Shown here piece after piece: positions 1 through 64,000 of a stretch of 64,000 bases of DNA. The translations under genes were made by a program, and so were the position numbers. This stretch comes from Halorubrum sodomense (GTDB lineage Archaea; Halobacteriota; Halobacteria; Halobacteriales; Haloferacaceae). Below the pieces are notes generated by a model. That model worked only from the letters and a program-made list of their open reading frames with translations. It was not told the origin of the DNA and did no database searches. Position 1 is the first letter of the stretch. Each line of letters begins with the position of its first letter. The stretch is from contig NZ_FOYN01000001.1 of assembly GCF_900111935.1 (NCBI RefSeq), positions 1 to 64,000 of the forward strand, given 5' to 3'.

Positions 1-590
1 CTACTAGAGGATCGCTCTTCGGTCGTTTTGAGAGACGCCTTGTACGCCCTGTCGCTCGATCGCCAGCTGATTTCAGGCCCTATTGCACCGCCCTTCTCGG
101 GGTGCTTTTCAGCGTTCGCTCACGCTACTTGTTCGCTATCGGTCTCGAGGAGTGTTTAGCCTTTCCAGGGGATGCCTGGAATGTTCACAGAGGATATCCG
201 ACCCCTGCTACTCTGGATTTGACGCCATCCGTACTGACCCATCGTACGGGGTTGTCACCCTGTTTCACGCTCCGTTCCAGGAGACTTCAGATGAGTTGTC
301 GAGATTTGGTTGTCAACCCGAACACCACATTGGTCCGAAGACCTTCGGTTTGGGCTGTGTCGCGTTTACTCGCGGTTACTGACGACATCGCTGTTGCGTT
401 CTTTTCCTGCCCTTACTGAGATGTTTCAATTCAGGGCGTTCCCTATTGCGCGTGGCAATTGTTGAACGGATTCCGATTGGGAGATCTCGTGTTCGTACCC
501 TCCATGCGGGTCCCACGAGCTTTTCGCAGCTTGGCACGTCCGTCGTCGGCTCTCGAGCCGAGCCATTCACCAGCTGGCACAGTAGCCAGT
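1..590 (-). rRNA. 23S ribosomal RNA, 5' part (cut by window edge)
   Basis: Read on the minus strand, this is the 5' domain of an archaeal large-subunit rRNA. The opening segment (TGGCTACTGTGCCAGCTGG) and the following CGGACGTGCCAAGCTGCG match the conserved start of haloarchaeal 23S. The gene continues left of the window, so most of 23S and any 5S lie outside. The 5' end is placed near 590 by similarity and may be off by a few bases. It is the distal part of the 16S - tRNA-Ala - 23S operon. Open reading frames across it are spurious. Confidence 0.95.
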
Positions 591-869
591 AGTGTGTCAG
601 CCAACTCTCCGAAGAGAGTGCTGACGGTGTCAGAAATACTCGTCAGAGTATTCCGACTGTATATGGTTCACTGACGTTCCACGAACTCGGATGAGTTCAG
701 TGGACGTCTGGATCGCACGTATACACGGTTGTCATTGAATCGCCCCGGGTGTGACGGGGCGTTCGTCGAACCCTTCCCATCCGCGGTTTCCCGGGATGGT
801 GCATCGGTCGTCGTGTTCGATCCGAGTCGCGTCTCCCATATAAGGGGACGGATTCGGACCGAACGGACA
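591..869 (-). other. 23S leader and 23S-tRNA spacer
   Basis: Transcribed spacer between tRNA-Ala and 23S. It should hold the 5' arm of the 23S processing stem; its partner lies outside the window. Several short inverted segments are visible, for example around 600-690. No gene is seen in it. Confidence 0.6.
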
Positions 870-941
870 TGGACTCACTGGGATTCGAACCCAGGGCATC
901 CTCCTTGCAAGGGAGGCACTCTACCGCTGAGCTATGAGCCC
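870..941 (-). tRNA. tRNA-Ala(TGC)
   Basis: The minus strand folds as a 72-nt tRNA. The acceptor stem GGGCTCA pairs with TGAGTCC, the anticodon loop carries TGC, the T arm reads GGTTCGAATCC, and the discriminator is A. CCA is not encoded. Its place between 16S and 23S is the usual euryarchaeal rRNA operon arrangement, so it is cut from the rRNA precursor rather than having its own promoter. Confidence 0.97.
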
Positions 942-979
942 ACCTTCCCGCGTGGGGAAGGTCTGGTGTGTTGTGTGAG

Positions 980-1034
980 CCGTGGTCGTTCTGCGGTGTC
1001 CAAGCCGGTGGGTGGACGGACGGGACACAGACCA
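980..1034 (-). other. 16S processing stem, 3' arm
   Basis: The segment 980-1034 is the near-complement, in the transcript, of 2654-2707 upstream of 16S. The outer 12 bp (CCGTGGTCGTTC read on the plus strand, 980-991) match exactly, followed by interrupted matches around GGTGTC and CAAG and the terminal ACACAGACC. Such a helix around 16S carries the bulge-helix-bulge cleaved by the archaeal splicing endonuclease (established knowledge). The exact bulges were not folded here. Confidence 0.75.
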
Positions 1035-1106
1035 GTGCGAATGAGTAGTGACCGTCGTGGTGACGGTCGTAAGGTGAGCCTCCCGTGTGGGAGGTCTCGG
1101 GTCGGT

Positions 1107-2575
<1,469 letters not shown>

Positions 2576-2653
2576 GAATATCCTTCAGGCCTGATTCCCG
2601 GCCTGAAGGGGGTGTTGGCGGGTGTCAACGTAGTGTTGACACACCATTGCATT

Positions 2654-2707
2654 GGTCTGTGTGGTGTCCGGGCCAGCCAGCGACTTGGATGACACCGAAC
2701 GACCACG
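2654..2707 (-). other. 16S processing stem, 5' arm
   Basis: Leader segment complementary in the transcript to the trailer at 980-1034. Together they close a long helix around 16S. Nearer 16S, 2583-2607 holds a separate short hairpin (CTTCAGGCC ... GGCCTGAAG). Confidence 0.75.
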
Positions 2708-2764
2708 GCTCACATCAGATCACCGCTTACGCCGGAGCGCAGGGGGCGTGATCCTCATCTCTCG

Positions 2765-2807
2765 CGGACCTGAACGTACCGGGCGACGGGTCATAAACCC
2801 ATCGGAA
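2765..2807 (-). promoter_or_regulatory. Probable second rRNA promoter
   Basis: On the minus strand, 2788-2807 reads TTCCGATGGGTTTATGACCC. It resembles the repeated rRNA promoter of halobacteria (TTCGA upstream, a TTTATG-type TATA element). It lies downstream of the better match at 2860-2908. Tandem rRNA promoters are usual in haloarchaea. Confidence 0.55.
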
Positions 2808-2859
2808 CGGTACGGGTCCAGCGAAACCGGGCCGGGTTGAACGGCCCGAGTCCGCGATG

Positions 2860-2908
2860 CGTTCTTCGCATTTCTTCGAATGCCTGGGTTGTACTTAACC
2901 CCGTCGAA
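2860..2908 (-). promoter_or_regulatory. rRNA operon promoter
   Basis: On the minus strand this reads TTCGACGGGGTTAAGTAC (2891-2908), then, about 20 bases on, a start-site-like TGCGAAGAACG (2861-2871). Both parts match the conserved halobacterial rRNA promoter (TTCGACGGTGTTTTATGTA ... TGCGAACGA, from memory). It lies about 290 bp upstream of mature 16S. The rest of 2576-3088 holds leader sequence and no gene. Confidence 0.75.
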
Positions 2909-3088
2909 CTACCGGCGCCACGTCATGCGATTTCATGCCGGAAGAGGCGGGATAACTGACCGGATCGATCCGGAACGGAGAGGGATCTGTCTGAGACAGC
3001 GTCTGTGGGTCGACACGGTGATCATGTCCGGGGCGTTCCGGTCACTCGGCGTCGAAAACGAGAGATCTGGATCGGAGCGCCCGGAGAG

Positions 3089-3418
3089 CTACTCCTCGTC
3101 GATGTACTCGATACCCTGCTTCGAGACGTTGGCCTTGGTGATGTCGTCGAGGTCGTTGAGCCAGAACTCGTCGTCCGCCTCGTCGACTTCGGGGGCGCTG
3201 TCCTTCCAGGCCCACCCCTCGTACTCGTGGACCTTCTGGGTCCCCTTCTCTCGGAGGCGGAGCGTCGTTCGCTGCGCCTCCTCCTCAGAGGGCGCCGGTT
3301 CGAGGGTTCGAGCCGCTTTGAGCGCCGCCTGACGCGGCATGTTTCCCGAGAACTCGCTCGGTTCCGATCCGTCTTCCTCTCGAAGGGCAAAGTTTCGCTT
3401 ACCGTCTTCACGTACCAT
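3089..3418 (-). CDS. MC1-family non-histone chromosomal protein
   Basis: This 109-residue protein is a haloarchaeal MC1-type DNA-bending chromatin protein. Seen in the sequence: the opening MVREDGKRNFALREEDG, the central PRQAALKAAR segment, the LREKGTQKVHEYEGW strand region, and a C-terminal DITKANVSKQGIEYIDEE. These are characteristic of the family. The start at 3418 is preferred over an upstream methionine because homologues begin here and GGAGG lies eight bases before it, with an AT-rich TATA element at 3454-3465. The acidic insert near residues 75-92 is a haloarchaeal trait. It probably acts as an architectural chromosome protein. Confidence 0.93.
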   Translation of the reverse strand: MVREDGKRNFALREEDGSEPSEFSGNMPRQAALKAARTLEPAPSEEEAQRTTLRLREKGTQKVHEYEGWAWKDSAPEVDEADDEFWLNDLDDITKANVSKQGIEYIDEE

Positions 3419-3453
3419 GGTTTTGCCTCCGTGTGACACCAGCACACAGTGTG

Positions 3454-3465
3454 TAATAAATATAT
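3454..3465 (-). promoter_or_regulatory. TATA box of the MC1 gene
   Basis: On the minus strand this reads ATATATTTATTA, preceded by CCCCG (BRE-like). It lies 36-47 bases before the start codon, which would give a short 5' UTR containing GGAGG (3426-3430). Leadered mRNA with a real Shine-Dalgarno is a minority arrangement in haloarchaea. Confidence 0.65.
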
Positions 3466-3712
3466 CGGGGAAATGAAAGCTGTGAGCCACAATTTTTATA
3501 TACTACCTCGGCGGCGGCTGGCGGTTTGGGGCCCAGCGCGGGAGGGAGACGGTCGATCGACGGCGATTCGCAGGAGCGTTCGGCGCGCGCGACAGGCCAG
3601 TTCGGGGTTCGGGCGGGGATTTTCGAGGCACGCGCGCGACTCGCCGGAGCCCGAGTACGCGTAAACAACACTTATGTGTCTGCTATGGCGAAGGGCGACA
3701 AGCACACCCGCG

Positions 3713-3916
3713 ATGGTCCGCAAAAAGAAGCTCAGCCCCAGTGGCGCCAAGGACGACGACGGGGAGTACCACAACGTCCACGTGAACCTCCATGAAGACG
3801 AACTCGCCGTCGCCGGCATGGAGATCGGCGACGAGGTGTTCGTCCGGGTCCGAGACGGGAAGATAATCATTCAGAAGGCGGACGCCAATCCCGACCAGCT
3901 CGAACACGACTTCTGA
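3713..3916 (+). CDS. AbrB/SpoVT-like small DNA-binding protein
   Basis: A 67-residue protein with a swapped-hairpin AbrB/MazE-like domain: conserved VHVNLHEDELAVAGMEIGDEVFVRVRDGKIIIQKAD is present as a near-complete domain from about residue 20. Such proteins are transcriptional regulators or antitoxins; no toxin neighbour is visible. The start at MVRKKKLSPSG (3713) is chosen because homologues begin there. An in-frame ATG at 3674 is possible. The upstream gap 3419-3712 holds TATA-like elements (TTTTTATATAC near 3493) and no other convincing gene. Function beyond DNA binding is unknown. Confidence 0.8.
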   Translation: MVRKKKLSPSGAKDDDGEYHNVHVNLHEDELAVAGMEIGDEVFVRVRDGKIIIQKADANPDQLEHDF

Positions 3917-4013
3917 CGCGGACCGCGGGAGTTCGATACGGTTTTACCGCCGAGCGACCGCCACGCGGACCGCTGTCGGCGGATTAATTGTCGCTCGTGA
4001 CGAGGGTCAGACG

Positions 4014-5069
4014 ATGGGCGCGTACGACCTGTTGAAACCGGCGCTGTTCCGGCTTCCGCCGGAGACCGCACACGGACTGATTCATCGACTGCTCGGCGGC
4101 GTTCAGGGGACGCCCGTCGGCTCCGCGCTCGCTGATCGATACGTCGTCGACGACGAGCGGCTCACGGTCGACGCGGTCGGGTCGTCCTTCCCGAATCCGG
4201 TCGGTGTCGCCGCCGGGTTCGACAAGAACGCGCGCGTCCCGCGGGCGCTGGCGTCGCTCGGCTTCGGCCACGTCGAGGTGGGCGGCGTCACCGCCGAGCG
4301 ACAGCCCGGAAACCCGCGCCCGCGACTGTTCCGACTGCCCGAAGACGAGGCGCTCGTCAACCGGATGGGGTTCAACAACGAGGGGGCCGACAGGGTCGGT
4401 GAGCGCCTCGACCGCGACCCCCTCCCGGAGGTGCCCGTCGGGATCAACATCGGGAAGTCGAAGTCGACGCCCCTCGACGAGGCCCCGGACGACTACCTGT
4501 ACACGTACGAGCGCGTCGCGGACGCGGGCGACTACTTCGTCGTCAACGTCTCCAGCCCGAACACCCCGGGGCTCCGCGAGCTACAGAACCGCGAGGCCTT
4601 GGAGCGAATCCTCGGGACGCTCGACGACGCCGGCGCGGATCCGCTGCTCGTGAAACTCTCCCCCGACCTCCCGGAGCCGGCCGTCGAGGACGCGCTGGGA
4701 GTCGTCGACGACCTCGGCCTCGACGGAGTCATCGCCACCAACACGACGACGTCGCGGCCGGACTCGCTTCGGAGCCACAATCGGGCCGAACGCGGCGGCC
4801 TCTCGGGGAAGCCGATCGAGTCGCTCGCCACGGAGCGGGTCCGGTTTGTGGCGGAGCGCACCGACGTGCCGGTGATCGGCGTGGGCGGGGTCTCCGACGC
4901 CGCGGGCGCCTACGAGAAGATACGGGCGGGCGCCTCGCTGGTCCAGGTGTACACCGGACTCGTCTACGAGGGACCGGGACTCGCGCGCGACGTCAACGAG
5001 GGACTCGTCGAACTGCTCGAACGCGACGGGTTCGACTCCGTCGAGGACGCCGTCGGCGCGGACCTGTGA
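4014..5069 (+). CDS. pyrD: Dihydroorotate dehydrogenase (quinone), class 2
   Basis: A 351-residue FMN enzyme that oxidises dihydroorotate to orotate in pyrimidine synthesis, passing electrons to membrane quinone. The class 2 signature is visible: FPNPVGVAAGFDKN near residues 59-72, NRMGFNN near 116-122, and NVSSPNTPGLR at 178-188, where Ser181 is the expected catalytic base. VIGVGGVSDAAGAYEKIRAGA forms the C-terminal phosphate site. The short N-terminal helical segment (YDLLKPALFRLPPETAH) is the membrane-associating part of class 2 enzymes. It is convergent with valS, separated by a short G-rich gap. Confidence 0.96.
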   Translation: MGAYDLLKPALFRLPPETAHGLIHRLLGGVQGTPVGSALADRYVVDDERLTVDAVGSSFPNPVGVAAGFDKNARVPRALASLGFGHVEVGGVTAERQPGNPRPRLFRLPEDEALVNRMGFNNEGADRVGERLDRDPLPEVPVGINIGKSKSTPLDEAPDDYLYTYERVADAGDYFVVNVSSPNTPGLRELQNREALERILGTLDDAGADPLLVKLSPDLPEPAVEDALGVVDDLGLDGVIATNTTTSRPDSLRSHNRAERGGLSGKPIESLATERVRFVAERTDVPVIGVGGVSDAAGAYEKIRAGASLVQVYTGLVYEGPGLARDVNEGLVELLERDGFDSVEDAVGADL

Positions 5070-5104
5070 CCGAGGGAGAAACCGAAGAGAAGGGGGGGGG
5101 GATC

Positions 5105-7786
5105 TTACGCGTCGTTGCGGACGATGACGACGACGTCGTCCGCCTGAAGCAGCTCGCCCTCGCCCCGGTACTGCCGCTCTTCCTCGACCGCGAACTCGTC
5201 GTCGACGAGCGTGACGCCCGCAACGTGAAGCTCGTCGCCGTCGATCTCGTACTCCCCCTGCGCTAAGGCGGCCTCGATGTCACCGACCTGGTCGCCGTAC
5301 TTCGGCCCCACGGTGGCGTAGTCGAGGTCGATGCCCGTGATCACCGTCTCGACGGGCGCGTCGCCGTCGGGGTGGACCGCGAGGTCGTCGACGTGCATCA
5401 CGCCGGTGATGTCGTCCTCGAACCCGCGCACGTCGGCGTACACCTCCACCGCGTCGAGCGCGGCGGTGAGCGGGAGCTGGTTCTCGCTCTTGTACTTCCG
5501 GAGCGCGCCCACGACGGCCGTGGCGGCAGTCCCCGCGTCGCGGTCGGCCTCGATCCCGAGCGGCTCGGGCCAGTCCGTAAGGTGGATCGACTCGCTCGCG
5601 CCGTCGGCGAGGGCGGTTGGGTCGGCGTCCGCGGCGGTCGCGTCCGCGGCGGTCGCGTCCGCGACGGCGTCGGCGTACATGTCGTGCCACAGCTCCTCGG
5701 TGACGTGCGCGAGGAGGGGGGCGAACAGCTTCAGGAACCGGCGGTGGGCGGTCCGGAGCGCGTACGCCGCGGCGTCGTCCTCGCGCTGTTTCGCGATCTC
5801 GAGGTAGTCGTCGCAGAACGTGTTCCAGAAGAAGCTCCGGAGCTCGTCGCGCGCCTTCGAGAACGCGCGGTCGTCGAGCAGCTCGGTGAGCCGCTCGACC
5901 TCGGCGTCGAGCTCGGCGAGCAGCCAGCGGTCGAGCTCGCGGAGCCCGTCGTCGGGCTCCTCGGGGAACGGCTCCGGCGCGAGCGACTCGACGAGCTTCG
6001 AGGCGTTCCACAGCTTCCGGATCAGCTTCTCGCCCGCGCGGAGGTCCTTCTCCTTGAACGGGAAGTCGTCGCCGACGGCGGTGCCGGCCGCCCAGTAGCG
6101 CGTGGCGTCGACCGGGAACTCATCGAGGACTTCCTCCGGCTCGACGACGTTGCCGACGGACTTCGACATCTTCTCGCGGTTCTCGTCGAGGACGTGCCCG
6201 TTGATCATCGTCTCCTCGAACGGGACCTCCCCGGTGTGCTCGTAGCACTTGACGAGGGTGTGGAACAGCCAGAAGCTGATGATGTCGTGGCCCTGCGGCC
6301 GGAGGTCGAACCGGTACAGCTCGGGGCGCTCCATCGCGAACTCCTCCGCTTCCTCGTCCCAGTCCCAGCCGGCGTTGATGAGCGGGGTGAGACTGGAGGT
6401 GGCCCACGTGTCGAGCACGTCGTCCTCCGGCTCGAACGCCTCGTGTCCGCACTCGGGACACGCGTCGACCGGCGGGTCGTCCGAGAGCGGGTCGACCGGC
6501 AGGTCCGCCTTCTCCGCGATGATCTCCTCGCCGCAGTCCTCGCAGTACCACACGGGGAACGGGATGCCCGAGGAGCGCTGGCGGGAGATGAGCCAGTCCC
6601 ACTGGAGCCCCTCGACCCAGTGTTCGTACCGGGTGAACATCTTCTCGGGGGACCACTCCATCTCCCGGCCGACCTCGAGGTACTCGTCCGTCTTGTCGAG
6701 CATCTCGACGTACCACTGCTCGGTGACGAGGAACTCGACGCTCGTCCCGCAGCGCTCGTGGACGTTGACGGTGTGGGTGATGTCGCGGCGGTCTAACAGC
6801 GCGCCCGCCTCTTCGAGGTCCTCGACGATCGCCTCGCCGGCCTCCGAGGAGTGTAGTCCCTCGTACCCCTCGGCGACGTCGGTCATGTGCCCGGACTCGT
6901 CGATGGCGACCCGGAGGTCTAAGTCGTGGACCTGGTACCACTCGATGTCGTTCTGGTCGCCGAACGTACAGCACATCACGACCCCGGAGCCCGTCTCCAT
7001 GTCGACGCGTTCGTCGGCGATGATCGGGACTTCGTGGCCGAACAGCGGGACCTCGGCGGACTCCCCGACGAGGCCCTGATTCTCGTCGTCGTCCGGGTGG
7101 ACGAACACGGCGACGCAGGCCGGGAGGAGCTCGGGGCGCGTCGTCGAGATGGTGAACTCCTCGTCGCTGCCGGACACGCCGAAGGCGATGTCGTTGAAGT
7201 GGCTGCCCTGCTCGTCGTCCTCGGTCTCGACCTGCGAGATGGCGGTCTCGCACTCGGGACACCAGATCGCGGGGGCCTTCTCGCGGTACTCGCGGCCCTG
7301 ATCGTAGAGGTCGACGAACGACAGCTGGGAGACGCGCTGGACGCGCGGCTCGATGGTCTGGTACGTGTGGTTCCAGTCGACGGAGACCCCGAGCGACTGG
7401 ACGTTCTCGGTGAACTGCTCCTCGTACCCCGCGCAGACCTCCCGGCACTTCGCCTGGAACTCGCGCCGCTCGAACTCCTGGTGGCGAATGTCGAGTTCGT
7501 CCTCGGTGAGCCGTTCGGAGGCGATGCCGTTGTCGTCGTAGCCGAACGGGAAGAACGTCGAGCCGCCGTTCATCCGCTCGAAGCGGGCGACGAAGTCCTG
7601 GAGGGTGAACCCGTACAGGTGGCCCATGTGGAGGCTCCCCGATACCGTCGGCGGCGGGGTGTCGATGGAGAAGACGGTGTTCGGATCGGTCGGATCGTCG
7701 TCGTCGTAGGCGTACGTCTCCTCGTCGACCCACCGCCGCTGCCAGCGCGGCTCGACGGCGTCGGGGTCGTACTCACCACTGGGCAT
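5105..7786 (-). CDS. valS: Valine--tRNA ligase
   Basis: A class I aminoacyl-tRNA synthetase of 893 residues that charges tRNA-Val. The HIGH signature appears as SGSLHMGH (residues 49-56) and the KMSKS loop is present at about residue 539. The editing insert (CP1) lies between, with zinc-ribbon-like pairs such as CPEC, CEDC and CPEC. The C-terminal anticodon-binding helices carry an Asp/Ala-rich insert with tandem ATAADATAADA-type residues, a haloarchaeal surface feature. The ATG at 7786 (MPSGEYDP) is preferred over a GTG three codons earlier. It is a single gene, divergent from nothing recognised upstream. Confidence 0.97.
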   Translation of the reverse strand: MPSGEYDPDAVEPRWQRRWVDEETYAYDDDDPTDPNTVFSIDTPPPTVSGSLHMGHLYGFTLQDFVARFERMNGGSTFFPFGYDDNGIASERLTEDELDIRHQEFERREFQAKCREVCAGYEEQFTENVQSLGVSVDWNHTYQTIEPRVQRVSQLSFVDLYDQGREYREKAPAIWCPECETAISQVETEDDEQGSHFNDIAFGVSGSDEEFTISTTRPELLPACVAVFVHPDDDENQGLVGESAEVPLFGHEVPIIADERVDMETGSGVVMCCTFGDQNDIEWYQVHDLDLRVAIDESGHMTDVAEGYEGLHSSEAGEAIVEDLEEAGALLDRRDITHTVNVHERCGTSVEFLVTEQWYVEMLDKTDEYLEVGREMEWSPEKMFTRYEHWVEGLQWDWLISRQRSSGIPFPVWYCEDCGEEIIAEKADLPVDPLSDDPPVDACPECGHEAFEPEDDVLDTWATSSLTPLINAGWDWDEEAEEFAMERPELYRFDLRPQGHDIISFWLFHTLVKCYEHTGEVPFEETMINGHVLDENREKMSKSVGNVVEPEEVLDEFPVDATRYWAAGTAVGDDFPFKEKDLRAGEKLIRKLWNASKLVESLAPEPFPEEPDDGLRELDRWLLAELDAEVERLTELLDDRAFSKARDELRSFFWNTFCDDYLEIAKQREDDAAAYALRTAHRRFLKLFAPLLAHVTEELWHDMYADAVADATAADATAADADPTALADGASESIHLTDWPEPLGIEADRDAGTAATAVVGALRKYKSENQLPLTAALDAVEVYADVRGFEDDITGVMHVDDLAVHPDGDAPVETVITGIDLDYATVGPKYGDQVGDIEAALAQGEYEIDGDELHVAGVTLVDDEFAVEEERQYRGEGELLQADDVVVIVRNDA

Positions 7787-7890
7787 TTCACGCACACGTT
7801 CCGCCGGTTCCCCCTTAACGGACTCGGTTGTGTGGGGCGGCTTTGCGCGGTCAGGCGCGGCGAGGTGCGGTGAGGTGCGTGGAAAGCCGG

Positions 7891-8145
7891 TCAGACCGTG
7901 TCGTCGAGGTCGTGTTCGGCCGCCATCTTCGACGCCTCGGACGCGAACCGCTCGACCTCGTCCGCCGGGCTCTCGCCCAGCGCGCTCTCCTCGACCTCGC
8001 GGCCCGCGGTGATCCCGTCGCCCGTGACGAGCCGCTGCTCGGCCAGCTCCTTCGTGTGCATCCGCTCGCCGTCCTCCGTGGCGTAGGTGAGCCGCACGAG
8101 CCCCTTCGAGTCGAACTGCCGGTCGACGAGCCAGACGGTGGGCAT
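7891..8145 (-). CDS. Conserved small haloarchaeal protein, function unknown
   Basis: An acidic 84-residue protein (MPTVWLVDRQFDSKGLVRLT...). I do not recognise a named family. The N-terminal half looks like a small beta domain and the C-terminal half like an amphipathic helix rich in Glu and Ala. The start at 8145 is supported by a TATA-like CTTTTTAAAT on the minus strand about 25 bases upstream, which implies leaderless mRNA. Its 5' side is followed by the dispersed repeat copy at 8236-8392. Confidence 0.75.
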   Translation of the reverse strand: MPTVWLVDRQFDSKGLVRLTYATEDGERMHTKELAEQRLVTGDGITAGREVEESALGESPADEVERFASEASKMAAEHDLDDTV

Positions 8146-8235
8146 GGGCGAGGATCGGTCCCTGCGAGATTTAAAAAGGGCGGTCGACGCGCGCGAGACC
8201 GGTAGTACGTCTCGCGATTGACTGACAAACCGAAT

Positions 8236-8392
8236 GCGGTGGCGCGTGCCTGCGAGCGGCCGGAGCGAAGCGGAGGCCGTGAGTCGCACGCGCGAGGGAC
8301 GCGGTGAGTGAGGGGCGACCGGAGGGAGCCCCGAGCGAGCCGCGAGGCTGGGGAGGCGTGAGGTGCGGTGTGGGGCGGGACTCAAAGGGGCG
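8236..8392 (-). repeat. Dispersed GC-rich repeat, copy 1 (reverse, partial)
   Basis: The minus strand of this segment shares blocks with three other places in the window: TTTGAGTCCCGCCCC, CCTCACGCCTCCCCAGCCTC, and CGGCCTCCGCTTCGCTCCGG followed by CGCTCGCAGGC. Only the 3' two thirds of the element is present. It faces copy 2 (8773-9163) across the ferredoxin-like gene. The gap 8146-8484 holds otherwise only short promoter sequence. Confidence 0.75.
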
Positions 8393-8484
8393 GTTCTCCG
8401 GTGGCCTGTCAGCGAATCCAAATCGACCGGACTTTCGCCCCTCTCGTCGCCACCGCTTTGTATCGGCTCGCCGAACCGGTGGTC

Positions 8485-8727
8485 ATGTACGTCGAGTTCG
8501 ACCGCGACACCTGCGTCGGGATGTTCCAGTGCGTCGCCGAGTGGGACGCCTTCGAGAAGGACCTGAACGACGGGAAGGCCGACCTGAAGGGGAGCACCGA
8601 GGAGGAGGAGGACCTGTTCGTCGTCGAGGTGCCCGACGGCGAGGAGTTCGACGCGAAGTTCGCGGCGCGCGTCTGCCCGGTCGACGCCATCGAAGTGTAC
8701 GACGACGACGGCGAACAGGTGGTGTAG
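8485..8727 (+). CDS. Single-cluster ferredoxin-like protein with three cysteines
   Basis: An 80-residue acidic protein. Cys10 and Cys16 (CVGMFQC) and Cys64 in ARVCPVDAI form the CX5C...CP pattern of a [3Fe-4S] or degenerate [4Fe-4S] ferredoxin; the fourth ligand of a classical site is absent. It probably serves as a small electron carrier. The insert between the cysteines is rich in Asp and Glu, as expected for a halophile. The gene is monocistronic and lies between inverted copies of a dispersed repeat. The first methionine of the domain (8485) is chosen, as the upstream reading frame has no similarity. Confidence 0.82.
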   Translation: MYVEFDRDTCVGMFQCVAEWDAFEKDLNDGKADLKGSTEEEEDLFVVEVPDGEEFDAKFAARVCPVDAIEVYDDDGEQVV

Positions 8728-8772
8728 AGGGTTCGAGATCCGAGAGGTTGCTGTGTGTCGAGGGAGAACACT

Positions 8773-9163
8773 TCCAAAGCCCCAGCCACGACGGCTCGCG
8801 CGGCTCGGTGTCGTTCGAAAGGCGCTCCGCGCCTTTCGTGATGTCGTCAGAACGCGGAGCGTTCTGACTGCTAGCCAGAAATCTCCGATTTCTGGCGATG
8901 ACGAGACGCCTTCGGCGTCTCGAACCACGCTCCTCGGTCGCTCGGTCGCTGACGCTCCCTCGCTGCGGTGCTTCCGTCGCCGTGCTTCGCCCTCGCGGCT
9001 GCCCCTTTGAGTCCCGCCCCGCGCCGCTCCGCACAGCACCTCACCCCTCCCCAGCCTCGCGGCTCACGCTTCGCGGCTTCGCCGCTCGCGTTCGCCGCGT
9101 CCCTCGCACGCGCTGCTTCGCGGCCTCCGCTTCGCTCCGGCCGCTCGCAGGCGCGCGCCGGGG
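8773..9163 (+). repeat. Dispersed GC-rich repeat, copy 2
   Basis: Longest copy of the family. It opens with TCCAAAGCCCCAGCCACGAC, has CTCCTCGGTCGCTCG, GTGCTTCGCCCTCGCG, CCCCTTTGAGTCCCGCCCC and CCTCCCCAGCCTCGCGG, and ends with CTTCGCTCCGGCCGCTCGCAG. Near its 5' end about 110 bp carrying four hairpins (8816-8922) interrupt the pattern seen in copies 3 and 4. It fills the gap between the ferredoxin-like gene and hemB; no gene is credible inside it. Confidence 0.8.
8816..8922. repeat. Array of four perfect short hairpins
   Basis: Four consecutive perfect inverted repeats with 8-9 bp stems: CGAAAGGCG/CGCCTTTCG (8816-8838), GTCAGAACG/CGTTCTGAC (8846-8868), CCAGAAAT/ATTTCTGG (8875-8895), CGAGACGCC/GGCGTCTCG (8902-8922). 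Loops are CTCCG, CGGAG, CTCCG and TTC. The hairpins start 30, 29 and 27 bases apart. Stems differ in sequence while the loops are the same or reverse complements. Confidence 0.85.
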
Positions 9164-9203
9164 TGAATGATTGAGGAAGCGTGTCGCCCTTACTCGGCTC
9201 TAT

Positions 9204-10184
9204 TTACAAGTGATCGGCCACGTCCTCGGCGAAGTACGTGACGATCAGGTCCGCGCCCGCGCGCTTGAGCGCGGTGAGCGACTCAAGCGCGGTCGCCTCC
9301 AAGTCGAGCCACCCCTTCTCCGCGGCGGCGTGGAGCATCGCGTACTCGCCCGAGACGTTGTACGCGGCGATGGGGCGGTCGAACTCCCGCCGGAGGTCGC
9401 CGACGACGTCGAGGTACGGCAGCCCGGGCTTCACCATCAACACGTCGGCCCCCTGCTCGGCGTCGAGCCGCGCCTCCCGGAGCGCCTCGCGGCGGTTCGC
9501 GGGATCCATCTGGTAGTGTCGGCGGTCACCGAACGCGGGCGCGCCGTCGGCCGCGTCGCGGAACGGGCCGTAGAAGGCGGACTCGTACTTCGCGGCGTAG
9601 CTCAGGACGGCGACGTCCTCGTGGCCCGCGGCGTCGAGCGCCTCGCGGATCGCTCTCACCTGTCCGTCGGTCATCGACGAGGGAGCGACCACGTCCGCGC
9701 CCGCGTCGGCCTGCGAGACGGCGGTGCGCGCGAGGAGGTCGAGCGTCTCGTCGTTCTTGACGGTGAGCGTCGGGTCCGACTCGGCGGTCTCCTCGATCAC
9801 GCCGCAGTGACCGTGGTCGGTGTACTCGCAGAGGCAGACGTCGCCGATCACGGTGACGTCCGTCTCGGCGGAGAGACGGCGTGTCGCGCGCTGGACGACG
9901 CCGTCGTCGGCGTACGCGCGGCTCCCGGACGCGTCCTTCGACTCCGGGACGCCGAAGAGGATCACGGCCTCGACGCCGGTCTCGCGGATCTCCGCGACGC
10001 GGTCGACCGCCTCGTCGACCGGGACGCGCTCGTGGCCGGGCATCGTCTCGATGGGCACGCGCTCGTCGGTCGTCGCGTCGACGAAGACGGGCGCGACCAG
10101 GTCCGACGCCGAGAGGTCGGTCTCGGCGACGAGCGGGCGAACGCCGTCGGTTCGAAGGCGGCGCGGCCGGTCCGTGAGGTCCAT
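9204..10184 (-). CDS. hemB: Delta-aminolevulinic acid dehydratase (porphobilinogen synthase)
   Basis: A 326-residue enzyme that condenses two 5-aminolevulinates to porphobilinogen in haem and cobamide synthesis. The zinc-binding cysteines are in GDVCLCEYTDHGHCG. The two Schiff-base lysines lie in LSYAAKYESAFYGPFRDA and in MVKPGLPYLD. The start ATG at 10184 fits the family length. It is a single gene on the minus strand, with the small zinc-finger gene 10314-10478 and the PHP gene upstream on the same strand. The cysteine set indicates a zinc-dependent form. Confidence 0.97.
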   Translation of the reverse strand: MDLTDRPRRLRTDGVRPLVAETDLSASDLVAPVFVDATTDERVPIETMPGHERVPVDEAVDRVAEIRETGVEAVILFGVPESKDASGSRAYADDGVVQRATRRLSAETDVTVIGDVCLCEYTDHGHCGVIEETAESDPTLTVKNDETLDLLARTAVSQADAGADVVAPSSMTDGQVRAIREALDAAGHEDVAVLSYAAKYESAFYGPFRDAADGAPAFGDRRHYQMDPANRREALREARLDAEQGADVLMVKPGLPYLDVVGDLRREFDRPIAAYNVSGEYAMLHAAAEKGWLDLEATALESLTALKRAGADLIVTYFAEDVADHL

Positions 10185-10313
10185 ACCGACCGGTTGGTCC
10201 CGCGCGGCCTTTTAGCGTTCGTCTCGGCTCCGGTCGGCTCGGACTCGGCCGGCTCGGCGGTTGCTCGACGGTGAGAGGGGTCGCTCGACGGGGAGGGGAT
10301 CCGGGCGCCGCGG

Positions 10314-10478
10314 CTACTCGGACGACTCGATGTCGATCCGGTCGCGGAGCGCCGTGAGCTCGTCCGACTCCGCGAGCTCCTCGACGCGCTGTTTGAAGTG
10401 GGACTCGCAGAGGCCGACGACCACGCCGCGCTGCTCCGCTTCGTACGTGGCCTCCCGGTCGCAGTAGTGACACCGCAT
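10314..10478 (-). CDS. Small zinc-finger protein, 54 residues
   Basis: A short gene encoding MRCHYCDREATYEAEQRGVV and onward. Cys3-Cys6 (CHYC) and Cys24 with His27 (LCESH) make a CxxC...CxxH zinc site, followed by an acidic helix. The stop is TAG at 10314-10316. It resembles a small haloarchaeal family (DUF6757, recalled and unverified). Its short spacing downstream of the PHP gene (25 bp) suggests co-transcription. Function is unknown. Confidence 0.8.
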   Translation of the reverse strand: MRCHYCDREATYEAEQRGVVVGLCESHFKQRVEELAESDELTALRDRIDIESSE

Positions 10479-10503
10479 ACGCGCCACTCCGTTCGGGGCG
10501 GGC

Positions 10504-11397
10504 TTAATCCTGTTCGTCGGAGGCGGCCGGGGCGGGAGGGTCTCCGGCCGCGAGCTCCTCGACCGAGACCGGCTCGGGCAGTCGCTCGCGGACGGGGTCG
10601 AACGCAGAGACCGTCAGGCCGGCGACGCCGAGCGTCCGCTCGTGCGCGTCGGTCCCGCCGGTTCTGAGCAGATCGTTCTCAGCGGCGAGGCGGTCGATCC
10701 GCGCGTCGTCGACCGCGCGGTCGTACGGGTAGAAGCGCTCGACCGCCTCGACCGCGTCGCGGTCGCGGGCGACGCCGAGCGCCTCGTCGACGCGGTCGTA
10801 CCGGAACGGGTGCGCGAGCCCGACGAGGGCGCAGGCGTCCGCGAGCAGGTCGAGCCCCTCGTCGAGCGGCGTCACGTCGCGGGCGACGTAGCAGGGACCG
10901 TCGTTCCCGATCAGCTCGTCGAACGCCTCGGCGTAGTCGTAGGGCGCGTCGGACGCGTCGATGGCCCGGGCGATGTGCGGTCGTCCCAGTCCGGCGCGGG
11001 GCTCGACGTCGAGGTCGACGCCGAGACGGTCCTCGACCGACTCGAGGATCGCGGCGCCGCGCTCCCGGCGGTCGCGCTGGAGGCGGTCGATCTCCGCGTC
11101 GAGCGCGTCGGTGTGCTCGACGCCGTACCCGAGGAGGTCCAGGCGCTCGAAGCCGGCGTCGACGCGGAGTTCGATCCCACGGGCGATCCGGACGCCGTCG
11201 CGCTCGACGACCGGCGCGTCGAGACCGGGGTGGATCCGGTCGTGGTCGGTGACGGCGACCCAGTCCACGCCCGCCTCGCGGGCGGCCGCGGGCACCTCGT
11301 CGAGGGTCAGAGTCCCGTCCGAGACGGTCGTGTGCGCGTGAAGGTCGGCGACGACGGGATCGCCGGGGGCGTCGGAATCGACGGAATCGACGGGCAT
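10504..11397 (-). CDS. PHP-domain phosphoesterase
   Basis: A 297-residue PHP-superfamily metal-dependent phosphoesterase. The motifs DLHAH (18-22) and TDHDRIH (50-56) provide metal ligands, further histidines lie in GLAHPFRYDR, and TDAHER closes the site near the C-terminus. Homologues hydrolyse nucleotides or histidinol phosphate; the substrate cannot be chosen from sequence alone. The N-terminus is short and acidic. It is probably in one transcription unit with 10314-10478 and faces the divergent gene at 11545. Confidence 0.9.
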   Translation of the reverse strand: MPVDSVDSDAPGDPVVADLHAHTTVSDGTLTLDEVPAAAREAGVDWVAVTDHDRIHPGLDAPVVERDGVRIARGIELRVDAGFERLDLLGYGVEHTDALDAEIDRLQRDRRERGAAILESVEDRLGVDLDVEPRAGLGRPHIARAIDASDAPYDYAEAFDELIGNDGPCYVARDVTPLDEGLDLLADACALVGLAHPFRYDRVDEALGVARDRDAVEAVERFYPYDRAVDDARIDRLAAENDLLRTGGTDAHERTLGVAGLTVSAFDPVRERLPEPVSVEELAAGDPPAPAASDEQD

Positions 11398-11544
11398 GAA
11401 GGCGAATAGCCGCGCCCGACACTAAGCGGCGGCGGTCCCGACCGCGGCCGGGAAAGATCGAATATAAGGCAGTATAAGGTATTCCCTCCGACTAAGGTCG
11501 TACATGGACAATCATTAAGAACCGTCGGCGGTTTCCGTCCGTTG

Positions 11545-11829
11545 ATGCGCTTGAACGGCGTCGACGACCGACTCGAACGGCACCAGTACCCGACCACCTC
11601 TGAGGAGATCATCGCGGCTCACGGCAACGCGACCGTAGAGCTCGCGAACGGGTCCGAGCGGCTCGGCGACGTCTTGGAGCGGTTCGGCGATCAGACGTTC
11701 GAGGACGCGGAGGACGTGTTCACCGCGATCCGCGCCGGCGTCTGTCACCGCGGCGTCGGTCGCCGGTTCTACTCGGACCGCGACCCGACCACCGACGCGG
11801 AGGAGGGGCCCTCGCCGGTCTCGTTCTGA
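11545..11829 (+). CDS. DUF5789-like small haloarchaeal protein
   Basis: A 94-residue protein beginning MRLNGVDDRLERHQYPTTSE, with a conserved C-terminal GVCHRGVGRRFYSDRDP. This pattern fits the haloarchaeal DUF5789 family (recalled), whose members are small, acidic and of unknown function, sometimes proposed to bind DNA. The ATG at 11545 is preferred over TTG at 11542. TATA-like AATATAAGGC lies about 80 bases upstream and a weaker ATCATTAAG closer. No operon partner. Confidence 0.78.
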   Translation: MRLNGVDDRLERHQYPTTSEEIIAAHGNATVELANGSERLGDVLERFGDQTFEDAEDVFTAIRAGVCHRGVGRRFYSDRDPTTDAEEGPSPVSF

Positions 11830-11907
11830 CGCGCCGAACCGACCGGAGTCCGTACCCCCGTTTTCGAAGGCCGATCGCGGAGCGTCCCGTCCCGCAGAGC
11901 GACGCGG

Positions 11908-12957
11908 CTACGGGTCGAGGTCGACGGCCCCGGAGAGGTCGAGCGGGACCGACCCCTGCTGATACCCTTCTATCGAGCCGCCGGGGTCGGCGCGGTAGAC
12001 GACCGCTGGCTTGTGACGGACCGCGGGCTCGGCCTCGCGCACGGCCGCCCACTCGTCGGCCGGGAACGACGAGCAGTCGACGAACAGCGTGACGCCGCCC
12101 GCGTGGGCCGCGAGCTGCCCGCTCGTCTTCGTCTCGACGGTGTCGCGGACGGCGGCGACGGGGTCGCTCGCGGAGCGCCCGGCGGTCGGCTGCGGGCGCG
12201 TCACCTCGACGAGCCGGCCGGCGCCCGTCTCGGGGTCCGTCGCGCGGAAGTCGAGCGAGTGGCCCGTCGTCACCTCGATCTCCGGGGTGACCTCGTAGCT
12301 CGCCTCGGTGAGGATCCGGGCCGCGGTGAACTCGGCTATCGCCGCGCTCATCCGGACGAGGTCCCGCGAGGCGGAGGTGCCGAGCTTCCCGGCCATGACC
12401 TCGCGGTAGTCGTCGAGCGTCCCCGGCCGGAGGGTCTCCTCGACGAATCCGGTCCCCGACTCGCGGGTCGCGTCCGGGAACCCTGCCGCGTGCTCGCGGA
12501 AGAACGCACGGCTCGTCTCCGCGCCGTCCTTCGAGCAGAACACGGGCAGGAAGTACCACGAGACGTGCGGGTAGTCGGCAAGCCACGGCTCGTCGTCGTG
12601 GAGCCCGGCGAGCAGCTCCCGCTGGGCCCACCGCGAGACCGGGTACGGAACCTCGTCGAAGCCGTACTTGTCCGTCCGCCAGAGTTCGCTCGGCGTCTCC
12701 GTGTTACCGAGCCAGTACCCCGTCGGCCCTCCGTCGGCGTCGGGCGGGGGGTCCGCGTCGTCGCCGGTCCAGCAGAACAGCGCGAACGACCCGTCGTCCA
12801 TGTCGAACCGGCGCGCCTCGTAATCGGGGGGCGGCGCGAACCACGGGGCGCCGGCGGTCGCTCCGAGGCTCTCGTCGAGCGGTCGGCCGATCTGCGAACG
12901 GACTCGGTCCGGACCCCACCGACCGGGCGAACGCCTGAAACGGAGCGGTTGTGCCAC
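11908..12957 (-). CDS. DUF5784-like protein with possible nuclease fold
   Basis: A 349-residue haloarchaeal protein starting MAQPLRFRRSPGRWGPDRVR, matching what I recall of the DUF5784 family. The N-terminal half has aromatic stretches (YFLPVFCSKDGAETSRAFF). The C-terminal half contains HSLDFRATDPETGAGRLVEVTRPQ, which places an Asp and, one strand later, Glu-Val-Thr in the spacing of a PD-(D/E)XK nuclease core, then LFVDCSSF. Lysine of the motif is replaced by Thr, so activity is uncertain. It is divergent from the DUF5786 gene at 13077. Confidence 0.72.
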   Translation of the reverse strand: MAQPLRFRRSPGRWGPDRVRSQIGRPLDESLGATAGAPWFAPPPDYEARRFDMDDGSFALFCWTGDDADPPPDADGGPTGYWLGNTETPSELWRTDKYGFDEVPYPVSRWAQRELLAGLHDDEPWLADYPHVSWYFLPVFCSKDGAETSRAFFREHAAGFPDATRESGTGFVEETLRPGTLDDYREVMAGKLGTSASRDLVRMSAAIAEFTAARILTEASYEVTPEIEVTTGHSLDFRATDPETGAGRLVEVTRPQPTAGRSASDPVAAVRDTVETKTSGQLAAHAGGVTLFVDCSSFPADEWAAVREAEPAVRHKPAVVYRADPGGSIEGYQQGSVPLDLSGAVDLDP

Positions 12958-13076
12958 GGACGTGTGGTATCACGCCCCGAGGTTAATCGATTCCGGTGGG
13001 CGGACCCGGACGTTCACGGTTTATGATGCTTTTGGCGACAGGTATATTACAGGAAACGGCCAAGTGTGACTGTACC

Positions 13077-13250
13077 ATGTCAATAGGTGCCTATGATGAG
13101 GCGGAACACGAGCGTCGCGAGAAGAAGACCAGCGAAGTCGACGCCGACTTCGACGCGGAGCGGCCCGAGTACTCCGGGTCCCTGACATACGATTCGGGCG
13201 ACTCGACGGAGGCACTCCTCGACAAGTTCGAAGAGCTTCAAGAGAAGTGA
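13077..13250 (+). CDS. DUF5786-like small acidic protein
   Basis: A 57-residue protein, MSIGAYDEAEHERREKKTSE and onward, ending STEALLDKFEELQEK. It fits the haloarchaeal DUF5786 family (recalled): strongly acidic, a short beta segment (YSGSLTYDSG), and a C-terminal helix. A TATA-like GGTATATTAC lies at 13041-13050, about 30 bases before the ATG, consistent with a short or absent leader. The far upstream ATG in frame is not used by homologues. Function unknown. Confidence 0.8.
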   Translation: MSIGAYDEAEHERREKKTSEVDADFDAERPEYSGSLTYDSGDSTEALLDKFEELQEK

Positions 13251-13383
13251 CGCGGCCGCTGGGGCGCCGCGCCTTCTGATTCCGTTCTCGAACGCCGCTA
13301 GCGACGACTCGACTCTCGATAGCGATCGATAGCGATCGGTCGAACGCCGCCGGTCCCGACGCTCGCGAGCGACGTCGTGATGC

Positions 13384-14052
13384 TCACGAGAGGAGGATGG
13401 CCGCCGTACAGACGACCGCGACCGCGACGACGTGACCCACCACCGCGCCGAGCAGCACCGGTTCGGTGAGCAGGAACGGCACGAGCGCGAGTTGGACGGC
13501 CGAGAAGCCGATATTCTCGGCGTCGAGTCGACGGACCGTCGACCGCTCGTCGGCCGGGAGGTCGACGTGGACCGCGCGCCACAGCGCGACGACAGCGCTC
13601 CACCACGAGGTGCCGATACGGTACGTGAGATCCCAGAGGACGAGCAGCGTGAGGTAGACGACCGGAATCGGCGGATCCGGGCCGAAGAGCCGATCGATGA
13701 GTGTGCCGTCCCACGCGAACAGGTACGTCACCAGCGCGATGAACGCCAGCACGCCCAACACGATCTCGATGCTCGACCCGAACAGCAGCCGCTTGTGTTC
13801 GGGGGGCGTCCCGAGCAGCCGGTTTTTCGCGCCCAGTCGGTGCATCTCGACGCTCCCGACGGCGGCGACGACGACGGCGACCGTCCCGGCGGCGACGGCG
13901 TTCCAGGTCCCGTAGTACCAGCCGAGCGTCACCACCCCCAGTTCGAAGAGGGCAAACTGGATCGCGACCGCCAGCGTCCGGGAGATCCCCAGGCCGGGGA
14001 TCCCGCCGACGAGGCTCTCGTACACCCACGTCTCGCCGTAGTTGCGGCTCAC
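13384..14052 (-). CDS. Haloarchaeal membrane protein, function unknown
   Basis: A 222-residue protein with a GTG start (VSRNYGETWVYES) whose first bases overlap the stop of the upstream epimerase gene in a GTGA junction, so the two are translationally coupled. About six hydrophobic segments are visible, among them IQFALFELGVVTLGWYYG, IVLGVLAFIALVTYLFAW, VYLTLLVLWDLTYRIG and VPFLLTEPVLLGAVVGHV. Conserved WDLTYRIGTSWW lies between membrane helices. No catalytic motif is recognised. The coupled dehydrogenase-like gene suggests a shared membrane-linked redox or lipid task, which is inference. Confidence 0.8.
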   Translation of the reverse strand: MSRNYGETWVYESLVGGIPGLGISRTLAVAIQFALFELGVVTLGWYYGTWNAVAAGTVAVVVAAVGSVEMHRLGAKNRLLGTPPEHKRLLFGSSIEIVLGVLAFIALVTYLFAWDGTLIDRLFGPDPPIPVVYLTLLVLWDLTYRIGTSWWSAVVALWRAVHVDLPADERSTVRRLDAENIGFSAVQLALVPFLLTEPVLLGAVVGHVVAVAVVCTAAILLS

Positions 14053-14993
14053 GAGGAGACCCCGGGGAGCGCGCTCAGTCGGGATCGCTCGGAACCTCGC
14101 GACTCGGTCAGCGCCCGCGCGACCGCGAGTTCGAAGGGGGTCCGCTCCACGGCGACGAACTCGCGGATCCGATCGTCTTCGACGATCACGGTGTTGCGGA
14201 GCCCCTCGACCAGCGAGCGGGCGAGGTACGGGTTCACGTCGGTGACGAGTCGAAGCCACCGGGCGGACAGCCCCGGGCTCAACACCGGCACCCTGACGAT
14301 CCGGAGCCCGCCCCCGAGCTGTCGCCTGGTCCGGCGGAGGATCTCGGCGTACGTCAACACCTCCGGCCCGCCGATCTCGAAGGTCTCGCCCGCGGTCTCG
14401 GGGACGCCGAGGACGCCGGCGAGGTACGCTATCACGTCCGCGACCGCGATCGGCTGACACAGCGTGTCGACCCACTTCGGGGTGACCATCACCGGGAGCC
14501 GTCGCGCGAGCCCGGCGATCACCTCGAAGCTGGCGCTGCCGGCGCCGATGATGATCGCGGCCCGGAGCGTCGTGAGCGCCGGGTCGCCCTCGGCGAGGAT
14601 CCGCTCCACTTCGCGGCGCGACCGGAGGTGCTCGGAGAGCTCCTCGCGGTCCTCCCCGAGCCCGCCGAGGTAGACGATCCGGTCGATCCCCGCCTCGGAC
14701 GCGGCCGCGGCGAAGTTGGTCGCGCAGTTGCGGTCGCGCTCCTCGTACCCGGGGCCGCCGTCCATCGAGTGGACGAGGTAGTACGCGGCGTCGACCGCCT
14801 CGCCGTCGAGTTCGAAGGCGGGCGGGAGCGTCTCCGGTTCCAGGAGGTCGCCCTCGACGACCGAGACGCCCTCGGGCGCGTCGTAGCCGTCGGCGTCGCG
14901 GACGAGCGCGACCACGTCGTGGCCGCGCGCCAGAAGCGTCGGGACCAGTCGGCTCCCGACGAATCCGGTCGCGCCGGTGACGAGCACTCGCAT
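14049..14993 (-). CDS. NAD(P)H-binding short-chain dehydrogenase/epimerase-like protein
   Basis: A 314-residue extended Rossmann protein. The glycine motif GATGFVG is at residues 7-13. The usual Tyr-x3-Lys triad is not evident; the YLVHSMDGG region instead resembles atypical NDUFA9-like or NmrA-like members, which bind NAD(P) without classical dehydrogenase chemistry. The C-terminal domain (GGPEVLTYAEILRRTRRQLG) is typical of that group. The ATG at 14993 gives the exact N-terminal beta strand MRVLVTG. It overlaps the membrane-protein gene downstream. Substrate unknown. Confidence 0.88.
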   Translation of the reverse strand: MRVLVTGATGFVGSRLVPTLLARGHDVVALVRDADGYDAPEGVSVVEGDLLEPETLPPAFELDGEAVDAAYYLVHSMDGGPGYEERDRNCATNFAAAASEAGIDRIVYLGGLGEDREELSEHLRSRREVERILAEGDPALTTLRAAIIIGAGSASFEVIAGLARRLPVMVTPKWVDTLCQPIAVADVIAYLAGVLGVPETAGETFEIGGPEVLTYAEILRRTRRQLGGGLRIVRVPVLSPGLSARWLRLVTDVNPYLARSLVEGLRNTVIVEDDRIREFVAVERTPFELAVARALTESRGSERSRLSALPGVSS

Positions 14994-15144
14994 ACCGTCT
15001 CGTGGGGCGGAACGACCATAAGCCCCGGCCCGCGCGGAGGGCGGTCGGAGCCACACGCGTCGGGAGGCGAGACGCGAGGCGGAACCCCCTGTGGACCGGA
15101 CCGCGGACCGATCGCTAGAAGTGCCCCCGGGTTCCTCGTCCGGT

Positions 15145-16059
15145 ATGCGCGCAGGCGAGTTCGAACCGGTCCGGGGCGTCGAGGACCTGTACGTCCACGA
15201 CACCGGCATGTTCGACACCGACGAGTACGGCGCCGTCTACGTGTACGACGCCGAGCGACCGATCGTGATAGACACCGGGACGGGGGCGAACCGGGAGGCC
15301 CTCTTCGAGAGCATCGAGGCGATCGGGATCGACCGCGAGGAGCTCGCGTGGATCCTGCCGACTCACGCCCACCTCGACCACGCCGGGGGGGCGGGTTACC
15401 TCGCGGCGCGGTACCCGAACGCGGCGGTCCGGGTGCCCGAGAAGGGCGTCCGGCACCTCGTCGACCCGGGGGCGCTCGTCGACGGCACCAAGTCGGCGGT
15501 CGGAGACCAGTGGGAGTACTACGCGGAGCCGAAACCGATCCCCGACGATCGGATCGAAGGGGTGAGCGGGGGCGACCGGATCGACCTCGGCGACCGCGAG
15601 CTCGTCGTTCACGACGCGCCCGGTCACGCGCCCCACCACGCGATCTATCACGACCCCGACGCCGGCGTCGTGTTCGCCGCCGACGCCGCCGGCATCTACG
15701 TCCCCGAGGTCGACGCGGTGACCCCGACGACGCCGCCGCCGCAGTTCGACTTCGAGGAGTGCCTCGACGACATCCGACTGATCGAGGAGATCGACCCGAA
15801 CACGCTCTGTTTCGGCCACTTCGGCCCGCGGGACTGCGACGCGGACCTGATCGGCGAGGCGAAGCGGGCGTACGTCGAGTGGGTCGAGCGCGTCCGCGAG
15901 AAGCGCGCCGAACTCGGTGACGACGAGGCGGTCGTCGACCACTTCGAGGCGGCGAGCCGCGACGTCGACTACTGGAACCCCGAGCGCGCCAGGGCGAACA
16001 CGAGCCTGAACGCGCGCGGCGTGTTGACGTATCTCGATCGGGTCGACGGCGAGGAGTGA
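15145..16059 (+). CDS. MBL-fold metallo-hydrolase
   Basis: A 304-residue metallo-beta-lactamase fold protein. THAHLDHAGG (73-82) supplies the HxHxDH metal ligands, APGHAPHH the next histidine, FAADAAG the bridging Asp, and CFGHFG the last histidine. Proteins of this kind are often hydroxyacylglutathione hydrolase-like thioesterases or lactonases; the substrate is unknown. The start MRAGEFEPV (15145) is preferred over an upstream ATG at 15091, because the fold begins here and the gap to the divergent epimerase gene then holds a promoter. Confidence 0.88.
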   Translation: MRAGEFEPVRGVEDLYVHDTGMFDTDEYGAVYVYDAERPIVIDTGTGANREALFESIEAIGIDREELAWILPTHAHLDHAGGAGYLAARYPNAAVRVPEKGVRHLVDPGALVDGTKSAVGDQWEYYAEPKPIPDDRIEGVSGGDRIDLGDRELVVHDAPGHAPHHAIYHDPDAGVVFAADAAGIYVPEVDAVTPTTPPPQFDFEECLDDIRLIEEIDPNTLCFGHFGPRDCDADLIGEAKRAYVEWVERVREKRAELGDDEAVVDHFEAASRDVDYWNPERARANTSLNARGVLTYLDRVDGEE

Positions 16060-16159
16060 CTCGCCGGGGAGACGCGACGGAGATTCGACTACCGCCGAGA
16101 CGCGACGCGGACCCGCCGAGAGAAACGCCCTAAACCCCGCCGTCCGTAGTCCAGACCAG

Positions 16160-16765
16160 ATGGGCATCTTCGACACGATCCGGGCCGTGCTCGGGACGAG
16201 CGCCGAGACCGACGCGACCCGCGACGCGGACCCCGAGGACCTCTTCGGGATGTCGACCGCGTACATGACGATGGAGGCTGACCTCCGGTACGACCACTGC
16301 GGGGAGGCCGCGCTCTGCTTCTCCGGGATGGACAGCACCCGCTTCGACGAGGCGGTCGAGACCGTCGAGGCCATTCTGGACGCCGGCGAGATAGAGACCG
16401 GAACCGGCTTTCACCGCCACGAGGACGACCACGGCTACCAGTGGTTCGTCTTAGAGGACGACGACCCGGAAGACCTGGTGACCAGCGTCCACTTCGCCGC
16501 CGACCAGTTCATCGAGGAGGGGTTCGGGTCGCGGCTGCTCGCGGCCGTGTTCGGCTTCGAGAACGACGACGGTCCGGCCTACTGGATCTACTCGTTCCGG
16601 CGCGGCGCGTACTACCCGTTCGCGCCGCGGGGGACGAACGACCGGAACCAGCGGATAGAGTTCAAACTCCAGTCGGTCCTCGACGGGGAGCTCGGCTTAG
16701 AGGACGACGAGTCCTACTGGTACCCCCTCTGGCCCGACGCGCCCGGGAACCACCCGTGGGAGTGA
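16160..16765 (+). CDS. pspAB: PspA-associated protein PspAB
   Basis: A 201-residue haloarchaeal protein beginning MGIFDTIRAVLGTSAETDAT, with conserved EDLFGMSTAYMTMEADL, LVTSVHFAADQFIEEGFGSRLLAA and WIYSFRRGAYYPFAPR. These match what I recall of the PspAB family linked to phage-shock-like envelope stress proteins. No PspA gene is in the window. A small downstream membrane-protein gene begins 26 bp after the stop and may share the transcript. Confidence 0.85.
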   Translation: MGIFDTIRAVLGTSAETDATRDADPEDLFGMSTAYMTMEADLRYDHCGEAALCFSGMDSTRFDEAVETVEAILDAGEIETGTGFHRHEDDHGYQWFVLEDDDPEDLVTSVHFAADQFIEEGFGSRLLAAVFGFENDDGPAYWIYSFRRGAYYPFAPRGTNDRNQRIEFKLQSVLDGELGLEDDESYWYPLWPDAPGNHPWE

Positions 16766-16790
16766 GCGCCGATTCGACGGGGGTGACCAG

Positions 16791-17300
16791 ATGAGCGACG
16801 AGCGCGACCCGAGCCCCGAGCCGGACCCCGTGGGCGGAACTGACGCAAGAGGGCGAAACACCCCGAAGAAGCGACTGCTGCGCGGGATCGCCGTCCAGGC
16901 CACGGTCGTCGCCGCGGCGGTCCACCTGCTGTGGGCGTGGCCGCGGCTGGGATCGCCGCCGGACGCGCGTCCCTACTTCTTCCTCGCGGGGAGCGCGCTC
17001 GCGGCCGCGGTCGCCGTCGCGACCCTCCGGGGCGGGGAGTACCGGCGGCTGTACGCGCTCGGCGCGGGGACGCTCGGGGCGTTCCTCGGCGGGTTCCTCG
17101 CATGGCACGGGGGCGACGCGGCCGCGGCGCTGGCGGCGGAGCCGCTGGCGGTCGTCGCGGTGATCGTCGAGATCGTCGGCGTCGGCGCCTACCTCGCGCT
17201 CTACCGCCTCGCGCCGCCGACGAGCGTCGCCGTCGAGCGGCGGCGAGGAGAGGAGCCGGACGAGAGGGAAAAGAAGGAAGCCGAGGAGGAGCCGTCGTGA
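16791..17300 (+). CDS. Small membrane protein, function unknown
   Basis: A 169-residue protein with a charged N-terminus (MSDERDPSPEPDPVGGTDAR) and about four transmembrane helices: ATVVAAAVHLLWAW, FFLAGSALAAAVAVATL, LGAGTLGAFLGGFLAW and PLAVVAVIVEIVGVGAYLAL. The C-terminal tail is highly charged (KKEAEEEPS). It overlaps the YigZ/IMPACT gene through GTGA at 17297-17300, so the pair is translationally coupled. No family recognised. Confidence 0.78.
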   Translation: MSDERDPSPEPDPVGGTDARGRNTPKKRLLRGIAVQATVVAAAVHLLWAWPRLGSPPDARPYFFLAGSALAAAVAVATLRGGEYRRLYALGAGTLGAFLGGFLAWHGGDAAAALAAEPLAVVAVIVEIVGVGAYLALYRLAPPTSVAVERRRGEEPDEREKKEAEEEPS

Positions 17301-17929
17301 CCGGCGCGTATCGGACGGTGGCCGAGCGCGCGACCGCGCGGTTCGAGGTCCGCGGCTCGGAGTTCCTCGGGCACGTCGCCCCCGTCGACACGGTCGACGC
17401 GGCGGAGTCGTTCGTCGCGGACATCCGCGAGGAGTACGGCGACGCGACCCACAACGTGCCCGCGTACCGGGTGCCCGCGGGCGAGCCCTCGGAGCGCGCA
17501 CCGGGCTCGGAGCCGATGCTCAGGGAGTACTCGTCGGACGACGGCGAGCCGACCGGCTCCGCGGGCAAGCCCGCGCTGAACGTCCTCCAGCAGCGCGAGG
17601 TCCGGAACGTCGCCGCGGTGGTGACGCGGTACTACGGCGGGACGAACCTCGGGGTCGGCGGGCTCGCGCGCGCCTACTCGCGAGCGGTGAAGGAAGGGAT
17701 CGACGGCGCCGGCGTGATCGAGGAGCGGCCCCACCGCACTCTCGTCGTCGAGACCGAGTACGACGACTCCGGGACGGTCAGGGGCGTGATCGAGTCGACC
17801 GGCGTCGAGTTCGACGCCGACTACGGCGAGCGCGTCCGGTTCGACCTTCGGGTGCCGGTCGCGGAGGTCGACCCGCTTCGCGAGCGCCTCAACGACGCGA
17901 CGAGCGGGCGGGTAGAGATCGACCGGTAG
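17297..17929 (+). CDS. YigZ/IMPACT-family protein
   Basis: A 210-residue protein of the YigZ/IMPACT family, with a GTG start overlapping the upstream stop. The N-terminal IMPACT domain carries the diagnostic HNVPAYRV, SDDGEPTGSAGKPALNVLQ and RNVAAVVTRYYGGTNLGVGGLARAYSRAV; the C-terminal ferredoxin-like domain follows (residues 140-210). Family members bind ribosomes or regulate translation under stress in eukaryotes; the archaeal role is unknown. The gene converges on the DNA polymerase D small subunit gene. Confidence 0.93.
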   Translation: MTGAYRTVAERATARFEVRGSEFLGHVAPVDTVDAAESFVADIREEYGDATHNVPAYRVPAGEPSERAPGSEPMLREYSSDDGEPTGSAGKPALNVLQQREVRNVAAVVTRYYGGTNLGVGGLARAYSRAVKEGIDGAGVIEERPHRTLVVETEYDDSGTVRGVIESTGVEFDADYGERVRFDLRVPVAEVDPLRERLNDATSGRVEIDR

Positions 17930-17972
17930 CGGTCGCGGGCGGCTCGGAACGCGGCCCGGCGGACGCGCCGCC

Positions 17973-19592
17973 CTACGAGAACTTACGGACCGTCATGTCG
18001 AGGGTGTCGAGGTCGAGGATGGGCGCGTAGCCGGCGTCGGGGTCGATGTTGACGGACTTCTGGAAGTCGGTCTGTGCCTGCCAGCAGCCGGAGTTAACCG
18101 CGAGGACGTTGTGGTACTTCCCCCAGCCGAGCTTGTGGACGTGGCCGGTGTGGAACACGTCGGGCACGTCCTCCATGACGAGGTAGTCGCGCTCCTCGGG
18201 CGCGACCCGCGTGTGGCCCCCGAACTGCGGCGCGACGTGGCGCTTCTTCAACAGCTGGTACATCGCCTTGTGCGGCTCGTCGTAGCTCGCCTTCTCCTCG
18301 GGAAGCTCCGCGATCACCTCGTCGAGCGAGACGCCGTGGTACATTAACACCTCGACGCCCTCGACCGAGACGGTGGCCGGGTTCGAGACAATCTGCGCGT
18401 CGTGGACGTCCAAGATCTCTCGGATCTCGTCGTCGAACCCGGGCTGCGGCTCCGCGAGGCGGACCGCGTCGTGGTTGCCCGGGATCATCACGATATCGGT
18501 GTCGGCCGGCACCTCCTTGAGGTGTTCCGCGAAGACCTCGTACTGCTCGTAGATGTCGACGATCTCGAGCTCCTCGTCCTGGTCGGGATAGACGCCGACG
18601 CCCTCGACCATGTCGCCCGCGAGCAGCAGGTACTCGACCGGGTCGGCCTCGGGCGTGTGGAGCCAGTCGGTGAAGCTGTGCCACGCGTCGGCCAGGAACT
18701 CGTCGCTGCCGACGTGGATGTCGGATATCAGCGCGGCCTGGACGTGGCGGTCGGCCCCGCCCGGACGGTGAGTGCGGGGAACGTCAGGGAAGTGGAGCGA
18801 GTCCGCGAAGAGGATGCCGGCGTCGTCCGCGAGCGTCCCCTCGACCGCGACGCACTCGTCTAACAGGATCTCGTCGACGACGTCGGCCATGCCCTTGTCC
18901 TTCATCACGAGGGCGGGGAACGTCCCGGTCGTGTCCTCTAACTCGATCAGCCAGTGGCCGGACTTCGTGGAGCGCACGTCGTTGACGAGGCCGATCATCG
19001 CGGCGTCGCTGCCGCCCGGCATGTCCGCGATCGCCTCCGCGGGCCGGTGGTTGACGCGGCCGCGGAGGATCTTCGAGAGCCGCTCGTAGCGGTCGCGGAA
19101 CGTCGTGACGAAGTCGGCGTACTCGCCGGTCCCCGTGCTCCGGCCGGTCATGTCGTTGCCGACCTCCAGGTCGCGCAGGTCGGGGTCGCGGGAGCGCTCG
19201 GAATCGTCGGTTACGGGATCGGCGGGCGGGGAGTCGGCGGTCGCGGCGTCGGCGGGCGGGGAGTCGGCGGCCGCGGCGTCGATAGCGTTGTTCGTCGCGC
19301 CCCCCGGGGCGGCCTCGGTCTCCGGGGATTCGGTCTCCGCAGACCCCCTTGTTTCAACTGGAGATCTTCCGTTTCTGTCGGTGGACGCGGTCGATTCGCC
19401 GGTCCCGTCGATCGCATCGCGGACGTGGTCGGCGGTGATCCGGAGAGCGTCGTCCGGGGCGCGGTCGACGGCGGCCGCGACGGCGGCGCTCGGGTCGGCC
19501 GCGCCCGCGAGGAGGGTGACCGCCTCGCGCTCGGCGTTGTAGCCGCGCTCGGCGAGGGCTTTCGCGATCCGCGCGTTCGACTCCAGCGGCAC
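17973..19592 (-). CDS. polB: DNA polymerase D (PolII) small subunit, DP1
   Basis: The 3'-5' exonuclease subunit of the euryarchaeal replicative polymerase PolD, 539 residues with a GTG start (VPLESNARIAKALAERGYNA). After an N-terminal helical domain comes a low-complexity linker with repeated ADSPPAD units. Then come an OB-fold (ALVMKDKGMADVV) and a calcineurin-like phosphoesterase with SDIHVGS, LLAGDMVEGVG, IPGNHDAVR, YHGVSLDE and DVFHTGHVHKLG, all metal ligands present. It sits close to orc1 and the origin, as in other haloarchaea. An origin-box-like sequence (19343-19365) lies inside its linker region. Confidence 0.95.
   Translation of the reverse strand: MPLESNARIAKALAERGYNAEREAVTLLAGAADPSAAVAAAVDRAPDDALRITADHVRDAIDGTGESTASTDRNGRSPVETRGSAETESPETEAAPGGATNNAIDAAAADSPPADAATADSPPADPVTDDSERSRDPDLRDLEVGNDMTGRSTGTGEYADFVTTFRDRYERLSKILRGRVNHRPAEAIADMPGGSDAAMIGLVNDVRSTKSGHWLIELEDTTGTFPALVMKDKGMADVVDEILLDECVAVEGTLADDAGILFADSLHFPDVPRTHRPGGADRHVQAALISDIHVGSDEFLADAWHSFTDWLHTPEADPVEYLLLAGDMVEGVGVYPDQDEELEIVDIYEQYEVFAEHLKEVPADTDIVMIPGNHDAVRLAEPQPGFDDEIREILDVHDAQIVSNPATVSVEGVEVLMYHGVSLDEVIAELPEEKASYDEPHKAMYQLLKKRHVAPQFGGHTRVAPEERDYLVMEDVPDVFHTGHVHKLGWGKYHNVLAVNSGCWQAQTDFQKSVNIDPDAGYAPILDLDTLDMTVRKFS
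19343..19365 (+). promoter_or_regulatory. Origin-recognition-box-like sequence inside polB
   Basis: Reads ACCCCCTTGTTTCAACTGGA and on, close to the haloarchaeal origin box pattern ACCCCTTCGTTTCnnnTGGAA. It falls in the coding region of the linker of DP1, 3.6 kb from the origin. Binding by Orc1 is untested. Confidence 0.5.
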
Positions 19593-19722
19593 GATACCCG
19601 AAAGGAGGGTCGCGGGCAAAACCGTTCCGGAGGCGTCGGAGGGGCGAACGCGCGGGGCCGCGAGCGAGGGCGAATCCGCGCGACCCGGAAGCTTATGAAC
19701 GGAACCCTCCAAAGGCGACGTA

Positions 19723-20724
19723 ATGGACGAAGGGGATCGGCCGACAGACACCGACTGGTCGGCCGGTCGAGACGAGCGGACCGAAGATCACTCGGGGGCG
19801 ACATCCGATGGGTCGGATGACGGGGTTCCCGACGAATCCGACCGCGCGGTCTCCGGTGGCTCGGGCGACGGTCCCGAGACCGGGCGCGAAGTCGACCTCG
19901 GGGACGAGCCCGAATCATCCGGGGGAGCCGTTGTTTCCGGCGAATCCGACATCGGGAGCGAAGCGCAGGGCGCACCGGAATCGGTGGGAGGTCCCGCGTT
20001 CGAGACGGAAGAGACGACGACCGCCGACGAGTCGCTTCTACACCGGTTCCGTCACGACCGGGAGGGCGCGCTGATGTGGATCCGGGAGATGTTAGCGAGC
20101 GTCGGTGTCGTCCTCCTGATCGGACTGTTGCTGTTCGGCGTCAGCGGCGTGTGGCCGCCAATGGTCGCCGTCGAGTCGGGGAGCATGGAGCCGAACATGC
20201 GGGTCGGCGACCTAGTGTTCGTCACCGAGCCCGGCAGGCTCGCGCCGGATGCGGCCGAAAACGGCGTCGGCGTCGTCACCTACCAGGTGGGCCAGGAGGT
20301 CGACTACCGCACGTTCGGCTCCTACGGGTCGGTGATGATATACGCGCCTCCGGGGCGGACCGGGTCCCCGATCATCCACCGAGCCATGTTCCACGTTACC
20401 GAGGGCGAGAACTGGTACGACCGCGCCGACGAGCGCTACCACGACGCCATCGGCTGCGGATCGCTCGCTAACTGTCCGGCGCCGCACGACGGGTACATCA
20501 CGCTCGGGGACAACAACGGGGCCTACGACCAGGCCAGCGGTCTCTCGCCGCCGGTCAAAGCGGAATGGATCAAGGGGGTGGCCCGCCTCCGGGTCCCGTA
20601 TCTCGGATACATCCGGCTGATCGCGACGGGGCAGGTAGAGCTGAACGAGGCGATAACGCGGACGGTCGGGAGCGCCCTCCCGGCGGTGAGACCTGGCCTC
20701 ACGGCGTCGAGCCCCGCGGCGTAG
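19723..20724 (+). CDS. sec11: Signal peptidase I, archaeal Sec11 type
   Basis: A 333-residue membrane serine protease that removes signal peptides of Sec substrates. A very acidic, Ser/Gly-rich N-terminal extension (about 105 residues) precedes one transmembrane helix (124-142). The nucleophile Ser154 is in ESGSMEPNM. His219 in SPIIHRAMFHV replaces the bacterial lysine, as in Sec11 enzymes, and Asp263 is in LGDNN. A second hydrophobic stretch is not obvious near the C-terminus. The extension faces the cytoplasm by topology. It is divergent from polB and convergent with orc1. Confidence 0.93.
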   Translation: MDEGDRPTDTDWSAGRDERTEDHSGATSDGSDDGVPDESDRAVSGGSGDGPETGREVDLGDEPESSGGAVVSGESDIGSEAQGAPESVGGPAFETEETTTADESLLHRFRHDREGALMWIREMLASVGVVLLIGLLLFGVSGVWPPMVAVESGSMEPNMRVGDLVFVTEPGRLAPDAAENGVGVVTYQVGQEVDYRTFGSYGSVMIYAPPGRTGSPIIHRAMFHVTEGENWYDRADERYHDAIGCGSLANCPAPHDGYITLGDNNGAYDQASGLSPPVKAEWIKGVARLRVPYLGYIRLIATGQVELNEAITRTVGSALPAVRPGLTASSPAA

Positions 20725-20745
20725 CGCTCGGTGCGTCGACCGGTG

Positions 20746-22524
20746 TCAGTTGTCGAACCGGGCCTGAACGAACGGCTGCGCGTTCTCGATGTCGCCGAGC
20801 CGCGAGTCCGACAGGAGCACCGCCTCGGTCTCTTCGACCGGCACGGAGAGGCCCATCTCCTTCGTCCGACCGTAGCGTCCCTTCGAGACGACGACGGCGT
20901 TGACGATGCCGAGCATGTCGAGTTCGCTGATGAGATCGGTGACGCGCCGCTGGGTCAGGACGTCGGCGTCGATCTCCTCGCAGAGCCGCTTGTAGATGTT
21001 GAACACCTCTCCGGTGTTGATGTTGTGGACGCCGTTCTTTTCGAGGAGGATGACGGCGAACAGGACGATCTTGCTCTGGGTGGGGAGGGTGCGGACGACC
21101 TCGACGACGCGGTCGAGTTCGATCTTGTCCTGGGCCTGTCGGACGTGTTTCTCCGCGACGATCTCGGCCTGCGAGCGCTCCGCGAGCTCGCCCGCGGTGC
21201 GGAGGAGGTCGAGCGCGCGTCGCGCGTCGCCGTGTTCCTGCGCGGCGAAGGCGGCGCAGAGCGGGATCACGTCGTCGGTGAGCGCGTCGGGTTTGAACGC
21301 GGTGTCGGCGCGGTGCTGGAGGATGTCGCGGAGCTGGTTCGCGTCGTACGGCGGGAAGACGATCTCCTCCTCGCCGAGGCTCGATTTGACGCGGGGGTCG
21401 AGGAAGTCGGTGAACTTCAGGTCGTTGGAGATCCCCATGATCGAGATCCGAGAGCGGTCGAGCTCGGAGTTCATCCGCGAGAGGTTATACAGCGTGTCGT
21501 CGCCGCTCTTCTCGACGAGCTTGTCGATCTCGTCGAGCATGATCACGACCACGCGCTCGTGGTAGTCGACCGCCTCGAAGAACGTGGAGTAAACGCGGTC
21601 GGTGGGCCACCCGGTCATCGGGACCTCCTCCATCTCGTCGGCGTCGTCTTCGAGGGTTTCGATCCGGTCGTCGAGCTCGTCGACAGAGTCGAACTCCGTG
21701 GCGGCGAGGGCGGCGGTGGCGTCGCCGATCGGATTTCCTTCGGCGTCCGTCGCGTCCTCGCGGAGGCCTTCGAGCCGCTCTAAGCGGTCGGCGATCACCG
21801 CCTGGTTCTCCTCGATGAACGTGTTCGCGAGCTGGGCGAGGACGCGGTACTGGGTGTCGGTCACCTCGCAGTTGATGTACTCGACCTCGCAGGGAACGTC
21901 GTACTTCTGGGAGGTGGACTCGAGCTCTTGGGAAACGAACTTCGCCGAGGCGGTCTTGCCGGTCCCCGTCTTCCCGTAGATGAGGATGTTCGACGGGGTC
22001 TCGCCGCGGAGCGCGGAGACGAGGATGGTCGCCATCCGGTTGATCTGGTCGTTGCGGTGCGGGAGCTCGTGCGGGGTGTACGAGGGACGAAGGACCTCCT
22101 TGTTCTCGAAGATCGGTTCACCGGAGAGGAGGTCGTCGAACAGGCCCTGACTGTCCTCGTCGTCGTCGAGGACGACGCCGTCGAAGTCGACGTCGGGCGA
22201 CGACCGGTCGCGACCGCCGTTGTCGAGCCCCGCCGTTTCGGGTCGAGCGTCGCTCGAGGAGTCCGATTGGTCCAGATTGTCGTCTGATTGGTTCAGGTCG
22301 GTGCCCGATTGACCGAGTTCCGATCCCGCGTCGGTGTTGCGGTCACCGAGGTCGCGGTCGGATCCCGTCGGATCGTCGGGGTGGAAATCTTCGAGGTCAG
22401 GGTCGTCGGTGTCGGAGTTACCGACACCGGAGTCGCCTGGGTCGGAGTCGCTGCTGTGATCCGTCTCGTCGTCGTCCGGATCGGTGCCGCCGTCGGCCCG
22501 CGGTGTGTGATCTCCTTCGTCCAT
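20746..22524 (-). CDS. orc1: Orc1/Cdc6 replication initiator
   Basis: A 592-residue AAA+ initiator that binds origin boxes and loads the MCM helicase. An acidic, low-complexity N-terminal region (about 130 residues, with repeated DLNQSD/NLDQSD) is followed by Walker A GKTGTGKT (184-191), Walker B VVIMLDEIDKL, sensor GISNDLKF, and a C-terminal winged helix (LTQRRVTDLISELDMLGIV). The adjacent origin strongly suggests it is the cognate Orc1-1. An origin box begins only four bases upstream of the ATG, so binding there would cover the promoter or leader: autoregulation is likely. Confidence 0.96.
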   Translation of the reverse strand: MDEGDHTPRADGGTDPDDDETDHSSDSDPGDSGVGNSDTDDPDLEDFHPDDPTGSDRDLGDRNTDAGSELGQSGTDLNQSDDNLDQSDSSSDARPETAGLDNGGRDRSSPDVDFDGVVLDDDEDSQGLFDDLLSGEPIFENKEVLRPSYTPHELPHRNDQINRMATILVSALRGETPSNILIYGKTGTGKTASAKFVSQELESTSQKYDVPCEVEYINCEVTDTQYRVLAQLANTFIEENQAVIADRLERLEGLREDATDAEGNPIGDATAALAATEFDSVDELDDRIETLEDDADEMEEVPMTGWPTDRVYSTFFEAVDYHERVVVIMLDEIDKLVEKSGDDTLYNLSRMNSELDRSRISIMGISNDLKFTDFLDPRVKSSLGEEEIVFPPYDANQLRDILQHRADTAFKPDALTDDVIPLCAAFAAQEHGDARRALDLLRTAGELAERSQAEIVAEKHVRQAQDKIELDRVVEVVRTLPTQSKIVLFAVILLEKNGVHNINTGEVFNIYKRLCEEIDADVLTQRRVTDLISELDMLGIVNAVVVSKGRYGRTKEMGLSVPVEETEAVLLSDSRLGDIENAQPFVQARFDN

Positions 22525-22527
22525 GTG

Positions 22528-22551
22528 AACCCCTCTGTTTCAGGTGGAGAC
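22528..22551 (+). promoter_or_regulatory. Origin recognition box next to orc1 start
   Basis: Reads AACCCCTCTGTTTCAGGTGG and on (AGAC). It matches the box core CCCCTnnGTTTCnnGTGGA. It begins four bases upstream of the orc1 start codon and so lies where the orc1 promoter or leader must be. Confidence 0.8.
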
Positions 22552-22990
22552 GGTCGAGCAGGACGCTTGAGAGGCCGTCTCCGGTCGGAAATACGCATTC
22601 GCGGTCGGATTCGAGACCGACCACGTCCAGTTGATACAGTCGAACCAGATGAAGAGACGGTACAAAAGTGTTCCTCTCTGGAGTTGAAACGTCCCTCTCT
22701 CACGAGATGTCGAGGCAGTCGAGAGGCGGTTCGGGTCTACCGAGGGGGCGGTCGAACGGGTCGAGAGGGCGTAGAACTAGAAACGACGAGCGACGAGATC
22801 CCGTTCCTCTTTGACTAAGATCACTTGATATAGCGACTTTTAACCCCTGACACGGCTGATTCGAAGATCTTGCGATCGCGTCGTGACCGTTGGTATCCCG
22901 ACTGCGAGGTCCGCCGATCGGTTTCGACTCCCCGGCTCGGGCCCACAGTCTCCGAGTCCGGCGAGGCGGTTCGATCGGGTACACCCCCAC

Positions 22991-23012
22991 ACCCCTTCGT
23001 TTCGGGTGGAAC
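22991..23012 (+). promoter_or_regulatory. Origin recognition box, left of unwinding element
   Basis: Reads ACCCCTTCGTTTCGGGTGGA plus AC. It is preceded by an extra C-rich run (ACACCCCCAC), the C/G string typical of haloarchaeal boxes. It is the inverted partner of 23215-23236, with one mismatch in 22. Confidence 0.88.
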
Positions 23013-23042
23013 GGCAGACGGGTGGGTGGGGGTCCTGAGCTG

Positions 23043-23162
23043 TGAGTTGTATACCGGTGGTTTTATTACAAATACAATATAACAGTACCCTCGACAAACC
23101 CTCTAATATTATATTTGTTGTGGCATAATTGTTTTATTACTAATCTTTCCTTGAATTATCTG
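23043..23162. other. AT-rich duplex unwinding element
   Basis: About 120 bp of strongly AT-rich DNA between the inverted boxes. It has a direct repeat, TTTTATTACAAAT (23061-23073) and TTTTATTACTAAT (23132-23144), and between them an imperfect inverted repeat (ACAAATACAATATAAC against TAATATTATATTTGT). It is the probable melting site. Confidence 0.85.
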
Positions 23163-23214
23163 GGGCGCCTAGATCCACCGCGAATACCTATCGACCACCC
23201 CGTCGCTCTTCGCG

Positions 23215-23236
23215 GTTCCACTCGAAACGAAGGGGT
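23215..23236 (-). promoter_or_regulatory. Origin recognition box, right of unwinding element
   Basis: On the minus strand it reads ACCCCTTCGTTTCGAGTGGA plus AC, followed outward by a G-run (GGGGTGGGGGGAGGG on the plus strand). Its orientation is opposite to the left box, as expected for two Orc1 complexes loading on the AT-rich centre. Confidence 0.88.
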
Positions 23237-23366
23237 GGGGGGAGGGCTCCCGATCGGCTTTCGGGAGATCGACGGCCGATCCCTCCTGGCTTCCTGACAA
23301 CGTCTGACTACTGCGCCTCCGTCCATCGAAGTGGGTCCAACGAATATCACGGTCGACGCCGATAGT

Positions 23367-23382
23367 TTTACCAATCGGTAAA
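23367..23382. promoter_or_regulatory. TetR-type operator upstream of the CoA-transferase gene
   Basis: TTTACCAATCGGTAAA, a 6+4+6 palindrome overlapping the TATA position for a transcript starting near 23401. The same pattern stands at 27373-27388, beside the TetR gene, and at 32797-32812. Confidence 0.75.
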
Positions 23383-23400
23383 CAAACCGTACACACACCT

Positions 23401-23439
23401 ATGAGACGATTCCGTATCTCGGACGAGGTGGCTCGATGA
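23401..23439 (+). CDS. Possible 12-residue leader peptide
   Basis: ATG at 23401 opens MRRFRISDEVAR and ends in TGA at 23437-23439, overlapping the ATG of the CoA-transferase gene (23436) as ATGA. The TATA-like GTTTTACC lies about 27-35 bases upstream, so a leaderless transcript could begin at this codon. That would make the following gene dependent on coupled translation. It could also be chance. Confidence 0.35.
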   Translation: MRRFRISDEVAR

Positions 23440-24857
23440 CCGATACCGGCGACACCGACACTGGCGACACCAACACTAGCGACACCGGAGCCGACGACAC
23501 TGGGGCTAACGACACTGGCGACACCGGAGCCGACGACACTGGGGCCGACGGTCCCACCGGCGGCGGACGGATCCTCGACGGCGTCACCGTTCTCGACCTC
23601 TCGACGTTCGTCACCGGTGGCTTCTGTTCGGCGATGCTCGCGAATCAGGGGGCGGAGGTCGTCAAGATCGAACAGCCCGGCTACGGCGACGCCGTCCGCC
23701 ACTCCGGCCCGCCGTTCATCAAGGGGGAGTCGCCGTACTACTGGACCCTGAGCTACGGGAAGAAGAGCCTCGAACTCGACCTGAAGAACGACGACGCGAA
23801 GGAGGCGCTGTACGAACTCGTCGAGGAGGCGGACATCTTCATCCAGAACTTCCGCCCGGGCACCGCAGAGCGACTCGACGTCGACTACGACACGCTCACC
23901 GAGCACAACGAGGACCTGATCTACCTCGCGATCTCGGCGTTCGGACAGACCGGACCGTGGCGCGAGCGGTCCGGGTACGACCTCCTCATCCAGGGGATGA
24001 GCGGGATCATGAGCGTCACCGGCGAGGCGGACCGCCAGCCGGTGAAGGTCGGCCTCCCGATGACGGACCTGATCACGGCGATGTGGGCGGCCTTCGGCGC
24101 GACGACGGCCCTCTACCGCAGAGAGCGGACCGGCGAGGGCGAGTACATCGACCTCGGGATGCTCGAGGCCACCCTCCCGTGGCTCACGAAGCAGGCCGGG
24201 ATGGTGTTCGCCGGCGAGGAGACGAAGCGGATGGGGACGAAAGACCCCGTCCTCGCGCCGTACCAGACGTTCGAGACGAAAGACGGGTTCATCAACATCT
24301 GTATCCTCAACGAGAAGCTCTGGGGCGAGCTCTGCGAGGCGCTCGACCGGCCGGACCTCCCCGAGGACGACCGCTTCGAGCAGAACGCGGACCGCGTGGA
24401 ACACCTCGACGAGCTCGAAGCCGAGATCGAGGCCACCCTCGCGGACAAGACGACCGACGAGTGGATCGAGGTCATCGCCGAGGACGCGGGCGTCCCCGCC
24501 GGCCCGGTGTACAGCGTCGAGGAGGCGCTGAACAGTCCCCAGATCGAGGCCCGCGGCACCATCACCGAGATCGAACACCCCGAACTCGGCGACGTGCCCG
24601 TGATCGAACACCCGCTCAAGTTCCGCAACGCCGAGAGCGGCTTCGAACTCCCCCCGCCGCTTTTAGGCGAACACAACCGCGAGGTGTTCCGCGAACGCGG
24701 CTACTCCGAGGCCGAGATCGACCGCCTCGCGGAGCTGGGCGTGTTCGGCGACGACGCGGACGACGGCGAGACTCCCGACGACGCAGACAGCGGCGAGACT
24801 CCCGACGACGCGGACAGCGGCGAGACTCCCGACGACGCGGACGAGCATGACGACTGA
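23436..24857 (+). CDS. CaiB/BaiF-family CoA transferase
   Basis: A class III CoA transferase of 473 residues that moves CoA between a thioester and a free carboxylate. The core begins at about residue 44 (GRILDGVTVLDLSTFVTGGF). Asp211 in GLPMTDL is the probable catalytic aspartate. Both ends carry tandem repeats absent from the family: Thr/Asp/Gly-rich units in residues 1-40, and three DDADSGETP-like nonapeptides at the C-terminus (27-bp DNA repeats). The gene overlaps the thiolase-like gene by 11 bp and lies behind a TetR-type operator. It probably activates the substrate acid of the pathway; substrate unknown. Confidence 0.9.
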   Translation: MTDTGDTDTGDTNTSDTGADDTGANDTGDTGADDTGADGPTGGGRILDGVTVLDLSTFVTGGFCSAMLANQGAEVVKIEQPGYGDAVRHSGPPFIKGESPYYWTLSYGKKSLELDLKNDDAKEALYELVEEADIFIQNFRPGTAERLDVDYDTLTEHNEDLIYLAISAFGQTGPWRERSGYDLLIQGMSGIMSVTGEADRQPVKVGLPMTDLITAMWAAFGATTALYRRERTGEGEYIDLGMLEATLPWLTKQAGMVFAGEETKRMGTKDPVLAPYQTFETKDGFINICILNEKLWGELCEALDRPDLPEDDRFEQNADRVEHLDELEAEIEATLADKTTDEWIEVIAEDAGVPAGPVYSVEEALNSPQIEARGTITEIEHPELGDVPVIEHPLKFRNAESGFELPPPLLGEHNREVFRERGYSEAEIDRLAELGVFGDDADDGETPDDADSGETPDDADSGETPDDADEHDD

Positions 24858-26028
24858 GGTCCGCGTCGGCGGCGTCGGCATGACGCCCTTCGAGAGCGAC
24901 TCGGGGCGTTCGCTCACCAACCTGGCGGCAACGGCCGCCGAGCGCGCCCTCGACGACGCCGCGGTCGACCTCAACGACGTCGACGCGCTCCACTTCGGCA
25001 ACGCGCTCGCCGAGGCGCTCGACGAGAGCGCGGGGCTCGCGAACGCGCTCGCGGCCGCCCTCGGCCTCGACGGCGCGTCCGCGGACCGGATCGAGAACAC
25101 GAGCGCGACCGGCGCGAGCGCCTTCCACCGGGGCGTCGACCGCATTGAAAGGGGCGAGGCCGACGCCGCGCTCGTCGTCGGCGCCGAGAAGATGTCCGCG
25201 GGCGACACGCGGAGCGTCACCGAAGCGATCAGCCGCCTCGTCCACCGCCGCGAGTACGCGCAGGGGATCACGCTCCCCTCCTTCGGCGGGCTCGCCGCCG
25301 GCGCCTACCTGGACCGCCACGACGCGCCCCGCGAGGCGCTCGCCGCGGTCGCCGCGAAGAACCACGCCAACGCGGTCGACAACCCCGTCGCGCAGTTCCG
25401 CAAGTCGATCGACGTCGAGGACGCCCTCGACTCCCCGGTCGTCGCCGCACCGCTCCGGCTGTACGACTGCTGTCCGATGTCGGACGGCGCCGCCGCGGTC
25501 GTCCTGACCCGAGCGGGCGACGCCGACGCTGACGCCGCCACCGCCGACACCGGTCACCCGCCCGCGCCCCGCGTCGCCGGCGTCGCAAGCGCGACGGGCA
25601 CCCACGCCGTCGCCGAGCGGCCGGACCCGCTCTCGATCGACTCCGTCCGGACCGCCGGCGAGCGCGTCTTCGACCGCGCCGGGATCCGTCCCGACGACGT
25701 CGACGTCGCCTGTATCCACGACGCGTTCACCGTCCTCGAACTGATCGAACTGGAGGAGCTGGGCTTCTACGACGCCGGCACCGCGTGGGAGGCGACGCTC
25801 GACGGCGACACCGCCCTCGACGGCGACCTCCCTGTCAACCCCGGCGGCGGGCTCAAGGCCCGCGGCCATCCGCTCGGGGCGACGGGCCTCTCGCAGATCG
25901 TCGAACTCGTGTGGCAGCTGCGGGGCGACCTCCCCGCGGGCCGCCGTGTCGACGGCGCGGAGACGGCGTTCGCGATCAACGTCGCCGGGTTCGGGAACAA
26001 CAGCGTCTGTACGGTGTTGCGCGCGTGA
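24847..26028 (+). CDS. Thiolase-fold protein lacking the catalytic cysteine
   Basis: A 393-residue protein of the SCP2/Ltp branch of the thiolase superfamily. The nucleophile position is Ser86 (ENTSATGAS instead of NxCSTG), the SCP2 motif HDCF is HDAF (291-294), and the C-terminal cysteine motif is NVAGFGNNS. His341 in GGGLKARGHPLGATG is kept. Loss of the cysteines excludes ordinary thiolysis. Ltp2-type proteins with the same loss are retro-aldolases working with a DUF35 partner, and a DUF35 gene follows here with a GTGA overlap. A retro-aldol step on a CoA thioester is therefore the best inference. Confidence 0.85.
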   Translation: MTTEVRVGGVGMTPFESDSGRSLTNLAATAAERALDDAAVDLNDVDALHFGNALAEALDESAGLANALAAALGLDGASADRIENTSATGASAFHRGVDRIERGEADAALVVGAEKMSAGDTRSVTEAISRLVHRREYAQGITLPSFGGLAAGAYLDRHDAPREALAAVAAKNHANAVDNPVAQFRKSIDVEDALDSPVVAAPLRLYDCCPMSDGAAAVVLTRAGDADADAATADTGHPPAPRVAGVASATGTHAVAERPDPLSIDSVRTAGERVFDRAGIRPDDVDVACIHDAFTVLELIELEELGFYDAGTAWEATLDGDTALDGDLPVNPGGGLKARGHPLGATGLSQIVELVWQLRGDLPAGRRVDGAETAFAINVAGFGNNSVCTVLRA

Positions 26029-26465
26029 CGGATCCGGACAGCGAAGTCCCGGAGAACGGCGCCCCCGCGGACCGCGACCTCCCCGCGGACGACCTCCCCG
26101 CGGACGACCTCCTCGCGGACCGGGAGCTCCCCGCGGACCGCGCCTTCGTCTGCGACGACTGCGGTCGCCGCTGGTACTACGACCGGCGCCGCTGCCCGGA
26201 CTGCGGCCGCTCGTCGGCGGACGCCTCGACGGTTCGACTCGAAACCGGGGCGGTCATGGCGACGACAACCGTCGAGACCACGCCGCCCGACGTCCGCGCG
26301 CCGAACCACCTCGCGCTGGCCCGGTTCGACGAGGTTCAGCTGATCGCACAGGCCGCCGACGGCGACCTGGCCCCCGGGGATACCGTTCGGTTCGACGGTT
26401 CCCACCGACTTCGCGACGGACGCGAGCGAACCGATCCGCGGCTCGTCGCGGTCGACGACTCCTGA
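26025..26465 (+). CDS. DUF35-type zinc-ribbon/OB-fold protein
   Basis: A 146-residue protein with a GTG start in a GTGA overlap with the thiolase-like gene. After a repeat-rich acidic segment (DLPADDLPADDLLADRELPAD) comes a rubredoxin-like zinc ribbon (Cys43, 46, 57, 60: CDDCG...CPDCG). An OB-fold follows, with conserved APNHLALARFDEVQLIAQ and GDTVRFDG. DUF35 proteins are obligate partners of thiolase-fold enzymes that act on acyl-CoA (HMG-CoA synthase/thiolase complex, Ltp2-ChsH2). The tight coupling supports a heteromeric complex with the preceding gene product. Confidence 0.87.
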   Translation: MTDPDSEVPENGAPADRDLPADDLPADDLLADRELPADRAFVCDDCGRRWYYDRRRCPDCGRSSADASTVRLETGAVMATTTVETTPPDVRAPNHLALARFDEVQLIAQAADGDLAPGDTVRFDGSHRLRDGRERTDPRLVAVDDS

Positions 26466-26565
26466 CGCCGGGTCAGACTTCGGCGGGAAACGCCGGGTCA
26501 GACTTCGGCGGGAAACGCCGGGTCAGACTTCGACGGGAAACGCCGGGTCAGACTTCGACGGGAAA
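26466..26565. repeat. Four tandem copies of a 25-bp unit
   Basis: Units start at 26466, 26491, 26516 and 26541. Each opens ACGCCGGGTCAGACTTCG and ends GGGAA, with a G/A difference at position 19 between the first two and last two units. The array begins at the stop codon of the DUF35 gene and lies between the convergent DUF35 and TetR genes. There are no spacers, so it is not a CRISPR. The unit contains GCCGGG and is G/C-skewed. Confidence 0.9.
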
Positions 26566-26592
26566 CGCCGGCGGAAAAAGGCGACCCCTCGG

Positions 26593-27324
26593 CTACTCCG
26601 TCCGTTCCAGCGACTCGAAGATGAACTCGTCCATCGCCTTCCGGGCCTCCTCGGGCGCGTCCTCGTGACCGAGCGAGATCCGGCGCCCGCGCGCGGCGTG
26701 GATGACGTCGGTCACCAGCTGGCCCATCCGCTCCGCGTCGACGTCGCGGAAGACGCCCTCCTCGATCCCCTCCTCGACGACCTCGACGATGCTGCCGCGG
26801 ATGCGCTCGTAGTGCTCGTTGAACACCTCGCGGTGGTCGCCGTCGTTTTGCGCCTGCGTGTACAGCTCGTGGTACACCTTCATCCGGTCCCAGTGGCTAA
26901 ACTCCTCGAACTCGGGGCCGAACAGGCACTGGTCGACGCGGGCGCGGAGCTCGGTCCGCGGGTCCGCGTCCCCGTCGACGACCACGCTCCCCTCGTACTG
27001 GTCGATGATGTGTTCGAGGAACGAGGACATCAGGTCGTACTTCCCGTCGAAGTGATAGTGGATCACCTGCCGCGTGAGGTCCATCTCCTCCCCGATGTCG
27101 CGCATCCGGAGGTCCTTGTACCCGTGCTTGCTCAGCGCGCGGAACGTCGCCTCCATGATGACCTCCTTCGTGTCCTTCGAGGACACCGTCTCCCCGCCGG
27201 ACTCGTCGGCGGGGTCCTCTGCGGGAGGGCTCCCCTCGGAGGGCCGCTCCCGGGAGGCGTCGTCGCCGCCGTCGGTCGGGGACTCGACGGATTCGCCCGC
27301 CGATCCGCCCTGTGATTCGCTCAT
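26593..27324 (-). CDS. TetR/AcrR-family transcriptional regulator
   Basis: A 243-residue regulator. After about 48 acidic, low-complexity residues comes the TetR DNA-binding domain (54-98) with MRDIGEEMDLTRQVIHYHFDGKYDL, whose tail is the classic helix 3-4 signature. The remainder is a helical ligand-binding domain. The ATG at 27324 is preferred over GTG at 27330. It is divergent from the amidohydrolase gene. The palindrome at 27373-27388 between them is the likely operator and recurs upstream of the CoA-transferase and BNR/TatD genes. It is probably an acyl-CoA- or substrate-responsive repressor of the whole block. Confidence 0.9.
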   Translation of the reverse strand: MSESQGGSAGESVESPTDGGDDASRERPSEGSPPAEDPADESGGETVSSKDTKEVIMEATFRALSKHGYKDLRMRDIGEEMDLTRQVIHYHFDGKYDLMSSFLEHIIDQYEGSVVVDGDADPRTELRARVDQCLFGPEFEEFSHWDRMKVYHELYTQAQNDGDHREVFNEHYERIRGSIVEVVEEGIEEGVFRDVDAERMGQLVTDVIHAARGRRISLGHEDAPEEARKAMDEFIFESLERTE

Positions 27325-27372
27325 ACCCACACTCTACGGGTGAGGTACATAATACGATTGGCTCTCACTGCG

Positions 27373-27388
27373 TTTACCGTCCGGTAAA
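27373..27388. promoter_or_regulatory. TetR-type operator, regulator/amidohydrolase intergenic
   Basis: TTTACCGTCCGGTAAA, a palindrome with 7-bp arms around TC. A degenerate second site, TTAACCTCTTGGTCAA (27392-27407), follows and overlaps the TATA-like TTTTAAC of the amidohydrolase promoter, 25-32 bases before its ATG. Confidence 0.8.
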
Positions 27389-27422
27389 GTTTTAACCTCT
27401 TGGTCAAACCCTATTATCGAAC

Positions 27423-28778
27423 ATGACACAGACGATCGTTCGAAACGGGACCGTGGTCTCGCTCGACCCGGACGTGGGGGAGTTCGAGGAGGCCGACGTC
27501 CTGATCGAGGACGGCGAAATCGTCGAGGTAGGCACCGGACTTGCGGCGTCGAACGCGGAGGAGATCGACGCTTCCGGGAAGATCGTCGTCCCCGGCTTCG
27601 TCGACTCGCACATCCACCTCGCGCAGACGCAGGTACGCGGTATCGCCGGCGACTGGTCGCTCATGGGCGAGTACTTCGACCATATGCTCGGTAACATCAC
27701 CGGGCTCTATCAGCCCGAGGACATGTACCTCGGCGGTCTCTACGGCGCCTTCGAGAAGCTCTACACCGGGACGACGACGGCGCTCGACTGGTCGTACCCC
27801 AACACGCTCGAACACGGCGAACGCGCCGTCGACGCGCTGAAGGACACCGGACTGCGCGCGGTGTACACCTACGGTCCGCCGGGCGACGACGCGGCGAAGT
27901 GGTGGTACGAGAGCGACGTGGGCCTCCCCGAGGAGAACATCCGTAGCCTCCACGAGGAGAAGATCCGCGACGACGACCTGCTCACCCTCGCGCTCGGGCT
28001 CCGCGGCCCCGACTTCTGCGTCCCCGAGACCGCTCGCGCGGACCTGGAGCTGGCGCGCGACCTCGGCGTCCTCTCGACGATCCACATGGGCGCCGCGCTG
28101 TGGCCGTCCTCCGAGTACGGCGACGACTACCAGGGCTTCGGCGCCATCGAGGACATGCTCGGCCCCGACGTCAACGTCGCCCACGGGAACCACTTCACCC
28201 AGGAGGACATCGACCACGCCGTCGAGCAGGGGGTCTCCTTCTCGTCGACGCCGGAGGTCGAGATGCAGATGGGCCACGGCATCCCCGTCACCGGAAAGGT
28301 GCTCGAGGCCGGCGGCCGCCCGGCGTGGGGCGTCGACGTCTGCTCGAACGTCAGCGGCGACATGGGGAGCCAGATGCGCATCGGGATGCAGCTCCAGCGC
28401 ATGTTCGACAACCAGGCGGTGTTAGAGGGCGACGAGGAGGTCACCGAGGTGAGCATCTCCGCGCGCGATACCCTCGAAATGGCCACCATCGAGGGCGCGA
28501 AGGCGCTCGGCCTCGACGACGAGATCGGGACGATCACGCCCGGCAAGCGCGCCGACCTCGTCCTGTTCGACGCCGACGACTTCATGACCGCCCCCAGCCA
28601 CAACCCGGTCCAGACCGTCGTGTTCCAGACCGATCCCTCGCACATCGACACCGTCCTCGTCGACGGCGAGGTCGTCAAGCGCGACGGCGAGCTGACGAAC
28701 CCGAAGGTCGACGAGGAGTTCGACCGGTTCGTCGCCTCCGGCGAGCGCCTCCTCGACGAGGCCGGGATCGACCTGTAA
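27423..28778 (+). CDS. Amidohydrolase (deaminase/chlorohydrolase-like)
   Basis: A 451-residue metal-dependent hydrolase of the cyclic amidohydrolase superfamily, nearest in layout to TrzN/AtzA/SsnA and cytosine or guanine deaminases. Metal ligands: His63 and His65 in GFVDSHIHLAQT, a histidine in STIHMG, one in VAHGNH, and Asp in AWGVDVCSN. The C-terminus closes the beta sandwich (GTITPGKRADLVLFD). The mononuclear set predicts deamination or hydrolytic removal of a ring substituent; the substrate is unknown. The promoter has a TATA about 30 bases before the ATG (leaderless) and the TetR operator just upstream. The FAH gene follows 61 bp on. Confidence 0.92.
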   Translation: MTQTIVRNGTVVSLDPDVGEFEEADVLIEDGEIVEVGTGLAASNAEEIDASGKIVVPGFVDSHIHLAQTQVRGIAGDWSLMGEYFDHMLGNITGLYQPEDMYLGGLYGAFEKLYTGTTTALDWSYPNTLEHGERAVDALKDTGLRAVYTYGPPGDDAAKWWYESDVGLPEENIRSLHEEKIRDDDLLTLALGLRGPDFCVPETARADLELARDLGVLSTIHMGAALWPSSEYGDDYQGFGAIEDMLGPDVNVAHGNHFTQEDIDHAVEQGVSFSSTPEVEMQMGHGIPVTGKVLEAGGRPAWGVDVCSNVSGDMGSQMRIGMQLQRMFDNQAVLEGDEEVTEVSISARDTLEMATIEGAKALGLDDEIGTITPGKRADLVLFDADDFMTAPSHNPVQTVVFQTDPSHIDTVLVDGEVVKRDGELTNPKVDEEFDRFVASGERLLDEAGIDL

Positions 28779-28839
28779 CACCGGCCGACGCGCCCGCTTC
28801 ACCGACCGAACTAACCTCTCGACTCACTACTCACCTCAC

Positions 28840-29724
28840 ATGCGAATCGGACAATACCGAACGACGGACGAACAGACACCGTGGCCCGGCGTCGCGACCG
28901 ACGACGGCGTCGTCGACCTCGCCGAGGCCGGCGCCGCCGCCGGCGTCCACGTGCCCGACCGAACCAGCGACCTCCTCGCCGACTGGGAGTGGCGCCGCAA
29001 GGCCGACCTCGCGGTCGAACACGCCGCGGAGACGGGCGTCGGCGTCCGCGACCCTACCGACCTCGAGCGCGCCGCCCCCGTCGACGACCCGCGGAAGGTC
29101 GTCTGCGTCGGACTGAACTACCGCGACCACGCCGAGGAGGGCGACAACGAGATCCCGGACGAGCCCGTCCTCTTCTCGAAGTTCCCCACCTCGGTCGTCG
29201 GCCCAGACGACGCGGTCCGATGGGACCCCGAGTACACCGAGAAGGTGGACTACGAGGCCGAGCTCGTCGCCGTCATCGGCGAGCGCGCCCGCCGCGTCGA
29301 CCCCGAGGACGCCCTCGACCACGTCGCCGGCTTCACCGTCGGCAACGACGTCTCCGCGCGCGACCTCCAGCACGGCGACGGCCAGTGGGTCCGCGGGAAG
29401 AGCCTCGACACCTTCGCCCCGACCGGCCCCGACCTCGTCACGACCGACGAGATCGACGACCCGCACGACCTCGAGATATTCGCCGAGGTCAACGGCGAAC
29501 GGCTTCAGGAGTCGTCGACCGAGAACCTGATCTTCGGCGTCGACGAGCTGATAGCCTTCTGTAGCCGGGCGTTCACGCTCGAACCCGGCGACCTGGTGTT
29601 CACCGGCACGCCCCCCGGCGTCGGCGTCTACCGCGACCCCCCGGTGCTGCTCGGCGACGGCGATTCGGTCACTATCGGCGTCGAGGGCGTCGGCGAACTC
29701 ACGAACGAGTTCGAGACGGAGTAG
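28840..29724 (+). CDS. Fumarylacetoacetate hydrolase (FAH)-family protein
   Basis: A 294-residue FAH-superfamily enzyme. The N-terminal about 70 residues are a small domain. The catalytic domain begins DPRKVVCVGLNYRDHAEE, carries the acidic metal ligands in KVDYEAELVAVIG and NDVSARDLQ, and ends with FTGTPPGVG. Family members cleave C-C bonds of acylpyruvates or decarboxylate oxo-acids (catechol meta-cleavage, ureidoglycolate-like reactions). With the amidohydrolase and CoA enzymes it suggests breakdown of a ring-derived dicarbonyl. It probably shares the amidohydrolase transcript. Confidence 0.92.
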   Translation: MRIGQYRTTDEQTPWPGVATDDGVVDLAEAGAAAGVHVPDRTSDLLADWEWRRKADLAVEHAAETGVGVRDPTDLERAAPVDDPRKVVCVGLNYRDHAEEGDNEIPDEPVLFSKFPTSVVGPDDAVRWDPEYTEKVDYEAELVAVIGERARRVDPEDALDHVAGFTVGNDVSARDLQHGDGQWVRGKSLDTFAPTGPDLVTTDEIDDPHDLEIFAEVNGERLQESSTENLIFGVDELIAFCSRAFTLEPGDLVFTGTPPGVGVYRDPPVLLGDGDSVTIGVEGVGELTNEFETE

Positions 29725-29950
29725 GACCGCCCTGTTGTCGAATATTTATAAGAGATTACCAGCGTCGCGACTTCCGTTGAAATACTACACTCTAGACGCA
29801 TTCTCGCCGGAAACGGTTGGTCACCAAACGCTGATTTTTGATCCAGTGCGGGAGTACGTGTAGTACGTCGTGAGTGGGATCATTTATAAACCAGAGTGCG
29901 GTATTGCTGTCGGCTGTTTATAAATGACTAACGCTGCTGAGATGGCGGTC

Positions 29951-30211
29951 TCCAAAGCCCCAGTCGCGACGGCTCGCGCGCCTTGCTGCGCTCCTCAGTC
30001 GCTCGTTTCACTCGCTCCTTGCGGTGCTTGCTGCGGCGTGCTTCGCCCTCGCGACTGTCCCTTTGAGTCCCGGCCCGCACCGCTCAGTACCGCAGCCTCA
30101 CGCCTCCCCAGCCTCGCGGTTCGCGCTCTCCGAGCGCTCACCGCGTCCCTCGCGGGCTGGCTCGCGGCCTCCGCTTCGCTCCGGCCGCTCGCAGGCGCGC
30201 CACCGCCGGCT
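29951..30211 (+). repeat. Dispersed GC-rich repeat, copy 3
   Basis: Opens TCCAAAGCCCCAGTCGCGAC, has CTCCTCAGTCGCTCGTTTC, GTGCTTCGCCCTCGCGAC, CCCTTTGAGTCCCGGCCCG, CCTCACGCCTCCCCAGCCTC and closes CTTCGCTCCGGCCGCTCGCAG. About 260 bp. The same order of blocks is found in copies 2 and 4. It lies just before the MNT/HEPN pair. Confidence 0.82.
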
Positions 30212-30432
30212 ATTTCTAAGTGTTTGTCGCCGCCGATAGCGTCTTTTTAAATATCGAATCGCTGCTACCGATCTGCGATACCCACTCCCGTTCTCGCTCG
30301 TCGCTGTGTTCGTACAGACCGGAACGACTCGCAATATACCACTTTTTGAGGATAATATGCCTGAAAAATCGGACTCTAACCGTGGCAGTCCGTCCTAATC
30401 GACTCATTTCATCGGCAGAGTTTTCAGACCGT

Positions 30433-30445
30433 TTCTTAATAAGAA
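30433..30445. promoter_or_regulatory. Palindrome at the MNT/HEPN promoter
   Basis: TTCTTAATAAGAA, perfect 6+1+6, ending four bases before the ATG at 30450. Its half TAATAAGAA repeats inside the gene start (30455-30463), 18 bp away. It is a likely operator for the winged-helix domain of the encoded protein. Confidence 0.55.
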
Positions 30446-30449
30446 TAGT

Positions 30450-31115
30450 ATGCCTAATAAGAAAGAGACAATCTCGATCGAACTGCGATATCCGTTTCCG
30501 GAGGATCGGGTGTTTCGATACCAAGCGATGGAGGACGTTCTTGCGGTCCTCATCGATCAGCCGTACGCGGCGTACTCGATGAGCGAACTCGCGAGTCTCA
30601 CGGGAGCGAATCAGGGGACGATCTCGAAGGCGGTGAAGCTGCTTTCCGAGCTTGATGTCGTCGAAACGGCACAGGACGGTCGGACCCGGCAGGTCCGGAT
30701 CAACCGCGAGCGGCTCACGAAACCGGATCCGATTCTCTCGATCCCGCAGAGCGAGTTTCACCACCCGGTCCGGGCCTTCCTCCAACGAGCTCAAGAGGAG
30801 CTGGACGAGGTAGTCGGTGTCGTCCTATTCGGCAGCGTCGCTCGGGGGGAAGCGGATAGGACCAGCGACATCGACCTACTGGTGGTCGTCGACGGGGACC
30901 GAACGGCCGCTCGTCGGACCATCCAGTCGATCGTCAGCGACCTCGAGGACCGACGGTTCGAAGGGAACCGCTACACCTACCAGCCGCTCGTCGAATCGAC
31001 GGACAGCGTCAGCCGAATCGGCGACGAGCTCCGTCCCCAGTTCGACGACGGCATCACGTTGGTCGATTCCGACCGCCTCTCAGAGCTCCGAACTGAGGTG
31101 TACAGCGATGAATGA
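30450..31115 (+). CDS. MNT-type nucleotidyltransferase antitoxin with N-terminal winged helix
   Basis: A 221-residue protein. Residues about 28-90 form a winged helix (YSMSELASLTGANQGTISKAVKLL). Residues about 105-215 form a minimal nucleotidyltransferase domain with FGSVARGEADRTSDIDLLV: GS at 128-129 and the two Asp ligands of SDID (139-142). In MNT-HEPN systems the MNT protein AMPylates and silences the HEPN toxin; here it overlaps the HEPN gene by 8 bp. The DNA-binding domain suggests self-repression through the palindrome at 30433-30445. Codon use and AT-rich flanks suggest a mobile defence cassette. Confidence 0.85.
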   Translation: MPNKKETISIELRYPFPEDRVFRYQAMEDVLAVLIDQPYAAYSMSELASLTGANQGTISKAVKLLSELDVVETAQDGRTRQVRINRERLTKPDPILSIPQSEFHHPVRAFLQRAQEELDEVVGVVLFGSVARGEADRTSDIDLLVVVDGDRTAARRTIQSIVSDLEDRRFEGNRYTYQPLVESTDSVSRIGDELRPQFDDGITLVDSDRLSELRTEVYSDE

Positions 31116-31596
31116 CGATATCCGGGATCGATTGGCGGAGGCCGAGCGGAGCTTCGAGGGCAGTCCCGGAACGATCGAAGAGGGTCTGGACGTCGACGAC
31201 GCGGAGCTGGTCCAACTTCGCCGTGCCTGCCGGCTGTTGGAGGTCGGATCGAACCTCCTCGACCGAGGGTACTACACGGTCGTAATCGAGTCGGCGTTCG
31301 TCGCCATCGAGCGCACGATTCAGTTCCGGCTGATCCACGACGGAGCGATGTCGCCCTCGGAGGTCATCAGCAGCCACCGGCGGCTCTACCAACGCGGGGC
31401 CGAGATCGGTCTCTACGACGACGCCTTCGGGGACGACCTCGCCGAGCTGTGGAACCGGAACCGAACGGAGACCTACTACAGGCTTGGAATAGCAACGAAG
31501 GAACAGGCCGAGGCAATGTCCGGGCTGGCCGGGGGTATCCACCGACACCTCGTCGACGTGACTCGGGTGTCACACGAGTGTCTCTGTCGGGGGTAG
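31108..31596 (+). CDS. HEPN-domain protein, probable toxin of the MNT/HEPN pair
   Basis: A 162-residue helical protein with the HEPN shape (LRRACRLLEVGSNLLDRGYYTVVIESAFVAIERTIQFRL). The RX4HxY signature of RNase-active HEPN toxins is replaced by RNRTETYY (117-124): Arg117 is present, Thr122 stands where His is expected, and Tyr124 occupies the AMPylation position. The RNase activity may thus be altered or lost while the modification target is kept. The ATG at 31108 overlaps the antitoxin stop. It is followed by about 160 bp without a gene. Confidence 0.8.
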   Translation: MNDDIRDRLAEAERSFEGSPGTIEEGLDVDDAELVQLRRACRLLEVGSNLLDRGYYTVVIESAFVAIERTIQFRLIHDGAMSPSEVISSHRRLYQRGAEIGLYDDAFGDDLAELWNRNRTETYYRLGIATKEQAEAMSGLAGGIHRHLVDVTRVSHECLCRG

Positions 31597-31756
31597 CTCC
31601 CTCGAACCGCAGTCCTCGTCGCTCTCTTCGTTCGCGACCCGCTCGCACGGTCGTCTCACGGCCGGCTCCCGGGCACACACGGAGGCGTGTCGCGCCTCTT
31701 AAAGACGACTCAGAGCCGCCGGCGATGCCACCATACCGTGAACTCATTTAAATAGC

Positions 31757-32764
31757 CTACTCCGCCAGCCCGAACACGTCTCGCGGGTTCTCGTACACGA
31801 CGGTCCGGATGTCGTCGACGTCGATGCCGTACCGGTACAGCTCGAACATCGCGCGCTTCACCGCGTACGGGTCCGTGCGCAGCACGTTCGCGGTGTCGGT
31901 GTCGATCATGACCCGCTCGGAGCCGTACTCGTCGATGGCGTTCGCCACGTCGGCGGCGTCGACGCCGACCAGCCACGAGTGGCCGATGGTGTAGCTCAGG
32001 TAGCAGTCCGTCTCGGTCATCAGGTACTCCGTGTTGTTCGCGTCCGCGTGCGAGGCGACCACGCGCTCCTCGTCGAGGCCGGCGTCCGCGGCCGCCTCGA
32101 CGTCCCGCTTTACCGCCTCCAGGGCCGGGTTCTCGCCGTCGAGGACCGGCTCGGTACCGAGCCCGGTGTTCTTCTCGTACCCCGGCGTCACGCCGAGGTC
32201 GTCGCGGTACTCCCGCTTCGCGTCGGGCGTCGTGTTCGGCGTGTGGAGCAGGACGGGGAGGTCGTGGTCGGCGGCCAGCTCCATCTGCGCCCCGACGACC
32301 GCCTGCTGCTCGTCGACGTCCCAGCGCTCGACGTGCTGGCTCGGGACGACGCCGGTCTCTCCGACTGCGACGACCTCGTCGAGCGCGCAGTAGTCGTCCA
32401 TCGCGGCCAGCAGCTCGTCGGGGTTCTCGATCCGGACGCCGGTGTGGACGCCGAGCCCCAGCTTCGCCTCGAAGAAGTGGTTGCGCTCGATCGCCCGCCG
32501 GCGGTTGATCGCGTCGTCCCAGAGGAAGCGGATGTCGCTCGCCTCCACGGGCTTGTAGGGGGTCCAGTGGTACCCCGACGACACCATCACCATCGACCGG
32601 CAGCCCGAGAGGGCGTACCGCTCGCGGTCCTCCCACGAGAGCGTGTGCGCGTGGTTGTGCGGGTCGATCCACGGAATGTTCAGCAGTTCGGTCGGGAGGT
32701 CCGGGTCCGAGCCGTCGAGGAACGCGGCGTCCGTCGGGCGAACGGTGGCGTGTGGCGCGGTCAT
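31757..32764 (-). CDS. TatD-like metal-dependent hydrolase
   Basis: A 335-residue amidohydrolase-fold protein of the TatD/phosphotriesterase-like group. His36 and His38 are in IDPHNHAHTL, Glu in VVAVGETGVV, histidines in LPVLLHTPNT and VVASHADANN, and Asp in VMIDTDTANV. It could hydrolyse a lactone, an amide or a phosphoester; a DNase role is less likely given the pathway neighbours. It is divergent from the BNR gene across a TetR-type operator and probably belongs to the same regulon. The preceding gap 31597-31756 holds no gene. Confidence 0.87.
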   Translation of the reverse strand: MTAPHATVRPTDAAFLDGSDPDLPTELLNIPWIDPHNHAHTLSWEDRERYALSGCRSMVMVSSGYHWTPYKPVEASDIRFLWDDAINRRRAIERNHFFEAKLGLGVHTGVRIENPDELLAAMDDYCALDEVVAVGETGVVPSQHVERWDVDEQQAVVGAQMELAADHDLPVLLHTPNTTPDAKREYRDDLGVTPGYEKNTGLGTEPVLDGENPALEAVKRDVEAAADAGLDEERVVASHADANNTEYLMTETDCYLSYTIGHSWLVGVDAADVANAIDEYGSERVMIDTDTANVLRTDPYAVKRAMFELYRYGIDVDDIRTVVYENPRDVFGLAE

Positions 32765-32796
32765 GCCTCCACCGTCGTCCCCCGGCCACTTAGCGT

Positions 32797-32812
32797 TTTA
32801 CAGATTGGTAAA
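32797..32812. promoter_or_regulatory. TetR-type operator, TatD/BNR intergenic
   Basis: TTTACAGATTGGTAAA, matching TTTACCnnnnGGTAAA at all but one arm position. It lies between divergent promoters and directly abuts the TATA-like ACTTTATT (32813-32820) about 28 bases before the ATG at 32844. Confidence 0.72.
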
Positions 32813-32843
32813 ACTTTATTATGCGTCCGACTGACTTCCGAAT

Positions 32844-33905
32844 ATGACACTGTTGATCGGGACAGACTCGGGGCTGTACCGAACGGACGACGTCCCCTTC
32901 GAGCGCGACGAGCTCGACCCCGTCCTCGACTGCGGGGTCGTCACCGCGGTGAAGTCGTGGGACCACACCGAGGGCGTGTTCGTCGCCTCCTCGACGGGCG
33001 CGTACCGCTCGCTCGACGGCGGGGAGACGTGGACCGACCTGGAGGTCCCCCTCGGCGACCGCTTCTGGCACGCCGGACAGAGCGAGGTGTGGTCGATCCT
33101 CGCGACCGCGGACGGCGCGCTGTACGCCGGCACGAACGACCCCTACGTCTTCCGCTCGGTCGACGGCGGCGAGACGTGGACCGAGCAGAAGGGGTTCCGC
33201 GAGCTCCCCTCCCGCGGCCACTGGGAGTCGCCGATCGACCCGCACTACGCCCGGCTCCGCGCGCTGGAGGCGGTCCCCGGCCGCCCGGAGCACCTGATCG
33301 CCGGGGTCGAAGCGGGCGGGATCCACGTCAGCCGCGACGGCGGCCGCACGTGGTCCGACCACCGGGACGCCATCGTCGACGACGTCCACCAGGTTCTCCC
33401 CATCTCGGAGGACGTCTGGCTGGCGGCGACCGGCTACCTCGACCACGACTTAGAGAACCTCGGCCTCGGCCACGCGGTCGGCGAGGGCGGGCTGTGGCGG
33501 ACGACCGACGCGGGCGAGTCGTGGGACCGGCTCGACGTCGGCAGCGACTTCTCGTACATCCGCCGGGTGTTCGTCCACGACGGTCGGGTGATCTTCTGCG
33601 GCGGCGAGGAGGCGCCCCCGGCGTGGGTGAACGACGACCACGAGGTCGCGCTGTTCGAGTCGACGAACTTCGGCCGCGACTTCGAGCGCGTCGACTTCCC
33701 CGGCGAGCCCCACGAGATAATCGAGACGTGGGCGGTCCACGACGGCGACGTGGTCTGCGGCTCCGGCCTCTTCGACGTGCCCGACGAGCGCGACGACGTG
33801 GCGGGCCGGATCATGCGGCGTCTCGACAGCGAGGGCGACGAGGGGCCGACCTACGAGACGGTCGGTCGCGTCGACGCGAACGTCAGCCGGATCGAGGTGG
33901 TCTGA
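32844..33905 (+). CDS. BNR/sortilin-like beta-propeller protein
   Basis: A 353-residue predicted beta-propeller with at least four Asp-box (BNR) repeats: SLDGGETW, SVDGGETW, SRDGGRTW and TTDAGESW, spaced by 50-100 residues. No signal peptide is visible (MTLLIGTDSGLYRTDD), so it is cytosolic. Asp-box propellers occur in sialidases, photosystem assembly factors and lyase-like enzymes; none is clearly matched. It is the first gene of an operon with the DoxX-like gene, under the third TetR-type operator. It may be a binding or isomerase protein for the pathway substrate. Confidence 0.85.
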   Translation: MTLLIGTDSGLYRTDDVPFERDELDPVLDCGVVTAVKSWDHTEGVFVASSTGAYRSLDGGETWTDLEVPLGDRFWHAGQSEVWSILATADGALYAGTNDPYVFRSVDGGETWTEQKGFRELPSRGHWESPIDPHYARLRALEAVPGRPEHLIAGVEAGGIHVSRDGGRTWSDHRDAIVDDVHQVLPISEDVWLAATGYLDHDLENLGLGHAVGEGGLWRTTDAGESWDRLDVGSDFSYIRRVFVHDGRVIFCGGEEAPPAWVNDDHEVALFESTNFGRDFERVDFPGEPHEIIETWAVHDGDVVCGSGLFDVPDERDDVAGRIMRRLDSEGDEGPTYETVGRVDANVSRIEVV

Positions 33906-34349
33906 ATGGCGGACGAAGCGGAATCGCCGGCCGGACCCGACGACGCCGACCGCGACGCGCCGTCGCTGCTCGGCCGCTCGCTGTACGGCGGCGTCCTCGC
34001 GTACATGGCCGTCGACGGCTTCAAGAACAACGACAAGCGGGTCTCGGTCGCCGAGGAGAAGGGCGTCCCGATGCCGGACGTCCTCGTCCCGTTCGTCACC
34101 GGGATGCTGCTGGTCGCCAACCTCGGGATCGTCCTCTGGCGCCTCCCGCGGGCGGCCGCGGGCGCGCTCGTCGTCTTCTTCCTCGGGACGACGCCCGCCA
34201 TCCACGACTTCTGGACGATGGAGGGGAAAGAGCGCCACGGCAACAAGATCAACTTCCTGAAGAACCTCGCGCTTCTCGGCGGGGCTATCGTCTTCCTCGA
34301 CGCCGCGAGCGAGAGCGACGAGGGAGTCCGAGAGGGCGACGGGGAGTAG
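33906..34349 (+). CDS. DoxX-like membrane protein
   Basis: A 147-residue membrane protein directly after the BNR gene (TGA then ATG with no gap). An acidic cytosolic N-terminus is followed by about four hydrophobic segments, with conserved YGGVLAYMAVDGFKN, VPFVTGMLLVANLG, VVFFLGTTPAIHDFW and INFLKNLALLGGAIVF. This layout is that of the DoxX family, whose members serve as quinone-linked or accessory subunits. It may donate electrons or anchor the pathway to the membrane; this is inference. Confidence 0.8.
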   Translation: MADEAESPAGPDDADRDAPSLLGRSLYGGVLAYMAVDGFKNNDKRVSVAEEKGVPMPDVLVPFVTGMLLVANLGIVLWRLPRAAAGALVVFFLGTTPAIHDFWTMEGKERHGNKINFLKNLALLGGAIVFLDAASESDEGVREGDGE

Positions 34350-34535
34350 TCCCGGTCCCCGAATTTCCGGTTCCTCCGGCGCCGACGCTCCGGATCGGAG
34401 ATGTCTGACGCAGTTCTTAAGTGAGAGCGGCGAGGAGCCTACCGTAATTCCCCGAACGGGCGTCGAGCGCTCGGATCGAACGGCGCCGCGAAACGACCGC
34501 GGTGTTCGGGAAAACCACACGGATTGGAGGTCAGG

Positions 34536-35177
34536 ATGGGACTGCTCACGAACCTCAGAGACAGCATATCGCGGGTCACGGACGGCCTGTTCGCGGCCGA
34601 CGAGCCCAAGCGGATCGGGATCTACGGACCGCCGAACGCCGGTAAAACGACCCTCGCAAACCGGATCGCACGCGACTGGACGGGTGACGCCGTCGGCCCC
34701 GAGAGCCACATCCCCCACGAGACTCGCCGGGCCCGCCGGAAGGAGGGCGTGGAGATCGAACGCAACGGGCGCAAGGTCACCATCGACATCGTCGACACCC
34801 CCGGGGTGACGACGAAGGTCGACTACAAGGAGTTCTTGGACCACGACATGGAGAAGGACGACGCCGTCCGCCGGTCGCGCGAGGCGACCGAGGGCGTCGC
34901 GGAGGCGATGCATTGGCTCCGCGAGGACGTCGACGGCGTCATCTACGTGCTCGACTCGACGACGGATCCCTTCACCCAGGTGAACACGATGCTGATCGGG
35001 ATCATCGAGTCGCAGGACCTCCCGGCGCTGATCCTCGCGAACAAGACGGACCTGGAGGGGTCGGACGTCCAGCAGATCGCGAACGCCTTCCCGCAACACG
35101 AGACGATCCCGCTGTCCGCGCTGGAGGGCGACAACATGGACGAAGTGTACACCAAAATCGCGGAGTACTTCGGCTAA
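34536..35177 (+). CDS. arvA: Small Era-like GTPase, ArvA/OapA type
   Basis: A 213-residue GTPase starting MGLLTNLRDSISRVTDGL. G1 GPPNAGKT is at 31-38, DTPG is the G3 motif, and NKTD the G4 motif; switch I region is HIPHETRRARRKEGVEIE. It is the first of three overlapping genes found beside haloarchaeal origins (oapABC) and now linked to extracellular vesicle formation in Haloferax (arvABC; from memory of the literature). A real Shine-Dalgarno, GGAGGTC, stands just before the ATG at 34536, which supports this start over a TTG four codons upstream. Confidence 0.92.
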   Translation: MGLLTNLRDSISRVTDGLFAADEPKRIGIYGPPNAGKTTLANRIARDWTGDAVGPESHIPHETRRARRKEGVEIERNGRKVTIDIVDTPGVTTKVDYKEFLDHDMEKDDAVRRSREATEGVAEAMHWLREDVDGVIYVLDSTTDPFTQVNTMLIGIIESQDLPALILANKTDLEGSDVQQIANAFPQHETIPLSALEGDNMDEVYTKIAEYFG

Positions 35178-35599
35178 TGGCCGGCCCGAAAGCCAACGTC
35201 GACGCCGCGGACGACCCCGACGATCCCGACGACTCCGGCGACGGCGTCCGGATCGACATGATAAGCGGCGCTCGGATGGAGGGGCTCACGACCATGGAGA
35301 AGATCCGGCTCATCCTCGACGGCGTCCGCGACGGCAATATCGTCATCCTCGAGGAGGGGCTCTCCCCGGACGAGGAGTCGCGCCTCATCGAGGTGACGAT
35401 GACCGAGATCAGTCCGGACGACTTCACCGGCATCGAGATCGAGACGTACCCGAAGGCCGAGGCGGGCGACCAGAGCTTTCTCGACAAGCTGATGGGCCGC
35501 GAGTCGACGCAGAAGCTCACGGTGATCGGCCCGGCGAACCGCATCGAGACGCTACACAAAGACGAGAACCTCATCAGCACGCTCGTCTCCCGCAAGTAG
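35177..35599 (+). CDS. arvB: ArvB/OapB-family protein (DUF2073)
   Basis: A 140-residue protein overlapping arvA by one base (TAATG). An acidic start (DDPDDPDDSGDGVRID) is followed by MISGARMEGLTTMEKIRLIL and GNIVILEEGLSPDEESRLIE, features of the DUF2073 family. It ends with LTVIGPANRIETLHKDENLI. No enzymatic motif. It is thought to act with the ArvA GTPase as regulator or coat-like partner in vesicle formation. Confidence 0.9.
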   Translation: MAGPKANVDAADDPDDPDDSGDGVRIDMISGARMEGLTTMEKIRLILDGVRDGNIVILEEGLSPDEESRLIEVTMTEISPDDFTGIEIETYPKAEAGDQSFLDKLMGRESTQKLTVIGPANRIETLHKDENLISTLVSRK

Positions 35600-36310
35600 A
35601 TGCCCCACCAGTGTACCTCCTGCGGGCGGACGTTCCCCGACGGCTCCAAGGAGATGCTGTCGGGGTGTCCCGACTGCGGCGGGAACAAGTTCCAGTTCAA
35701 GCCCGCCGGCGCGACGGACGAGACCGCGTCCGCCGGAAACGACGCCGGCTCCGGCGGCGACGAGGGAGGTCCGGTCGCCGGCAACGAACCCGACCGGTCG
35801 CCCTCGACCTCGGACGATCGGCCGACGCCGGACGACGGCGCCGCAGACCCGAACTCGAGCGAGCCCGCGGACGCGACGCCGTCCGAGGCGGCAGCGGCCG
35901 ACGCGTCGGGGCGGGTCGACCCGTCGTCCGCGAGCGAGGCGTCCGAGAGCGTCGACCCGCCGTCTCCGAGCGACGGCACGGAGCAGATCGCTGACCGGAG
36001 CGACGAGGACACCGCGCAGGCGAGCGCGCGTTCCGAGGTGGTCTCGTCGGACGAACTCGACCGCGCGAGCCGCGAGGTCGACCCGGCCGACACCGCGGAG
36101 CCGCCGGCGGAGGGGGAACCCCAACCCGGCATCGACGCCCTCCGAGACGAGCTCAACGAGCAGTTCGAGAGCATTCGGATCGTCAGCCCGGGGCAGTACG
36201 AGCTCAACCTGATGGAGCTGTACGACAGACAGGAGTACATCATCTCCCTCCAGGAGGACGGCCGGTACGTAATCGAGATGCCCGACGCGTGGGGCATCGA
36301 GGACGAGTAG
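35600..36310 (+). CDS. arvC: ArvC/OapC-family zinc-ribbon protein
   Basis: A 236-residue protein directly following arvB. The N-terminus is a zinc ribbon (QCTSCGRTFPDGSKEMLSGC and then CPDCGGNKFQF). A long acidic, Ser/Asp/Ala-rich linker (about residues 35-165) follows, then a conserved C-terminal segment (IRIVSPGQYELNLMELYDRQ ... YVIEMPDAWGIED). Third gene of the arv/oap operon. The zinc ribbon and tail are the family-defining parts; the linker is variable in haloarchaea. Confidence 0.9.
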   Translation: MPHQCTSCGRTFPDGSKEMLSGCPDCGGNKFQFKPAGATDETASAGNDAGSGGDEGGPVAGNEPDRSPSTSDDRPTPDDGAADPNSSEPADATPSEAAAADASGRVDPSSASEASESVDPPSPSDGTEQIADRSDEDTAQASARSEVVSSDELDRASREVDPADTAEPPAEGEPQPGIDALRDELNEQFESIRIVSPGQYELNLMELYDRQEYIISLQEDGRYVIEMPDAWGIEDE

Positions 36311-36659
36311 TCCGTCCCCTCGTCCCGACCGACCACGGCGTCCCGCGCTCCTCGCCACCCGGCCCTGTTGTCGGTGATCGATAGTCCGGTTTTCGTGGCC
36401 GCTCGGCGGCCGTTTCGGGCGATCCGGCGCTTCGGGCGACCCTTGTCGAAGAAGATACTGTTATCCGGCTTCCTCCGCTACGGGGTCGCATGTTTACCGA
36501 TCGCTTCCCCCGATCCGGCCGGCGTTCCGGCCTCGATCCGGACCGCGCTGTCCCGACCGCCCCGCGTCGACCTGATGGTGACCGCTCTGATGGAGACCGA
36601 TCTGAGGGGGACCGACCCGCCGGAGACCGACTCTCACGGGCTCCTGACGAGGTAGCCAT
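36311..36659. other. Intergenic region, no gene seen
   Basis: About 350 bp between arvC and lysC. An open frame from 36368 has no haloarchaeal codon pattern and no recognisable product. Near the right end, short imperfect direct repeats occur (CTGATGG..GACCG around 36573, 36591 and 36615). A TATA-like CTGTTATCC is at 36458. Confidence 0.5.
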
Positions 36660-37841
36660 ATGCGCGTAGTCGCGAAGTTCGGCGGCACGAGCCTCGGCAG
36701 CGGCGACCGGATCGAGCGCGCGGCCGACTCGGTGGCGAGCGCGGTCGCGGCCGGCCACGAGATCGCGGTCGTCGCGAGCGCGATGGGGTCGACCACCGAC
36801 GACCTCCTCGACGACATCACCTTCGAGACGGACGACGCCGACCGCGCCGAGATCGTCTCGATGGGCGAGCGGACCAGCGTCCGAATGCTGAAGGCCGCGC
36901 TCTCGGTTCGCGACGTCGACGCCGTCTTCCTCGAGCCCGGGCATCCCGACTGGCCCGTGGTCACGGACGAACTGGGCGAGGTCGACGTCGAGGAGACGAA
37001 GAAGCGCGCGCGGAAGATCGCCGCCGAGATGGACGGCGTCGTCCCGATCATCACCGGGTTCCTCGCCGAGGACCACGACGGAAACGTCACCACGCTCGGG
37101 CGCGGCGGGTCGGACACGACCGCGGTCATGCTCGGCAACTACATGGACGCCGACGAGGTCGTGATCGTCACTGACGTGGAGGGCGTGATGACCGGCGACC
37201 CGCGGGTGGTCGAGGGCGCGCGTAACGTCGGCCAGATAACCGTCGACGAGCTGCGGAACCTCTCCTTCCGCGGTGCCGAGGTGGTCGCGCCCTCCGCGCT
37301 CTCGTACAAGCACGAGGGGCTCGCGGTTCGGGTCGTCCACTACCAGCACGGCGACCTCCTCCGCGGCGGCACCCGGATCGAAGGCCAGTTCGAGAGCCTG
37401 ATCGACATGCGCGAGGAGCCGCTGGCGTGTCTCACCATCGCGGGCCGAGCGATCCGGAACCGCCCCGGGATCCTCTCCGAGCTGTCGAACGCGCTCCGCG
37501 CCGAGGAGATCAACATCGACGCGGTCGCCTCGGGGATGGACTCGGTCACTTTCTACGTCGACGTCGACGTCGCCGAGACCGCCGAGGCGCTGCTCCACGA
37601 GGCGGTCGTCACCGACGAGGCGCTCTCTTCCGTCACCGTCGCCGATCCCATCGCCGTGATCCGCGTCACGGGCGGCGAACTCCCCAACCAGTCGGGCGTC
37701 ATCCAGGACATCATCGCGCCCATCGCCGAGGCCGGCATCAACATCATCGACCTGATCACGAGCGCGACCTCCGTCGCGGTGTTCGTCGACTGGAACGACC
37801 GCGAGGAGGCGCTCGAAATCGTTCAACAGCGGTTCGACTGA
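36660..37841 (+). CDS. lysC: Aspartate kinase
   Basis: A 393-residue enzyme phosphorylating aspartate, the first step to threonine, methionine and lysine. KFGGTSLGS is at residues 6-14. TLGRGGSDTTAVMLGNYMDADEVVIVTDVEGVMTGDPRVV forms the active site. Two ACT domains follow (ITVDE... and after ACLTIAGRAIRNRPGILSELSNAL), with the second ACT at LPNQSGVIQDIIAPIAEAGINI. They suggest allosteric feedback by amino acids. The gene is single. The threonine pathway reappears at 60965 (thrC). Confidence 0.96.
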   Translation: MRVVAKFGGTSLGSGDRIERAADSVASAVAAGHEIAVVASAMGSTTDDLLDDITFETDDADRAEIVSMGERTSVRMLKAALSVRDVDAVFLEPGHPDWPVVTDELGEVDVEETKKRARKIAAEMDGVVPIITGFLAEDHDGNVTTLGRGGSDTTAVMLGNYMDADEVVIVTDVEGVMTGDPRVVEGARNVGQITVDELRNLSFRGAEVVAPSALSYKHEGLAVRVVHYQHGDLLRGGTRIEGQFESLIDMREEPLACLTIAGRAIRNRPGILSELSNALRAEEINIDAVASGMDSVTFYVDVDVAETAEALLHEAVVTDEALSSVTVADPIAVIRVTGGELPNQSGVIQDIIAPIAEAGINIIDLITSATSVAVFVDWNDREEALEIVQQRFD

Positions 37842-38000
37842 TCCGAACGGCCTCGTCCGACGCTCGGACCCCCGGATTCGCCGTCGTCGAAACCTTCCAG
37901 CTCCCGTGACAAAAGGCCGCTCAGGACGGCCGTCGTCGCCGCCGAGTCGGGGTTACCGCCTCGCTGTCCTCAGCCCAACGGACGGAGTTCGCTCCGGGAC

Positions 38001-38153
38001 TCACCACCGGTGGCCGCCGATGTCCACGATCGAATGACACCGGGCGCACTCGGAGACGACGAGGGGGTCCGACGAGGACTGGTTCGTCACGTCGTCGTCC
38101 GGACCGGTCGGGCCGCCGCACCGCTTACAGACCATCGTACGATTCGCTTCCAT
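38001..38153 (-). CDS. Very small zinc-finger protein, 50 residues
   Basis: Short gene reading MEANRTMVCKRCGGPTGPDD and onward, ending IVDIGGHRW. Two CxxC pairs (CKRC, CARC plus a following His) form a likely zinc ribbon. The alternative start is Met7 (38135). It belongs to the small CxxC zinc-finger class abundant in haloarchaea; no family name is secure. Confidence 0.7.
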   Translation of the reverse strand: MEANRTMVCKRCGGPTGPDDDVTNQSSSDPLVVSECARCHSIVDIGGHRW

Positions 38154-38356
38154 CAGGGTCGCTCAGACGCGCCCGGCGGAGATAACTCATGCCATTTGGC
38201 ATCAACCGGCTCGCCAGTCGAGCGGTCCGTCCGGATTCGACTCCGGCGCCGACGCCGTGAGAGGCGCACGCGCCGTATCCGATATATCCGCGAAACACAG
38301 CCCTAACGGCGCATTTCGACGAACCCATGAACCGGATTTTCAGGCCGCTCCGGGCC

Positions 38357-38794
38357 TCAGCCTTCCGGATCGAACCGGTACCGCGTCGTCGACGCGCCGT
38401 CGATCCGCGGCCCCGAGCCGACCGCCTCGAACCCGATCGACTCGGACGCGTCGGCCGCGGTCCCGTCGGTCGGCAGGACGGCCTCGACGGTCATCCCCTC
38501 CCGGGTCGCGAACCGCACCGGCTCCTCGAACAGGCGGCGGACCGCGTCCGGGTCGCCCTCGACGTTCGTCACGTGAACGGCCCCGTCGCGCACGTCGAAC
38601 GAGACGAACCCGCTGACCGCGTCGACGGGAGTGTCTTCGCCGTCGTCGTCCGAATCGCCTTCGGACGCGACTCCGCCCGTCGTCGCGACGCGCACCGATC
38701 GGTCGTGGATCATGTTCCGGACGACGCCTTCCGGGCGACCCGTCATCGACGCCAGGGCCGCGGCGTCGGCCTCGACCGCGTCACGGACTCGCAT
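38357..38794 (-). CDS. GNAT-like acetyltransferase-fold protein
   Basis: A 145-residue protein starting MRVRDAVEADAAALASMTGR, the typical first strand and helix of a GNAT domain. An acidic Ser/Asp/Glu insert (residues about 43-53) interrupts before VSGFVSFDVRDGAVHVTNVE. The acetyl-CoA loop (QxxGxG/A) is not obvious, so catalysis is uncertain. The ATG at 38794 is chosen over an upstream one by homology of the GNAT start. It diverges from the small membrane gene at 38884. Confidence 0.72.
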   Translation of the reverse strand: MRVRDAVEADAAALASMTGRPEGVVRNMIHDRSVRVATTGGVASEGDSDDDGEDTPVDAVSGFVSFDVRDGAVHVTNVEGDPDAVRRLFEEPVRFATREGMTVEAVLPTDGTAADASESIGFEAVGSGPRIDGASTTRYRFDPEG

Positions 38795-38883
38795 ACCGTT
38801 GGACTCTCGCCCGCCGACATAAAATCGCCGCACGCTCGCCGCGGACCGGATGATTTTAACGACCGGCGGACGCAGGAACTCGC

Positions 38884-38973
38884 ATGAACAAATCGACCCA
38901 GATCGTCGTCGGCACGGTCGGCGTCTCGGCCGTCCTCTCGGTCCTCATCATCCTCTCGTACGTCTTCGCCTGA
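38884..38973 (+). CDS. 29-residue single-helix membrane peptide
   Basis: Reads MNKSTQIVVGTVGVSAVLSV and on to LIILSYVFA. A single hydrophobic helix with a charged N-terminus. Its TGA overlaps the ATG of the next gene (ATGA at 38973), so translation is coupled and the peptide is probably real. TATA-like GATTTTAACG lies about 30 bases upstream. Function unknown; perhaps a membrane anchor for the next product. Confidence 0.6.
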   Translation: MNKSTQIVVGTVGVSAVLSVLIILSYVFA

Positions 38974-39854
38974 TGTTCTCGCCCCGGCCGCTCGACGACG
39001 ACCTCGCGGCGGTCCGCGACCGGTACGCACCGGAGTCGCCCGTCCTCGACGTGGACTCCGACTTCGAGACGCTCCCGCCGGCCGCCGCGGAGGACCTAGG
39101 TCTCTTCGTCGACGGGCTCGACCCCGCCTCGTACCCCGCCGAGTGGCTCCCCGAGGCGGTGCCGGACCTGCTCCGGAAGCACGCCGGACCCGCGTTCACC
39201 GTCGGGCTCCCGGGCGACGGGACGGTCGTCCGGACGACGCAGACCGACCCGCCCGCCGTGCTCGTCAAGCGGCGCGCGGAGGGGACGCCCGACGACTTCC
39301 TCGCCTTCCTCGTCGCGGAACGGCTGGTTCAGATCGGCCGCGAGCCGGGGCCCGGCACCGTGGGCGGCGAGAACTCGGGCGGAAGTGACGCGCCCGGCCT
39401 CCCGGAGTCGTTCCTCCCGTTCTTCGGCGATCGCTACCGCGACCTCGACGCGGCGATCCGCCGCCCGGACCCGGAGACGGGAGCCTCGACCACGGGCTTC
39501 GGCCCGACCGACGTCTTCCAGGTCGCGAACGCGCTGTTCGACGCGTGGGTCGGCCTCCGCGTCCGCGACGCGTTCGCGTCGTGGGAGGGCGAGTACCCCC
39601 GGCTGTTCGACGCGTGGATCGACGCGGGCGAGCGGCTCTCCGGCCGGCTCGGCGACCTCTCCGGCGAGGTCGCCCGCGGGGAGACCGACTTCGCGGCCGC
39701 GACGGAGTACGCCTGCTCGGCGGTGAAACACGACCTCGACCTCCCGGCGCCGTACGGCGCGCTCGACACGACCGCCTACCGGGATCGCGGGGCGGACTAC
39801 GCCGTCGCGTGGGCGGAGAAGACGTTCGCAGCGCTCGTCGACGACGAGGAGTGA
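38973..39854 (+). CDS. Haloarchaeal conserved protein, function unknown
   Basis: A 293-residue soluble, acidic protein starting MFSPRPLDDDLAAVRDRYAP. It is mostly helical, with conserved-looking segments FVDGLDPASYPAEWLPEAV, FGDRYRDLDAAIRR, FQVANALFDAWVGLRVRDAF and ATEYACSAVKHDLDLPAPYG. No motif recognised. It resembles a haloarchaeal family of the DUF7089 kind (recalled, unverified), often beside the RecA-fold-like gene that converges here at 39884. Confidence 0.75.
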   Translation: MFSPRPLDDDLAAVRDRYAPESPVLDVDSDFETLPPAAAEDLGLFVDGLDPASYPAEWLPEAVPDLLRKHAGPAFTVGLPGDGTVVRTTQTDPPAVLVKRRAEGTPDDFLAFLVAERLVQIGREPGPGTVGGENSGGSDAPGLPESFLPFFGDRYRDLDAAIRRPDPETGASTTGFGPTDVFQVANALFDAWVGLRVRDAFASWEGEYPRLFDAWIDAGERLSGRLGDLSGEVARGETDFAAATEYACSAVKHDLDLPAPYGALDTTAYRDRGADYAVAWAEKTFAALVDDEE

Positions 39855-39883
39855 AACGGCGACCGCGGCCGAAATCGCGCTTC

Positions 39884-40462
39884 TCAGCCGTCGAAGGTGA
39901 CGTTCCCCTCCCCGTCGAGCCCGATGACGCCGTCGAACAGCTCGCGGAACCGGTCGAGCGTCGCGACCTCGTGGACCTCCTCCGAGAGGTGGAAGATGCC
40001 GACCGCGTCGTGCTCGTCGAGGAGGGAGAGGATCTCGGCGGCGGCCTCGTACACCGCGTCGTCGTCGGCGTAGTAGGCCATCTCGGTGAGCGAGTCGACC
40101 GAGACGCGGCGCTTCCCCTCGTTTTCGGTGAGGAACCGCTCGACGCGGTCGACGACGCCGTCGAGGTCGTCGGGCGCGGAGACGTAGTACACGTCGTCGC
40201 TGGAGCGCCGCGAGTACCCGCGCTCGACGGAGAGCGTGTCGAGGATGGTCGCCTTCGTCTCGTCGACGTCGTAGTACTCCAGCTTCTGTTCGACCTCTCG
40301 GGCGGTGGTTCGCGTCGAGACGACGAGGAACGCGTCGGTGTCGGTCTTGAGGAAGTCGGTGTCGATCCGGTCCGTCTCGCCGATGCTCGGGTGGACGAGC
40401 AGGAGTCCGGTCCCGCCCGGTATCGTCTCCGGCCCGTTCTCGACGGCGAGGGAGTAGTCCAT
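39884..40462 (-). CDS. RecA/KaiC-fold-like protein without Walker A
   Basis: A 192-residue protein. TGLLLVHPSIGETD stands where a P-loop would be, but lacks GKT/S. FLVVSTRTTAREVEQKLEYYDVD resembles the strand-helix-strand of KaiC/RadA-like ATPases. RRVSVDSLTEMAYYADDDAVYEAAAEIL matches a region after Walker B. It may therefore be a degenerate member used for protein interaction, possibly of the DUF7090 kind (recalled). Start ATG 40462 fits. A function is unknown. Confidence 0.65.
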   Translation of the reverse strand: MDYSLAVENGPETIPGGTGLLLVHPSIGETDRIDTDFLKTDTDAFLVVSTRTTAREVEQKLEYYDVDETKATILDTLSVERGYSRRSSDDVYYVSAPDDLDGVVDRVERFLTENEGKRRVSVDSLTEMAYYADDDAVYEAAAEILSLLDEHDAVGIFHLSEEVHEVATLDRFRELFDGVIGLDGEGNVTFDG

Positions 40463-40577
40463 GGGATCGGAACTCGCCCGACTGACTTAACGGTACGGTC
40501 GACGGGGTCCAGACCGGCGGACGCGAACGGCTCCCTCGCCCCGCGTCGGGTCGCGGGCGCACTCCGCCCCGTCGCTA

Positions 40578-40602
40578 CTCCCCCACCGTTTCATCTGGAG
40601 AT
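40578..40602 (+). promoter_or_regulatory. Origin-box-like sequence upstream of the MgtE pair
   Basis: Reads ACTCCCCCACCGTTTCATCT then GGAGA. The GTTTCATCTGGAGA half fits the origin box, the C-run half is looser. It lies in the 231-bp gap between divergent genes, with a T-run (40661-40667) nearer the MgtE start. Confidence 0.4.
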
Positions 40603-40693
40603 CGCGACACGTACGCGCCCGGACTCGGTGAATCGACGCCGCCCGCGGACGCGGCGGTCGGTTTTTTTGCCCCGCCCGCCGTCGGTGCGTTCG

Positions 40694-41266
40694 ATGCCCG
40701 GGCACGACACCGCGCGCGACATCTACCGGCAGGCGCTCCCGGTGATCGCGGTCAGCCTGATCGCGGGGCTGTTCGCGGGGACGATACTCGGCTCGGAGAC
40801 CATGCGCGCGAACATCGAACAGGTCCCCGGACTGCTCCTGTTGCTGCCGGCGTTCCTCGCCACCCGCGGCGGGGTGTACGGCTCGCTCGGCGCCCGGCTC
40901 TCGACCGGGCTCCACCAGGGGATCATCGAACCCCGGTTCCGGCCGGACCGCCGGCTCACGAACGCGGTCGTCGCCTCCTTTATCAACGGGATGAGCGTCT
41001 CCGTGTTCATCGCGGTCGTCACCTACCTCACGCTCGTCCTGTTCGGTGACGGCGGGAGCCTCTTCCAGTTGGTCGGCGTGATGGTCGTCGCCGGCTTCCT
41101 CTCGGCGGTGCTCATGATCACGGTGTTGATCTCGGTCATCTTCGTCGGCTACCGGCGCGGGCTCGACCCCGACAACGTCATCGGCCCGGTCGTCACGACG
41201 CTCGGCGACGTGTTCGGGGTGTTCTTCCTCCTGGTCGGAGTGGCCGTCGTGGGGGCGGTGTCGTGA
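40694..41266 (+). CDS. MgtE-type magnesium transporter, membrane half 1
   Basis: A 190-residue protein corresponding to the membrane domain of MgtE (five helices) without the cytosolic N and CBS domains. Segments: VIAVSLIAGLFAGTILG, LLLLLPAFLATRGGVYGSLGARLST, the family signature, then SVFIAVVTYLTLVLFG and GFLSAVLMITVLISVIFVGY, and VVTTLGDVFGVFFLLVGV. Overlaps the second half by GTGA. The two proteins probably form a heterodimer. Start ATG 40694 precedes MPGHDTARDIYRQALPV. Confidence 0.9.
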   Translation: MPGHDTARDIYRQALPVIAVSLIAGLFAGTILGSETMRANIEQVPGLLLLLPAFLATRGGVYGSLGARLSTGLHQGIIEPRFRPDRRLTNAVVASFINGMSVSVFIAVVTYLTLVLFGDGGSLFQLVGVMVVAGFLSAVLMITVLISVIFVGYRRGLDPDNVIGPVVTTLGDVFGVFFLLVGVAVVGAVS

Positions 41267-41838
41267 CCGATCCCGCGCCGACCGGGATCGACGAGTGGTC
41301 GGTCCGGCGGATCGTCCGGACGATGATCCCGCTTCTGGCCGCGCTGTCGGTGCTCCAGCTCGTCTCCGGGACGGTGTTGGAGAGTTACGAGGAGATTCTG
41401 CTGCGGTATCCGGCGCTCCTGGTCCTCGTGCCCGTCCAGATCGGGACGGCCGGCAACCTCGCGTCGATAACCTGCTCGCGGCTCACGACCCAGCTCTACC
41501 TCGGGACCTACGAGCTCAGCCCGTCGAACCCCGCCCTCCGGGCGAACGCGGGCGCGGTGTTCGGACTCGCGGCGACCGTCTTCGGCGCGGTGGGGATCGC
41601 CGCGTGGGGCATCGGGCTCGCGCTCGGCGGGTCGCTCGCGCTCGGCCGGGTGCTGCTGATCTCGCTGGTCTCCGGCATGGCGCTCGCCGCGCTCGTCGTC
41701 GTCGCCAGCGTCGCCGCCGTCGAGGTGTCCTACCGCGTCGGGCTCAACCCCGACGACACGACGATCCCCGTGGTGACGAACCTCTGTGACGTCGCCGGCG
41801 TGTTGATCCTCTTCGCGGTCGTCTCGGTGGTGTTGTGA
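41263..41838 (+). CDS. MgtE-type magnesium transporter, membrane half 2
   Basis: A 191-residue second MgtE membrane unit, GTG start in a GTGA overlap with half 1. It carries MIPLLAALSVLQLVSGTVLES, LLVLVPVQIGTAGNLASITCSRLTT, LFAAT-like helices and TIPVVTNLCDVAGVLILFA. The conserved Asp of the ion pathway (TNLCD) matches TTLGD in half 1. No regulatory domain is encoded in either gene, so magnesium gating through CBS domains is absent here. Confidence 0.9.
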   Translation: MTDPAPTGIDEWSVRRIVRTMIPLLAALSVLQLVSGTVLESYEEILLRYPALLVLVPVQIGTAGNLASITCSRLTTQLYLGTYELSPSNPALRANAGAVFGLAATVFGAVGIAAWGIGLALGGSLALGRVLLISLVSGMALAALVVVASVAAVEVSYRVGLNPDDTTIPVVTNLCDVAGVLILFAVVSVVL

Positions 41839-41869
41839 ATCGATTTCCGGGAGCGTGGGCGCGCCGACC

Positions 41870-42313
41870 TCAGAACACGCTGTCAGCGGTCGCGGCGCCG
41901 ACGACGCTGAACACGGCGCCGACCGCGACGGCCTTCGCGGTCGTCGCCACTACCGCGCCGTCGCCGATCCCGCCCTCGACGAGGAACGTGTGGGGCGCGT
42001 CGAAGATCAGCGCCAGCAGGAGCACGGAGCCGAACGCCACCGTCATCAGCGAGACGAAGCGGGTCGGGACCCCGACGAGGTCCGGCTCCTCGTCGACGTC
42101 GCGGCCGGTGTCGGCCCGGTACAGCGCGGCGTACCCGATCAGCGCCACGAGCCCGGCGGTCACGGCGGCCTGGACCCAGTTCATCCCCGCGGCGAGTTCC
42201 CACACCTCCGCGGTGACGACGAACGGCCCCGCGAGCAGGAAGCCGCCGACCGACTGCTGGGCCATGTCGGCCACCCGGAAGTTCGGGCGGCGGAGCGCTC
42301 GCGGGCGTTTCAT
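41870..42313 (-). CDS. DUF2391-like integral membrane protein
   Basis: A 147-residue protein starting MKRPRALRRPNFRVADMAQQ, with four transmembrane helices: VGGFLLAGPFVVTAEVWELA, WVQAAVTAGLVALIGYAALY, VSLMTVAFGSVLLLALIF and AKAVAVGAVFSVVGAATADS. Basic N-terminus and hydrophobic core fit the DUF2391 family (recalled). Function unknown. Convergent with the MgtE pair and divergent from the methyltransferase. Confidence 0.75.
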   Translation of the reverse strand: MKRPRALRRPNFRVADMAQQSVGGFLLAGPFVVTAEVWELAAGMNWVQAAVTAGLVALIGYAALYRADTGRDVDEEPDLVGVPTRFVSLMTVAFGSVLLLALIFDAPHTFLVEGGIGDGAVVATTAKAVAVGAVFSVVGAATADSVF

Positions 42314-42379
42314 GTCCCCCGTGGGGGGCGGAGCCGGTAAAACACCGCCGTTTTTCACCGCTCTCCCCGTCCGGCCGGT

Positions 42380-43057
42380 ATGAGCGTTCGCGAGGAGTTC
42401 GACGAGTGGGCGGCGAGCGGGAAGGACCGCGGGATGGAGGACCGCCACTGGCACACCGCGAAACACGTCTTGGCGCGGATGCCGGTCGAGGACGGCGACG
42501 CCGTCCTCGATCTGGGCACCGGCTCGGGCTACGTGCTCCGCGCGCTCCGCGAGCGCGGCATCGGCCGCGGCTACGGCCTCGACGGCGCGCCCGAGATGGC
42601 GAACAACGCCCGCGGGTACACCGACGACGGCGCGGTCGGGTTCCTGGTCGGCGACTTCGACGAACTCCCCTTCGCCGACGACGCCCTCGACCACGTCTTC
42701 TCGATGGAGGCGTTCTACTACGCGAGCGATCCCGTCCACACGCTCGAAGAGGTTCGTCGGGTGCTGCGCCCGGGCGGCACCTTCTACTGCGCCGTCAACT
42801 ACTTCGCGGAGAGCGAGACGACCCACGCGTGGCAGGAGAACATCTCCGTCGACATGACGCTGTGGTCGCGCGAGGCGTATCGGGCGGCGTTCCGCGAGGC
42901 CGGGCTGTACGTCGCCGAGCAGGACGCGATCCCGGACCGCGAGACCGAGATTCCCGACGCTTCGGAGTTCCCGACCGACGGCTACGAGACGCGCGAGGCG
43001 ATGATCGATCGGTATCGGACGTGGGGGACGCTGTTGACGGTCGGCGTCGCTCCCTGA
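42380..43057 (+). CDS. Class I SAM-dependent methyltransferase
   Basis: A 225-residue Rossmann methyltransferase. The SAM motif LDLGTGSG is at 43-50, YGLDGAPEM is the acidic strand 2 loop, GDFDELPFADDALDHVFSMEAFYY covers motifs III-IV, and LRPGGTFYC is the post-motif. Similar proteins methylate small molecules such as quinones or arsenite; the substrate is not evident. It is monocistronic, followed by an AT-rich region. Confidence 0.9.
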   Translation: MSVREEFDEWAASGKDRGMEDRHWHTAKHVLARMPVEDGDAVLDLGTGSGYVLRALRERGIGRGYGLDGAPEMANNARGYTDDGAVGFLVGDFDELPFADDALDHVFSMEAFYYASDPVHTLEEVRRVLRPGGTFYCAVNYFAESETTHAWQENISVDMTLWSREAYRAAFREAGLYVAEQDAIPDRETEIPDASEFPTDGYETREAMIDRYRTWGTLLTVGVAP

Positions 43058-43198
43058 CGTAATTGATGGGTTATTTATTTATATCCGCTCAGTAGAAACG
43101 TTCGCGTAATCCTACGCATCAGATAATTTAAAAATTAGCACTCTCAGATGAGAGCTGAGACAAAAGTATGAACACTAACATTAATTTATACACACGTA

Positions 43199-43888
43199 AT
43201 GAACTCAAGCAAGCAGCTCCCGGCAGTCCATTTATCTATCCAGGATTTGAAAAACATCCAGGAATTACTGAGAGAAAACACGACTAATTGCCAGATAACA
43301 GTTAATCTGTCACTTCCTGGTGGGGTGGAGAAAGAATATCACTCACACAATGAAATCAACACCACTACATTAGACAACATCGGTGGATCGAACTCTTACG
43401 TTCTGTCTGTTATCGGCGAAGAAGGAGAATGTACAATAGCCGGTGAGAGTGATGGAACGGAATCTCACGTACTGTACTGTGACGGGGATCCTGATTGGGT
43501 GGAAATGGTCCTGTCTGAGATATCTGAATATATCAAATCAATTCAAACAGCAAAGAGTCATCTCAGAGATCAGTTGGTGGGAGAAAAAGTGGCAGTGCTG
43601 GCAACGCTGGCTGCGTTATTTGCTGGATGGGCACTGCCTAGCATAGCCCCACAGCCTGTTGTACACTACTTCCCAACTTTATCAGACGGATTTACATTTG
43701 CCATTGGACTGTTCGGTCTGTCTGTTTTGCGGTTTCGTAACTGGATACACCCATACGTCCGAATCAGTTCTAGTCACTCCCATCCAACTGAACGAAGACT
43801 AACATCGCTGATATTCTGTGTACTCGCATTCACAGTCTTTGTCTTGCTGGTGAGGTTCCTGTTGGGTCCGGGACCGCTTTTGAACTAG
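43199..43888 (+). CDS. AT-rich foreign-looking membrane protein
   Basis: A 229-residue protein of no recognised family. The N-terminal about 120 residues are soluble (LSIQDLKNIQELLRENTTN). Three hydrophobic segments follow: AVLATLAALFAGWALPSI, FTFAIGLFGLSVLRF and LTSLIFCVLAFTVFVLLVRFL. Its base composition, with AT-rich codons (TTA, ATA, AGA, AAT), is unlike its neighbours; the upstream 140 bp are AT-rich as well. It has Asn/Ser-rich composition rather than the acidic haloarchaeal bias. It is probably acquired from another haloarchaeon's plasmid or virus pool. A dispersed repeat copy follows 32 bp downstream. Confidence 0.75.
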   Translation: MNSSKQLPAVHLSIQDLKNIQELLRENTTNCQITVNLSLPGGVEKEYHSHNEINTTTLDNIGGSNSYVLSVIGEEGECTIAGESDGTESHVLYCDGDPDWVEMVLSEISEYIKSIQTAKSHLRDQLVGEKVAVLATLAALFAGWALPSIAPQPVVHYFPTLSDGFTFAIGLFGLSVLRFRNWIHPYVRISSSHSHPTERRLTSLIFCVLAFTVFVLLVRFLLGPGPLLN

Positions 43889-43919
43889 TATCAAAGACTG
43901 GAACCGACTGGTGAGAACA

Positions 43920-44175
43920 CCCCCGAAGCCCCGGCCGCGAGGCGGGCGGACACTCGCTGTGCTCCTCGGTCGCTCGCTTCGCTCGCTCCCTGCGGTGCTT
44001 ACGTCGTCTCCGCCCGCCTCGCACCCGCCCCTTCGAGTCCCGCCCCGCACAGCGACCGCACCTCACGCCTCCCCAGCCTCGTCGGCCGGCCTCCGCTGCG
44101 CTCCGGCCGGCCGACTCCCTCGCGCGTGCTCCTCGCGGCCGCCGGTGGCGGCCGCTCGCAGGCACGCGCCACCGC
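43920..44175 (+). repeat. Dispersed GC-rich repeat, copy 4
   Basis: Opens CCCCCGAAGCCCCGGCCGCGAG (with shifts), has CTCCTCGGTCGCTCGCTTCG, CCCTTCGAGTCCCGCCCCGC, CCTCACGCCTCCCCAGCCTC and CGGCCGCTCGCAGGCACGCG. Diverged in the middle, where a GGCCGGCC-rich segment replaces part of the pattern. It fills the gap 43889-44286 together with the hel308 promoter (TATTTATATA at 44183). Confidence 0.75.
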
Positions 44176-44286
44176 GGATCTATTTATATATAAGCGTCGC
44201 CGTCGGCGGTCGCGGTCGTGCCTCCCGTCTCCCGCCATAGCGCTCTTCCGACGGTTTAAATCGCGTGGGGACCCCACGGATGTGTA

Positions 44287-46755
44287 ATGGAACCGAGTTC
44301 GCTCTCCGGGCTCCCCGCGGGCGTCGGCGAGGCGCTCGAAGCGGAGGGCGTCGCGGAGCTGTACCCGCCTCAGGAGGCGGCCGTCGAGGCGGGCGTCGTC
44401 GACGGCGAGAGCCTCGTCGCGGCCGTGCCGACCGCGTCGGGGAAGACGCTGATCGCGGAACTGGCGATGCTGTCGTCGATCGAGCGCGGCGGGAAGGCGC
44501 TGTACATCGTCCCGCTGCGCGCGCTCGCCAGCGAGAAGAAGGCCGAGTTCGAGCGCTGGGAGGAGTTCGGCGTCACGGTCGGCGTCTCCACGGGCAACTA
44601 CGACTCCGACGGCGAGTGGCTCGCGAGCCGCGATATCATCGTCGCCACCTCGGAGAAGGTGGACTCGCTGATCCGCAACGGCGCGCCGTGGATCGACGAC
44701 CTCACCTGCGTCGTCAGCGACGAGGTCCACCTCGTCGACGACTCCCACCGCGGCCCCACCCTCGAAGTGACGCTCGCGAAGCTCCGGAGGGTGAACCCGG
44801 GGCTCCAGACGGTCGCGCTCTCCGCGACCGTCGGCAACGCCGACGTCATCGCCGACTGGCTCGACGCCGAGCTCGTCGAGTCCGACTGGCGCCCCATCGA
44901 GCTGCGGACGGGGGTCCACTTCGGCAACGCGATCGAGTTCGACGACGGCAGCCGGCGCGAGGTGCCCGTCGAGCGCGGCGCAGACCAGACCGCGGAACTC
45001 GTCGCGGACGCCCTCGACACCGAGGAGGACGGGCAGGGCGGCTCCTCGCTCGTCTTCGTCAACTCCCGGCGCAACGCGGAGTCGTCGGCCCGCAAGCTCA
45101 CGGACGTGACCGGCCCGCGGCTCACCGGCGACGAGCGCGACCGCCTCCGCGAGCTGGCCGAGGAGATCCGCGGCGTCTCGGACACCGACACCTCCGAGGA
45201 CCTCGCGGACGCGGTCGAGGAGGGCTCGGCGTTCCACCACGCCGGGCTCGCGAGCGAGCACCGGAGCCTGGTCGAGGACGCGTTCCGCGACCGCCTGATC
45301 AAGTGCGTCTCCGCGACCCCGACGCTCGCCGCCGGCGTCAACACCCCCGCCCGCCGGGTGATCGTCCGCGACTGGCGCCGCTACGACGGCGAGTTCGGCG
45401 GGATGCAACCCCTCGACGTCCTCGAAGTCCACCAGATGTGCGGCCGCGCGGGCCGTCCCGGGCTCGATCCGTACGGCGAGGCGGTGCTGCTCGCGAGCGA
45501 CGCCGACACCCGCGAGGAGCTGTTCGACCGGTACGTCTGGGCCGAGGCCGAGCCGGTCCGCTCGAAGCTGGCGGCCGAGCCCGCCCTCCGGACCCACGTC
45601 CTCGCGACGGTCGCGTCCGGCTTCGCCGCCACCCGCGAGGGGCTGCTCTCGTTCCTCGATAACACCCTCTACGCGACCCAGACCGACGACGAGGGGCGCC
45701 TGGCAGCGGTCACCGACACCGTCCTCGACTACCTCGACGTCAACGGGTTCGTTGAGCGCGACCGCGACGGCGGGAGCGAGGGCCTCGCGGCGACGGGGAT
45801 CGGCCACACCGTCTCCCGGCTCTACCTCGACCCGATGAGCGCGGCCGAGATACTTGACGGGCTCCGGACCGTGGCGGACGGCGCGGACGACGAGGGCGCC
45901 GCCGGCGACTTCGTCCCCGCCGACGGCGCCGGTCCCGCCCCCGACGCGGGCGCCGAGGCCGACGCGGACGACTCCGGGTTCACGACGTACACGCGAGCGG
46001 ACGAGGAGGGAGGCGACCCCGCCGCCGAGGCGGGGGAGCCGGACGCCGCCGCCGCCCCCGCCGTCACCCCCCTCGGCCTCTATCACCTCGTCAGCCGGAC
46101 GCCCGACACCTACGAGCTGTACCTCAAGTCCGGCGACCGCGAGGAGTACACCGAGGTCTGCTACGAGCGCGAGACGGAGTTCCTCGGCGACGTCCCCTCC
46201 GAGTACGAGGACGTGCGGTTCGAGGACTGGCTCGCCGCGCTGAAGACGGCCCGCCTGCTGGAGGACTGGGCGAACGAGGTGGACGAGGACCGGATCGCGG
46301 AGCGCTACGGCGTCGGCCCGGGCGACATCCGCGGGAAGGTCGACACCGCCGAGTGGCTCCTCCGCGCCGCCGAGACGCTCGCGCGCGACGTCGAGGGGGT
46401 CGACGGCGACACGGTCGTTCGGGTGCGCGAGGCCCGCAAGCGGCTGGAGTACGGCGTCCGCGAGGAGCTGCTCGACCTCGCGGGCGTCCGCAACGTCGGC
46501 CGCAAGCGCGCCCGCCGCCTCTACGAGGCCGGCATCGAGAGCCGCGCCGACCTCCGCGAGGCGGACAAGGCGGTGGTGCTCGGCGCGCTCCGCGGCCGCG
46601 AGCGCACCGCCGAGCGGATCCTGGAGAACGCCGGCCGGGAGGACCCCTCGCTCGACGGCGTCGACCCGGACCGGTCGGCCTCCGCGGCGGCGACCGCGGG
46701 GGCGGACGCCGACGGCGACGGCGACGGACAGGCCAGCCTGGGTGATTTCGGATGA
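44287..46755 (+). CDS. hel308: Hel308-type DNA helicase
   Basis: An 822-residue superfamily 2 helicase acting on stalled forks and recombination. Q-like [11 protein letters not shown], Walker A PTASGKT (48-54), DEVH (145-148), SAT motif III ([11 protein letters not shown]), motif [12 protein letters not shown]. The C-terminal ratchet domain and helix-hairpin-helix ([24 protein letters not shown]) are present. An Ala/Asp-rich insert sits at about residues 535-600 before [20 protein letters not shown], typical of haloarchaea. It overlaps cgi121 by ATGA. Confidence 0.96.
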
Positions 46756-47369
46756 CGGAGCCGTCGGGGGGCTCGTCCCGCGGGCCGTCAGCGACCTCGC
46801 CCCGACCGCCGGCGCCAGATCCCGCCGTCAGGCTCGTCGCCGGAACCTTCGCGATCGACGACCTCGACGCGTTCCTCAGCGACCTCGACGACGTCGGCCG
46901 GGAGACCGGCGCGGTCGTTCAGGCGTTCGACGCCGACCTCGTCGTCTCGACCGCTCACCTCCGGGAAGCGGTCCGGCTCGCCGCGCGAGCGATCGCCCGC
47001 GGCGAGGCGGTTGCGCGCGACCCCGGCGTCGAGGTCCTGCTGTACGCGGCCGGGCGGCGACAGATCGACCGCGCCCTCGAACTCGGCGTCTCCGAGGGAA
47101 GGCGGCCCGCGGTCGTCCTCCTCGCGGACTTCGGCGGCGTCCCCAGCGTCGACCGTCCGACCGCTGATCTGGACCGGGCCGTCGAGTCGATCCGAGCGCT
47201 CGCGGTCGATTCGATCGCGAGTCCGGACGGCGACGGGCTCCCCGTCGCCTTCGACGAGAATCGCGTCCGGGAGTTCTACGGCGTTACCGATCGCGAACTC
47301 GCCGCGACGAACGGCGACCTCGTCGACGTGGTTCGCGAACGCGTCGCGCTGCTCGACGTCGAGAAGTGA
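46752..47369 (+). CDS. cgi121: KEOPS complex subunit Cgi121
   Basis: A 205-residue subunit of the tRNA t6A-synthesising KEOPS complex, which recruits tRNA. Ser/Pro-rich N-terminal residues (1-27) precede [20 protein letters not shown] and the conserved [32 protein letters not shown] core. The C-terminus resembles the family ([17 protein letters not shown]). The hel308-cgi121 pair with ATGA overlap is common in euryarchaea. Downstream lie two origin-box-like sequences and tRNA-Gln. Confidence 0.92.
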
Positions 47370-47395
47370 CAGCGGGTCGAGAACCGCCGGATCGT

Positions 47396-47418
47396 ACCCC
47401 TTCGTTTCCACTGGAAAC
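47396..47418 (+). promoter_or_regulatory. Origin-box-like sequence, near-perfect, after cgi121
   Basis: Reads ACCCCTTCGTTTCCACTGGA then AAC, the closest match to the origin box outside the origin itself. It is followed at 47432 by a second, looser one. It lies in a 100-bp gap between cgi121 and the 3' end of tRNA-Gln, 24 kb from the origin. Confidence 0.65.
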
Positions 47419-47431
47419 CGCTGGACGTGGA

Positions 47432-47454
47432 TCCCTCTGGGTTCCAGTTGAAAC
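47432..47454 (+). promoter_or_regulatory. Second origin-box-like sequence
   Basis: Reads ATCCCTCTGGGTTCCAGTTG and on (AAAC). The TTCCAGTTGAAAC core fits the box in a form with inner palindromic symmetry. Same orientation as its neighbour, 36 bp apart start to start. Confidence 0.5.
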
Positions 47455-47469
47455 GGCACGGAGCAGAAG

Positions 47470-47542
47470 TAGTCCATCCTGGATTCGAACCAGGGTCGAA
47501 GCCCCCAGAAGGCTTCAGGATTGGCCACTACCCCAATGGACT
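47470..47542 (-). tRNA. tRNA-Gln(CTG)
   Basis: The minus strand forms a 73-nt tRNA. The acceptor AGTCCAT pairs with ATGGACT, the anticodon loop TTCTGGG is closed by AAGCC/GGCTT with anticodon CTG, and the T arm reads GGTTCGAATCC. The discriminator is A; CCA is not encoded. Confidence 0.95.
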
Positions 47543-47738
47543 GCGCACTTATCGGTAGCCAGTACGTCTTTGTAAGCGTTGCGCGTTGCGGTCGCCGTGC
47601 GATCGGTTGACGCTCCCCGTCCGCGTCGGCGCCCCTCGCCGGCGTCGCGGTCGCGACGGCGGCGATCGCTTCCCGCTGTCGGATCGCGTTCGTGGACATA
47701 TCGACGCGTTTTACACGACCGAATCCGCACGAAGCTGT

Positions 47739-48332
47739 ATGTACGTCGGACGATTCGTCGTCGTCGCGCCGGGAGTCGGCGGCTACCGCGTCTCCTCGCG
47801 CTCGTTCCCGAACCGTCGCGTCCGCGACCGGGGCCGGACGCTCACTGTCGGTCCGACGCCGGACGCGCCGGAGACCGACAACCCATACGTCTCGTACAAC
47901 TGCGCGCGCGCCGTCGAGGCCCCGACCGGGGCGCCGCTGGCGGCCCTCGGAAACGGCTCGCACGTCGACCCGATCGCGGAGAAACTGGAGCGCGGCTACC
48001 CGCCCCGCGACGCGCTCGCGTCGGCGCTGCTCGCGCTCGACTACGAGAGGGACGACTACGACACGCCTCGCGTCGCCGGGATCGTCGGCGCTGCGTCCGC
48101 GACCATCGGGGTCGTCCGCCGCGACGCGCTCCTCGTCGAGGCCGTCGACGAGCCGACGGTCGTCGCGACCTACGAGACGGACTCCCCCGAGCCGTACGAC
48201 CTGACCGCGACCGACGCGGGGTCGGTCGCGACCGAACTGCTGGAGTCCGACCTCGAACACCCGGTCTGTGCCGCGGGCGCGACCGTCGACGACGGCGGCG
48301 TCTCGCTGGCGTTCGACAACGGCGACGACTGA
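47739..48332 (+). CDS. purO: IMP cyclohydrolase, archaeal PurO
   Basis: A 197-residue enzyme closing the purine ring (FAICAR to IMP). Archaeal PurO features: [38 protein letters not shown] and [29 protein letters not shown]. The ATG at 47739 is the family start, and TATA-like CGTTTTACACG is at 47708, about 30 bases upstream (leaderless). Single gene between tRNA-Gln and the peptidase. Confidence 0.95.
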
Positions 48333-48416
48333 CCGCTGAGGGACTCGGAGCGCGGAGGCGCTCGTCCGCCTTTCCGGCTCCCGACGGCTTTTGAGCCCCC
48401 CGTCCGAGTGACTTCC

Positions 48417-50543
48417 ATGGAGCGCGTCACCGCGGCCGACTACCACGACATCGCGGTCCCGTCCGATCCCCGGATCTCGCCGGACGGCGACCGCGTCGCC
48501 TTCGTGCGCCGACAGCCGAACGACGACGACAGCTACGAGGCGACGGTGTACCTCGTCGACGTCGCGGGCGACGACGACCCCCGACGGCTCACCCTTCCCG
48601 AGGGATCCGACGCCGAACCGCGCTGGAGCCCCTCCGGCGACCGGATCGCGTTCACCTCCACTCGCGGCGCCGACGACGACCGCCAGCAGCTGTGGGTCCT
48701 CCCGGTCGGCGGGGGCGAGGCCCGCCGCGTCACCGACGTCGTCGGCGGCGTCTCGTCCATCGCGTGGTCGCCAGACGGGGAGCGGATCGCGTTCGTCCAG
48801 TCGGTGACCGCCGACGACCGCGAGGCCGACCGCGACCTCGCCGTGCCGGACGGCTACGAACCGGACGAGCATCCCGACCCGCGCGTCATCGACCGGACCG
48901 TCTACCGGGCGGCCGAGCGCTACTTCGACGGGCGGCGCCCCGGCGTCTACGTCGTCGACGCCGACGCGACCGTCGGGGGCGTCACGGATCCGGACCCGGC
49001 CGAGTCCCGATCGATCGAACGGGTCACCGACGGGGACGCCGACTTCGCCGCCCCGTCGTGGGGCGACGCCGACACGCTGTACTACACCGAGGCGATCGGA
49101 GACGACCCCGACGACTCGGTCGAGATCGCGATCCGCGCCCACGACTTCGCGGCCGGCGAGGCCGAGCGCGTCCACACCACGACCGGGTGGGGCGCCGACC
49201 TCGCGGCGACCGCCGACGGCCGCGTCGCCTTCACGCACGCCGAGCCGGAGCGGGTGTCGATGCAGCCGACGGACCTCCGCGTCCTCGACGCCGAGTCGGG
49301 GGCCGTCACCGACCTGACCGGCGGCCTCGACCGCGGGCTCGGCCGGGGGACGACGCCGCAGTGGGGCCCGGACGAGGCGACGCTGTACTTCGCGACGCCC
49401 GACGAGGGGAAGACGGCGCTGTGGCACGTCCCCGCCGACGGGAGCGCCGACCCCGAGCGCCTGCTCCGGCCGGGAACCGTCTCGGCCGCGACGGTCGGCG
49501 GCGAGGCCGGTACCGGACCCGAGTCGGTCACCGTCGCGTACGCCGCCAGCGAGTGGGACCACCCGGGCGACGCGTTCGCCTACGACGCCGACTCCGACGC
49601 GCCGACCCGCCTGACCGAACTGAACGCCGACTACCTCGCCGGGCGGGCGATCGGGGAGCCGGAGGAGCTCCGGTTCGAGTCCGACGGGGTGGAGATCCAG
49701 GGGTGGCTGTTGACGCCGCCGGCGGGGACCGGCGGCGACGCGGCCGAGTCCGCTGACGCCGACGAGCCGTACCCGCTCGCGGTCGAGATCCACGGCGGGC
49801 CGCACGCGATGTGGTCGACCGCGGGGACGATGTGGCACGAGTTCCAGACGCTCGCAGCCCGCGGCTACGCCGTCTTCTGGTCGAACCCGCGGGGCTCGAC
49901 CGGCTACGGCGAGGCGTTCATGAAAGCGATCGAGCGGGACTGGGGCGCGGTCACCCTCCGCGACGTGATGGCCGGCGTGGAGACGGTCGCCGACCGCCCG
50001 GAGATCGACGCGTCGAACGCCTTCGTCACCGGCGGCTCGTTCGGCGGCTTCATGACCGCGTGGGCGGTCGGACAGACCGACTACTTCCGCGCGGCGGTCT
50101 CCCAGCGCGGCGTCTACGACCTCACCGGCTTCTACGGCTCGACCGACGCCGCCTACAAGCTCGTCGAGGGCGACTTCGACGCGGTCCCCTCCGAGGAGCC
50201 CGAGTGGCTCTGGGAGCAGTCCCCGACCGGCCACGCCGACGCGGTCGACACGCCGACCCTCCTCGTCCACTCCGAGGACGACACGCGCACCCCGATCTGT
50301 ACGGCGGAGCTGTACCACCGGATCCTCCGGAAGAACGGCGTCGACACGCGGTTCGTCAGGTACCCCCGCGAGGGCCACGAGCTCTCGCGGTCCGGCGAGC
50401 CCGCGCACGTCGTCGACCGCATCGAGCGGATCGCCCGCTGGTTCGACGGCTACTCCGCGCACCACGACGCGGACCGCGCGCTCGACCGCCCCGAGGACGA
50501 CGGGCTGACCGCGGGCGAGGGAGACGACGAGGCCGAGGAGTAG
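48417..50543 (+). CDS. S9 family serine peptidase (acylaminoacyl-peptidase-like)
   Basis: A 708-residue prolyl-oligopeptidase family enzyme. The N-terminal half is a beta-propeller with TolB-like repeats (ISPDGDRVAFV, WSPSGDRIAFTS, WSPDGERIAFV). The C-terminal alpha/beta hydrolase has Ser541 in GGSFGGFM, Asp in LLVHSEDDTRTP, and His in YPREGHELSRSG; PRGSTGYGEAF precedes the nucleophile. No signal peptide, so cytosolic; it removes peptides or acylated residues. Start at M of MERVTAADYHD (48417) rather than GTG 48408. Confidence 0.94.
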   Translation: MERVTAADYHDIAVPSDPRISPDGDRVAFVRRQPNDDDSYEATVYLVDVAGDDDPRRLTLPEGSDAEPRWSPSGDRIAFTSTRGADDDRQQLWVLPVGGGEARRVTDVVGGVSSIAWSPDGERIAFVQSVTADDREADRDLAVPDGYEPDEHPDPRVIDRTVYRAAERYFDGRRPGVYVVDADATVGGVTDPDPAESRSIERVTDGDADFAAPSWGDADTLYYTEAIGDDPDDSVEIAIRAHDFAAGEAERVHTTTGWGADLAATADGRVAFTHAEPERVSMQPTDLRVLDAESGAVTDLTGGLDRGLGRGTTPQWGPDEATLYFATPDEGKTALWHVPADGSADPERLLRPGTVSAATVGGEAGTGPESVTVAYAASEWDHPGDAFAYDADSDAPTRLTELNADYLAGRAIGEPEELRFESDGVEIQGWLLTPPAGTGGDAAESADADEPYPLAVEIHGGPHAMWSTAGTMWHEFQTLAARGYAVFWSNPRGSTGYGEAFMKAIERDWGAVTLRDVMAGVETVADRPEIDASNAFVTGGSFGGFMTAWAVGQTDYFRAAVSQRGVYDLTGFYGSTDAAYKLVEGDFDAVPSEEPEWLWEQSPTGHADAVDTPTLLVHSEDDTRTPICTAELYHRILRKNGVDTRFVRYPREGHELSRSGEPAHVVDRIERIARWFDGYSAHHDADRALDRPEDDGLTAGEGDDEAEE

Positions 50544-50564
50544 GCCCCTCGCCCCGCGAAACGC

Positions 50565-50939
50565 TCAGCGCTCGTCGGGCTCGAACGCGTCGATGGCGTC
50601 GTGGACGTCCGTCACCCACTCGTCGAGGGCGTCGTGGAGGCGCCGCTTGGCCTCCGGGACCGGGATCGCAGTGTACTGGTAGACGTAGCCGCCGGAGTCG
50701 AGCAGCCGCCGCCGGCGCTCGACGAGCCCCTTCTCGCGCAGCGTCGACAGCGACCGGTTCACGTTCGATCGGTCCCGGTCGAGGGCGTCGGCGAGCTCCG
50801 AAACGGTGCTGCCCGGATGCTCGAGCAGCGCGAGGTACGCGCGGCTCTCGTGGTCGCGTACGCCGAAGACGCAGGAGAGGACGTGTTCGAAGGACGGGGA
50901 GGCGTCGCCGACGAGGTCCTCGATCTCGGGGTCGCTCAT
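50565..50939 (-). CDS. Winged-helix transcriptional regulator, TrmB/MarR-like
   Basis: A 124-residue regulator. The N-terminal half contains a winged helix (STVSELADALDRDRSNVNRSLSTLREKGLVERRRRLL). The C-terminal part has a helical extension (PEAKRRLHDALDEWVTDVHDAIDAF), suggesting dimerisation. It is small and has no sensor domain. It is convergent with the peptidase gene. Target unknown. Confidence 0.82.
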   Translation of the reverse strand: MSDPEIEDLVGDASPSFEHVLSCVFGVRDHESRAYLALLEHPGSTVSELADALDRDRSNVNRSLSTLREKGLVERRRRLLDSGGYVYQYTAIPVPEAKRRLHDALDEWVTDVHDAIDAFEPDER

Positions 50940-50993
50940 ACGACCCGATTCACGCGCGGCGACGTTAAATGTCGGTTTCGCCGCTCGGCGGTC

Positions 50994-51233
50994 TCACTCC
51001 TCGGCCGCGTAGCCCATCTGGTCGATACAGCCTCGCATCCCCGACTCGTCCGCGTGTCGATGGAGGTTCGTCGGCGTGTCGCAGTGGTACGTCTCGCCGT
51101 CGTAGCGGAGGGCGACCTCGTGGGTGGCGCCCGCGACCTCGACGTCGACGAGGATCCGCCGCCCGTCGTTGAGCGCGTCGATCAGTTCGTCGACGGCCAA
51201 CTCGCCCGCCTCGACCCGGAGTACCTCGCTCAT
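50994..51233 (-). CDS. Small conserved protein, function unknown
   Basis: A 79-residue acidic protein, MSEVLRVEAGELAVDELIDA and on. It contains a probable beta-rich middle (RRILVDVEVAGATHEVALRY) and C-terminal Cys and His residues (YHCDTPTNLHRHADESGMRGC). No family recognised. The cysteines and histidines could bind metal. Same strand as its neighbours on both sides. Confidence 0.65.
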   Translation of the reverse strand: MSEVLRVEAGELAVDELIDALNDGRRILVDVEVAGATHEVALRYDGETYHCDTPTNLHRHADESGMRGCIDQMGYAAEE

Positions 51234-51345
51234 GGGTTCGATTCGGCCGTCGGTGAGTTAAAAGCGACCGATGCGTCTCGGCCCGCGGTGCCCGCGTGTC
51301 CGGTGCGGCCGCGGTCGGCGGCCTCGGCGGTCGCGTCGCGCCCGC

Positions 51346-52032
51346 TCACGTCTTGGTCGAATCCGGTCCGCCCTCCTCGGCGGGCGGCTCGACGCCCTCG
51401 GCGGCCGCGACGTCCTCGGTCCGCTTCTCCGCCTCGACGTGCCAGCGGTCTATCTCGGACTCGTAGTCGTCGAGGACCGCCGACACCTCGGCCTTCAGTT
51501 CGTCGTCGTTGACGTTCACCTCGAAGACGAACGTCTCGCCGTCCTCGGCGCGGGCGACCTCCTGGATGTTGGCGCTGACGAGCTCGTTGTCGAAGTAGTA
51601 CGGCGCCATCTGGGTCATCACGTTCCGGTAGACCGCGTCTTCCACCTTCCGGAGCGCCTTCCGGCTGGCCGAGTCGGCCGCGCGGGCGACGTGTCCGATC
51701 GACTCGCCCCAGCTCTCGCGGGCGCTCTCGGTGTCGTTCTCCTCGACCTTCTCGTAGGACTCGGTGAGCTTCTCGCCGGCCGTCTGGAGGTCGTCGCCCG
51801 GCGACTTCCCCGCGCGCTCGCCTTTCCCCTCGTCGACGGAGGCCTGCGCCGCGGTCTTCTCCGAGACGTCCTCGTCGATGCGCTCGTGGGTCTTCGGGCG
51901 CCACTCGTCGAACTCGTAGTAGGCGTCGCCGTCGACCCCCACCTCCCGGAGCGCCAAGGCGATCCGCTCGCCGTGCTCGACGACGTCGCCCCAGTCGCCG
52001 CGCATCTTGAAGCCGGAGATGCTCTCTTCCAT
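51346..52032 (-). CDS. DUF5828-like haloarchaeal protein
   Basis: A 228-residue acidic protein starting MEESISGFKMRGDWGDVVEH, with long helical segments (KLTESYEKVEENDTESARESWGESIGHVARAADSASRKALRKVEDA) and a beta-containing part (TFVFEVNVNDDELKAEVSAVL). This fits what I recall of DUF5828. Function unknown. Upstream on the same strand lies a small CxxC protein gene. The C-terminus is low-complexity acidic. Confidence 0.75.
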   Translation of the reverse strand: MEESISGFKMRGDWGDVVEHGERIALALREVGVDGDAYYEFDEWRPKTHERIDEDVSEKTAAQASVDEGKGERAGKSPGDDLQTAGEKLTESYEKVEENDTESARESWGESIGHVARAADSASRKALRKVEDAVYRNVMTQMAPYYFDNELVSANIQEVARAEDGETFVFEVNVNDDELKAEVSAVLDDYESEIDRWHVEAEKRTEDVAAAEGVEPPAEEGGPDSTKT

Positions 52033-52126
52033 CGGTTGCCCCCGTTACGGAGCGAACGCGTATAAGTCTCTCCGCATTGGCGCGACTCGCCGGGGGCGGC
52101 TCGGCCATCGGGCCCGCGGTGGGGGA

Positions 52127-52384
52127 CTACTTCCCGTACGCGACTCGGCGCGCGAACGCGTCGAGCCGCTCCTTGAGGTCGCCGAGGTAGCCGGCGGGGG
52201 AAACACGCCGGACCGACGACTCGTCGACCTCGATCCGATCGCCCCGGAACGGATCGCGCTCGGCCCGCTCCTCCGGCGTCTGGTCTTTCGCCACCGCTCC
52301 CACGACGGTCGACATCGAACAGCGCCCGCACGCCTCCGCCTCGACGGGCTCGTCGGCGTCCGTCCGGTCGGCCTCTTCTGTCAT
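52127..52384 (-). CDS. Small acidic protein with CxxC, function unknown
   Basis: An 85-residue protein. The N-terminus is acidic (MTEEADRTDADEPVEAEACG) and contains CGRC. A basic tail (AFARRVAYGK) ends it. It may bind metal through the single CxxC as a dimer. No family recognised. It probably shares a promoter region with the divergent cupin gene at 52555. Confidence 0.6.
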   Translation of the reverse strand: MTEEADRTDADEPVEAEACGRCSMSTVVGAVAKDQTPEERAERDPFRGDRIEVDESSVRRVSPAGYLGDLKERLDAFARRVAYGK

Positions 52385-52554
52385 GATCGTTCACCGTGGG
52401 ATACGGCGTCGCGGGACTTAAATCCGCGCCTCACGCGCGAGCGACGCGGGTTCGCCCCGACAGCCCGAAAATCCACGCCCCGAGCGGCGTCGCGGTGTGG
52501 TCCCTCGAGCCGGTCGCCGACGCCCTTTTTACCCGCTCCGTGGAATGTGCTCGC

Positions 52555-52953
52555 ATGGGATATCGCGTCGTGGACGTCGACGCCGTCGAACCGGAACCGG
52601 ACCGCCCCTGCGAGTGTCGAAAGCTGTCCGAACCGGGAGGGCTCGACGCCGCGGCGATCAACCGGTTCCGGGCGGCGCCCGGCGAGCAGCTGCCGCTCGC
52701 GTACCACCACCACGAGACCCAACAGGAGGCGTTCTACGTGCTCGATGGAACGCTCGCCGTCGAGACGCCGGAGCGAACCTACGAGGTCCCGGCGGACGAC
52801 CTGTTCGTCGTCGACCCCGAGAGCCCGCAGCGCGCGTACAACCCCGCCGACGCCAACGGCCCGGTGACGGTGCTGGCCGTCGGTGCGCCGCCCGCCTCGG
52901 GAGACGCCGTGCCGTACGACCCGGACGACGCCGGAGCCGACGACGATGAGTGA
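52555..52953 (+). CDS. Cupin-domain protein
   Basis: A 132-residue single-domain cupin. Motif 1 is LPLAYHHHETQQEAFYVLDGTLAVE, giving the His-His and Glu ligands; motif 2 is near DLFVVDPESPQRAYNPA, where the usual His is a Gln or Arg position. A metal-binding or sensor role is possible. The ATG at 52555 gives MGYRVVDVDAVEPEPDRPCE. The stop overlaps the next gene by 8 bp (ATGAGTGA). Confidence 0.85.
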   Translation: MGYRVVDVDAVEPEPDRPCECRKLSEPGGLDAAAINRFRAAPGEQLPLAYHHHETQQEAFYVLDGTLAVETPERTYEVPADDLFVVDPESPQRAYNPADANGPVTVLAVGAPPASGDAVPYDPDDAGADDDE

Positions 52954-53578
52954 GAACGCGACCCCCGGCGAGGCACCTCGCCGCGACCCCGAGGAGCTGC
53001 CGGCGGCGATCCGCGAGGCGGTGCCCGACTACGACGACGAGTACCTCGACCGCGTCTCCGACCGGCTGATGTACAGCTACGACCTCGACCGCGACGTCGT
53101 CGTCGACGGCGAGCGGTTCGAGATGACCGCGGAGATGCGGGTGCGCAACCAGAAGCAGTTCCTCCACCCGGCGCTGAGCTACGCGGACCACGACCTGATG
53201 GAGTACGTCTTCGCCCGTCGCGTGTCGACGCCGAGCGTCGCGGCGGTGGAGCGGCTCGTCGAGTTCGCTCACGACGTCGCCGACGAGCGGGTCGACGCCC
53301 ACGAGGAGCACTACGGCACCGACGTCACCGTCGTCCTCGTCGCCGACCGGATCCCGGACGACGTCGCCGCGTTCGTCGACGGGTTCCGCGACCGCACCCT
53401 GTTGAAGTTCGGCTACTACGGCCACTACGAGGTGAACCTCGTCGTCGTCGCCCCGGAGCGAGAGGCGCTCGTCGCCAGCGAGAGCGCCGACACCGCCGCC
53501 GCCTTCCGCCTGTGGGAGCGGGTCGAGCAGCCGGACGAGGGGTTCTTCTCGCGGTTCGCGAAGCGCTTCTGGCGGTGA
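52946..53578 (+). CDS. Haloarchaeal conserved protein, function unknown
   Basis: A 210-residue protein starting MSENATPGEAPRRDPEELPA. It has DYDDEYLDRVSDRLMYSYDLDRDVVVDGERFEMTAEMRVRNQKQFL, conserved-looking with a basic MRVRNQKQF, and a C-terminal FFSRFAKRFW. A predicted alpha/beta domain (TVVLVADRIPDDVAAFVDGF ... FGYYGHYEVNLVVVAPEREAL) may be nuclease- or helicase-like, but no motif is secure. Coupled with the cupin gene by an 8-bp overlap. Confidence 0.7.
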   Translation: MSENATPGEAPRRDPEELPAAIREAVPDYDDEYLDRVSDRLMYSYDLDRDVVVDGERFEMTAEMRVRNQKQFLHPALSYADHDLMEYVFARRVSTPSVAAVERLVEFAHDVADERVDAHEEHYGTDVTVVLVADRIPDDVAAFVDGFRDRTLLKFGYYGHYEVNLVVVAPEREALVASESADTAAAFRLWERVEQPDEGFFSRFAKRFWR

Positions 53579-53639
53579 GGAGTCACCCGGGCAGCGGCGC
53601 TCTCGGATCGAGCGCGGTCGAAAAAAGCGGAACGCGGAG

Positions 53640-55526
53640 TCAGTCGTCGCTCGGTTCGGCCGCCGGCTCGCCGCCGCTCCGCACGCTCGTGATGTTGCCG
53701 TAACCGATCCACACGAGCGACAGCGCGAGGTAGATGAGGACGAACGCGAGCCCCATCTGAACGACGGCGGATATCTGTCCGCCGAGTCCCGTGACGCCGC
53801 CCTGGATGAGCTTCTGATAGAGGTTGTCCCACAGCGCGACCCACGACAGCCCGAGCACGGTGATCGTCACCATGATCGTCATCGGCACGCCGGTCGAGAC
53901 GAGCTGCTTGGACTCGTCCCAGTTGGCGAGCCAGACGGTCGCGGCGAGCAGCGCCAGCGCCGCGAGCAGCTGGTTCGCGCCGCCGAACAGCGCCCACAGC
54001 GTCACCCACTCGCCGGAGATGACGAGCAGGTACGCGACGAGCGACTGGACGATCGGGTTCGTGTACCGCCCCTTCGCGAGGCTGCTGAGGTCGGTCGAGA
54101 AGCCGGTCGTCGTCCCGCTTCCTCGGGTCCCGACGATCTCCTCCATCATGTACCGCCCGAGCCGCGCGGCGGTGTCGGTCGAGGTGAGCAGGAAGCTCAC
54201 CAAGACGAGCGCCATGAACGGCGCACCGAAGCTCTGCGGGATCCCGAGGCTGGTGAGGATGATCCCGCCGCCGGTCGCGAAGTTGGGCAGCGCGCCGCCG
54301 ATGCCGCCGCCGGCCGCCGCCGTGGTCGCGCCGGCCACCGCGAGCGTCGAGATCGCGACGGACGCGAGCAGGCCCTCACCGAGCATGCCGCCATAGCCGA
54401 TGAGGCGGGCGTCGCTCTCCTTGTTCAGCTGCTTGGCCGTCGTCCCCGACGACACCAGCGAGTGGAAGCCGCTGATCGTCCCGCAGGCGATCGTGACGAA
54501 CAACAGGGGGAACAGCGGCGTTATCCCTCTGGTCTCGATCGCGAGGTCGCTGCCGAAAAAGCCCATGTACGCCCCGATCGAGGGGTCGATGGTCAGCGGC
54601 TGGGCCGAGGTGCCCAGCAGCGTCCCGACGATGATCGCCAGCAGCGCCCCGCCGACGCCCGAGTACAGCAGGAACGACGACAGGTAGTCCCGCGGCTGGA
54701 GCAGGACCCACACCGGGAGCGCGCTCGCGAGCGTCGCGTACACGAGGATCACCGGCACCCACGCGGCGACGTTCGGCTGGAGGATGGCGCTGGTGCTCAC
54801 CACCGCGCCGGGCAGCCAGGCGCCGTTCCCGAGGAACTCGAAGAGGACGATGGTCCCGGCGGGGTAGACCCCGGTCTCGACCGCCGGGAACAGCGCGAGC
54901 GGGTACTGGATCCCGAGCCAGACGCCCGCGAACACCCCGGCGACGAACACGACCGTCCCCGGGAGGAACGGGCCGTCGAGCTGGTAGAGGTAGACGCCGA
55001 ACGCGAACGCCAGCGCGATGTACACCAGGCTCGCGGTCGCGGCCGACGGGAACGCGTTCAACACGATCCCGACGACCAGGGCGAACACCGCCACCACGAG
55101 GATGATGGTGAGGAACGCGAACCACAGAAGCATGTTCTTGCCGCGCTCACCGACGTACTCGCCGATGATGTAGCCGATCGACTTCCCCTCGTGTCGCATC
55201 GAGCCCGAAAGCGAGATGAAGTCGTGAACGGCCCCCATCAGCGGGTTGCCGATGGCGACCCACAGAAGCGCCGGAACCCAGCCCCAGATGGCTCCGGCGG
55301 TGATCGGGCCGACGATCGGCGCGCCGCCCGCGATGCTTGAGAAGTGATGCCCCAGTAACACCGGCTTCTTCGCCGGTACGTACTCCTGGCCGTCCTCGTA
55401 CTTGTGTGCCGGCGTCTCCCGGTCGTCGTCTATCTCGACGAACCGAGAGAGGTACCGCGAGTACCCCACGTATCCCACGGTGAACGTACTGAGCACGGCG
55501 ACGACGATCCAAATTACACTTGTCAT
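53640..55526 (-). CDS. cstA: Carbon starvation protein CstA-type transporter
   Basis: A 628-residue multi-pass membrane transporter (about 16-18 helices), in bacteria importing peptides or pyruvate. Conserved ATYPE regions: HFSSIAGGAPIVGPITAGAIWGWVPALLWV, FHSLVSSGTTAKQLNKESDARLIGYGGML and TSTDTAARLGRYMMEEI. The N-terminal helix starts MTSVIWIVVAVLSTFTVGYVG. A TATA-like AACGTTTAAG lies about 40 bases upstream. It has no linked sensor kinase. Single gene. Confidence 0.93.
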   Translation of the reverse strand: MTSVIWIVVAVLSTFTVGYVGYSRYLSRFVEIDDDRETPAHKYEDGQEYVPAKKPVLLGHHFSSIAGGAPIVGPITAGAIWGWVPALLWVAIGNPLMGAVHDFISLSGSMRHEGKSIGYIIGEYVGERGKNMLLWFAFLTIILVVAVFALVVGIVLNAFPSAATASLVYIALAFAFGVYLYQLDGPFLPGTVVFVAGVFAGVWLGIQYPLALFPAVETGVYPAGTIVLFEFLGNGAWLPGAVVSTSAILQPNVAAWVPVILVYATLASALPVWVLLQPRDYLSSFLLYSGVGGALLAIIVGTLLGTSAQPLTIDPSIGAYMGFFGSDLAIETRGITPLFPLLFVTIACGTISGFHSLVSSGTTAKQLNKESDARLIGYGGMLGEGLLASVAISTLAVAGATTAAAGGGIGGALPNFATGGGIILTSLGIPQSFGAPFMALVLVSFLLTSTDTAARLGRYMMEEIVGTRGSGTTTGFSTDLSSLAKGRYTNPIVQSLVAYLLVISGEWVTLWALFGGANQLLAALALLAATVWLANWDESKQLVSTGVPMTIMVTITVLGLSWVALWDNLYQKLIQGGVTGLGGQISAVVQMGLAFVLIYLALSLVWIGYGNITSVRSGGEPAAEPSDD

Positions 55527-55732
55527 AAGTCCCTGCCTCGTGGTATCGATTCACCATGTCAGACTTAAACGTTACTTTCGTTCATGATATTCGAGGTGTA
55601 TACGGGGAGACCGACCGAACTCACCGCCGGAACACAGTTTTTTTCTCCACACTCCCCGGTAAAATTCGCACTAATCGGTCGCCGATACCCCTCGCGCGCG
55701 CTCATGACGGGGCGCGCTCCGGATTCGAGCCC

Positions 55733-56713
55733 CTACGGCTCCACGTCCAGCGACGCGGCGACGTCGGCTAGCACGTCCCCGCGGACCTCGGTGGTGCGCG
55801 ACTCTATCTCGGCGACGAGCGGTGGGTCGAACCCCTCGCGGACCTGCGAGAGGCGGTCGCGCTCGGTCTCGACCTTCTCGCGGAGGTAGCGTGCGCCGCG
55901 TCCCGTCTCGTCGTCGTCGGGCGACGGCGTGAGCTTGTTCGCCACGAGCCCGCGGACGCGCAGGTCGCGGTCGGTGAACTCCTCGATCGCTCGCGCCGTC
56001 TCGTTGACGGAGAGCTGGTCGGGGTTGAACACGAGGAAGAAGGCGGCGTCCGACCGCATCGTCTCGCCGGCGAACTCGAAGAACTCCTTGCGCTCCCGGA
56101 GCCGCTCGATCACGGGGTCGCCCTCCAACAGGCGCCGCGGCTCCGCGTCGCCGATCGCGGCCTTCTCGAACAGGTCTATCGACTGCTTCCGCTTGTACAG
56201 CAGGCGGTCGATCCAATCGCCGAGGAACTCGGGCAGCCCGAGCAGCCGCAGCGTCGACCCCGTGGGAGCGGTGTCGAACACGACGCGGTCGTACGGCTCG
56301 CTCTCCGTGCGCATCACGTCGACGAACGCGTCGAACAGCGCCGACTCGTACGCGCCCGGCGTCCCGTGGGACATCTCCAGCTGGCGGTTGATCTCGGAGA
56401 CCATCGCCGCCGACACCTGCTCGGAGAGCGACTCGCGGATCTCGTCGAGGTGCCGCTGCATCTCGTCTTCCGGGTCGATCTCCATCGCGTCCAGCCCGTC
56501 GACGCCGTCGACCGACTCGGGCTCGTCGCCGAACCGCTGGTCGAACACGTCCGACACCGAGTGGGCCGGGTCGGTGGAGACGACGAGCGTCCGGGCGCCG
56601 TCGCGCGCGCAGCGGTAGGCGTACGCACACGAGACGGTGGTCTTCCCGACCCCGCCCTTCCCGCCGAAGAAGACGAACTGCTCCCCGTCGGCGGAGGCGT
56701 GAAGCTCCGTCAT
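55733..56713 (-). CDS. ArsA/Get3-family ATPase
   Basis: A 326-residue P-loop ATPase of the ArsA/TRC40 (Get3) family. Deviant Walker A FFGGKGGVGKTT (17-26), switch I STDPAHSVSDVF, switch II VVFDTAPTGSTLRLLGLPEF, and the ADP-loop-like NKLTP. The arsenite-binding cysteines of ArsA are not clear, and it is a single-domain protein, so a tail-anchored protein targeting role is likelier. TGATG overlap with the upstream 98-residue protein gene couples the two. Confidence 0.9.
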   Translation of the reverse strand: MTELHASADGEQFVFFGGKGGVGKTTVSCAYAYRCARDGARTLVVSTDPAHSVSDVFDQRFGDEPESVDGVDGLDAMEIDPEDEMQRHLDEIRESLSEQVSAAMVSEINRQLEMSHGTPGAYESALFDAFVDVMRTESEPYDRVVFDTAPTGSTLRLLGLPEFLGDWIDRLLYKRKQSIDLFEKAAIGDAEPRRLLEGDPVIERLRERKEFFEFAGETMRSDAAFFLVFNPDQLSVNETARAIEEFTDRDLRVRGLVANKLTPSPDDDETGRGARYLREKVETERDRLSQVREGFDPPLVAEIESRTTEVRGDVLADVAASLDVEP

Positions 56714-57009
56714 CAGAAGTGGTACTGCTGGCCCTTCCGCTCGATGAGACTGTCGCGGTCCCACAGCCGCCGCTCCCACGCCTCGAACTCGTCTTCGAGG
56801 TACGGCAGCAGCTCGGCGGTGTAGTACGACACCGGCGACGGGACCCCGAACGCGTCCGGGAAACACGCCAGCATGAACTCGTCTTCGGTGTCCTCGGCCT
56901 CCTTCTCGATCTTCTCGTAGGCCGGGTGCGTGATCATCCCGTGGTACAGGCCTCGGAGCCACTCCTCGAGCGCGGCTCGGAACGCCTCGATCCGGTCGGC
57001 TACTGTCAT
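56713..57009 (-). CDS. Small protein coupled to the ArsA/Get3-like gene
   Basis: A 98-residue protein, MTVADRIEAFRAALEEWLRG and on, ending IERKGQQYHF. Helical, with aromatic conserved segments (FMLACFPDAFGVPSPVSYYTAELLPYLEDEF). No motif recognised. Its stop overlaps the ATG of the ATPase gene (TGATG), so it may be a subunit or co-chaperone of that ATPase. Confidence 0.75.
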   Translation of the reverse strand: MTVADRIEAFRAALEEWLRGLYHGMITHPAYEKIEKEAEDTEDEFMLACFPDAFGVPSPVSYYTAELLPYLEDEFEAWERRLWDRDSLIERKGQQYHF

Positions 57010-57123
57010 TATTCCTCATGACGACGCTCCGGCGTTAAAAGCTATCGCGGCCGGGTCGTCGAGACGCCGATCCGCTGTCAGTCGCCGGGGCGCCGATCCG
57101 CGGGCGGGTCGCGCGCGGAGCGC

Positions 57124-57207
57124 GGGGCGTCAGGCGAAGCTCCCTCCGAGTTGGGCGTCAGGCGAAGCTCGCTTGTAGTTGTGCGTCAGGCGGAGCTCCC
57201 TTCGGTG
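57124..57207. repeat. Three imperfect tandem copies of a 28-bp unit
   Basis: Each unit has GGCGTCAGGCGAAGCTC (third copy TGCGTCAGGCGGAGCTC). They start near 57125, 57153 and 57181. The third carries the stop codon and last codons of the membrane protein gene 57186-57395, so the two further copies are duplicates of the 3' end of that gene. Confidence 0.8.
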
Positions 57208-57395
57208 AGCTCCCCCGACGCGTCGTCGGTCTCGGCCTCCTCGGCGTCGCCCAGCTCCGGTCGGTCTCCGTCGTCGGGACTCGGGCTGTGGACGTCGCTG
57301 CCGAGCGCTCCCCAGACCAGGTACAGCATCGCGGCGACCATCAGCACCGTCATCGTGACGCTGACCAGCGACACGGCGGAGGCGGACAGAACCAT
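57186..57395 (-). CDS. Small single-helix membrane protein
   Basis: A 69-residue protein beginning MVLSASAVSLVSVTMTVLMV with one N-terminal transmembrane helix (to LYLVWGALG) and an acidic C-terminal tail (DDGDRPELGDAEEAETDD). The ATG at 57395 is chosen over an upstream one. Its 3' end is the third copy of the tandem repeat. Function unknown. Confidence 0.65.
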   Translation of the reverse strand: MVLSASAVSLVSVTMTVLMVAAMLYLVWGALGSDVHSPSPDDGDRPELGDAEEAETDDASGELTEGSSA

Positions 57396-57520
57396 GTCCC
57401 GAGTTCGACGACCGCAGCCTATCAACGTATCGGCTCGGGCCGGCCCGGGGCGGGTCCGAGGGGTCGCTCGCTCCGGCGCGCCGCCCGGGGGTTGAATAGC
57501 GTCGTGTCCGATCCGGCCGT

Positions 57521-58798
57521 ATGGACGACCGCATCCCGGTGACCGTGCTCTCGGGGGGCCTCGGCGCGGGCAAGACGACGCTCCTGAACCACCTCCTGCG
57601 GAACGCCGGCGACCGCGACCTCGCGGTCCTCGTCAACGACATGGGCGACGTCAACGTCGACGCGGAGCTGATCGCCGAGGAGTCCGAGGTCGGCGTCGGC
57701 GGCGTCACGGAGCTGTCGAACGGCTGTATCTGCTGCGAGCTACAGGACGACCTGGAGTCCGCCGTGGTCCGTCTCGCCGAGAACCGGTCGTTCGACGCGC
57801 TCGTCGTCGAGTCGTCCGGCATCTCCGAGCCGGCGCCGGTCGCGCGGCTGTTCACCGCCGAGTCGCGCGCGGCGGCCCGCTACCGGGTCGACGCGCTGGT
57901 GACCGTGATCGACACGCGGCAGTTCCTCGACGCGTTCGCTGGCGACGGGGCTCCGGAGCGGCGCGTCGACCCGGACGCCGGCGACGCGAACGGCGGGGAC
58001 GCCGACCGCCCGCTCTCGGACCTCCTCGTCGAGCAGGTCGAGGTGTCGAACCTCGTGGTGTGTAACAAGGCGGACCTCTGCACCGACGCGGAGGTCGACG
58101 AGGCGGTCGAGCTCGTGGGGGCGCTCCAGCCCGGCGCGGAGACTGTCGTCACGGAGTTCTCCGCGGTCGATCCCGACCGGCTCCTCGACGTCGGGCTGTT
58201 CGACGAGGGCGAACTCGGCGACCTCCCGGGCTGGAAGCGCGCGCTCGCGGACGACCACCACGGGGACGGAGAAGACGACCACCACGGGGACGGAGAAGAC
58301 GACCACGCCGACCACCGCCACCCCGACGAGGTGTACGGCGTCACCTCCTTCACCTACCGCCGCCGCCGCCCGTTCCACCCCGACCGGATCGCCGCCGTCC
58401 TCCGCGACCTCCCGTCGGGCGTGGTCCGCTCGAAGGGGACGCTGTGGGTCGCCGGTACGGAGCAGCGCCAGCAGGTCGGGCAGGCGGGCCGGTCGGTCCG
58501 GGTCACCGCGCTCGGTCCGTGGATCGCCGGCGTCCCGTCGGTCGAGCGCGACATGCTCCGCTCGAACCGCCCCGGCCTCGACTGGGACGACGAGCGCGGC
58601 GACCGCCGGACGGAGTACGTCGTCATCGGCACCGAGGTCGACGAGGATGCCCTCGTCTCGCGGCTCGACGACGCGCTGTTGACCGACGCCGAACTCGCGG
58701 AGCTCGGCGACCCGGGCGTCGGGGACGACCCGGCCGACGCCGACCCCGCGCCGTTCCCGACCGAACAGGGGAGCGAGGTCGCGCTCCGGGAGCCGTAG
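57521..58798 (+). CDS. COG0523-family GTP-binding metallochaperone (CobW/YeiR-like)
   Basis: A 425-residue P-loop GTPase. Walker A SGGLGAGKTT is at 11-20, the metal site CxCC is CICC (69-72), and base recognition is NKAD. A His/Asp-rich stretch (DDHHGDGEDDHHGDGEDDHAD, with a 24-bp DNA duplication at 58255-58302) lies near residue 250, typical of zinc-binding members. The C-terminal CobW_C domain follows (EVYGVTSFTYRRRRPFHP). It likely delivers zinc or another metal. A zinc-ribbon gene follows on the opposite strand. Confidence 0.92.
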   Translation: MDDRIPVTVLSGGLGAGKTTLLNHLLRNAGDRDLAVLVNDMGDVNVDAELIAEESEVGVGGVTELSNGCICCELQDDLESAVVRLAENRSFDALVVESSGISEPAPVARLFTAESRAAARYRVDALVTVIDTRQFLDAFAGDGAPERRVDPDAGDANGGDADRPLSDLLVEQVEVSNLVVCNKADLCTDAEVDEAVELVGALQPGAETVVTEFSAVDPDRLLDVGLFDEGELGDLPGWKRALADDHHGDGEDDHHGDGEDDHADHRHPDEVYGVTSFTYRRRRPFHPDRIAAVLRDLPSGVVRSKGTLWVAGTEQRQQVGQAGRSVRVTALGPWIAGVPSVERDMLRSNRPGLDWDDERGDRRTEYVVIGTEVDEDALVSRLDDALLTDAELAELGDPGVGDDPADADPAPFPTEQGSEVALREP

Positions 58799-58828
58799 GG
58801 CCGTTGCGAAAAGGAATCGGTCCGCCGT

Positions 58829-59068
58829 TCAGCAGGCGCAGCCGCTCCCGGCCGCGCGCTCGAAGCGCATCGCGTCGCCGCAGTCGGGGCAGGTCGGCGT
58901 CCCCTCGTCGTCGCGATCGAGCCCCTCGTCGTCGACGTCGACGTCGCGGACGCGGACGCCGCAGTCGTCGCACCAGTACGCCCCCTCGGAGCCGTCGTTC
59001 CCCGCGGTGCCGGGCGCCTTCTGCGTCGAGCTCGCCAGCGCGTCGGTCACCGTGTCGAAGATGCCCAT
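58829..59068 (-). CDS. Zinc-ribbon protein with Cys-rich tail
   Basis: A 79-residue protein (MGIFDTVTDALASSTQKAPG). CDDCG and CPDCG pairs flank an acidic loop (VDVDDEGLDRDDEG), forming a zinc ribbon; the tail ends GCAC with two more cysteines. The ATG at 59068 is preferred because the domain starts here. It faces the COG0523 metallochaperone tail-to-tail, which may be related to metal supply. Function unknown. Confidence 0.7.
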   Translation of the reverse strand: MGIFDTVTDALASSTQKAPGTAGNDGSEGAYWCDDCGVRVRDVDVDDEGLDRDDEGTPTCPDCGDAMRFERAAGSGCAC

Positions 59069-59167
59069 ACCGTAATTATCCGCATCGATCATCTTAGTCT
59101 CTCGGTGTCGTGCGATCGATTCGCACAGCCGCCTCGCGGCCCCGAGTCGCCCGCGCCGCTCGGCTCC

Positions 59168-59494
59168 TCACAGCAGCGGGAGCGTGAGCGCGACGAAGAC
59201 GATCCCCAGCCCGATACCGGCGTACAGCAGCCGCTCGAACCGGAGGCCGACCGGGAGCGTCCCGGCGTCGGCGGGCGGCGCCGACCGGACGAGCTGTCGG
59301 TACGCGAGCCACGCGACGCCCGCGAACCCACCCGCCGACGCCGCGAGCGCGACGGGCAGCGACAGCCCGTACGCGAGCCCGTAGAGCGGCCCGAACGAGA
59401 AGACGAGCGTGAACGTCAGCCCCGCGGTCACGAGGAAGGGGACCGGGTCGATCGGCTCGCCGCGGCGGTTGCGGAGGCGGGGCGCTCCGACCAT
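59168..59494 (-). CDS. Small membrane protein, function unknown
   Basis: A 108-residue protein with three predicted helices: PFLVTAGLTFTLVFSFGPLY, LPVALAASAGGFAGVAWLAY and LLYAGIGLGIVFVALTLPLL. The N-terminus (MVGAPRLRNRRGEP) is basic, so it probably stays inside. Divergent from the small membrane protein gene at 59553. No family recognised. Confidence 0.7.
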   Translation of the reverse strand: MVGAPRLRNRRGEPIDPVPFLVTAGLTFTLVFSFGPLYGLAYGLSLPVALAASAGGFAGVAWLAYRQLVRSAPPADAGTLPVGLRFERLLYAGIGLGIVFVALTLPLL

Positions 59495-59552
59495 GACCGC
59501 CGTACGTCCCGAACGGACAAGAGCTAAGTGGCGCACACCCGCCAGTCGGCGT

Positions 59553-59798
59553 ATGAGCGCCGAGGGGAGCGGTGAGGAGAGCGGCGAGGGGGACGGCCCG
59601 GGAGTCCGCGAGGGCGTCGAGCGCTCCTCCGGGGACCCCAAGGTGTTGCTCGCGATGAACGCCGTGCTCTCGACGTGGTTCGCCTGGATGGTCGTCTGGG
59701 GACTCGACTTCCTCGGCGCGGCGTCGCTCACCGCGGTCAACGTCGCGACGCTGGCGATAATTCTCTTCGGCGTGACGTACGTCGTCGCGCTCCGGTAA
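59553..59798 (+). CDS. Small membrane protein, function unknown
   Basis: An 81-residue protein with an acidic Gly/Glu-rich start ([20 protein letters not shown]) and two helices: [24 protein letters not shown] and [19 protein letters not shown]. The ATG at 59553 is chosen. Short gap then upp on the same strand; may be co-transcribed. No family recognised. Confidence 0.72.
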
Positions 59799-59884
59799 CG
59801 GTCCACCCGCGTCGCGTCGGTCTCTCGCCCGCCGACCGTGCGATTCGCCACATTTTAAGCCCGTTCCGGTCGGGATTCCGGACA

Positions 59885-60562
59885 ATGACGATCGAAGACC
59901 GAGACGACGCGTACCTCATCACGCACGCGCTGGCGACGGACACCCTCTCGCGGCTGCGCGACGTCGAGACCGAGCAGGTCGCGTTCCGAAAGGGCCTGGT
60001 GAAGCTCGGCCGCATCTGCGGCTACGAGATCATCGACGGCGCCATGGAGACCGAGTACGTCCCGGTTCAGACCCCGCTCGAGGAGACGACGGGCGAGCGC
60101 GTGAAGGGGCTCGACGACGTGGTGATCATCAACGTCCTCCGCGCCGCGACCCCGTTCGTCGAGGGGCTGTTGAAGGCGTTCCCCCGCGCGAAGCAGGGCG
60201 TCATCTCCGCCGGGCGCGACGAGGCGGCCGGGATGACCGCGGACGGCGAGTTCCCGATCAGCATCGACTACGTGAAGCTCCCCGAAATCCGACCCCGAGA
60301 CACCGTGATCGTCGCGGACCCGATGCTCGCGACGGGGTCGACGATGGTCGCCGTCCTCGACCACGTCCTCGACGAGGCCGACGACTTCGAGGACCTGTTC
60401 GTGCTCTCCGCGGTCTCGGCGCCCGCCGGCCTCGTCCGCGTGAGCGAGGCGGTCCCCGAGGCGGACCTGCTGACCGTCGCCATCGACGACCACCTCGACG
60501 ACGACGGGTTCATCGTCCCCGGCCTCGGCGACGCCGGCGACCGGGCGTTCCGGACGGTCTAA
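59885..60562 (+). CDS. upp: Uracil phosphoribosyltransferase
   Basis: A 225-residue salvage enzyme converting uracil and PRPP to UMP. PRPP loop [17 protein letters not shown], the uracil-binding tail [14 protein letters not shown], and the N-terminal [21 protein letters not shown] with [27 protein letters not shown] match archaeal Upp. The TATA-like CACATTTTAAGC is at 59849-59860, consistent with an almost leaderless start at 59885. Confidence 0.96.
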
Positions 60563-60636
60563 GCGGCCGCGTCCCCGCCCGGGCGCCCCGACTCCGTCGA
60601 CGTACTTTTAAGAGCCGTCGCCGCGACCGGTACGAC

Positions 60637-60852
60637 ATGAGCGACGCGCCGACGACCGAGCCGTGCGACGCCTGCGGCGACGCCACGACGGACGCGCTCG
60701 CGCGCACCGTCCGGCTGAGCGTCGACCGGGCGAACATCGACACCCAGCGCCTCTGCCCCGACTGCTTCGCCGACTGGATCCAGCGCTACCAGGACCGCCT
60801 CGGCTCCGGCGGCGACGAGGGCGACGAGAGCTCGGAGATCATCGTCGACTGA
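60637..60852 (+). CDS. Small zinc-finger protein (DUF7569-like)
   Basis: A 71-residue protein. CDACG and LCPDC pairs form a zinc ribbon around VRLSVDRANIDTQR; the tail is acidic. It resembles a small haloarchaeal family (DUF7569, recalled). TATA-like CTTTTAAGAG is about 28 bases upstream of the ATG. Function unknown. Confidence 0.75.
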   Translation: MSDAPTTEPCDACGDATTDALARTVRLSVDRANIDTQRLCPDCFADWIQRYQDRLGSGGDEGDESSEIIVD

Positions 60853-60891
60853 GGCCCCCGGCCGGACCGGGGAGATCCCGCGACCGGCCGA

Positions 60892-60914
60892 ACACCTTCG
60901 TTTCGGGCGGCAAC
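60892..60914 (+). promoter_or_regulatory. Origin-box-like sequence upstream of thrC
   Basis: Reads ACACCTTCGTTTCGGGCGGC then AAC, the origin box with a few changes. It lies 50-73 bases before the thrC start, so it could be a promoter element rather than an Orc1 site. Confidence 0.4.
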
Positions 60915-60964
60915 GTCCGTTCCGACCGCCCGTCTTAAGCCGCGGCGGAACGGAGTTCGACGTA

Positions 60965-62248
60965 ATGGACCTCGCCATCGACGCCGCGGCCCCGGCGGCG
61001 CCAGACTGCGCCGCCGACGGGACGTGGCTCGCGTGTATCGAGTGCGACGAGACGTTCGCCCCGTTCGACGACGTCCGGTACACCTGCGACGACTGCGGCG
61101 GCCTGCTGGAAGTCCGGTACGCCGACCCGCCGACGTTCGACGAGTTCGGCGCGGGCGCGCCCTCCGACGGCCCCGACCGCGGCGTCTGGCGCTACCGCGA
61201 GGCGCTCCCCTTCGACCTCGGGGTCACCCTCCCCGAGGGCGACACCCCGCTCCACCGCGTCCCGCGCATCGAGGAGGCGGTCGGCGTCGACGCGCTCCGG
61301 ATCAAACACGAGGGGATGAACCCCACCGGCTCGTTCAAGGACCGCGGGATGACCGTCGGCGTCCGCGTCGCGAAGGAGCTCGGCGTCGGCGCGCTCGCGT
61401 GCGCCTCGACCGGCAACACGTCGGCCGCGCTCGCCGCGTACGGCGGGCGCGGCGACATGCAGACGCTCGTCCTCCTCCCGGCCGGGAAGGTCGCCGCCGG
61501 GAAGGTCGCGCAGGCGAGCCTCCACGGCGCGCGCATCCTGGAGGTCGACGGCAACTTCGACGCCTGTCTCGACATCGTCCAGGAGCTCGCCGCGCGCGGC
61601 GAGGCGTACCTGCTCAACTCGCTGAACCCGTTCCGCCTGGAGGGCCAGAAGACGATCGGCTTCGAGGTCTTAGAGGAGTTCTACGCCGATTACGGCGCGT
61701 TCCCGGACCGGATCGTCCTCCCCGTCGGCAACGCGGGCAACACCTCGGCGCTGTACAAGGGGTTCCGCGAGCTCGTCCAGTCGGGCGCGCTCGCCGTCGA
61801 CGAGGTCCCCAAGCTCACCGGGGTCCAGGCCGAGGGCGCCGCGCCGATGGTCGAGGCGATCGAAGAGGGGAACGACGAGATCCGGCGCTGGGAGGACGTC
61901 GAGACGCGCGCGACCGCGATCCGCATCGGCAACCCGGTCAACGCTCCGAAGGCGATCCCCGGCATCCGCAACACGAACGGCACCGCCGTCGCCGTGAGCG
62001 ACGACGAGATAACCGCCGCGCAGCGCCACCTCGCCAGCGAGGGCGTCGGCGTCGAGCCCGCGTCCGCGGCGAGCCTCGCCGGCCTGAAGAAGCTCCGGCG
62101 CTCCGGCGTCGTCGACGACGACGAGCGGGTCGTCTGCCTCACCACCGGCCACCTCCTCAAGGACCCCGACGCCGCCTACGAGGCCGGCGGCGATCCCGAG
62201 CCCGTCCCGAACGACGCCGACGCGGTCCTCGACCACATCAGAGGGTAA
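60965..62248 (+). CDS. thrC: Threonine synthase
   Basis: A 427-residue PLP enzyme making threonine from phosphohomoserine. An N-terminal zinc-ribbon-like segment (ACIECDE ... YTCDDCGG) is typical of archaeal ThrC. PLP Lys125 lies in NPTGSFKDRGMT; CASTGNTSAALAAYGGRG and LPVGNAGNTSALYKG bind the cofactor phosphate. An origin-box-like sequence is at its promoter. Confidence 0.96.
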   Translation: MDLAIDAAAPAAPDCAADGTWLACIECDETFAPFDDVRYTCDDCGGLLEVRYADPPTFDEFGAGAPSDGPDRGVWRYREALPFDLGVTLPEGDTPLHRVPRIEEAVGVDALRIKHEGMNPTGSFKDRGMTVGVRVAKELGVGALACASTGNTSAALAAYGGRGDMQTLVLLPAGKVAAGKVAQASLHGARILEVDGNFDACLDIVQELAARGEAYLLNSLNPFRLEGQKTIGFEVLEEFYADYGAFPDRIVLPVGNAGNTSALYKGFRELVQSGALAVDEVPKLTGVQAEGAAPMVEAIEEGNDEIRRWEDVETRATAIRIGNPVNAPKAIPGIRNTNGTAVAVSDDEITAAQRHLASEGVGVEPASAASLAGLKKLRRSGVVDDDERVVCLTTGHLLKDPDAAYEAGGDPEPVPNDADAVLDHIRG

Positions 62249-62401
62249 CCGCCGACTGCGGCTTCGGATTCGGATCCGGACTCCGATTCGTGCTCGGCGC
62301 CCACGCTTGACGCTCGACGTTCGACCCTTGACCCTCGACGCTCGGGCGTCCCACCGCGCCGGGCCAGCTATCATATACACAAGCACATACACAAACACGA
62401 G
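62249..62401. other. Gap with direct repeats before vapB
   Basis: Contains CTTGACGCTCGACGTTCGAC and a second, variant copy 21 bp on (62306-62347), then AT-rich ATCATATACACA. No gene. Confidence 0.5.
62375..62398. promoter_or_regulatory. Two 12-bp direct repeats at the vapB promoter
   Basis: ATACACAAGCAC then ATACACAAACAC, adjoining, ending three bases before the ATG. They are a probable binding site of VapB or VapBC for autoregulation, and also supply the AT-rich promoter core. Confidence 0.5.
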
Positions 62402-62734
62402 ATGCCAACGAAAACGATCGGCGTCCGCGAGGAGGTGTACGAGCGGCTTCGCGCCCGGAAGCGCGACGACGAGAGCGAGGGGGACTGGCGCGACGGGTTC
62501 GGGTCGCTGTCGACCGCGGAGACCGACTCGCTCCGCGAGGCCGCGAGGCGGTCGCGGGAGCGGTTCGACGAGTCGGCGGGCACCCGACAGGCCGCGGCGA
62601 TCGATCGGATGGCGGACGCGGGCGACGACGAGCCTCCGGACGGCGGCGCTGCCGCCGACACGAGCGACGACGGCACCGACGCGAACGACGTCGATTCCGA
62701 TGAGACGAACGACGCCGACGGAGGATCGGCATGA
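62402..62734 (+). CDS. VapB-type antitoxin
   Basis: A 110-residue protein. The N-terminus MPTKTIGVREEVYERLRARK is a ribbon-helix-helix-type antitoxin start; the rest is highly acidic (DDGTDANDVDSDETNDADGG), probably a disordered toxin-wrapping tail, longer than usual. It overlaps the toxin gene by ATGA. The direct repeats just upstream are the likely operator. Confidence 0.85.
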   Translation: MPTKTIGVREEVYERLRARKRDDESEGDWRDGFGSLSTAETDSLREAARRSRERFDESAGTRQAAAIDRMADAGDDEPPDGGAAADTSDDGTDANDVDSDETNDADGGSA

Positions 62735-63132
62735 CCCGGTACCTGCTCGACACCACGTTCCTGATCGACTACCTCGCCGGTACCGACGCCGTTCGGGAGT
62801 TCCTCGAAGCCCACGAGGACGGCGAGTTCGCGACGACCGCGATGAACTACAAGGAGGTCGCGGTCGGGCGGCGCCTCGACGGCGACTTCGACCCCGAGCG
62901 GCTCGCAGCCGCGTTCGCGTGGCTTGACGTGGTGCCGATCACGGGCGAGCACGCCCTCGCGGCGAGCGCGTTCGAGGCGGACCCGTACCGCTCCGACGAC
63001 CACACGAGGCGGGCCGTCGACGCGGCGACCGCGGACCTGCTCATCGCCGGAGTCGCCGACGCGGAGGGAATGACCGTCGTCGCGCGGACCGTCGACGACT
63101 TCGAGCCGTTCGTCCCGGTCGCCGCGTACTGA
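62731..63132 (+). CDS. VapC-type PIN-domain ribonuclease toxin
   Basis: A 133-residue PIN protein. Asp7 in LLDTTFLIDYL, Glu42 in NYKEVA, and Asp102 in TADLLIAG supply the acidic cluster, with Asp122/123 further on. It is likely a tRNA- or rRNA-cleaving nuclease restrained by the VapB partner. ATGA overlap with vapB. Convergent with serA. Confidence 0.9.
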   Translation: MTRYLLDTTFLIDYLAGTDAVREFLEAHEDGEFATTAMNYKEVAVGRRLDGDFDPERLAAAFAWLDVVPITGEHALAASAFEADPYRSDDHTRRAVDAATADLLIAGVADAEGMTVVARTVDDFEPFVPVAAY

Positions 63133-63138
63133 CCCCGA

Positions 63139-64000
<862 letters not shown>

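Follow-up and report, generated by a model that had tools for sequence, protein, structure and literature searches.

The window analysed here is a stretch of 64,000 nucleotides from Halorubrum sodomense, and the gene block under study, with its operator sites and the origin candidate next to it, is laid out as follows.

20746–22524, minus strand: orc1/cdc6-type ORF, named by eye
22985–23242: AT-rich stretch bracketed by a 31-nt inverted repeat (90% complementary), an origin candidate by the orc1/cdc6-type ORF
23367–23382: operator 1, exact match to TTTACC-N4-GGTAAA (0 mismatches), before caiB
23436–24857, plus strand: CaiB/BaiF family III CoA-transferase (CoA_transf_3, PF02515, E=2.3e-124)
24847–26028, plus strand: thiolase-fold protein with Ser86-His291-His341 (PF00108/PF22691; residues from motif columns)
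26025–26465, plus strand: DUF35-type partner subunit, zinc ribbon (C43/C46/C57/C60) plus OB fold; GTG start, overlapping the thiolase stop
26593–27330, minus strand: TetR family regulator (PF00440, E=3.6e-9), the presumed repressor of the block
27373–27388: operator 2, exact, between the TetR and amidohydrolase genes, 50 nt ahead of the amidohydrolase ATG
27392–27407: degenerate repeat of the operator, with 2 mismatches, lying 19 nt beyond operator 2 and overlapping a TTTTAA TATA-like element
27423–28778, plus strand: amidohydrolase of the AtzA-MTA deaminase superfamily (PRK08204 subfamily match above cut-off), lacking the HxxE Glu
28840–29724, plus strand: fumarylacetoacetate hydrolase (FAH) family enzyme (PF01557, E=4.9e-73)
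30450–31596: nucleotidyltransferase ORF and small partner ORF, between the FAH and TatD genes
31108–31596: the small partner ORF
31757–32764, minus strand: TatD-like TIM-barrel metal hydrolase (PF01026, E=6.6e-15)
32797–32812: operator 3, 1 mismatch, between the TatD-like and BNR genes
32844–33905, plus strand: BNR/sortilin-type protein (Pfam match), predicted beta-propeller fold
33906–34349, plus strand: DoxX-like membrane protein (PF07681, E=4.2e-6)

All genes that a prior sequence-only reading had named for a catabolic block were recovered by Pfam or subfamily matches, the DUF35 assignment being firmer from its family than from the single protein. The placement beside an origin agrees with the orc1/cdc6-type ORF and inverted repeat that adjoin the block. 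The nucleotidyltransferase ORF and its small partner, for which no Pfam match was seen at E≤0.01, had been overlooked.

A shared operator pattern had also been proposed, and three intergenic sites carry TTTACC-N4-GGTAAA. A scan of the 3.03-Mb genome at ≤1 mismatch returned 7 sites, 3 of them within the block, while the reversed pattern used as a control returned 0; base composition predicts about one single site with 1 mismatch per genome by chance. At related loci, an operator lies at −49 to −51 upstream of the amidohydrolase gene (within 80 nt) in 34/38 cases, against a shuffled mean of 0.005, and upstream of CaiB in 18 of the 23 loci having that gene. A counterpart of operator 3 is present in 28 of the 29 loci having BNR, and a sequence similar to the degenerate second copy was judged by eye to occur in most of the 38 loci. 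The TetR gene itself is found in 36 of 37 related block loci. A palindromic operator at regulator and target promoters, kept across genomes, marks this as a probable TetR-type regulon.

Elsewhere in the H. sodomense genome, the operator also precedes a gene for an aryl-aldehyde dehydrogenase of the benzaldehyde/4-hydroxybenzaldehyde type; this site, like the loss of the deaminase glutamate from the amidohydrolase described below, is new here. Further sites adjoin pirin genes, one of them conserved across three genomes of the same genus (G000, G004, and G115), and a site lies ahead of a katG-like gene in two genomes; a superoxide-dismutase-like gene adjoins the aldehyde dehydrogenase/HTH pair (the last two genes named by eye). 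The presence of pirin, katG-like, and superoxide-dismutase-like genes near or under the operator suggests stress defence rather than catabolism. One may thus picture a detoxification or stress regulon in which TetR would respond to an electrophile such as an aldehyde, a quinone, or a related compound, which the aldehyde dehydrogenase, pirin, DoxX, and hydrolases would remove or repair, growth on a carbon source not being the main role of the block. We consider this possible but rather unlikely. The operator recurs upstream of 8 of 20 further dehydrogenase orthologues, but 12 of the 20 are without it, and the enzyme was not found (E≤1e-170) in two block-bearing genomes, G033 and G060. In addition, lone sites with one mismatch are of the kind that chance alone supplies, and CaiB, FAH, and thiolase belong to catabolic families.

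The thiolase-fold protein had been read as one that lost its nucleophile and might act as a retro-aldolase. The first part holds: the nucleophile position is Ser86, with no Cys there, and the four cysteines of the protein lie at 208, 209, 289, and 388. Across 34 aligned orthologue rows, Ser86 is conserved in 33, and His291 and His341 in all 34; in a thiolase from one island outside the block, Asn stands in for Ser86. The same Ser-His-His triad is present in 13/13 paralogue rows, which include the Haloferax mediterranei pHME505 thiolase and form a separate clade with support of 100/100 (of the 20 paralogue loci, 8 were left out of the alignment and tree, as was the frameshifted L039). The best PDB sequence matches are 4yzo (244.7 bits), which also has Ser at the nucleophile place, and 7yvy (238.6 bits), both of which we take to be archaeal; the Ltp2 structure 6ok1 scores 103.4 bits, well below either. 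In Ltp2, Tyr344 serves as the second catalytic acid. The tyrosine motif of the Ltp2/Sal aldolases is reported as YDHF/YDCY (PMC12329534); the window thiolase has HDAF instead, with His291 at the tyrosine position in 34/34 orthologue rows. H. mediterranei beta-ketothiolases are described in a review as having the Ser-His-His set and an essential OB-fold beta subunit (PMC7137286).

The DUF35 partner fits either kind of enzyme, as both the BktB/PhaA and the Ltp2/Sal types have such a subunit. Alone, the window protein gave no Pfam match at 0.001 and a weak, sub-cut-off OB_ChsH2_C hit (E=0.0038). Aligned members of its family matched OB_ChsH2_C in 12/12 cases (best 4.9e-10) and zf-ChsH2 in 11/12 at E≤0.1, and the best PDB match of the family profile was 6esq_E, "Pfam DUF35" (E=6e-8).

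In a retro-aldol scheme, the Cys-less thiolase and DUF35 would cleave a 3-hydroxyacyl-CoA, releasing acyl-CoA together with an aldehyde that the co-regulated aryl-aldehyde dehydrogenase would oxidise. Loss of the nucleophilic Cys, the encoded DUF35 partner, and the co-regulated dehydrogenase are consistent with this scheme, which we nevertheless regard as improbable. Retro-aldolase activity is unsupported because Ser-His-His is common to a widespread haloarchaeal paralogue family and the YDHF/YDCY Tyr is absent. Moreover, the DUF35 protein is encoded on its own and lacks a hydratase domain such as Shy is reported to carry, and the dehydrogenase is found in many genomes that have no block-type thiolase. 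The missing Cys was therefore rejected as proof of an aldolase: Ser occupies the same place in a paralogue family whose H. mediterranei members are reported as beta-ketothiolases. From its residues and relatives, the protein looks like an ordinary haloarchaeal thiolase, optional in the block, rather than an aldolase. A missing thiolase cysteine in haloarchaea is thus not an aldolase signal by itself, which corrects an easy misreading.

Comparison across haloarchaea bore out the proposal of one block with shared operators, kept as a unit. The genes for TetR, amidohydrolase, FAH, TatD-like protein, BNR, and DoxX recur as a group, conserved operators included, in several haloarchaeal families. 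Among 146 genomes, a close amidohydrolase occurs in 12, of which 11 have BNR and 11 have TatD; Fisher tests for co-occurrence of these three gave p values of 4e-13 to 7e-16, ignoring relatedness. A chance neighbourhood of unrelated operons beside an origin is very improbable and, for the core genes, is ruled out by this co-occurrence and by recurrence of the same set with its operators in other genera and families that lack the orc1 and GTPase flanks, although those flanks are also conserved in Halorubrum and in one locus labelled Halobellus (L074), so that part of the gene order in Halorubrum-type loci is plain synteny.

The cohesion of the gene set holds for the TetR/amidohydrolase/FAH/TatD/BNR/DoxX core and fails for the thiolase, which is present in 13/37 block loci and was not seen in the other 24, a few of which end at contig edges. 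All 13 also carry CaiB, which is frequent in block loci. Separate distribution, which had been named as grounds for abandoning the single-pathway idea, applies in part, and to the thiolase-amidohydrolase pair only: 10 of 16 genomes with a thiolase orthologue lack the amidohydrolase, yet the association (6 shared of 12 and 16) exceeds chance at p=4e-4, ignoring relatedness, and is weaker than that among core genes. Judging from gene content, thiolase/DUF35 is an optional addition to a conserved block. Presence cut-offs for the 37-locus and 146-genome counts were identity values chosen for this analysis, and the two sets are not independent, because some entries are the same genomes (e.g., L098 and G060). 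Two loci with weak bacterial matches (L106 and L107) were dropped before the conservation comparison, as was L103 (48% amidohydrolase; probably the same genome as L109) before the 37-locus count. Clustering of neighbour ORFs at 38 loci (crude gene caller, families judged by eye) revealed no permease, urease, or dehydrogenase family in at least 4 loci that would fix the pathway; recurrent non-block families were Halorubrum-type locus flanks or came from just four loci. A literature search, over papers available in part, brought up none that we recognised as describing the gene set.

Amidohydrolase residues H63, H65, H221, H254, and D305, presumably the metal ligands, are invariant in 37/37 sequences. 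The HxxE acid of the COG0402 aminohydrolases (deaminases) is replaced by Ala224 in 36/37, with a gap in the remaining one, so that the deamination earlier ascribed to this enzyme is doubtful. The TatD-like protein has a predicted model (pLDDT 83) whose best fold match is 3guw (E=2.3e-10), consistent with a TatD fold; H36, H38, E136, H174, H239, and D290, which we take to be its metal ligands, are invariant in 25 sequences. The BNR model (pLDDT 77) matched propellers, and comparisons of FAH and BNR yielded no substrate.

The idea of a nitrogen-containing substrate draws indirect favour from the neighbours of some thiolase orthologues outside the block; the theme comes from these other islands and not from the block itself. 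Within about 10 kb, NCS2 nucleobase permeases lie near 6/16 extra-block ortholog loci, hydantoinase-like genes near 4/16, MoeA near 3/16, and urease near 1/16, against 0/20 paralogue loci for each; because the reference proteins were drawn from those ortholog loci, every locus that supplied one scores as its own hit. Five of the 16 loci are of TRAP-TAXI type and five of neither kind. The count excluded L126 and L127, which look like the same loci as L044 and L043 (100% matches), as well as L040, on a contig of 6.8 kb, and two plasmid hits, H5 and H8. It is conceivable, though rather unlikely, that these elements make up a previously undescribed haloarchaeal nitrogen-ring pathway: the hydrolase of deaminase fold that lacks the deaminase acid and the TatD-fold hydrolase would open the ring, and CaiB and the Ser-type thiolase/DUF35 cassette, the latter portable and common to the separate nucleobase-permease/hydantoinase/urease islands, would finish via CoA thioesters, under a TetR regulon including aryl-aldehyde dehydrogenase and pirin. 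If true, this would supply a missing piece of how archaea cycle nitrogen and carbon.

Overall, our best explanation, held at slightly under even confidence, is that the block works as a single haloarchaeal unit for catabolism (or detoxification) under TetR control, with a portable CoA-dependent thiolase cassette. TetR would occupy the operators, which would overlie the promoter region, and let go when an intermediate builds up. The two metal hydrolases would act on a cyclic carbonyl compound, probably one containing nitrogen, by opening its ring or trimming it; FAH would cut a C-C bond in a 1,3-dicarbonyl-type acid; and CaiB would transfer CoA onto the acid left by FAH. The thiolase/DUF35 pair may then thiolyse a 3-oxoacyl-CoA, with Ser86 in the position of the Cys nucleophile, an arrangement shared with haloarchaeal BktB/PhaA; in blocks without the pair, thiolysis would fall to another thiolase or not occur. 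The aryl-aldehyde dehydrogenase encoded elsewhere could clear an aldehyde side product or supply the acid. The block offers a conserved, experimentally tractable regulon, with an operator sequence, a target list, and same-genus presence/absence pairs.

Among known systems, AtzA (4v1x) and the MTA-adenosine deaminase 4f0r resemble the block amidohydrolase in superfamily and aligned metal ligands, but Ala224 replaces their HxxE Glu, and scores are about 100–123 bits; the substrate is therefore not transferable. The Ltp2-ChsH2 and Sal-Shy steroid side-chain aldolases also combine a thiolase fold, with key residues replaced or repurposed, and a DUF35 partner, whereas the window thiolase is without their Tyr and its DUF35 is unfused to a hydratase. 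The acetoacetyl-CoA thiolase complex 6esq, which we take to be archaeal with a thiolase using Cys, has the nearest solved DUF35 and a close thiolase (176 bits), but no HMG-CoA synthase was found among the block genes. BktB/PhaA of H. mediterranei share Ser-His-His, a thiolase alpha plus OB-fold/DUF35 beta composition, and overlapping genes, and the thiolase of the plasmid pHME505 pair, presumably bktB-alpha/beta from its gene order, is 45% identical to that of the window. The window thiolase differs in HDAF versus HDMF and in NTSATG versus QTS[SA]SG around the Ser, lies outside the pHME505 thiolase clade, and is linked to CaiB and hydrolases.

Judged from sequence comparisons, the block at 23401-34349 is a real, conserved haloarchaeal regulon. 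The genes named for it by the sequence-only reading (CaiB, thiolase, DUF35, TetR, amidohydrolase, FAH, TatD-like, BNR and DoxX) were all recovered in place by gene calls and family searches. The component families are known; the novelty lies in how they are combined, in the operator and in the active site of the amidohydrolase, and no description of this regulon was found in the literature searched.

Within the block, the DUF35 gene begins at GTG 26025 and overlaps the thiolase stop. A nucleotidyltransferase/partner ORF pair is inserted at 30450-31596, seen as an HTH-nucleotidyltransferase ORF and a small overlapping ORF between FAH and TatD; the small ORF (31108-31596) had no Pfam match at E≤0.01. 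The insertion also occurs in the block of three related loci (L038, L068 and L071) and is possibly a toxin-antitoxin or defense pair. An orc1/cdc6-type gene, named by eye, lies ~0.9 kb from the block start, and between them a 31-nt inverted repeat surrounds AT-rich DNA, as is likewise found at haloarchaeal origins. On Haloferax mediterranei pHME505 (locus L121), a thiolase gene with an overlapping partner also lies near an orc1/cdc6 gene. Tandem repeats were located as follows:
23439-23550, 15/39-nt units, CaiB N-terminal end
24749-24842, 27-nt x 3.5, CaiB C-terminal end
26465-26571, 25-nt x 4.3, downstream of the DUF35 gene

An amidohydrolase scan of one genome per species gave 40 loci, of which the 38 haloarchaeal ones were used; their genera include Halorubrum, Halobellus, Natrinema, Natrialba, Natronococcus, Natronorubrum, Halovenus, Halosimplex, Halobaculum, Saliphagus and Halobacterium, among others. 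At the 37 loci with a close amidohydrolase, some of them ended by contig edges, TetR was present at 36, FAH and DoxX at 32 each, TatD and BNR at 29 each, CaiB at 23, DUF35 at 14 and thiolase at 13; CaiB accompanied the thiolase at every thiolase-bearing block locus (13/13). TetR, amidohydrolase and DoxX stood alone among the genes tested at L076, L081 and L101. Neighbor families recurring outside the block were, on crude gene calls, flanks of Halorubrum-type loci or confined to four loci.

Across 146 genomes of the order, a close amidohydrolase was found in 12, BNR in 12 (11 shared) and TatD in 14 (11 shared). Thiolase orthologs occurred in 16, 6 of them shared with the amidohydrolase, an association above chance (p=4e-4, by a test that ignores relatedness) and weaker than that of the amidohydrolase with BNR or TatD. 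Two congeners, G033 and G060, carry the block without the thiolase/DUF35 pair, and a close thiolase ortholog sought elsewhere in these genomes was not found. In L039, a locus from the same genus, the thiolase, amidohydrolase and TatD genes all look frameshifted, through decay or sequencing errors. At L083 (Natrinema salsiterrestre), a truncated DUF35 stub follows CaiB at about 8944 with no thiolase seen by eye, which suggests that a deletion removed the pair secondarily.

The presumed TetR operator, TTTACC-N4-GGTAAA, is exact at 23367 and 27373 and has one mismatch at 32797; the whole genome holds 7 sites with ≤1 mismatch, 3 of these in the block, and the reversed pattern, a control, gave 0. 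A site lies ≤80 nt 5' of the amidohydrolase in 34/38 related loci, with its start between -49 and -51 (mean in shuffled sequence, 0.005), in the TatD-BNR intergenic region in 28 of the 29 loci having BNR, and 5' of CaiB in 18/23. Before the window amidohydrolase, the operator is followed by TTTTAA at ~-30 from the ATG, overlaid by a second, degenerate operator copy; this arrangement fits a repressor that would block TBP/TFB binding at a leaderless promoter.

Deamination by the amidohydrolase had been proposed earlier. The five metal ligands are kept in 37/37 sequences; plain deamination is nevertheless doubtful because the acid Glu position is Ala224 in 36/37, the remaining one being a gap. 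A paralog of ~50% identity with a Tat-like signal was seen by eye at L108 (11940-13550) and L109 (12003-13634), with an aldehyde dehydrogenase gene within ~7 kb and, in L108, a TetR ortholog also near. The TatD-like protein (model pLDDT 83) matches TatD-like folds, and its likely metal ligands are invariant in 25 sequences. BNR is a predicted propeller (pLDDT 77) whose fold matches are too general for a function.

Sixteen non-block loci of thiolase orthologs were surveyed, mostly about 10 kb each side, using reference proteins from ortholog loci, with the source locus counting for itself. They held NCS2 permeases (6 loci), hydantoinase/dihydropyrimidinase-like hydrolases (4), CocE hydrolases (5), MoeA (3), molybdenum-hydroxylase FAD subunits (3), a urease cluster (1) and CaiB (9). 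Five other loci had TRAP-TAXI transporters, accompanied in 4 by an IclR regulator, and 5 were of neither the nucleobase nor the TRAP-TAXI kind; 20 control paralog loci had none of these families but one CaiB. By annotation, a Halosolutus plasmid carries in a row FAH, IclR, CoA transferase, thiolase, a small protein at the DUF35 position, TatD, sialidase-family, xylose-isomerase-like, SDR dehydrogenase and DoxX genes, followed by an ABC transporter; the annotation of this 25-kb stretch includes no amidohydrolase. The SDR suits a beta-oxidation-like route.

Outside the block, the window genome and three others of the order (G104, G115 and G004) have two operators together, one exact and one with a single mismatch, in the space separating an HTH protein gene from an aldehyde dehydrogenase gene:
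L005 7864-10459 (own genome, C7:98839-98965), divergent genes for an aryl-aldehyde dehydrogenase and a DUF7347/DUF7351 HTH protein, two operators between

By eye, a superoxide-dismutase-like gene adjoins this pair in L005. The operator also lies by the aldehyde dehydrogenase, whose nearest matches are 4-hydroxybenzaldehyde and benzaldehyde dehydrogenases, in G135 and G118. Upstream of 20 further dehydrogenase orthologs, it was present (≤1 mismatch) in 8 and absent in 12 (shuffled mean, 0.006); G117 and G088, among the 20, also have a close amidohydrolase, and only G117 of the two has the dehydrogenase operator. Pirin genes adjoin operator sites, and a katG-like gene follows one in two genomes. 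Given these wider sites, TetR may respond chiefly to an aromatic or reactive carbonyl compound, the main rival reading; against it, G033 and G060 have the block, yet no such dehydrogenase was found there at E≤1e-170.

Within the conserved regulon, the thiolase had been read as a retro-aldolase from its missing Cys. Its motif columns hold Ser86 (NTSATG), His291 (HDAF) and His341 (GHP); in alignments, the Ser86 position is Cys in 7yvy, a Pyrococcus thiolase, and Ser in 4yzo. A thiolase match at 1e-60 exists in 143/146 genomes, 126 of them with only a distant paralog (<54% identity), and Ser, His and His are identical in 13/13 paralog rows examined, including the pHME505 thiolase followed by an overlapping hypothetical gene. 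By PDB sequence rank, 4yzo and 7yvy come top and Ltp2 (6ok1) far lower; the DUF35 profile has its nearest match in 6esq_E, part of a thiolase complex, and ChsH2 (6ok1_B) ranks below it. The missing Cys does not discriminate aldolase from thiolase. By its residues the protein is not an aldolase, and the claim of an aldolase-type thiolase should be dropped; a switch of reaction by the pair is still conceivable. PMC12329534 places the steroid aldolase Tyr in YDHF of Ltp2 and YDCY of Sal, and a review (PMC7137286) gives Ser-His-His for the alpha subunits of BktB and PhaA from H. mediterranei, with the beta subunit OB domain indispensable. The steroid aldolases thus have Tyr where the window protein has His, whereas BktB, PhaA and the window thiolase are alike in Ser-His-His.

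Follow-up and report, generated by a model that had tools for sequence, protein, structure and literature searches.

A serine-type thiolase-fold protein and its overlapping DUF35 partner gene in Halorubrum sodomense

Results

A thiolase-fold protein with serine at the nucleophile position is encoded together with a DUF35 protein

In the 64,000-nucleotide stretch of Halorubrum sodomense DNA that was analysed (the window), two overlapping genes encode an SCP2-type thiolase-fold protein with serine in place of the nucleophilic cysteine and a DUF35 protein (Table 1). By analogy with characterised relatives we lean towards reading the pair as a heteromeric Ser-type 3-ketoacyl-CoA thiolase that acts on a CoA ester supplied by the adjacent CoA-transferase. 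The Ser type has already been described in haloarchaea; what is new is a subclade of Ser-type thiolases that has a signature of its own and is itself uncharacterised.

The thiolase gene product matches Thiolase_N (2.7e-38) and Thiolase_C_1 (5.9e-41) of Pfam, and a fold search gave the archaeal thiolases 7YVY, 6ESQ, and 4YZO as its nearest folds. The AlphaFold model has a pLDDT of 71, with low confidence at residues 338-340. The top NCBIfam match, PRK06064 (NF004720), is a "thiolase domain-containing protein" family that takes in Cys-type and Pro-type members, and its score of 361 bits lies under the curated cutoff of 420. Translation places Ser86 in the context IENTSATGAS, and the residue aligned with it is Cys in 6ESQ, 7YVY, and 6HSJ and Ser in 4YZO and in BktB-alpha from Haloferax mediterranei. 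Ser86 stands where Cys-type SCP2 thiolases carry their nucleophilic Cys, within the motif of the active-site helix, and HDAF where they have HDCF with its acid/base Cys. A paralogue of about 45% identity from the same genome also has Ser at the nucleophile position.

The original prediction had listed Ser86, HDAF instead of HDCF, a missing C-terminal Cys motif, and a retained His341, and translation and alignments bear out all four. As distinguishing features, however, two of them did not hold: the C-terminal CxG Cys is also absent from the Cys-type 6HSJ, 6ESQ, and 7YVY, as is normal in SCP2-type enzymes, and the Pyrococcus thiolase 7YVY shares the fold, GHP, and HDAF with the window protein but has a Cys nucleophile. 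Of the three listed changes it is therefore only the serine that sets the protein apart from ordinary archaeal thiolases, and for the same reasons the "loss of both cysteines" was rejected as proof of a new chemistry.

The thiolase TGA ends at 26028 and the DUF35 gene begins with GTG at 26025, and this 4-nt GTGA overlap, which is kept in 42 of 55 orthologous loci, implies a probable translational coupling of the two genes. By itself the DUF35 protein gave a weak match to OB_ChsH2_C (E = 0.0037), under the Pfam cutoff, and its identity comes from relatives and from structure. OB_ChsH2_C and zf-ChsH2 were both matched by 14 of its 15 aligned relatives, and a Foldseek search with a model folded from the window sequence and genome-derived alignment rows returned DUF35 proteins at all of ranks 1-20, both chains of thiolase-fold complexes and stand-alone proteins, including 6ESQ, 7PXP, 5M3K, 6OK1, 9MYR, and Trf. 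The protein has the rubredoxin-like zinc ribbon and OB fold of DUF35 (zf-ChsH2 plus OB_ChsH2_C), with the zinc-ribbon cysteines C43, C46, C57, and C60 conserved, so that the overlapping DUF35 gene that had been predicted was corroborated.

Table 1. Features of the thiolase/DUF35 locus, with positions in the window.
Feature	Position	Strand	Basis
CaiB-type (family III) CoA-transferase	23436..24857	+	Pfam CoA_transf_3 2.3e-124; adjoins thiolase in many orthologous loci
Ser-type thiolase alpha subunit, 393 aa	24847..26028	+	translation, Pfam, alignments, fold search
Ser86 codon (AGC), nucleophile Cys position of thiolases	25102..25104	+	alignment, 55/55 orthologues
Cys289 codon, subclade-specific, in place of Glu of 42/42 other members compared	25711..25713	+	alignment
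H291-D292-A293-F294 motif, context ACIHDAF	25717..25728	+	alignments
His341 in GHP motif	25867..25869	+	alignments
DUF35 beta subunit, zinc ribbon and OB-fold, 146 aa, GTG start	26025..26465	+	Pfam matches of relatives, Foldseek, downstream position
TetR-family regulator, opposite strand within conserved cluster	26593..27330	-	profile match; conserved across loci
Amidohydrolase, TRZ/ATZ type, PRK08204 subfamily	27423..28778	+	477 bits, cutoff 391; conserved across loci
Fumarylacetoacetate-hydrolase (FAH) family protein	28840..29724	+	Pfam FAA_hydrolase 4.9e-73; conserved across loci
TatD-like metal-dependent hydrolase, usual cluster neighbour	31757..32764	-	profile match; orthologous loci
BNR/sialidase-like repeat protein, usual cluster neighbour	32844..33905	+	profile match; orthologous loci

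The putative catalytic positions are conserved among the orthologues

Orthologues are carried by 44 of 292 Halobacteria genomes, and Ser86 is invariant in all 55 distinct sequences. In a 20-member alignment S86, H291, and H341 are invariant, as are Cys208 and Cys209, and the sole invariant or near-invariant tyrosines are those at positions 137, 154, and 206. Although the disappearance of the canonical Cys might suggest a non-catalytic or decaying paralogue, such a reading is extremely unlikely and already contradicted, because the catalytic positions do not vary, pairwise dN/dS among the thiolase orthologues is 0.18-0.38, and the operon with its 4-nt coupling is maintained across families. The codon class of Ser86, which is AGY throughout the window clade but TCN in most BktB-clade sequences, was considered as a sign of independent origin or special constraint and dropped after controls, since most other invariant serines are equally locked and positions 88 and 91 also differ between the clades.

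The closest characterised relative is a haloarchaeal beta-ketothiolase

BktB-alpha is the closest characterised relative, with 45% identity over the full length. It resembles the window protein in the Ser at the nucleophile position, the His of the HD motif, and the His of GHP, and it is likewise accompanied by a separate DUF35 beta gene with a 4-nt overlap, the beta subunits showing 32% identity over 85 aa. Passages of reviews that cite Hou et al. (2013) describe haloarchaeal BktB and PhaA as active beta-ketothiolases with a catalytic Ser-His-His and their OB-fold beta subunit as indispensable for activity (PMC7137286, PMC9049629, PMC11205408). In the alignment with BktB-alpha the window alpha subunit has this Ser-His-His, and overlap and fold point to an adjacent OB-fold beta gene as in these enzymes. 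Loss of the Cys together with DUF35 pairing is therefore known haloarchaeal chemistry and on its own no evidence for a non-thiolase. The view that the retained fold speaks against decay stands, whereas the changed chemistry proposed along with it is not implied by the sequence, as the Ser and both His are shared with BktB.

The two proteins also differ. BktB-alpha has HDMF, Glu289, Asp251, and Ser333, whereas the window protein has HDAF, Cys289, Gly251, and Gly333, and BktB serves PHBV supply whereas the window pair lies in a catabolic cluster with a CoA-transferase and belongs to a separate subclade with strong support (100/100). The substitutions E289C, D251G, and S333G, at positions otherwise near-invariant, are the signature of this subclade and are counted against the thiolase reading, as are Pro or Thr in the sister clade and the PRK06064 score under its cutoff.

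In the tree, BktB, 4YZO, an archaeoglobal protein, the Pro clade, and the window clade are grouped apart from the Cys-type thiolases (100/99). The window clade falls outside the BktB clade and joins it at a deeper unresolved node of this non-Cys superclade, the PhaA sequence having been left out. A single clade of all Ser types is compatible with the data (p-AU 0.27), and a clade of window and Pro types is weakly rejected (p-AU 0.03). Within the superclade, Ser occurs in haloarchaea and Sulfolobales. In the 28 rows of the sister clade, from Asgard archaea, Chloroflexota, Bipolaricaulota, and others, the nucleophile position is taken by Pro (26) or Thr (2), but HDAF, GHP, and DUF35 are kept. 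Because of this Pro, and because the subclade has exchanged Glu for Cys289, an altered mechanism could still apply.

One such mechanism would move the thiol nucleophile to Cys289, or to Cys208 or Cys209. Cys289 is found in 54 of 55 subclade members, two residues before His291 and in place of an otherwise universal Glu, and Cys208 and Cys209 do not vary. However, one member has Ser289, and the model predicts that residue 289 closes a strand preceding the catalytic loop instead of sitting N-terminally on the active-site helix. Moreover, the Ser-type ST0096 from Sulfolobus tokodaii (4YZO; NTSGSGGS), the top PDB sequence match (1.6e-71), which differs from the window thiolase by HDMA and by keeping Glu289, has YTP without Cys208/209, and Cys209 is common among Cys-type enzymes. 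A relocated thiol is thus very unlikely.

Comparison with steroid aldolases and acyltransferase complexes

The original prediction had pointed to Ltp2-ChsH2 and to a check for active-site tyrosines. The steroid aldolases Ltp2-ChsH2 (6OK1) and Sal-Shy (9MYR) are, like the window pair, thiolase folds without the nucleophilic Cys bound to DUF35, but their DUF35 is fused to a hydratase whereas that of the window is free-standing. In these enzymes the catalytic Tyr is the first residue of YDHF/YDCY, and Cys304 is essential in Sal (PMC12329534). The Tyr position is His291 in the window thiolase and all 20 aligned orthologues, the Cys304 position is Ala293, and a counterpart of Ltp2 Tyr344 is absent, the conserved tyrosines all lying far before its region as judged by motif spacing and not by residue alignment with 6OK1. 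A profile search with NF005892 found no member above the cutoff in the organism's own genome or in control genomes. Kinship with Ltp2/Sal is disfavoured, their catalytic residues being unmatched.

A non-covalent C-C lyase (retro-aldolase or retro-Claisen) that forms no acyl-enzyme, in which His291 or Cys289 would serve a 3-hydroxyacyl-CoA substrate as base or acid and Ser86 would do no more than shape the pocket, would agree with the common fold and DUF35, with the Pro/Thr sister clade, and with the E289C exchange near His291. This is somewhat unlikely, given the unmatched aldolase residues, the strict conservation of Ser86 and the GHP His, the weakly rejected grouping with the Pro clade, and the description of BktB-type relatives as thiolases in the review passages cited above. 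A rather unlikely extension is that the entire Cys-less thiolase/DUF35 superclade dispenses with an acyl-enzyme and comprises C-C lyases or ligases of a non-covalent type, active in the breakdown of N-heterocycles and acids, with His291/Cys289 taking the nucleophile's part in the haloarchaeal subclade.

The archaeal acetoacetyl-CoA thiolase/DUF35/HMG-CoA synthase complex (6ESQ) has the fold, GHP, and DUF35 partner in common with the window pair but differs by its Cys nucleophile and HDCF. In PhlABC, a thiolase/DUF35 complex acts as an acyltransferase (PMC6392133), and an acyl-Ser resolved by water or another acceptor, as in a C-C hydrolase or PhlC-like acyltransferase, was therefore considered. 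The neighbourhood of the pair is rich in hydrolases. Ester acyl-enzymes are readily hydrolysed, which also counts for this alternative. It is nevertheless distinctly unlikely, because the closest characterised relative is described as a thiolase in the passages on BktB and the annotated genes around the pair include no PhlA/HMG-CoA-synthase-like third subunit.

The gene neighbourhood suggests a catabolic role

The last 11 nt of the CoA-transferase gene are also the first 11 nt of the thiolase gene, and the CaiB-thiolase-DUF35 unit is found repeatedly in haloarchaea of different families. There it lies in several kinds of catabolic surroundings, whose neighbours are amidohydrolase/FAH/TatD/BNR, nucleobase-type permease, MoeA, and urease, or TPP enzyme/CoA-transferase/enoyl-CoA hydratase. 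As the neighbours vary between orthologous loci, no single substrate can be assigned.

Discussion

The thiolase reading is based on the conservation of Ser86, His291, and His341 and on BktB-alpha, which has the same residues and an overlapping DUF35 gene and is reported as active in the review passages. The catalytic roles, reaction direction, and pathway are those we infer. His341 would activate Ser86, which would attack the 3-keto carbon of a 3-ketoacyl-CoA with release of acetyl-CoA or an analogue, the enolate being held or protonated by His291 as a putative oxyanion-hole or acid/base residue, and CoA would resolve the acyl-O-Ser enzyme. DUF35 may be required for assembly and may help to form the entrance for CoA and substrate, as in solved DUF35 complexes. 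The substrate might be a 3-oxoacid turned into its CoA ester by the overlapping CaiB-type transferase, with the amidohydrolase and FAH hydrolase opening the parent compound upstream of the thiolase step. Ser is no trivial substitute for Cys, since Cys-to-Ser abolishes activity in the related enzyme PhlC (PMC6392133).

The sister clade with Pro at the nucleophile position, which PRK06064 names "thiolase domain-containing protein", hints that this label may be misapplied to many proteins of Asgard archaea and Chloroflexota, and if the non-covalent reading of the superclade were true, the superclade would be a widespread unrecognised family of C-C lyases or ligases. Thiolases are textbook cysteine enzymes. 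To our knowledge, no member of the Cys289 subclade has been assayed. With Ser for Cys, Cys289 for a universal Glu, and a place in catabolic operons, this subclade puts two possibilities to a clean test: either serine is able to support Claisen chemistry, or its proteins have turned into something other than thiolases.

A serine at the nucleophile position of a DUF35-coupled thiolase-fold protein

The thiolase-fold protein carries the motifs IENTSATGAS around Ser86, ACIHDAF around His291 and GLKARGHPLGATG around His341, bearing out the original prediction that Ser occupies the nucleophile position, that HDCF reads HDAF and that His341 is kept; the predicted DUF35 gene with its GTGA overlap was likewise found downstream. 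As the adjoining genes overlap by 11 and 4 nt, the CoA-transferase, thiolase and DUF35 genes look like one translationally coupled operon. Tandem repeats accompany these genes.

Coordinates of features in the window and in loci (L) of other genomes
Feature	Location	Strand	Basis or remark
CaiB-type CoA-transferase gene	23436-24857	+	Upstream; 11-nt overlap with thiolase start
Thiolase-fold protein, 393 aa	24847-26028	+	ORF translation and domain search
DUF35 gene	26025-26465	+	GTG start within thiolase stop (GTGA); 4-nt overlap
Intragenic tandem repeats	23439-23550, 24749-24842		Acidic low-complexity tails, both CoA-transferase ends
Coding tandem repeat	26063-26142		Repetitive N-terminal extension of DUF35 protein
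25-bp tandem repeat, 4.3 copies, 98% match	26465-26571		From final base of DUF35 stop codon; convergent intergenic region ahead of TetR gene
Alpha subunits of the Pro/Thr clade	L127:7992-9176, L121:7953-9149, L139:7998-9167, L122:1721-2902		Related loci L120-L166
Recurrent Pro-type cluster	L127:5534-13236		Similar Anaerolineae loci
Methylmalonyl-CoA-mutase-type genes and MeaB	L123:4979-9474, L126:2583-7291, L129:6105-9533		Adjoin thiolase members

All 55 distinct orthologues, drawn from numerous genera of haloarchaea, carry Ser86, and His291, His341, Cys208 and Cys209 were invariant in a 20-member alignment. Orthologues (at least 54% identity) occurred in 44 of the 292 Halobacteria genomes searched, patchily inside genera, with pairwise dN/dS values of 0.18-0.38. 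By these comparisons Ser86 is real and constrained. A DUF35-like gene was recognised directly 3' of the thiolase in 51 of the 55 loci, with the exact 4-nt overlap in 42. By itself the DUF35 protein gave a weak match (OB_ChsH2_C, E=0.0037); both DUF35 Pfam models were matched by 14 of 15 relatives, and a Foldseek search with its AlphaFold model (pLDDT 77) returned DUF35 chains at ranks 1-20, including PhlB-type, 6ESQ, BbsA, Trf, ChsH2 and Shy.

Relationship to Ser-type thiolases and to aldolases

The argument from cysteine loss stood in part: SCP2-type thiolases normally have no C-terminal Cys and HDAF is also present in the Cys-type Pyrococcus enzyme 7YVY, so only the Ser discriminates. This Ser has precedent. 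The 3.03-Mb haloarchaeal genome, which is closest to Halorubrum species, holds three thiolases of this type, one of them Cys-type (contig C7; ESACASAG, HDCF), and the C8 paralogue (45% identity) is also Ser-type (DQTSSSGGA, HDMF). Matches at about 45% identity occur in most haloarchaeal genomes searched, a few of these matches having been read for the Ser. ST0096 of Sulfolobus tokodaii, which gave the best PDB match (4YZO, 1.6e-71), likewise carries the Ser.

On Haloferax mediterranei plasmid pHME505 (L073), a Ser-type thiolase (WP_004060618.1) and a DUF35 gene overlap by 4 nt, in the order thiolase, DUF35, SagB-like, orc1, which is compatible with the published order and suggests that the pair is HFX_6004/6003, i.e. 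BktB-alpha/BktB-beta. The window alpha subunit is 45% identical to this BktB over its full length and the beta subunit 32% over 85 aa. In the reviews PMC7137286, PMC9049629 and PMC11205408, BktB and PhaA are reported to be active beta-ketothiolases with catalytic residues Ser-His-His, not Cys-His-Cys, and an indispensable OB-fold beta subunit.

Non-thiolase chemistry is not required by the data, and the best precedent, Ser-type BktB, points the opposite way. Among the aldolases, Ltp2 uses Tyr294 (YDHF) and Tyr344, and Sal, with Gly at the nucleophile position, uses Tyr302 and Cys304 (YDCY) (PMC12329534). The window thiolase, in contrast, has His first in this motif and Ala at the Cys position of Sal, and its orthologues showed no invariant Tyr beyond residue 206 in the 20-member alignment. 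The catalytic tyrosines of Ltp2 were thus not matched and membership of the Ltp2/Sal group was rejected; aldolase-like working is made less likely, and non-covalent lyase chemistry is held to be less probable than a Ser-dependent thiolase.

Phylogeny and clade-specific residues

In a maximum-likelihood tree of 85 rows, all non-Cys members formed a single group (100/99), separate from the Cys paralogue and from the Cys-type structures 7YVY and 6ESQ. The members of this group with Ser are the BktB clade (HDMF motif), 4YZO, an archaeoglobal protein (HDAF motif) and the window clade (41 rows, support 100/100, long stem of 0.78). The group also holds a clade of 28 rows in which the nucleophile position is occupied by Pro (26 rows) or Thr (2 rows); this clade spans Asgard archaea, Bathyarchaeota, Thermoproteota, Nitrososphaerota, Chloroflexota and Bipolaricaulota as well as other bacteria. 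Deep branching within the group was not settled: one Ser clade was not rejected (p-AU 0.27) and uniting the window and Pro clades was weakly rejected (p-AU 0.03), these tests being indicative only because some rows have long branches.

Glu289 is replaced by Cys, two residues ahead of the HDAF His, in 54 of 55 window-clade orthologues (Glu in 42 of 42 other members); Asp251 and Ser333 are both replaced by Gly in 55 of 55 (Asp in 40 and Ser in 41 of the 42 others). No mention of these changes was found in the open-licence papers searched.

Proteins of the Pro/Thr clade (motif NGPASG) retain HDAF and GHP; two members tested passed the PRK06064 'thiolase domain-containing' cutoff. In Anaerolineae, the bacterial Pro-type genes recur in a cluster that also encodes DUF35, an AllG-like protein, two proteins of 530 aa and 230 aa (the latter unannotated, with no Pfam match), a PF04199 cyclase and subunits of a molybdenum hydroxylase, which suggests N-heterocycle catabolism. 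The members adjoining mutase-type and MeaB genes are archaeoglobal (Ser), bathyarchaeal and thermoproteotal (Thr).

Gene neighbourhoods and proposed mechanism

The window shares with many other loci the order CaiB, thiolase, DUF35, TetR, amidohydrolase, FAH, TatD, BNR, with TetR and TatD on the opposite strand and DoxX joining in most relatives. This cluster occupies differing genomic places among genera, in some beside sugar-isomerase, SDR and ABC-transporter genes. Other subclades neighbour nucleobase-type permeases, MoeA, urease, M20 and amidohydrolases, or else a TPP enzyme, a second CoA-transferase and an enoyl-CoA hydratase. From the common core of CoA-transferase, thiolase and DUF35 we infer that an acid may be activated as its CoA ester, followed by C-C cleavage.

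On balance we lean towards a Ser-dependent thiolase, in which Ser86 would be acylated with assistance from His341, His291 would handle the oxyanion or a proton, CoA would resolve the acyl-enzyme and DUF35 would shape the entrance. In the related enzyme PhlC a simple Cys-to-Ser change abolishes activity (PMC6392133), which means that enzymes with a natural Ser must carry compensating changes. In the window clade, Cys289, Gly251 and Gly333 are candidate residues for additional tuning. We regard the pair as a new, uncharacterised variant within the known haloarchaeal Ser-type thiolases, and the Pro-type sister clade is arguably the more surprising lead.
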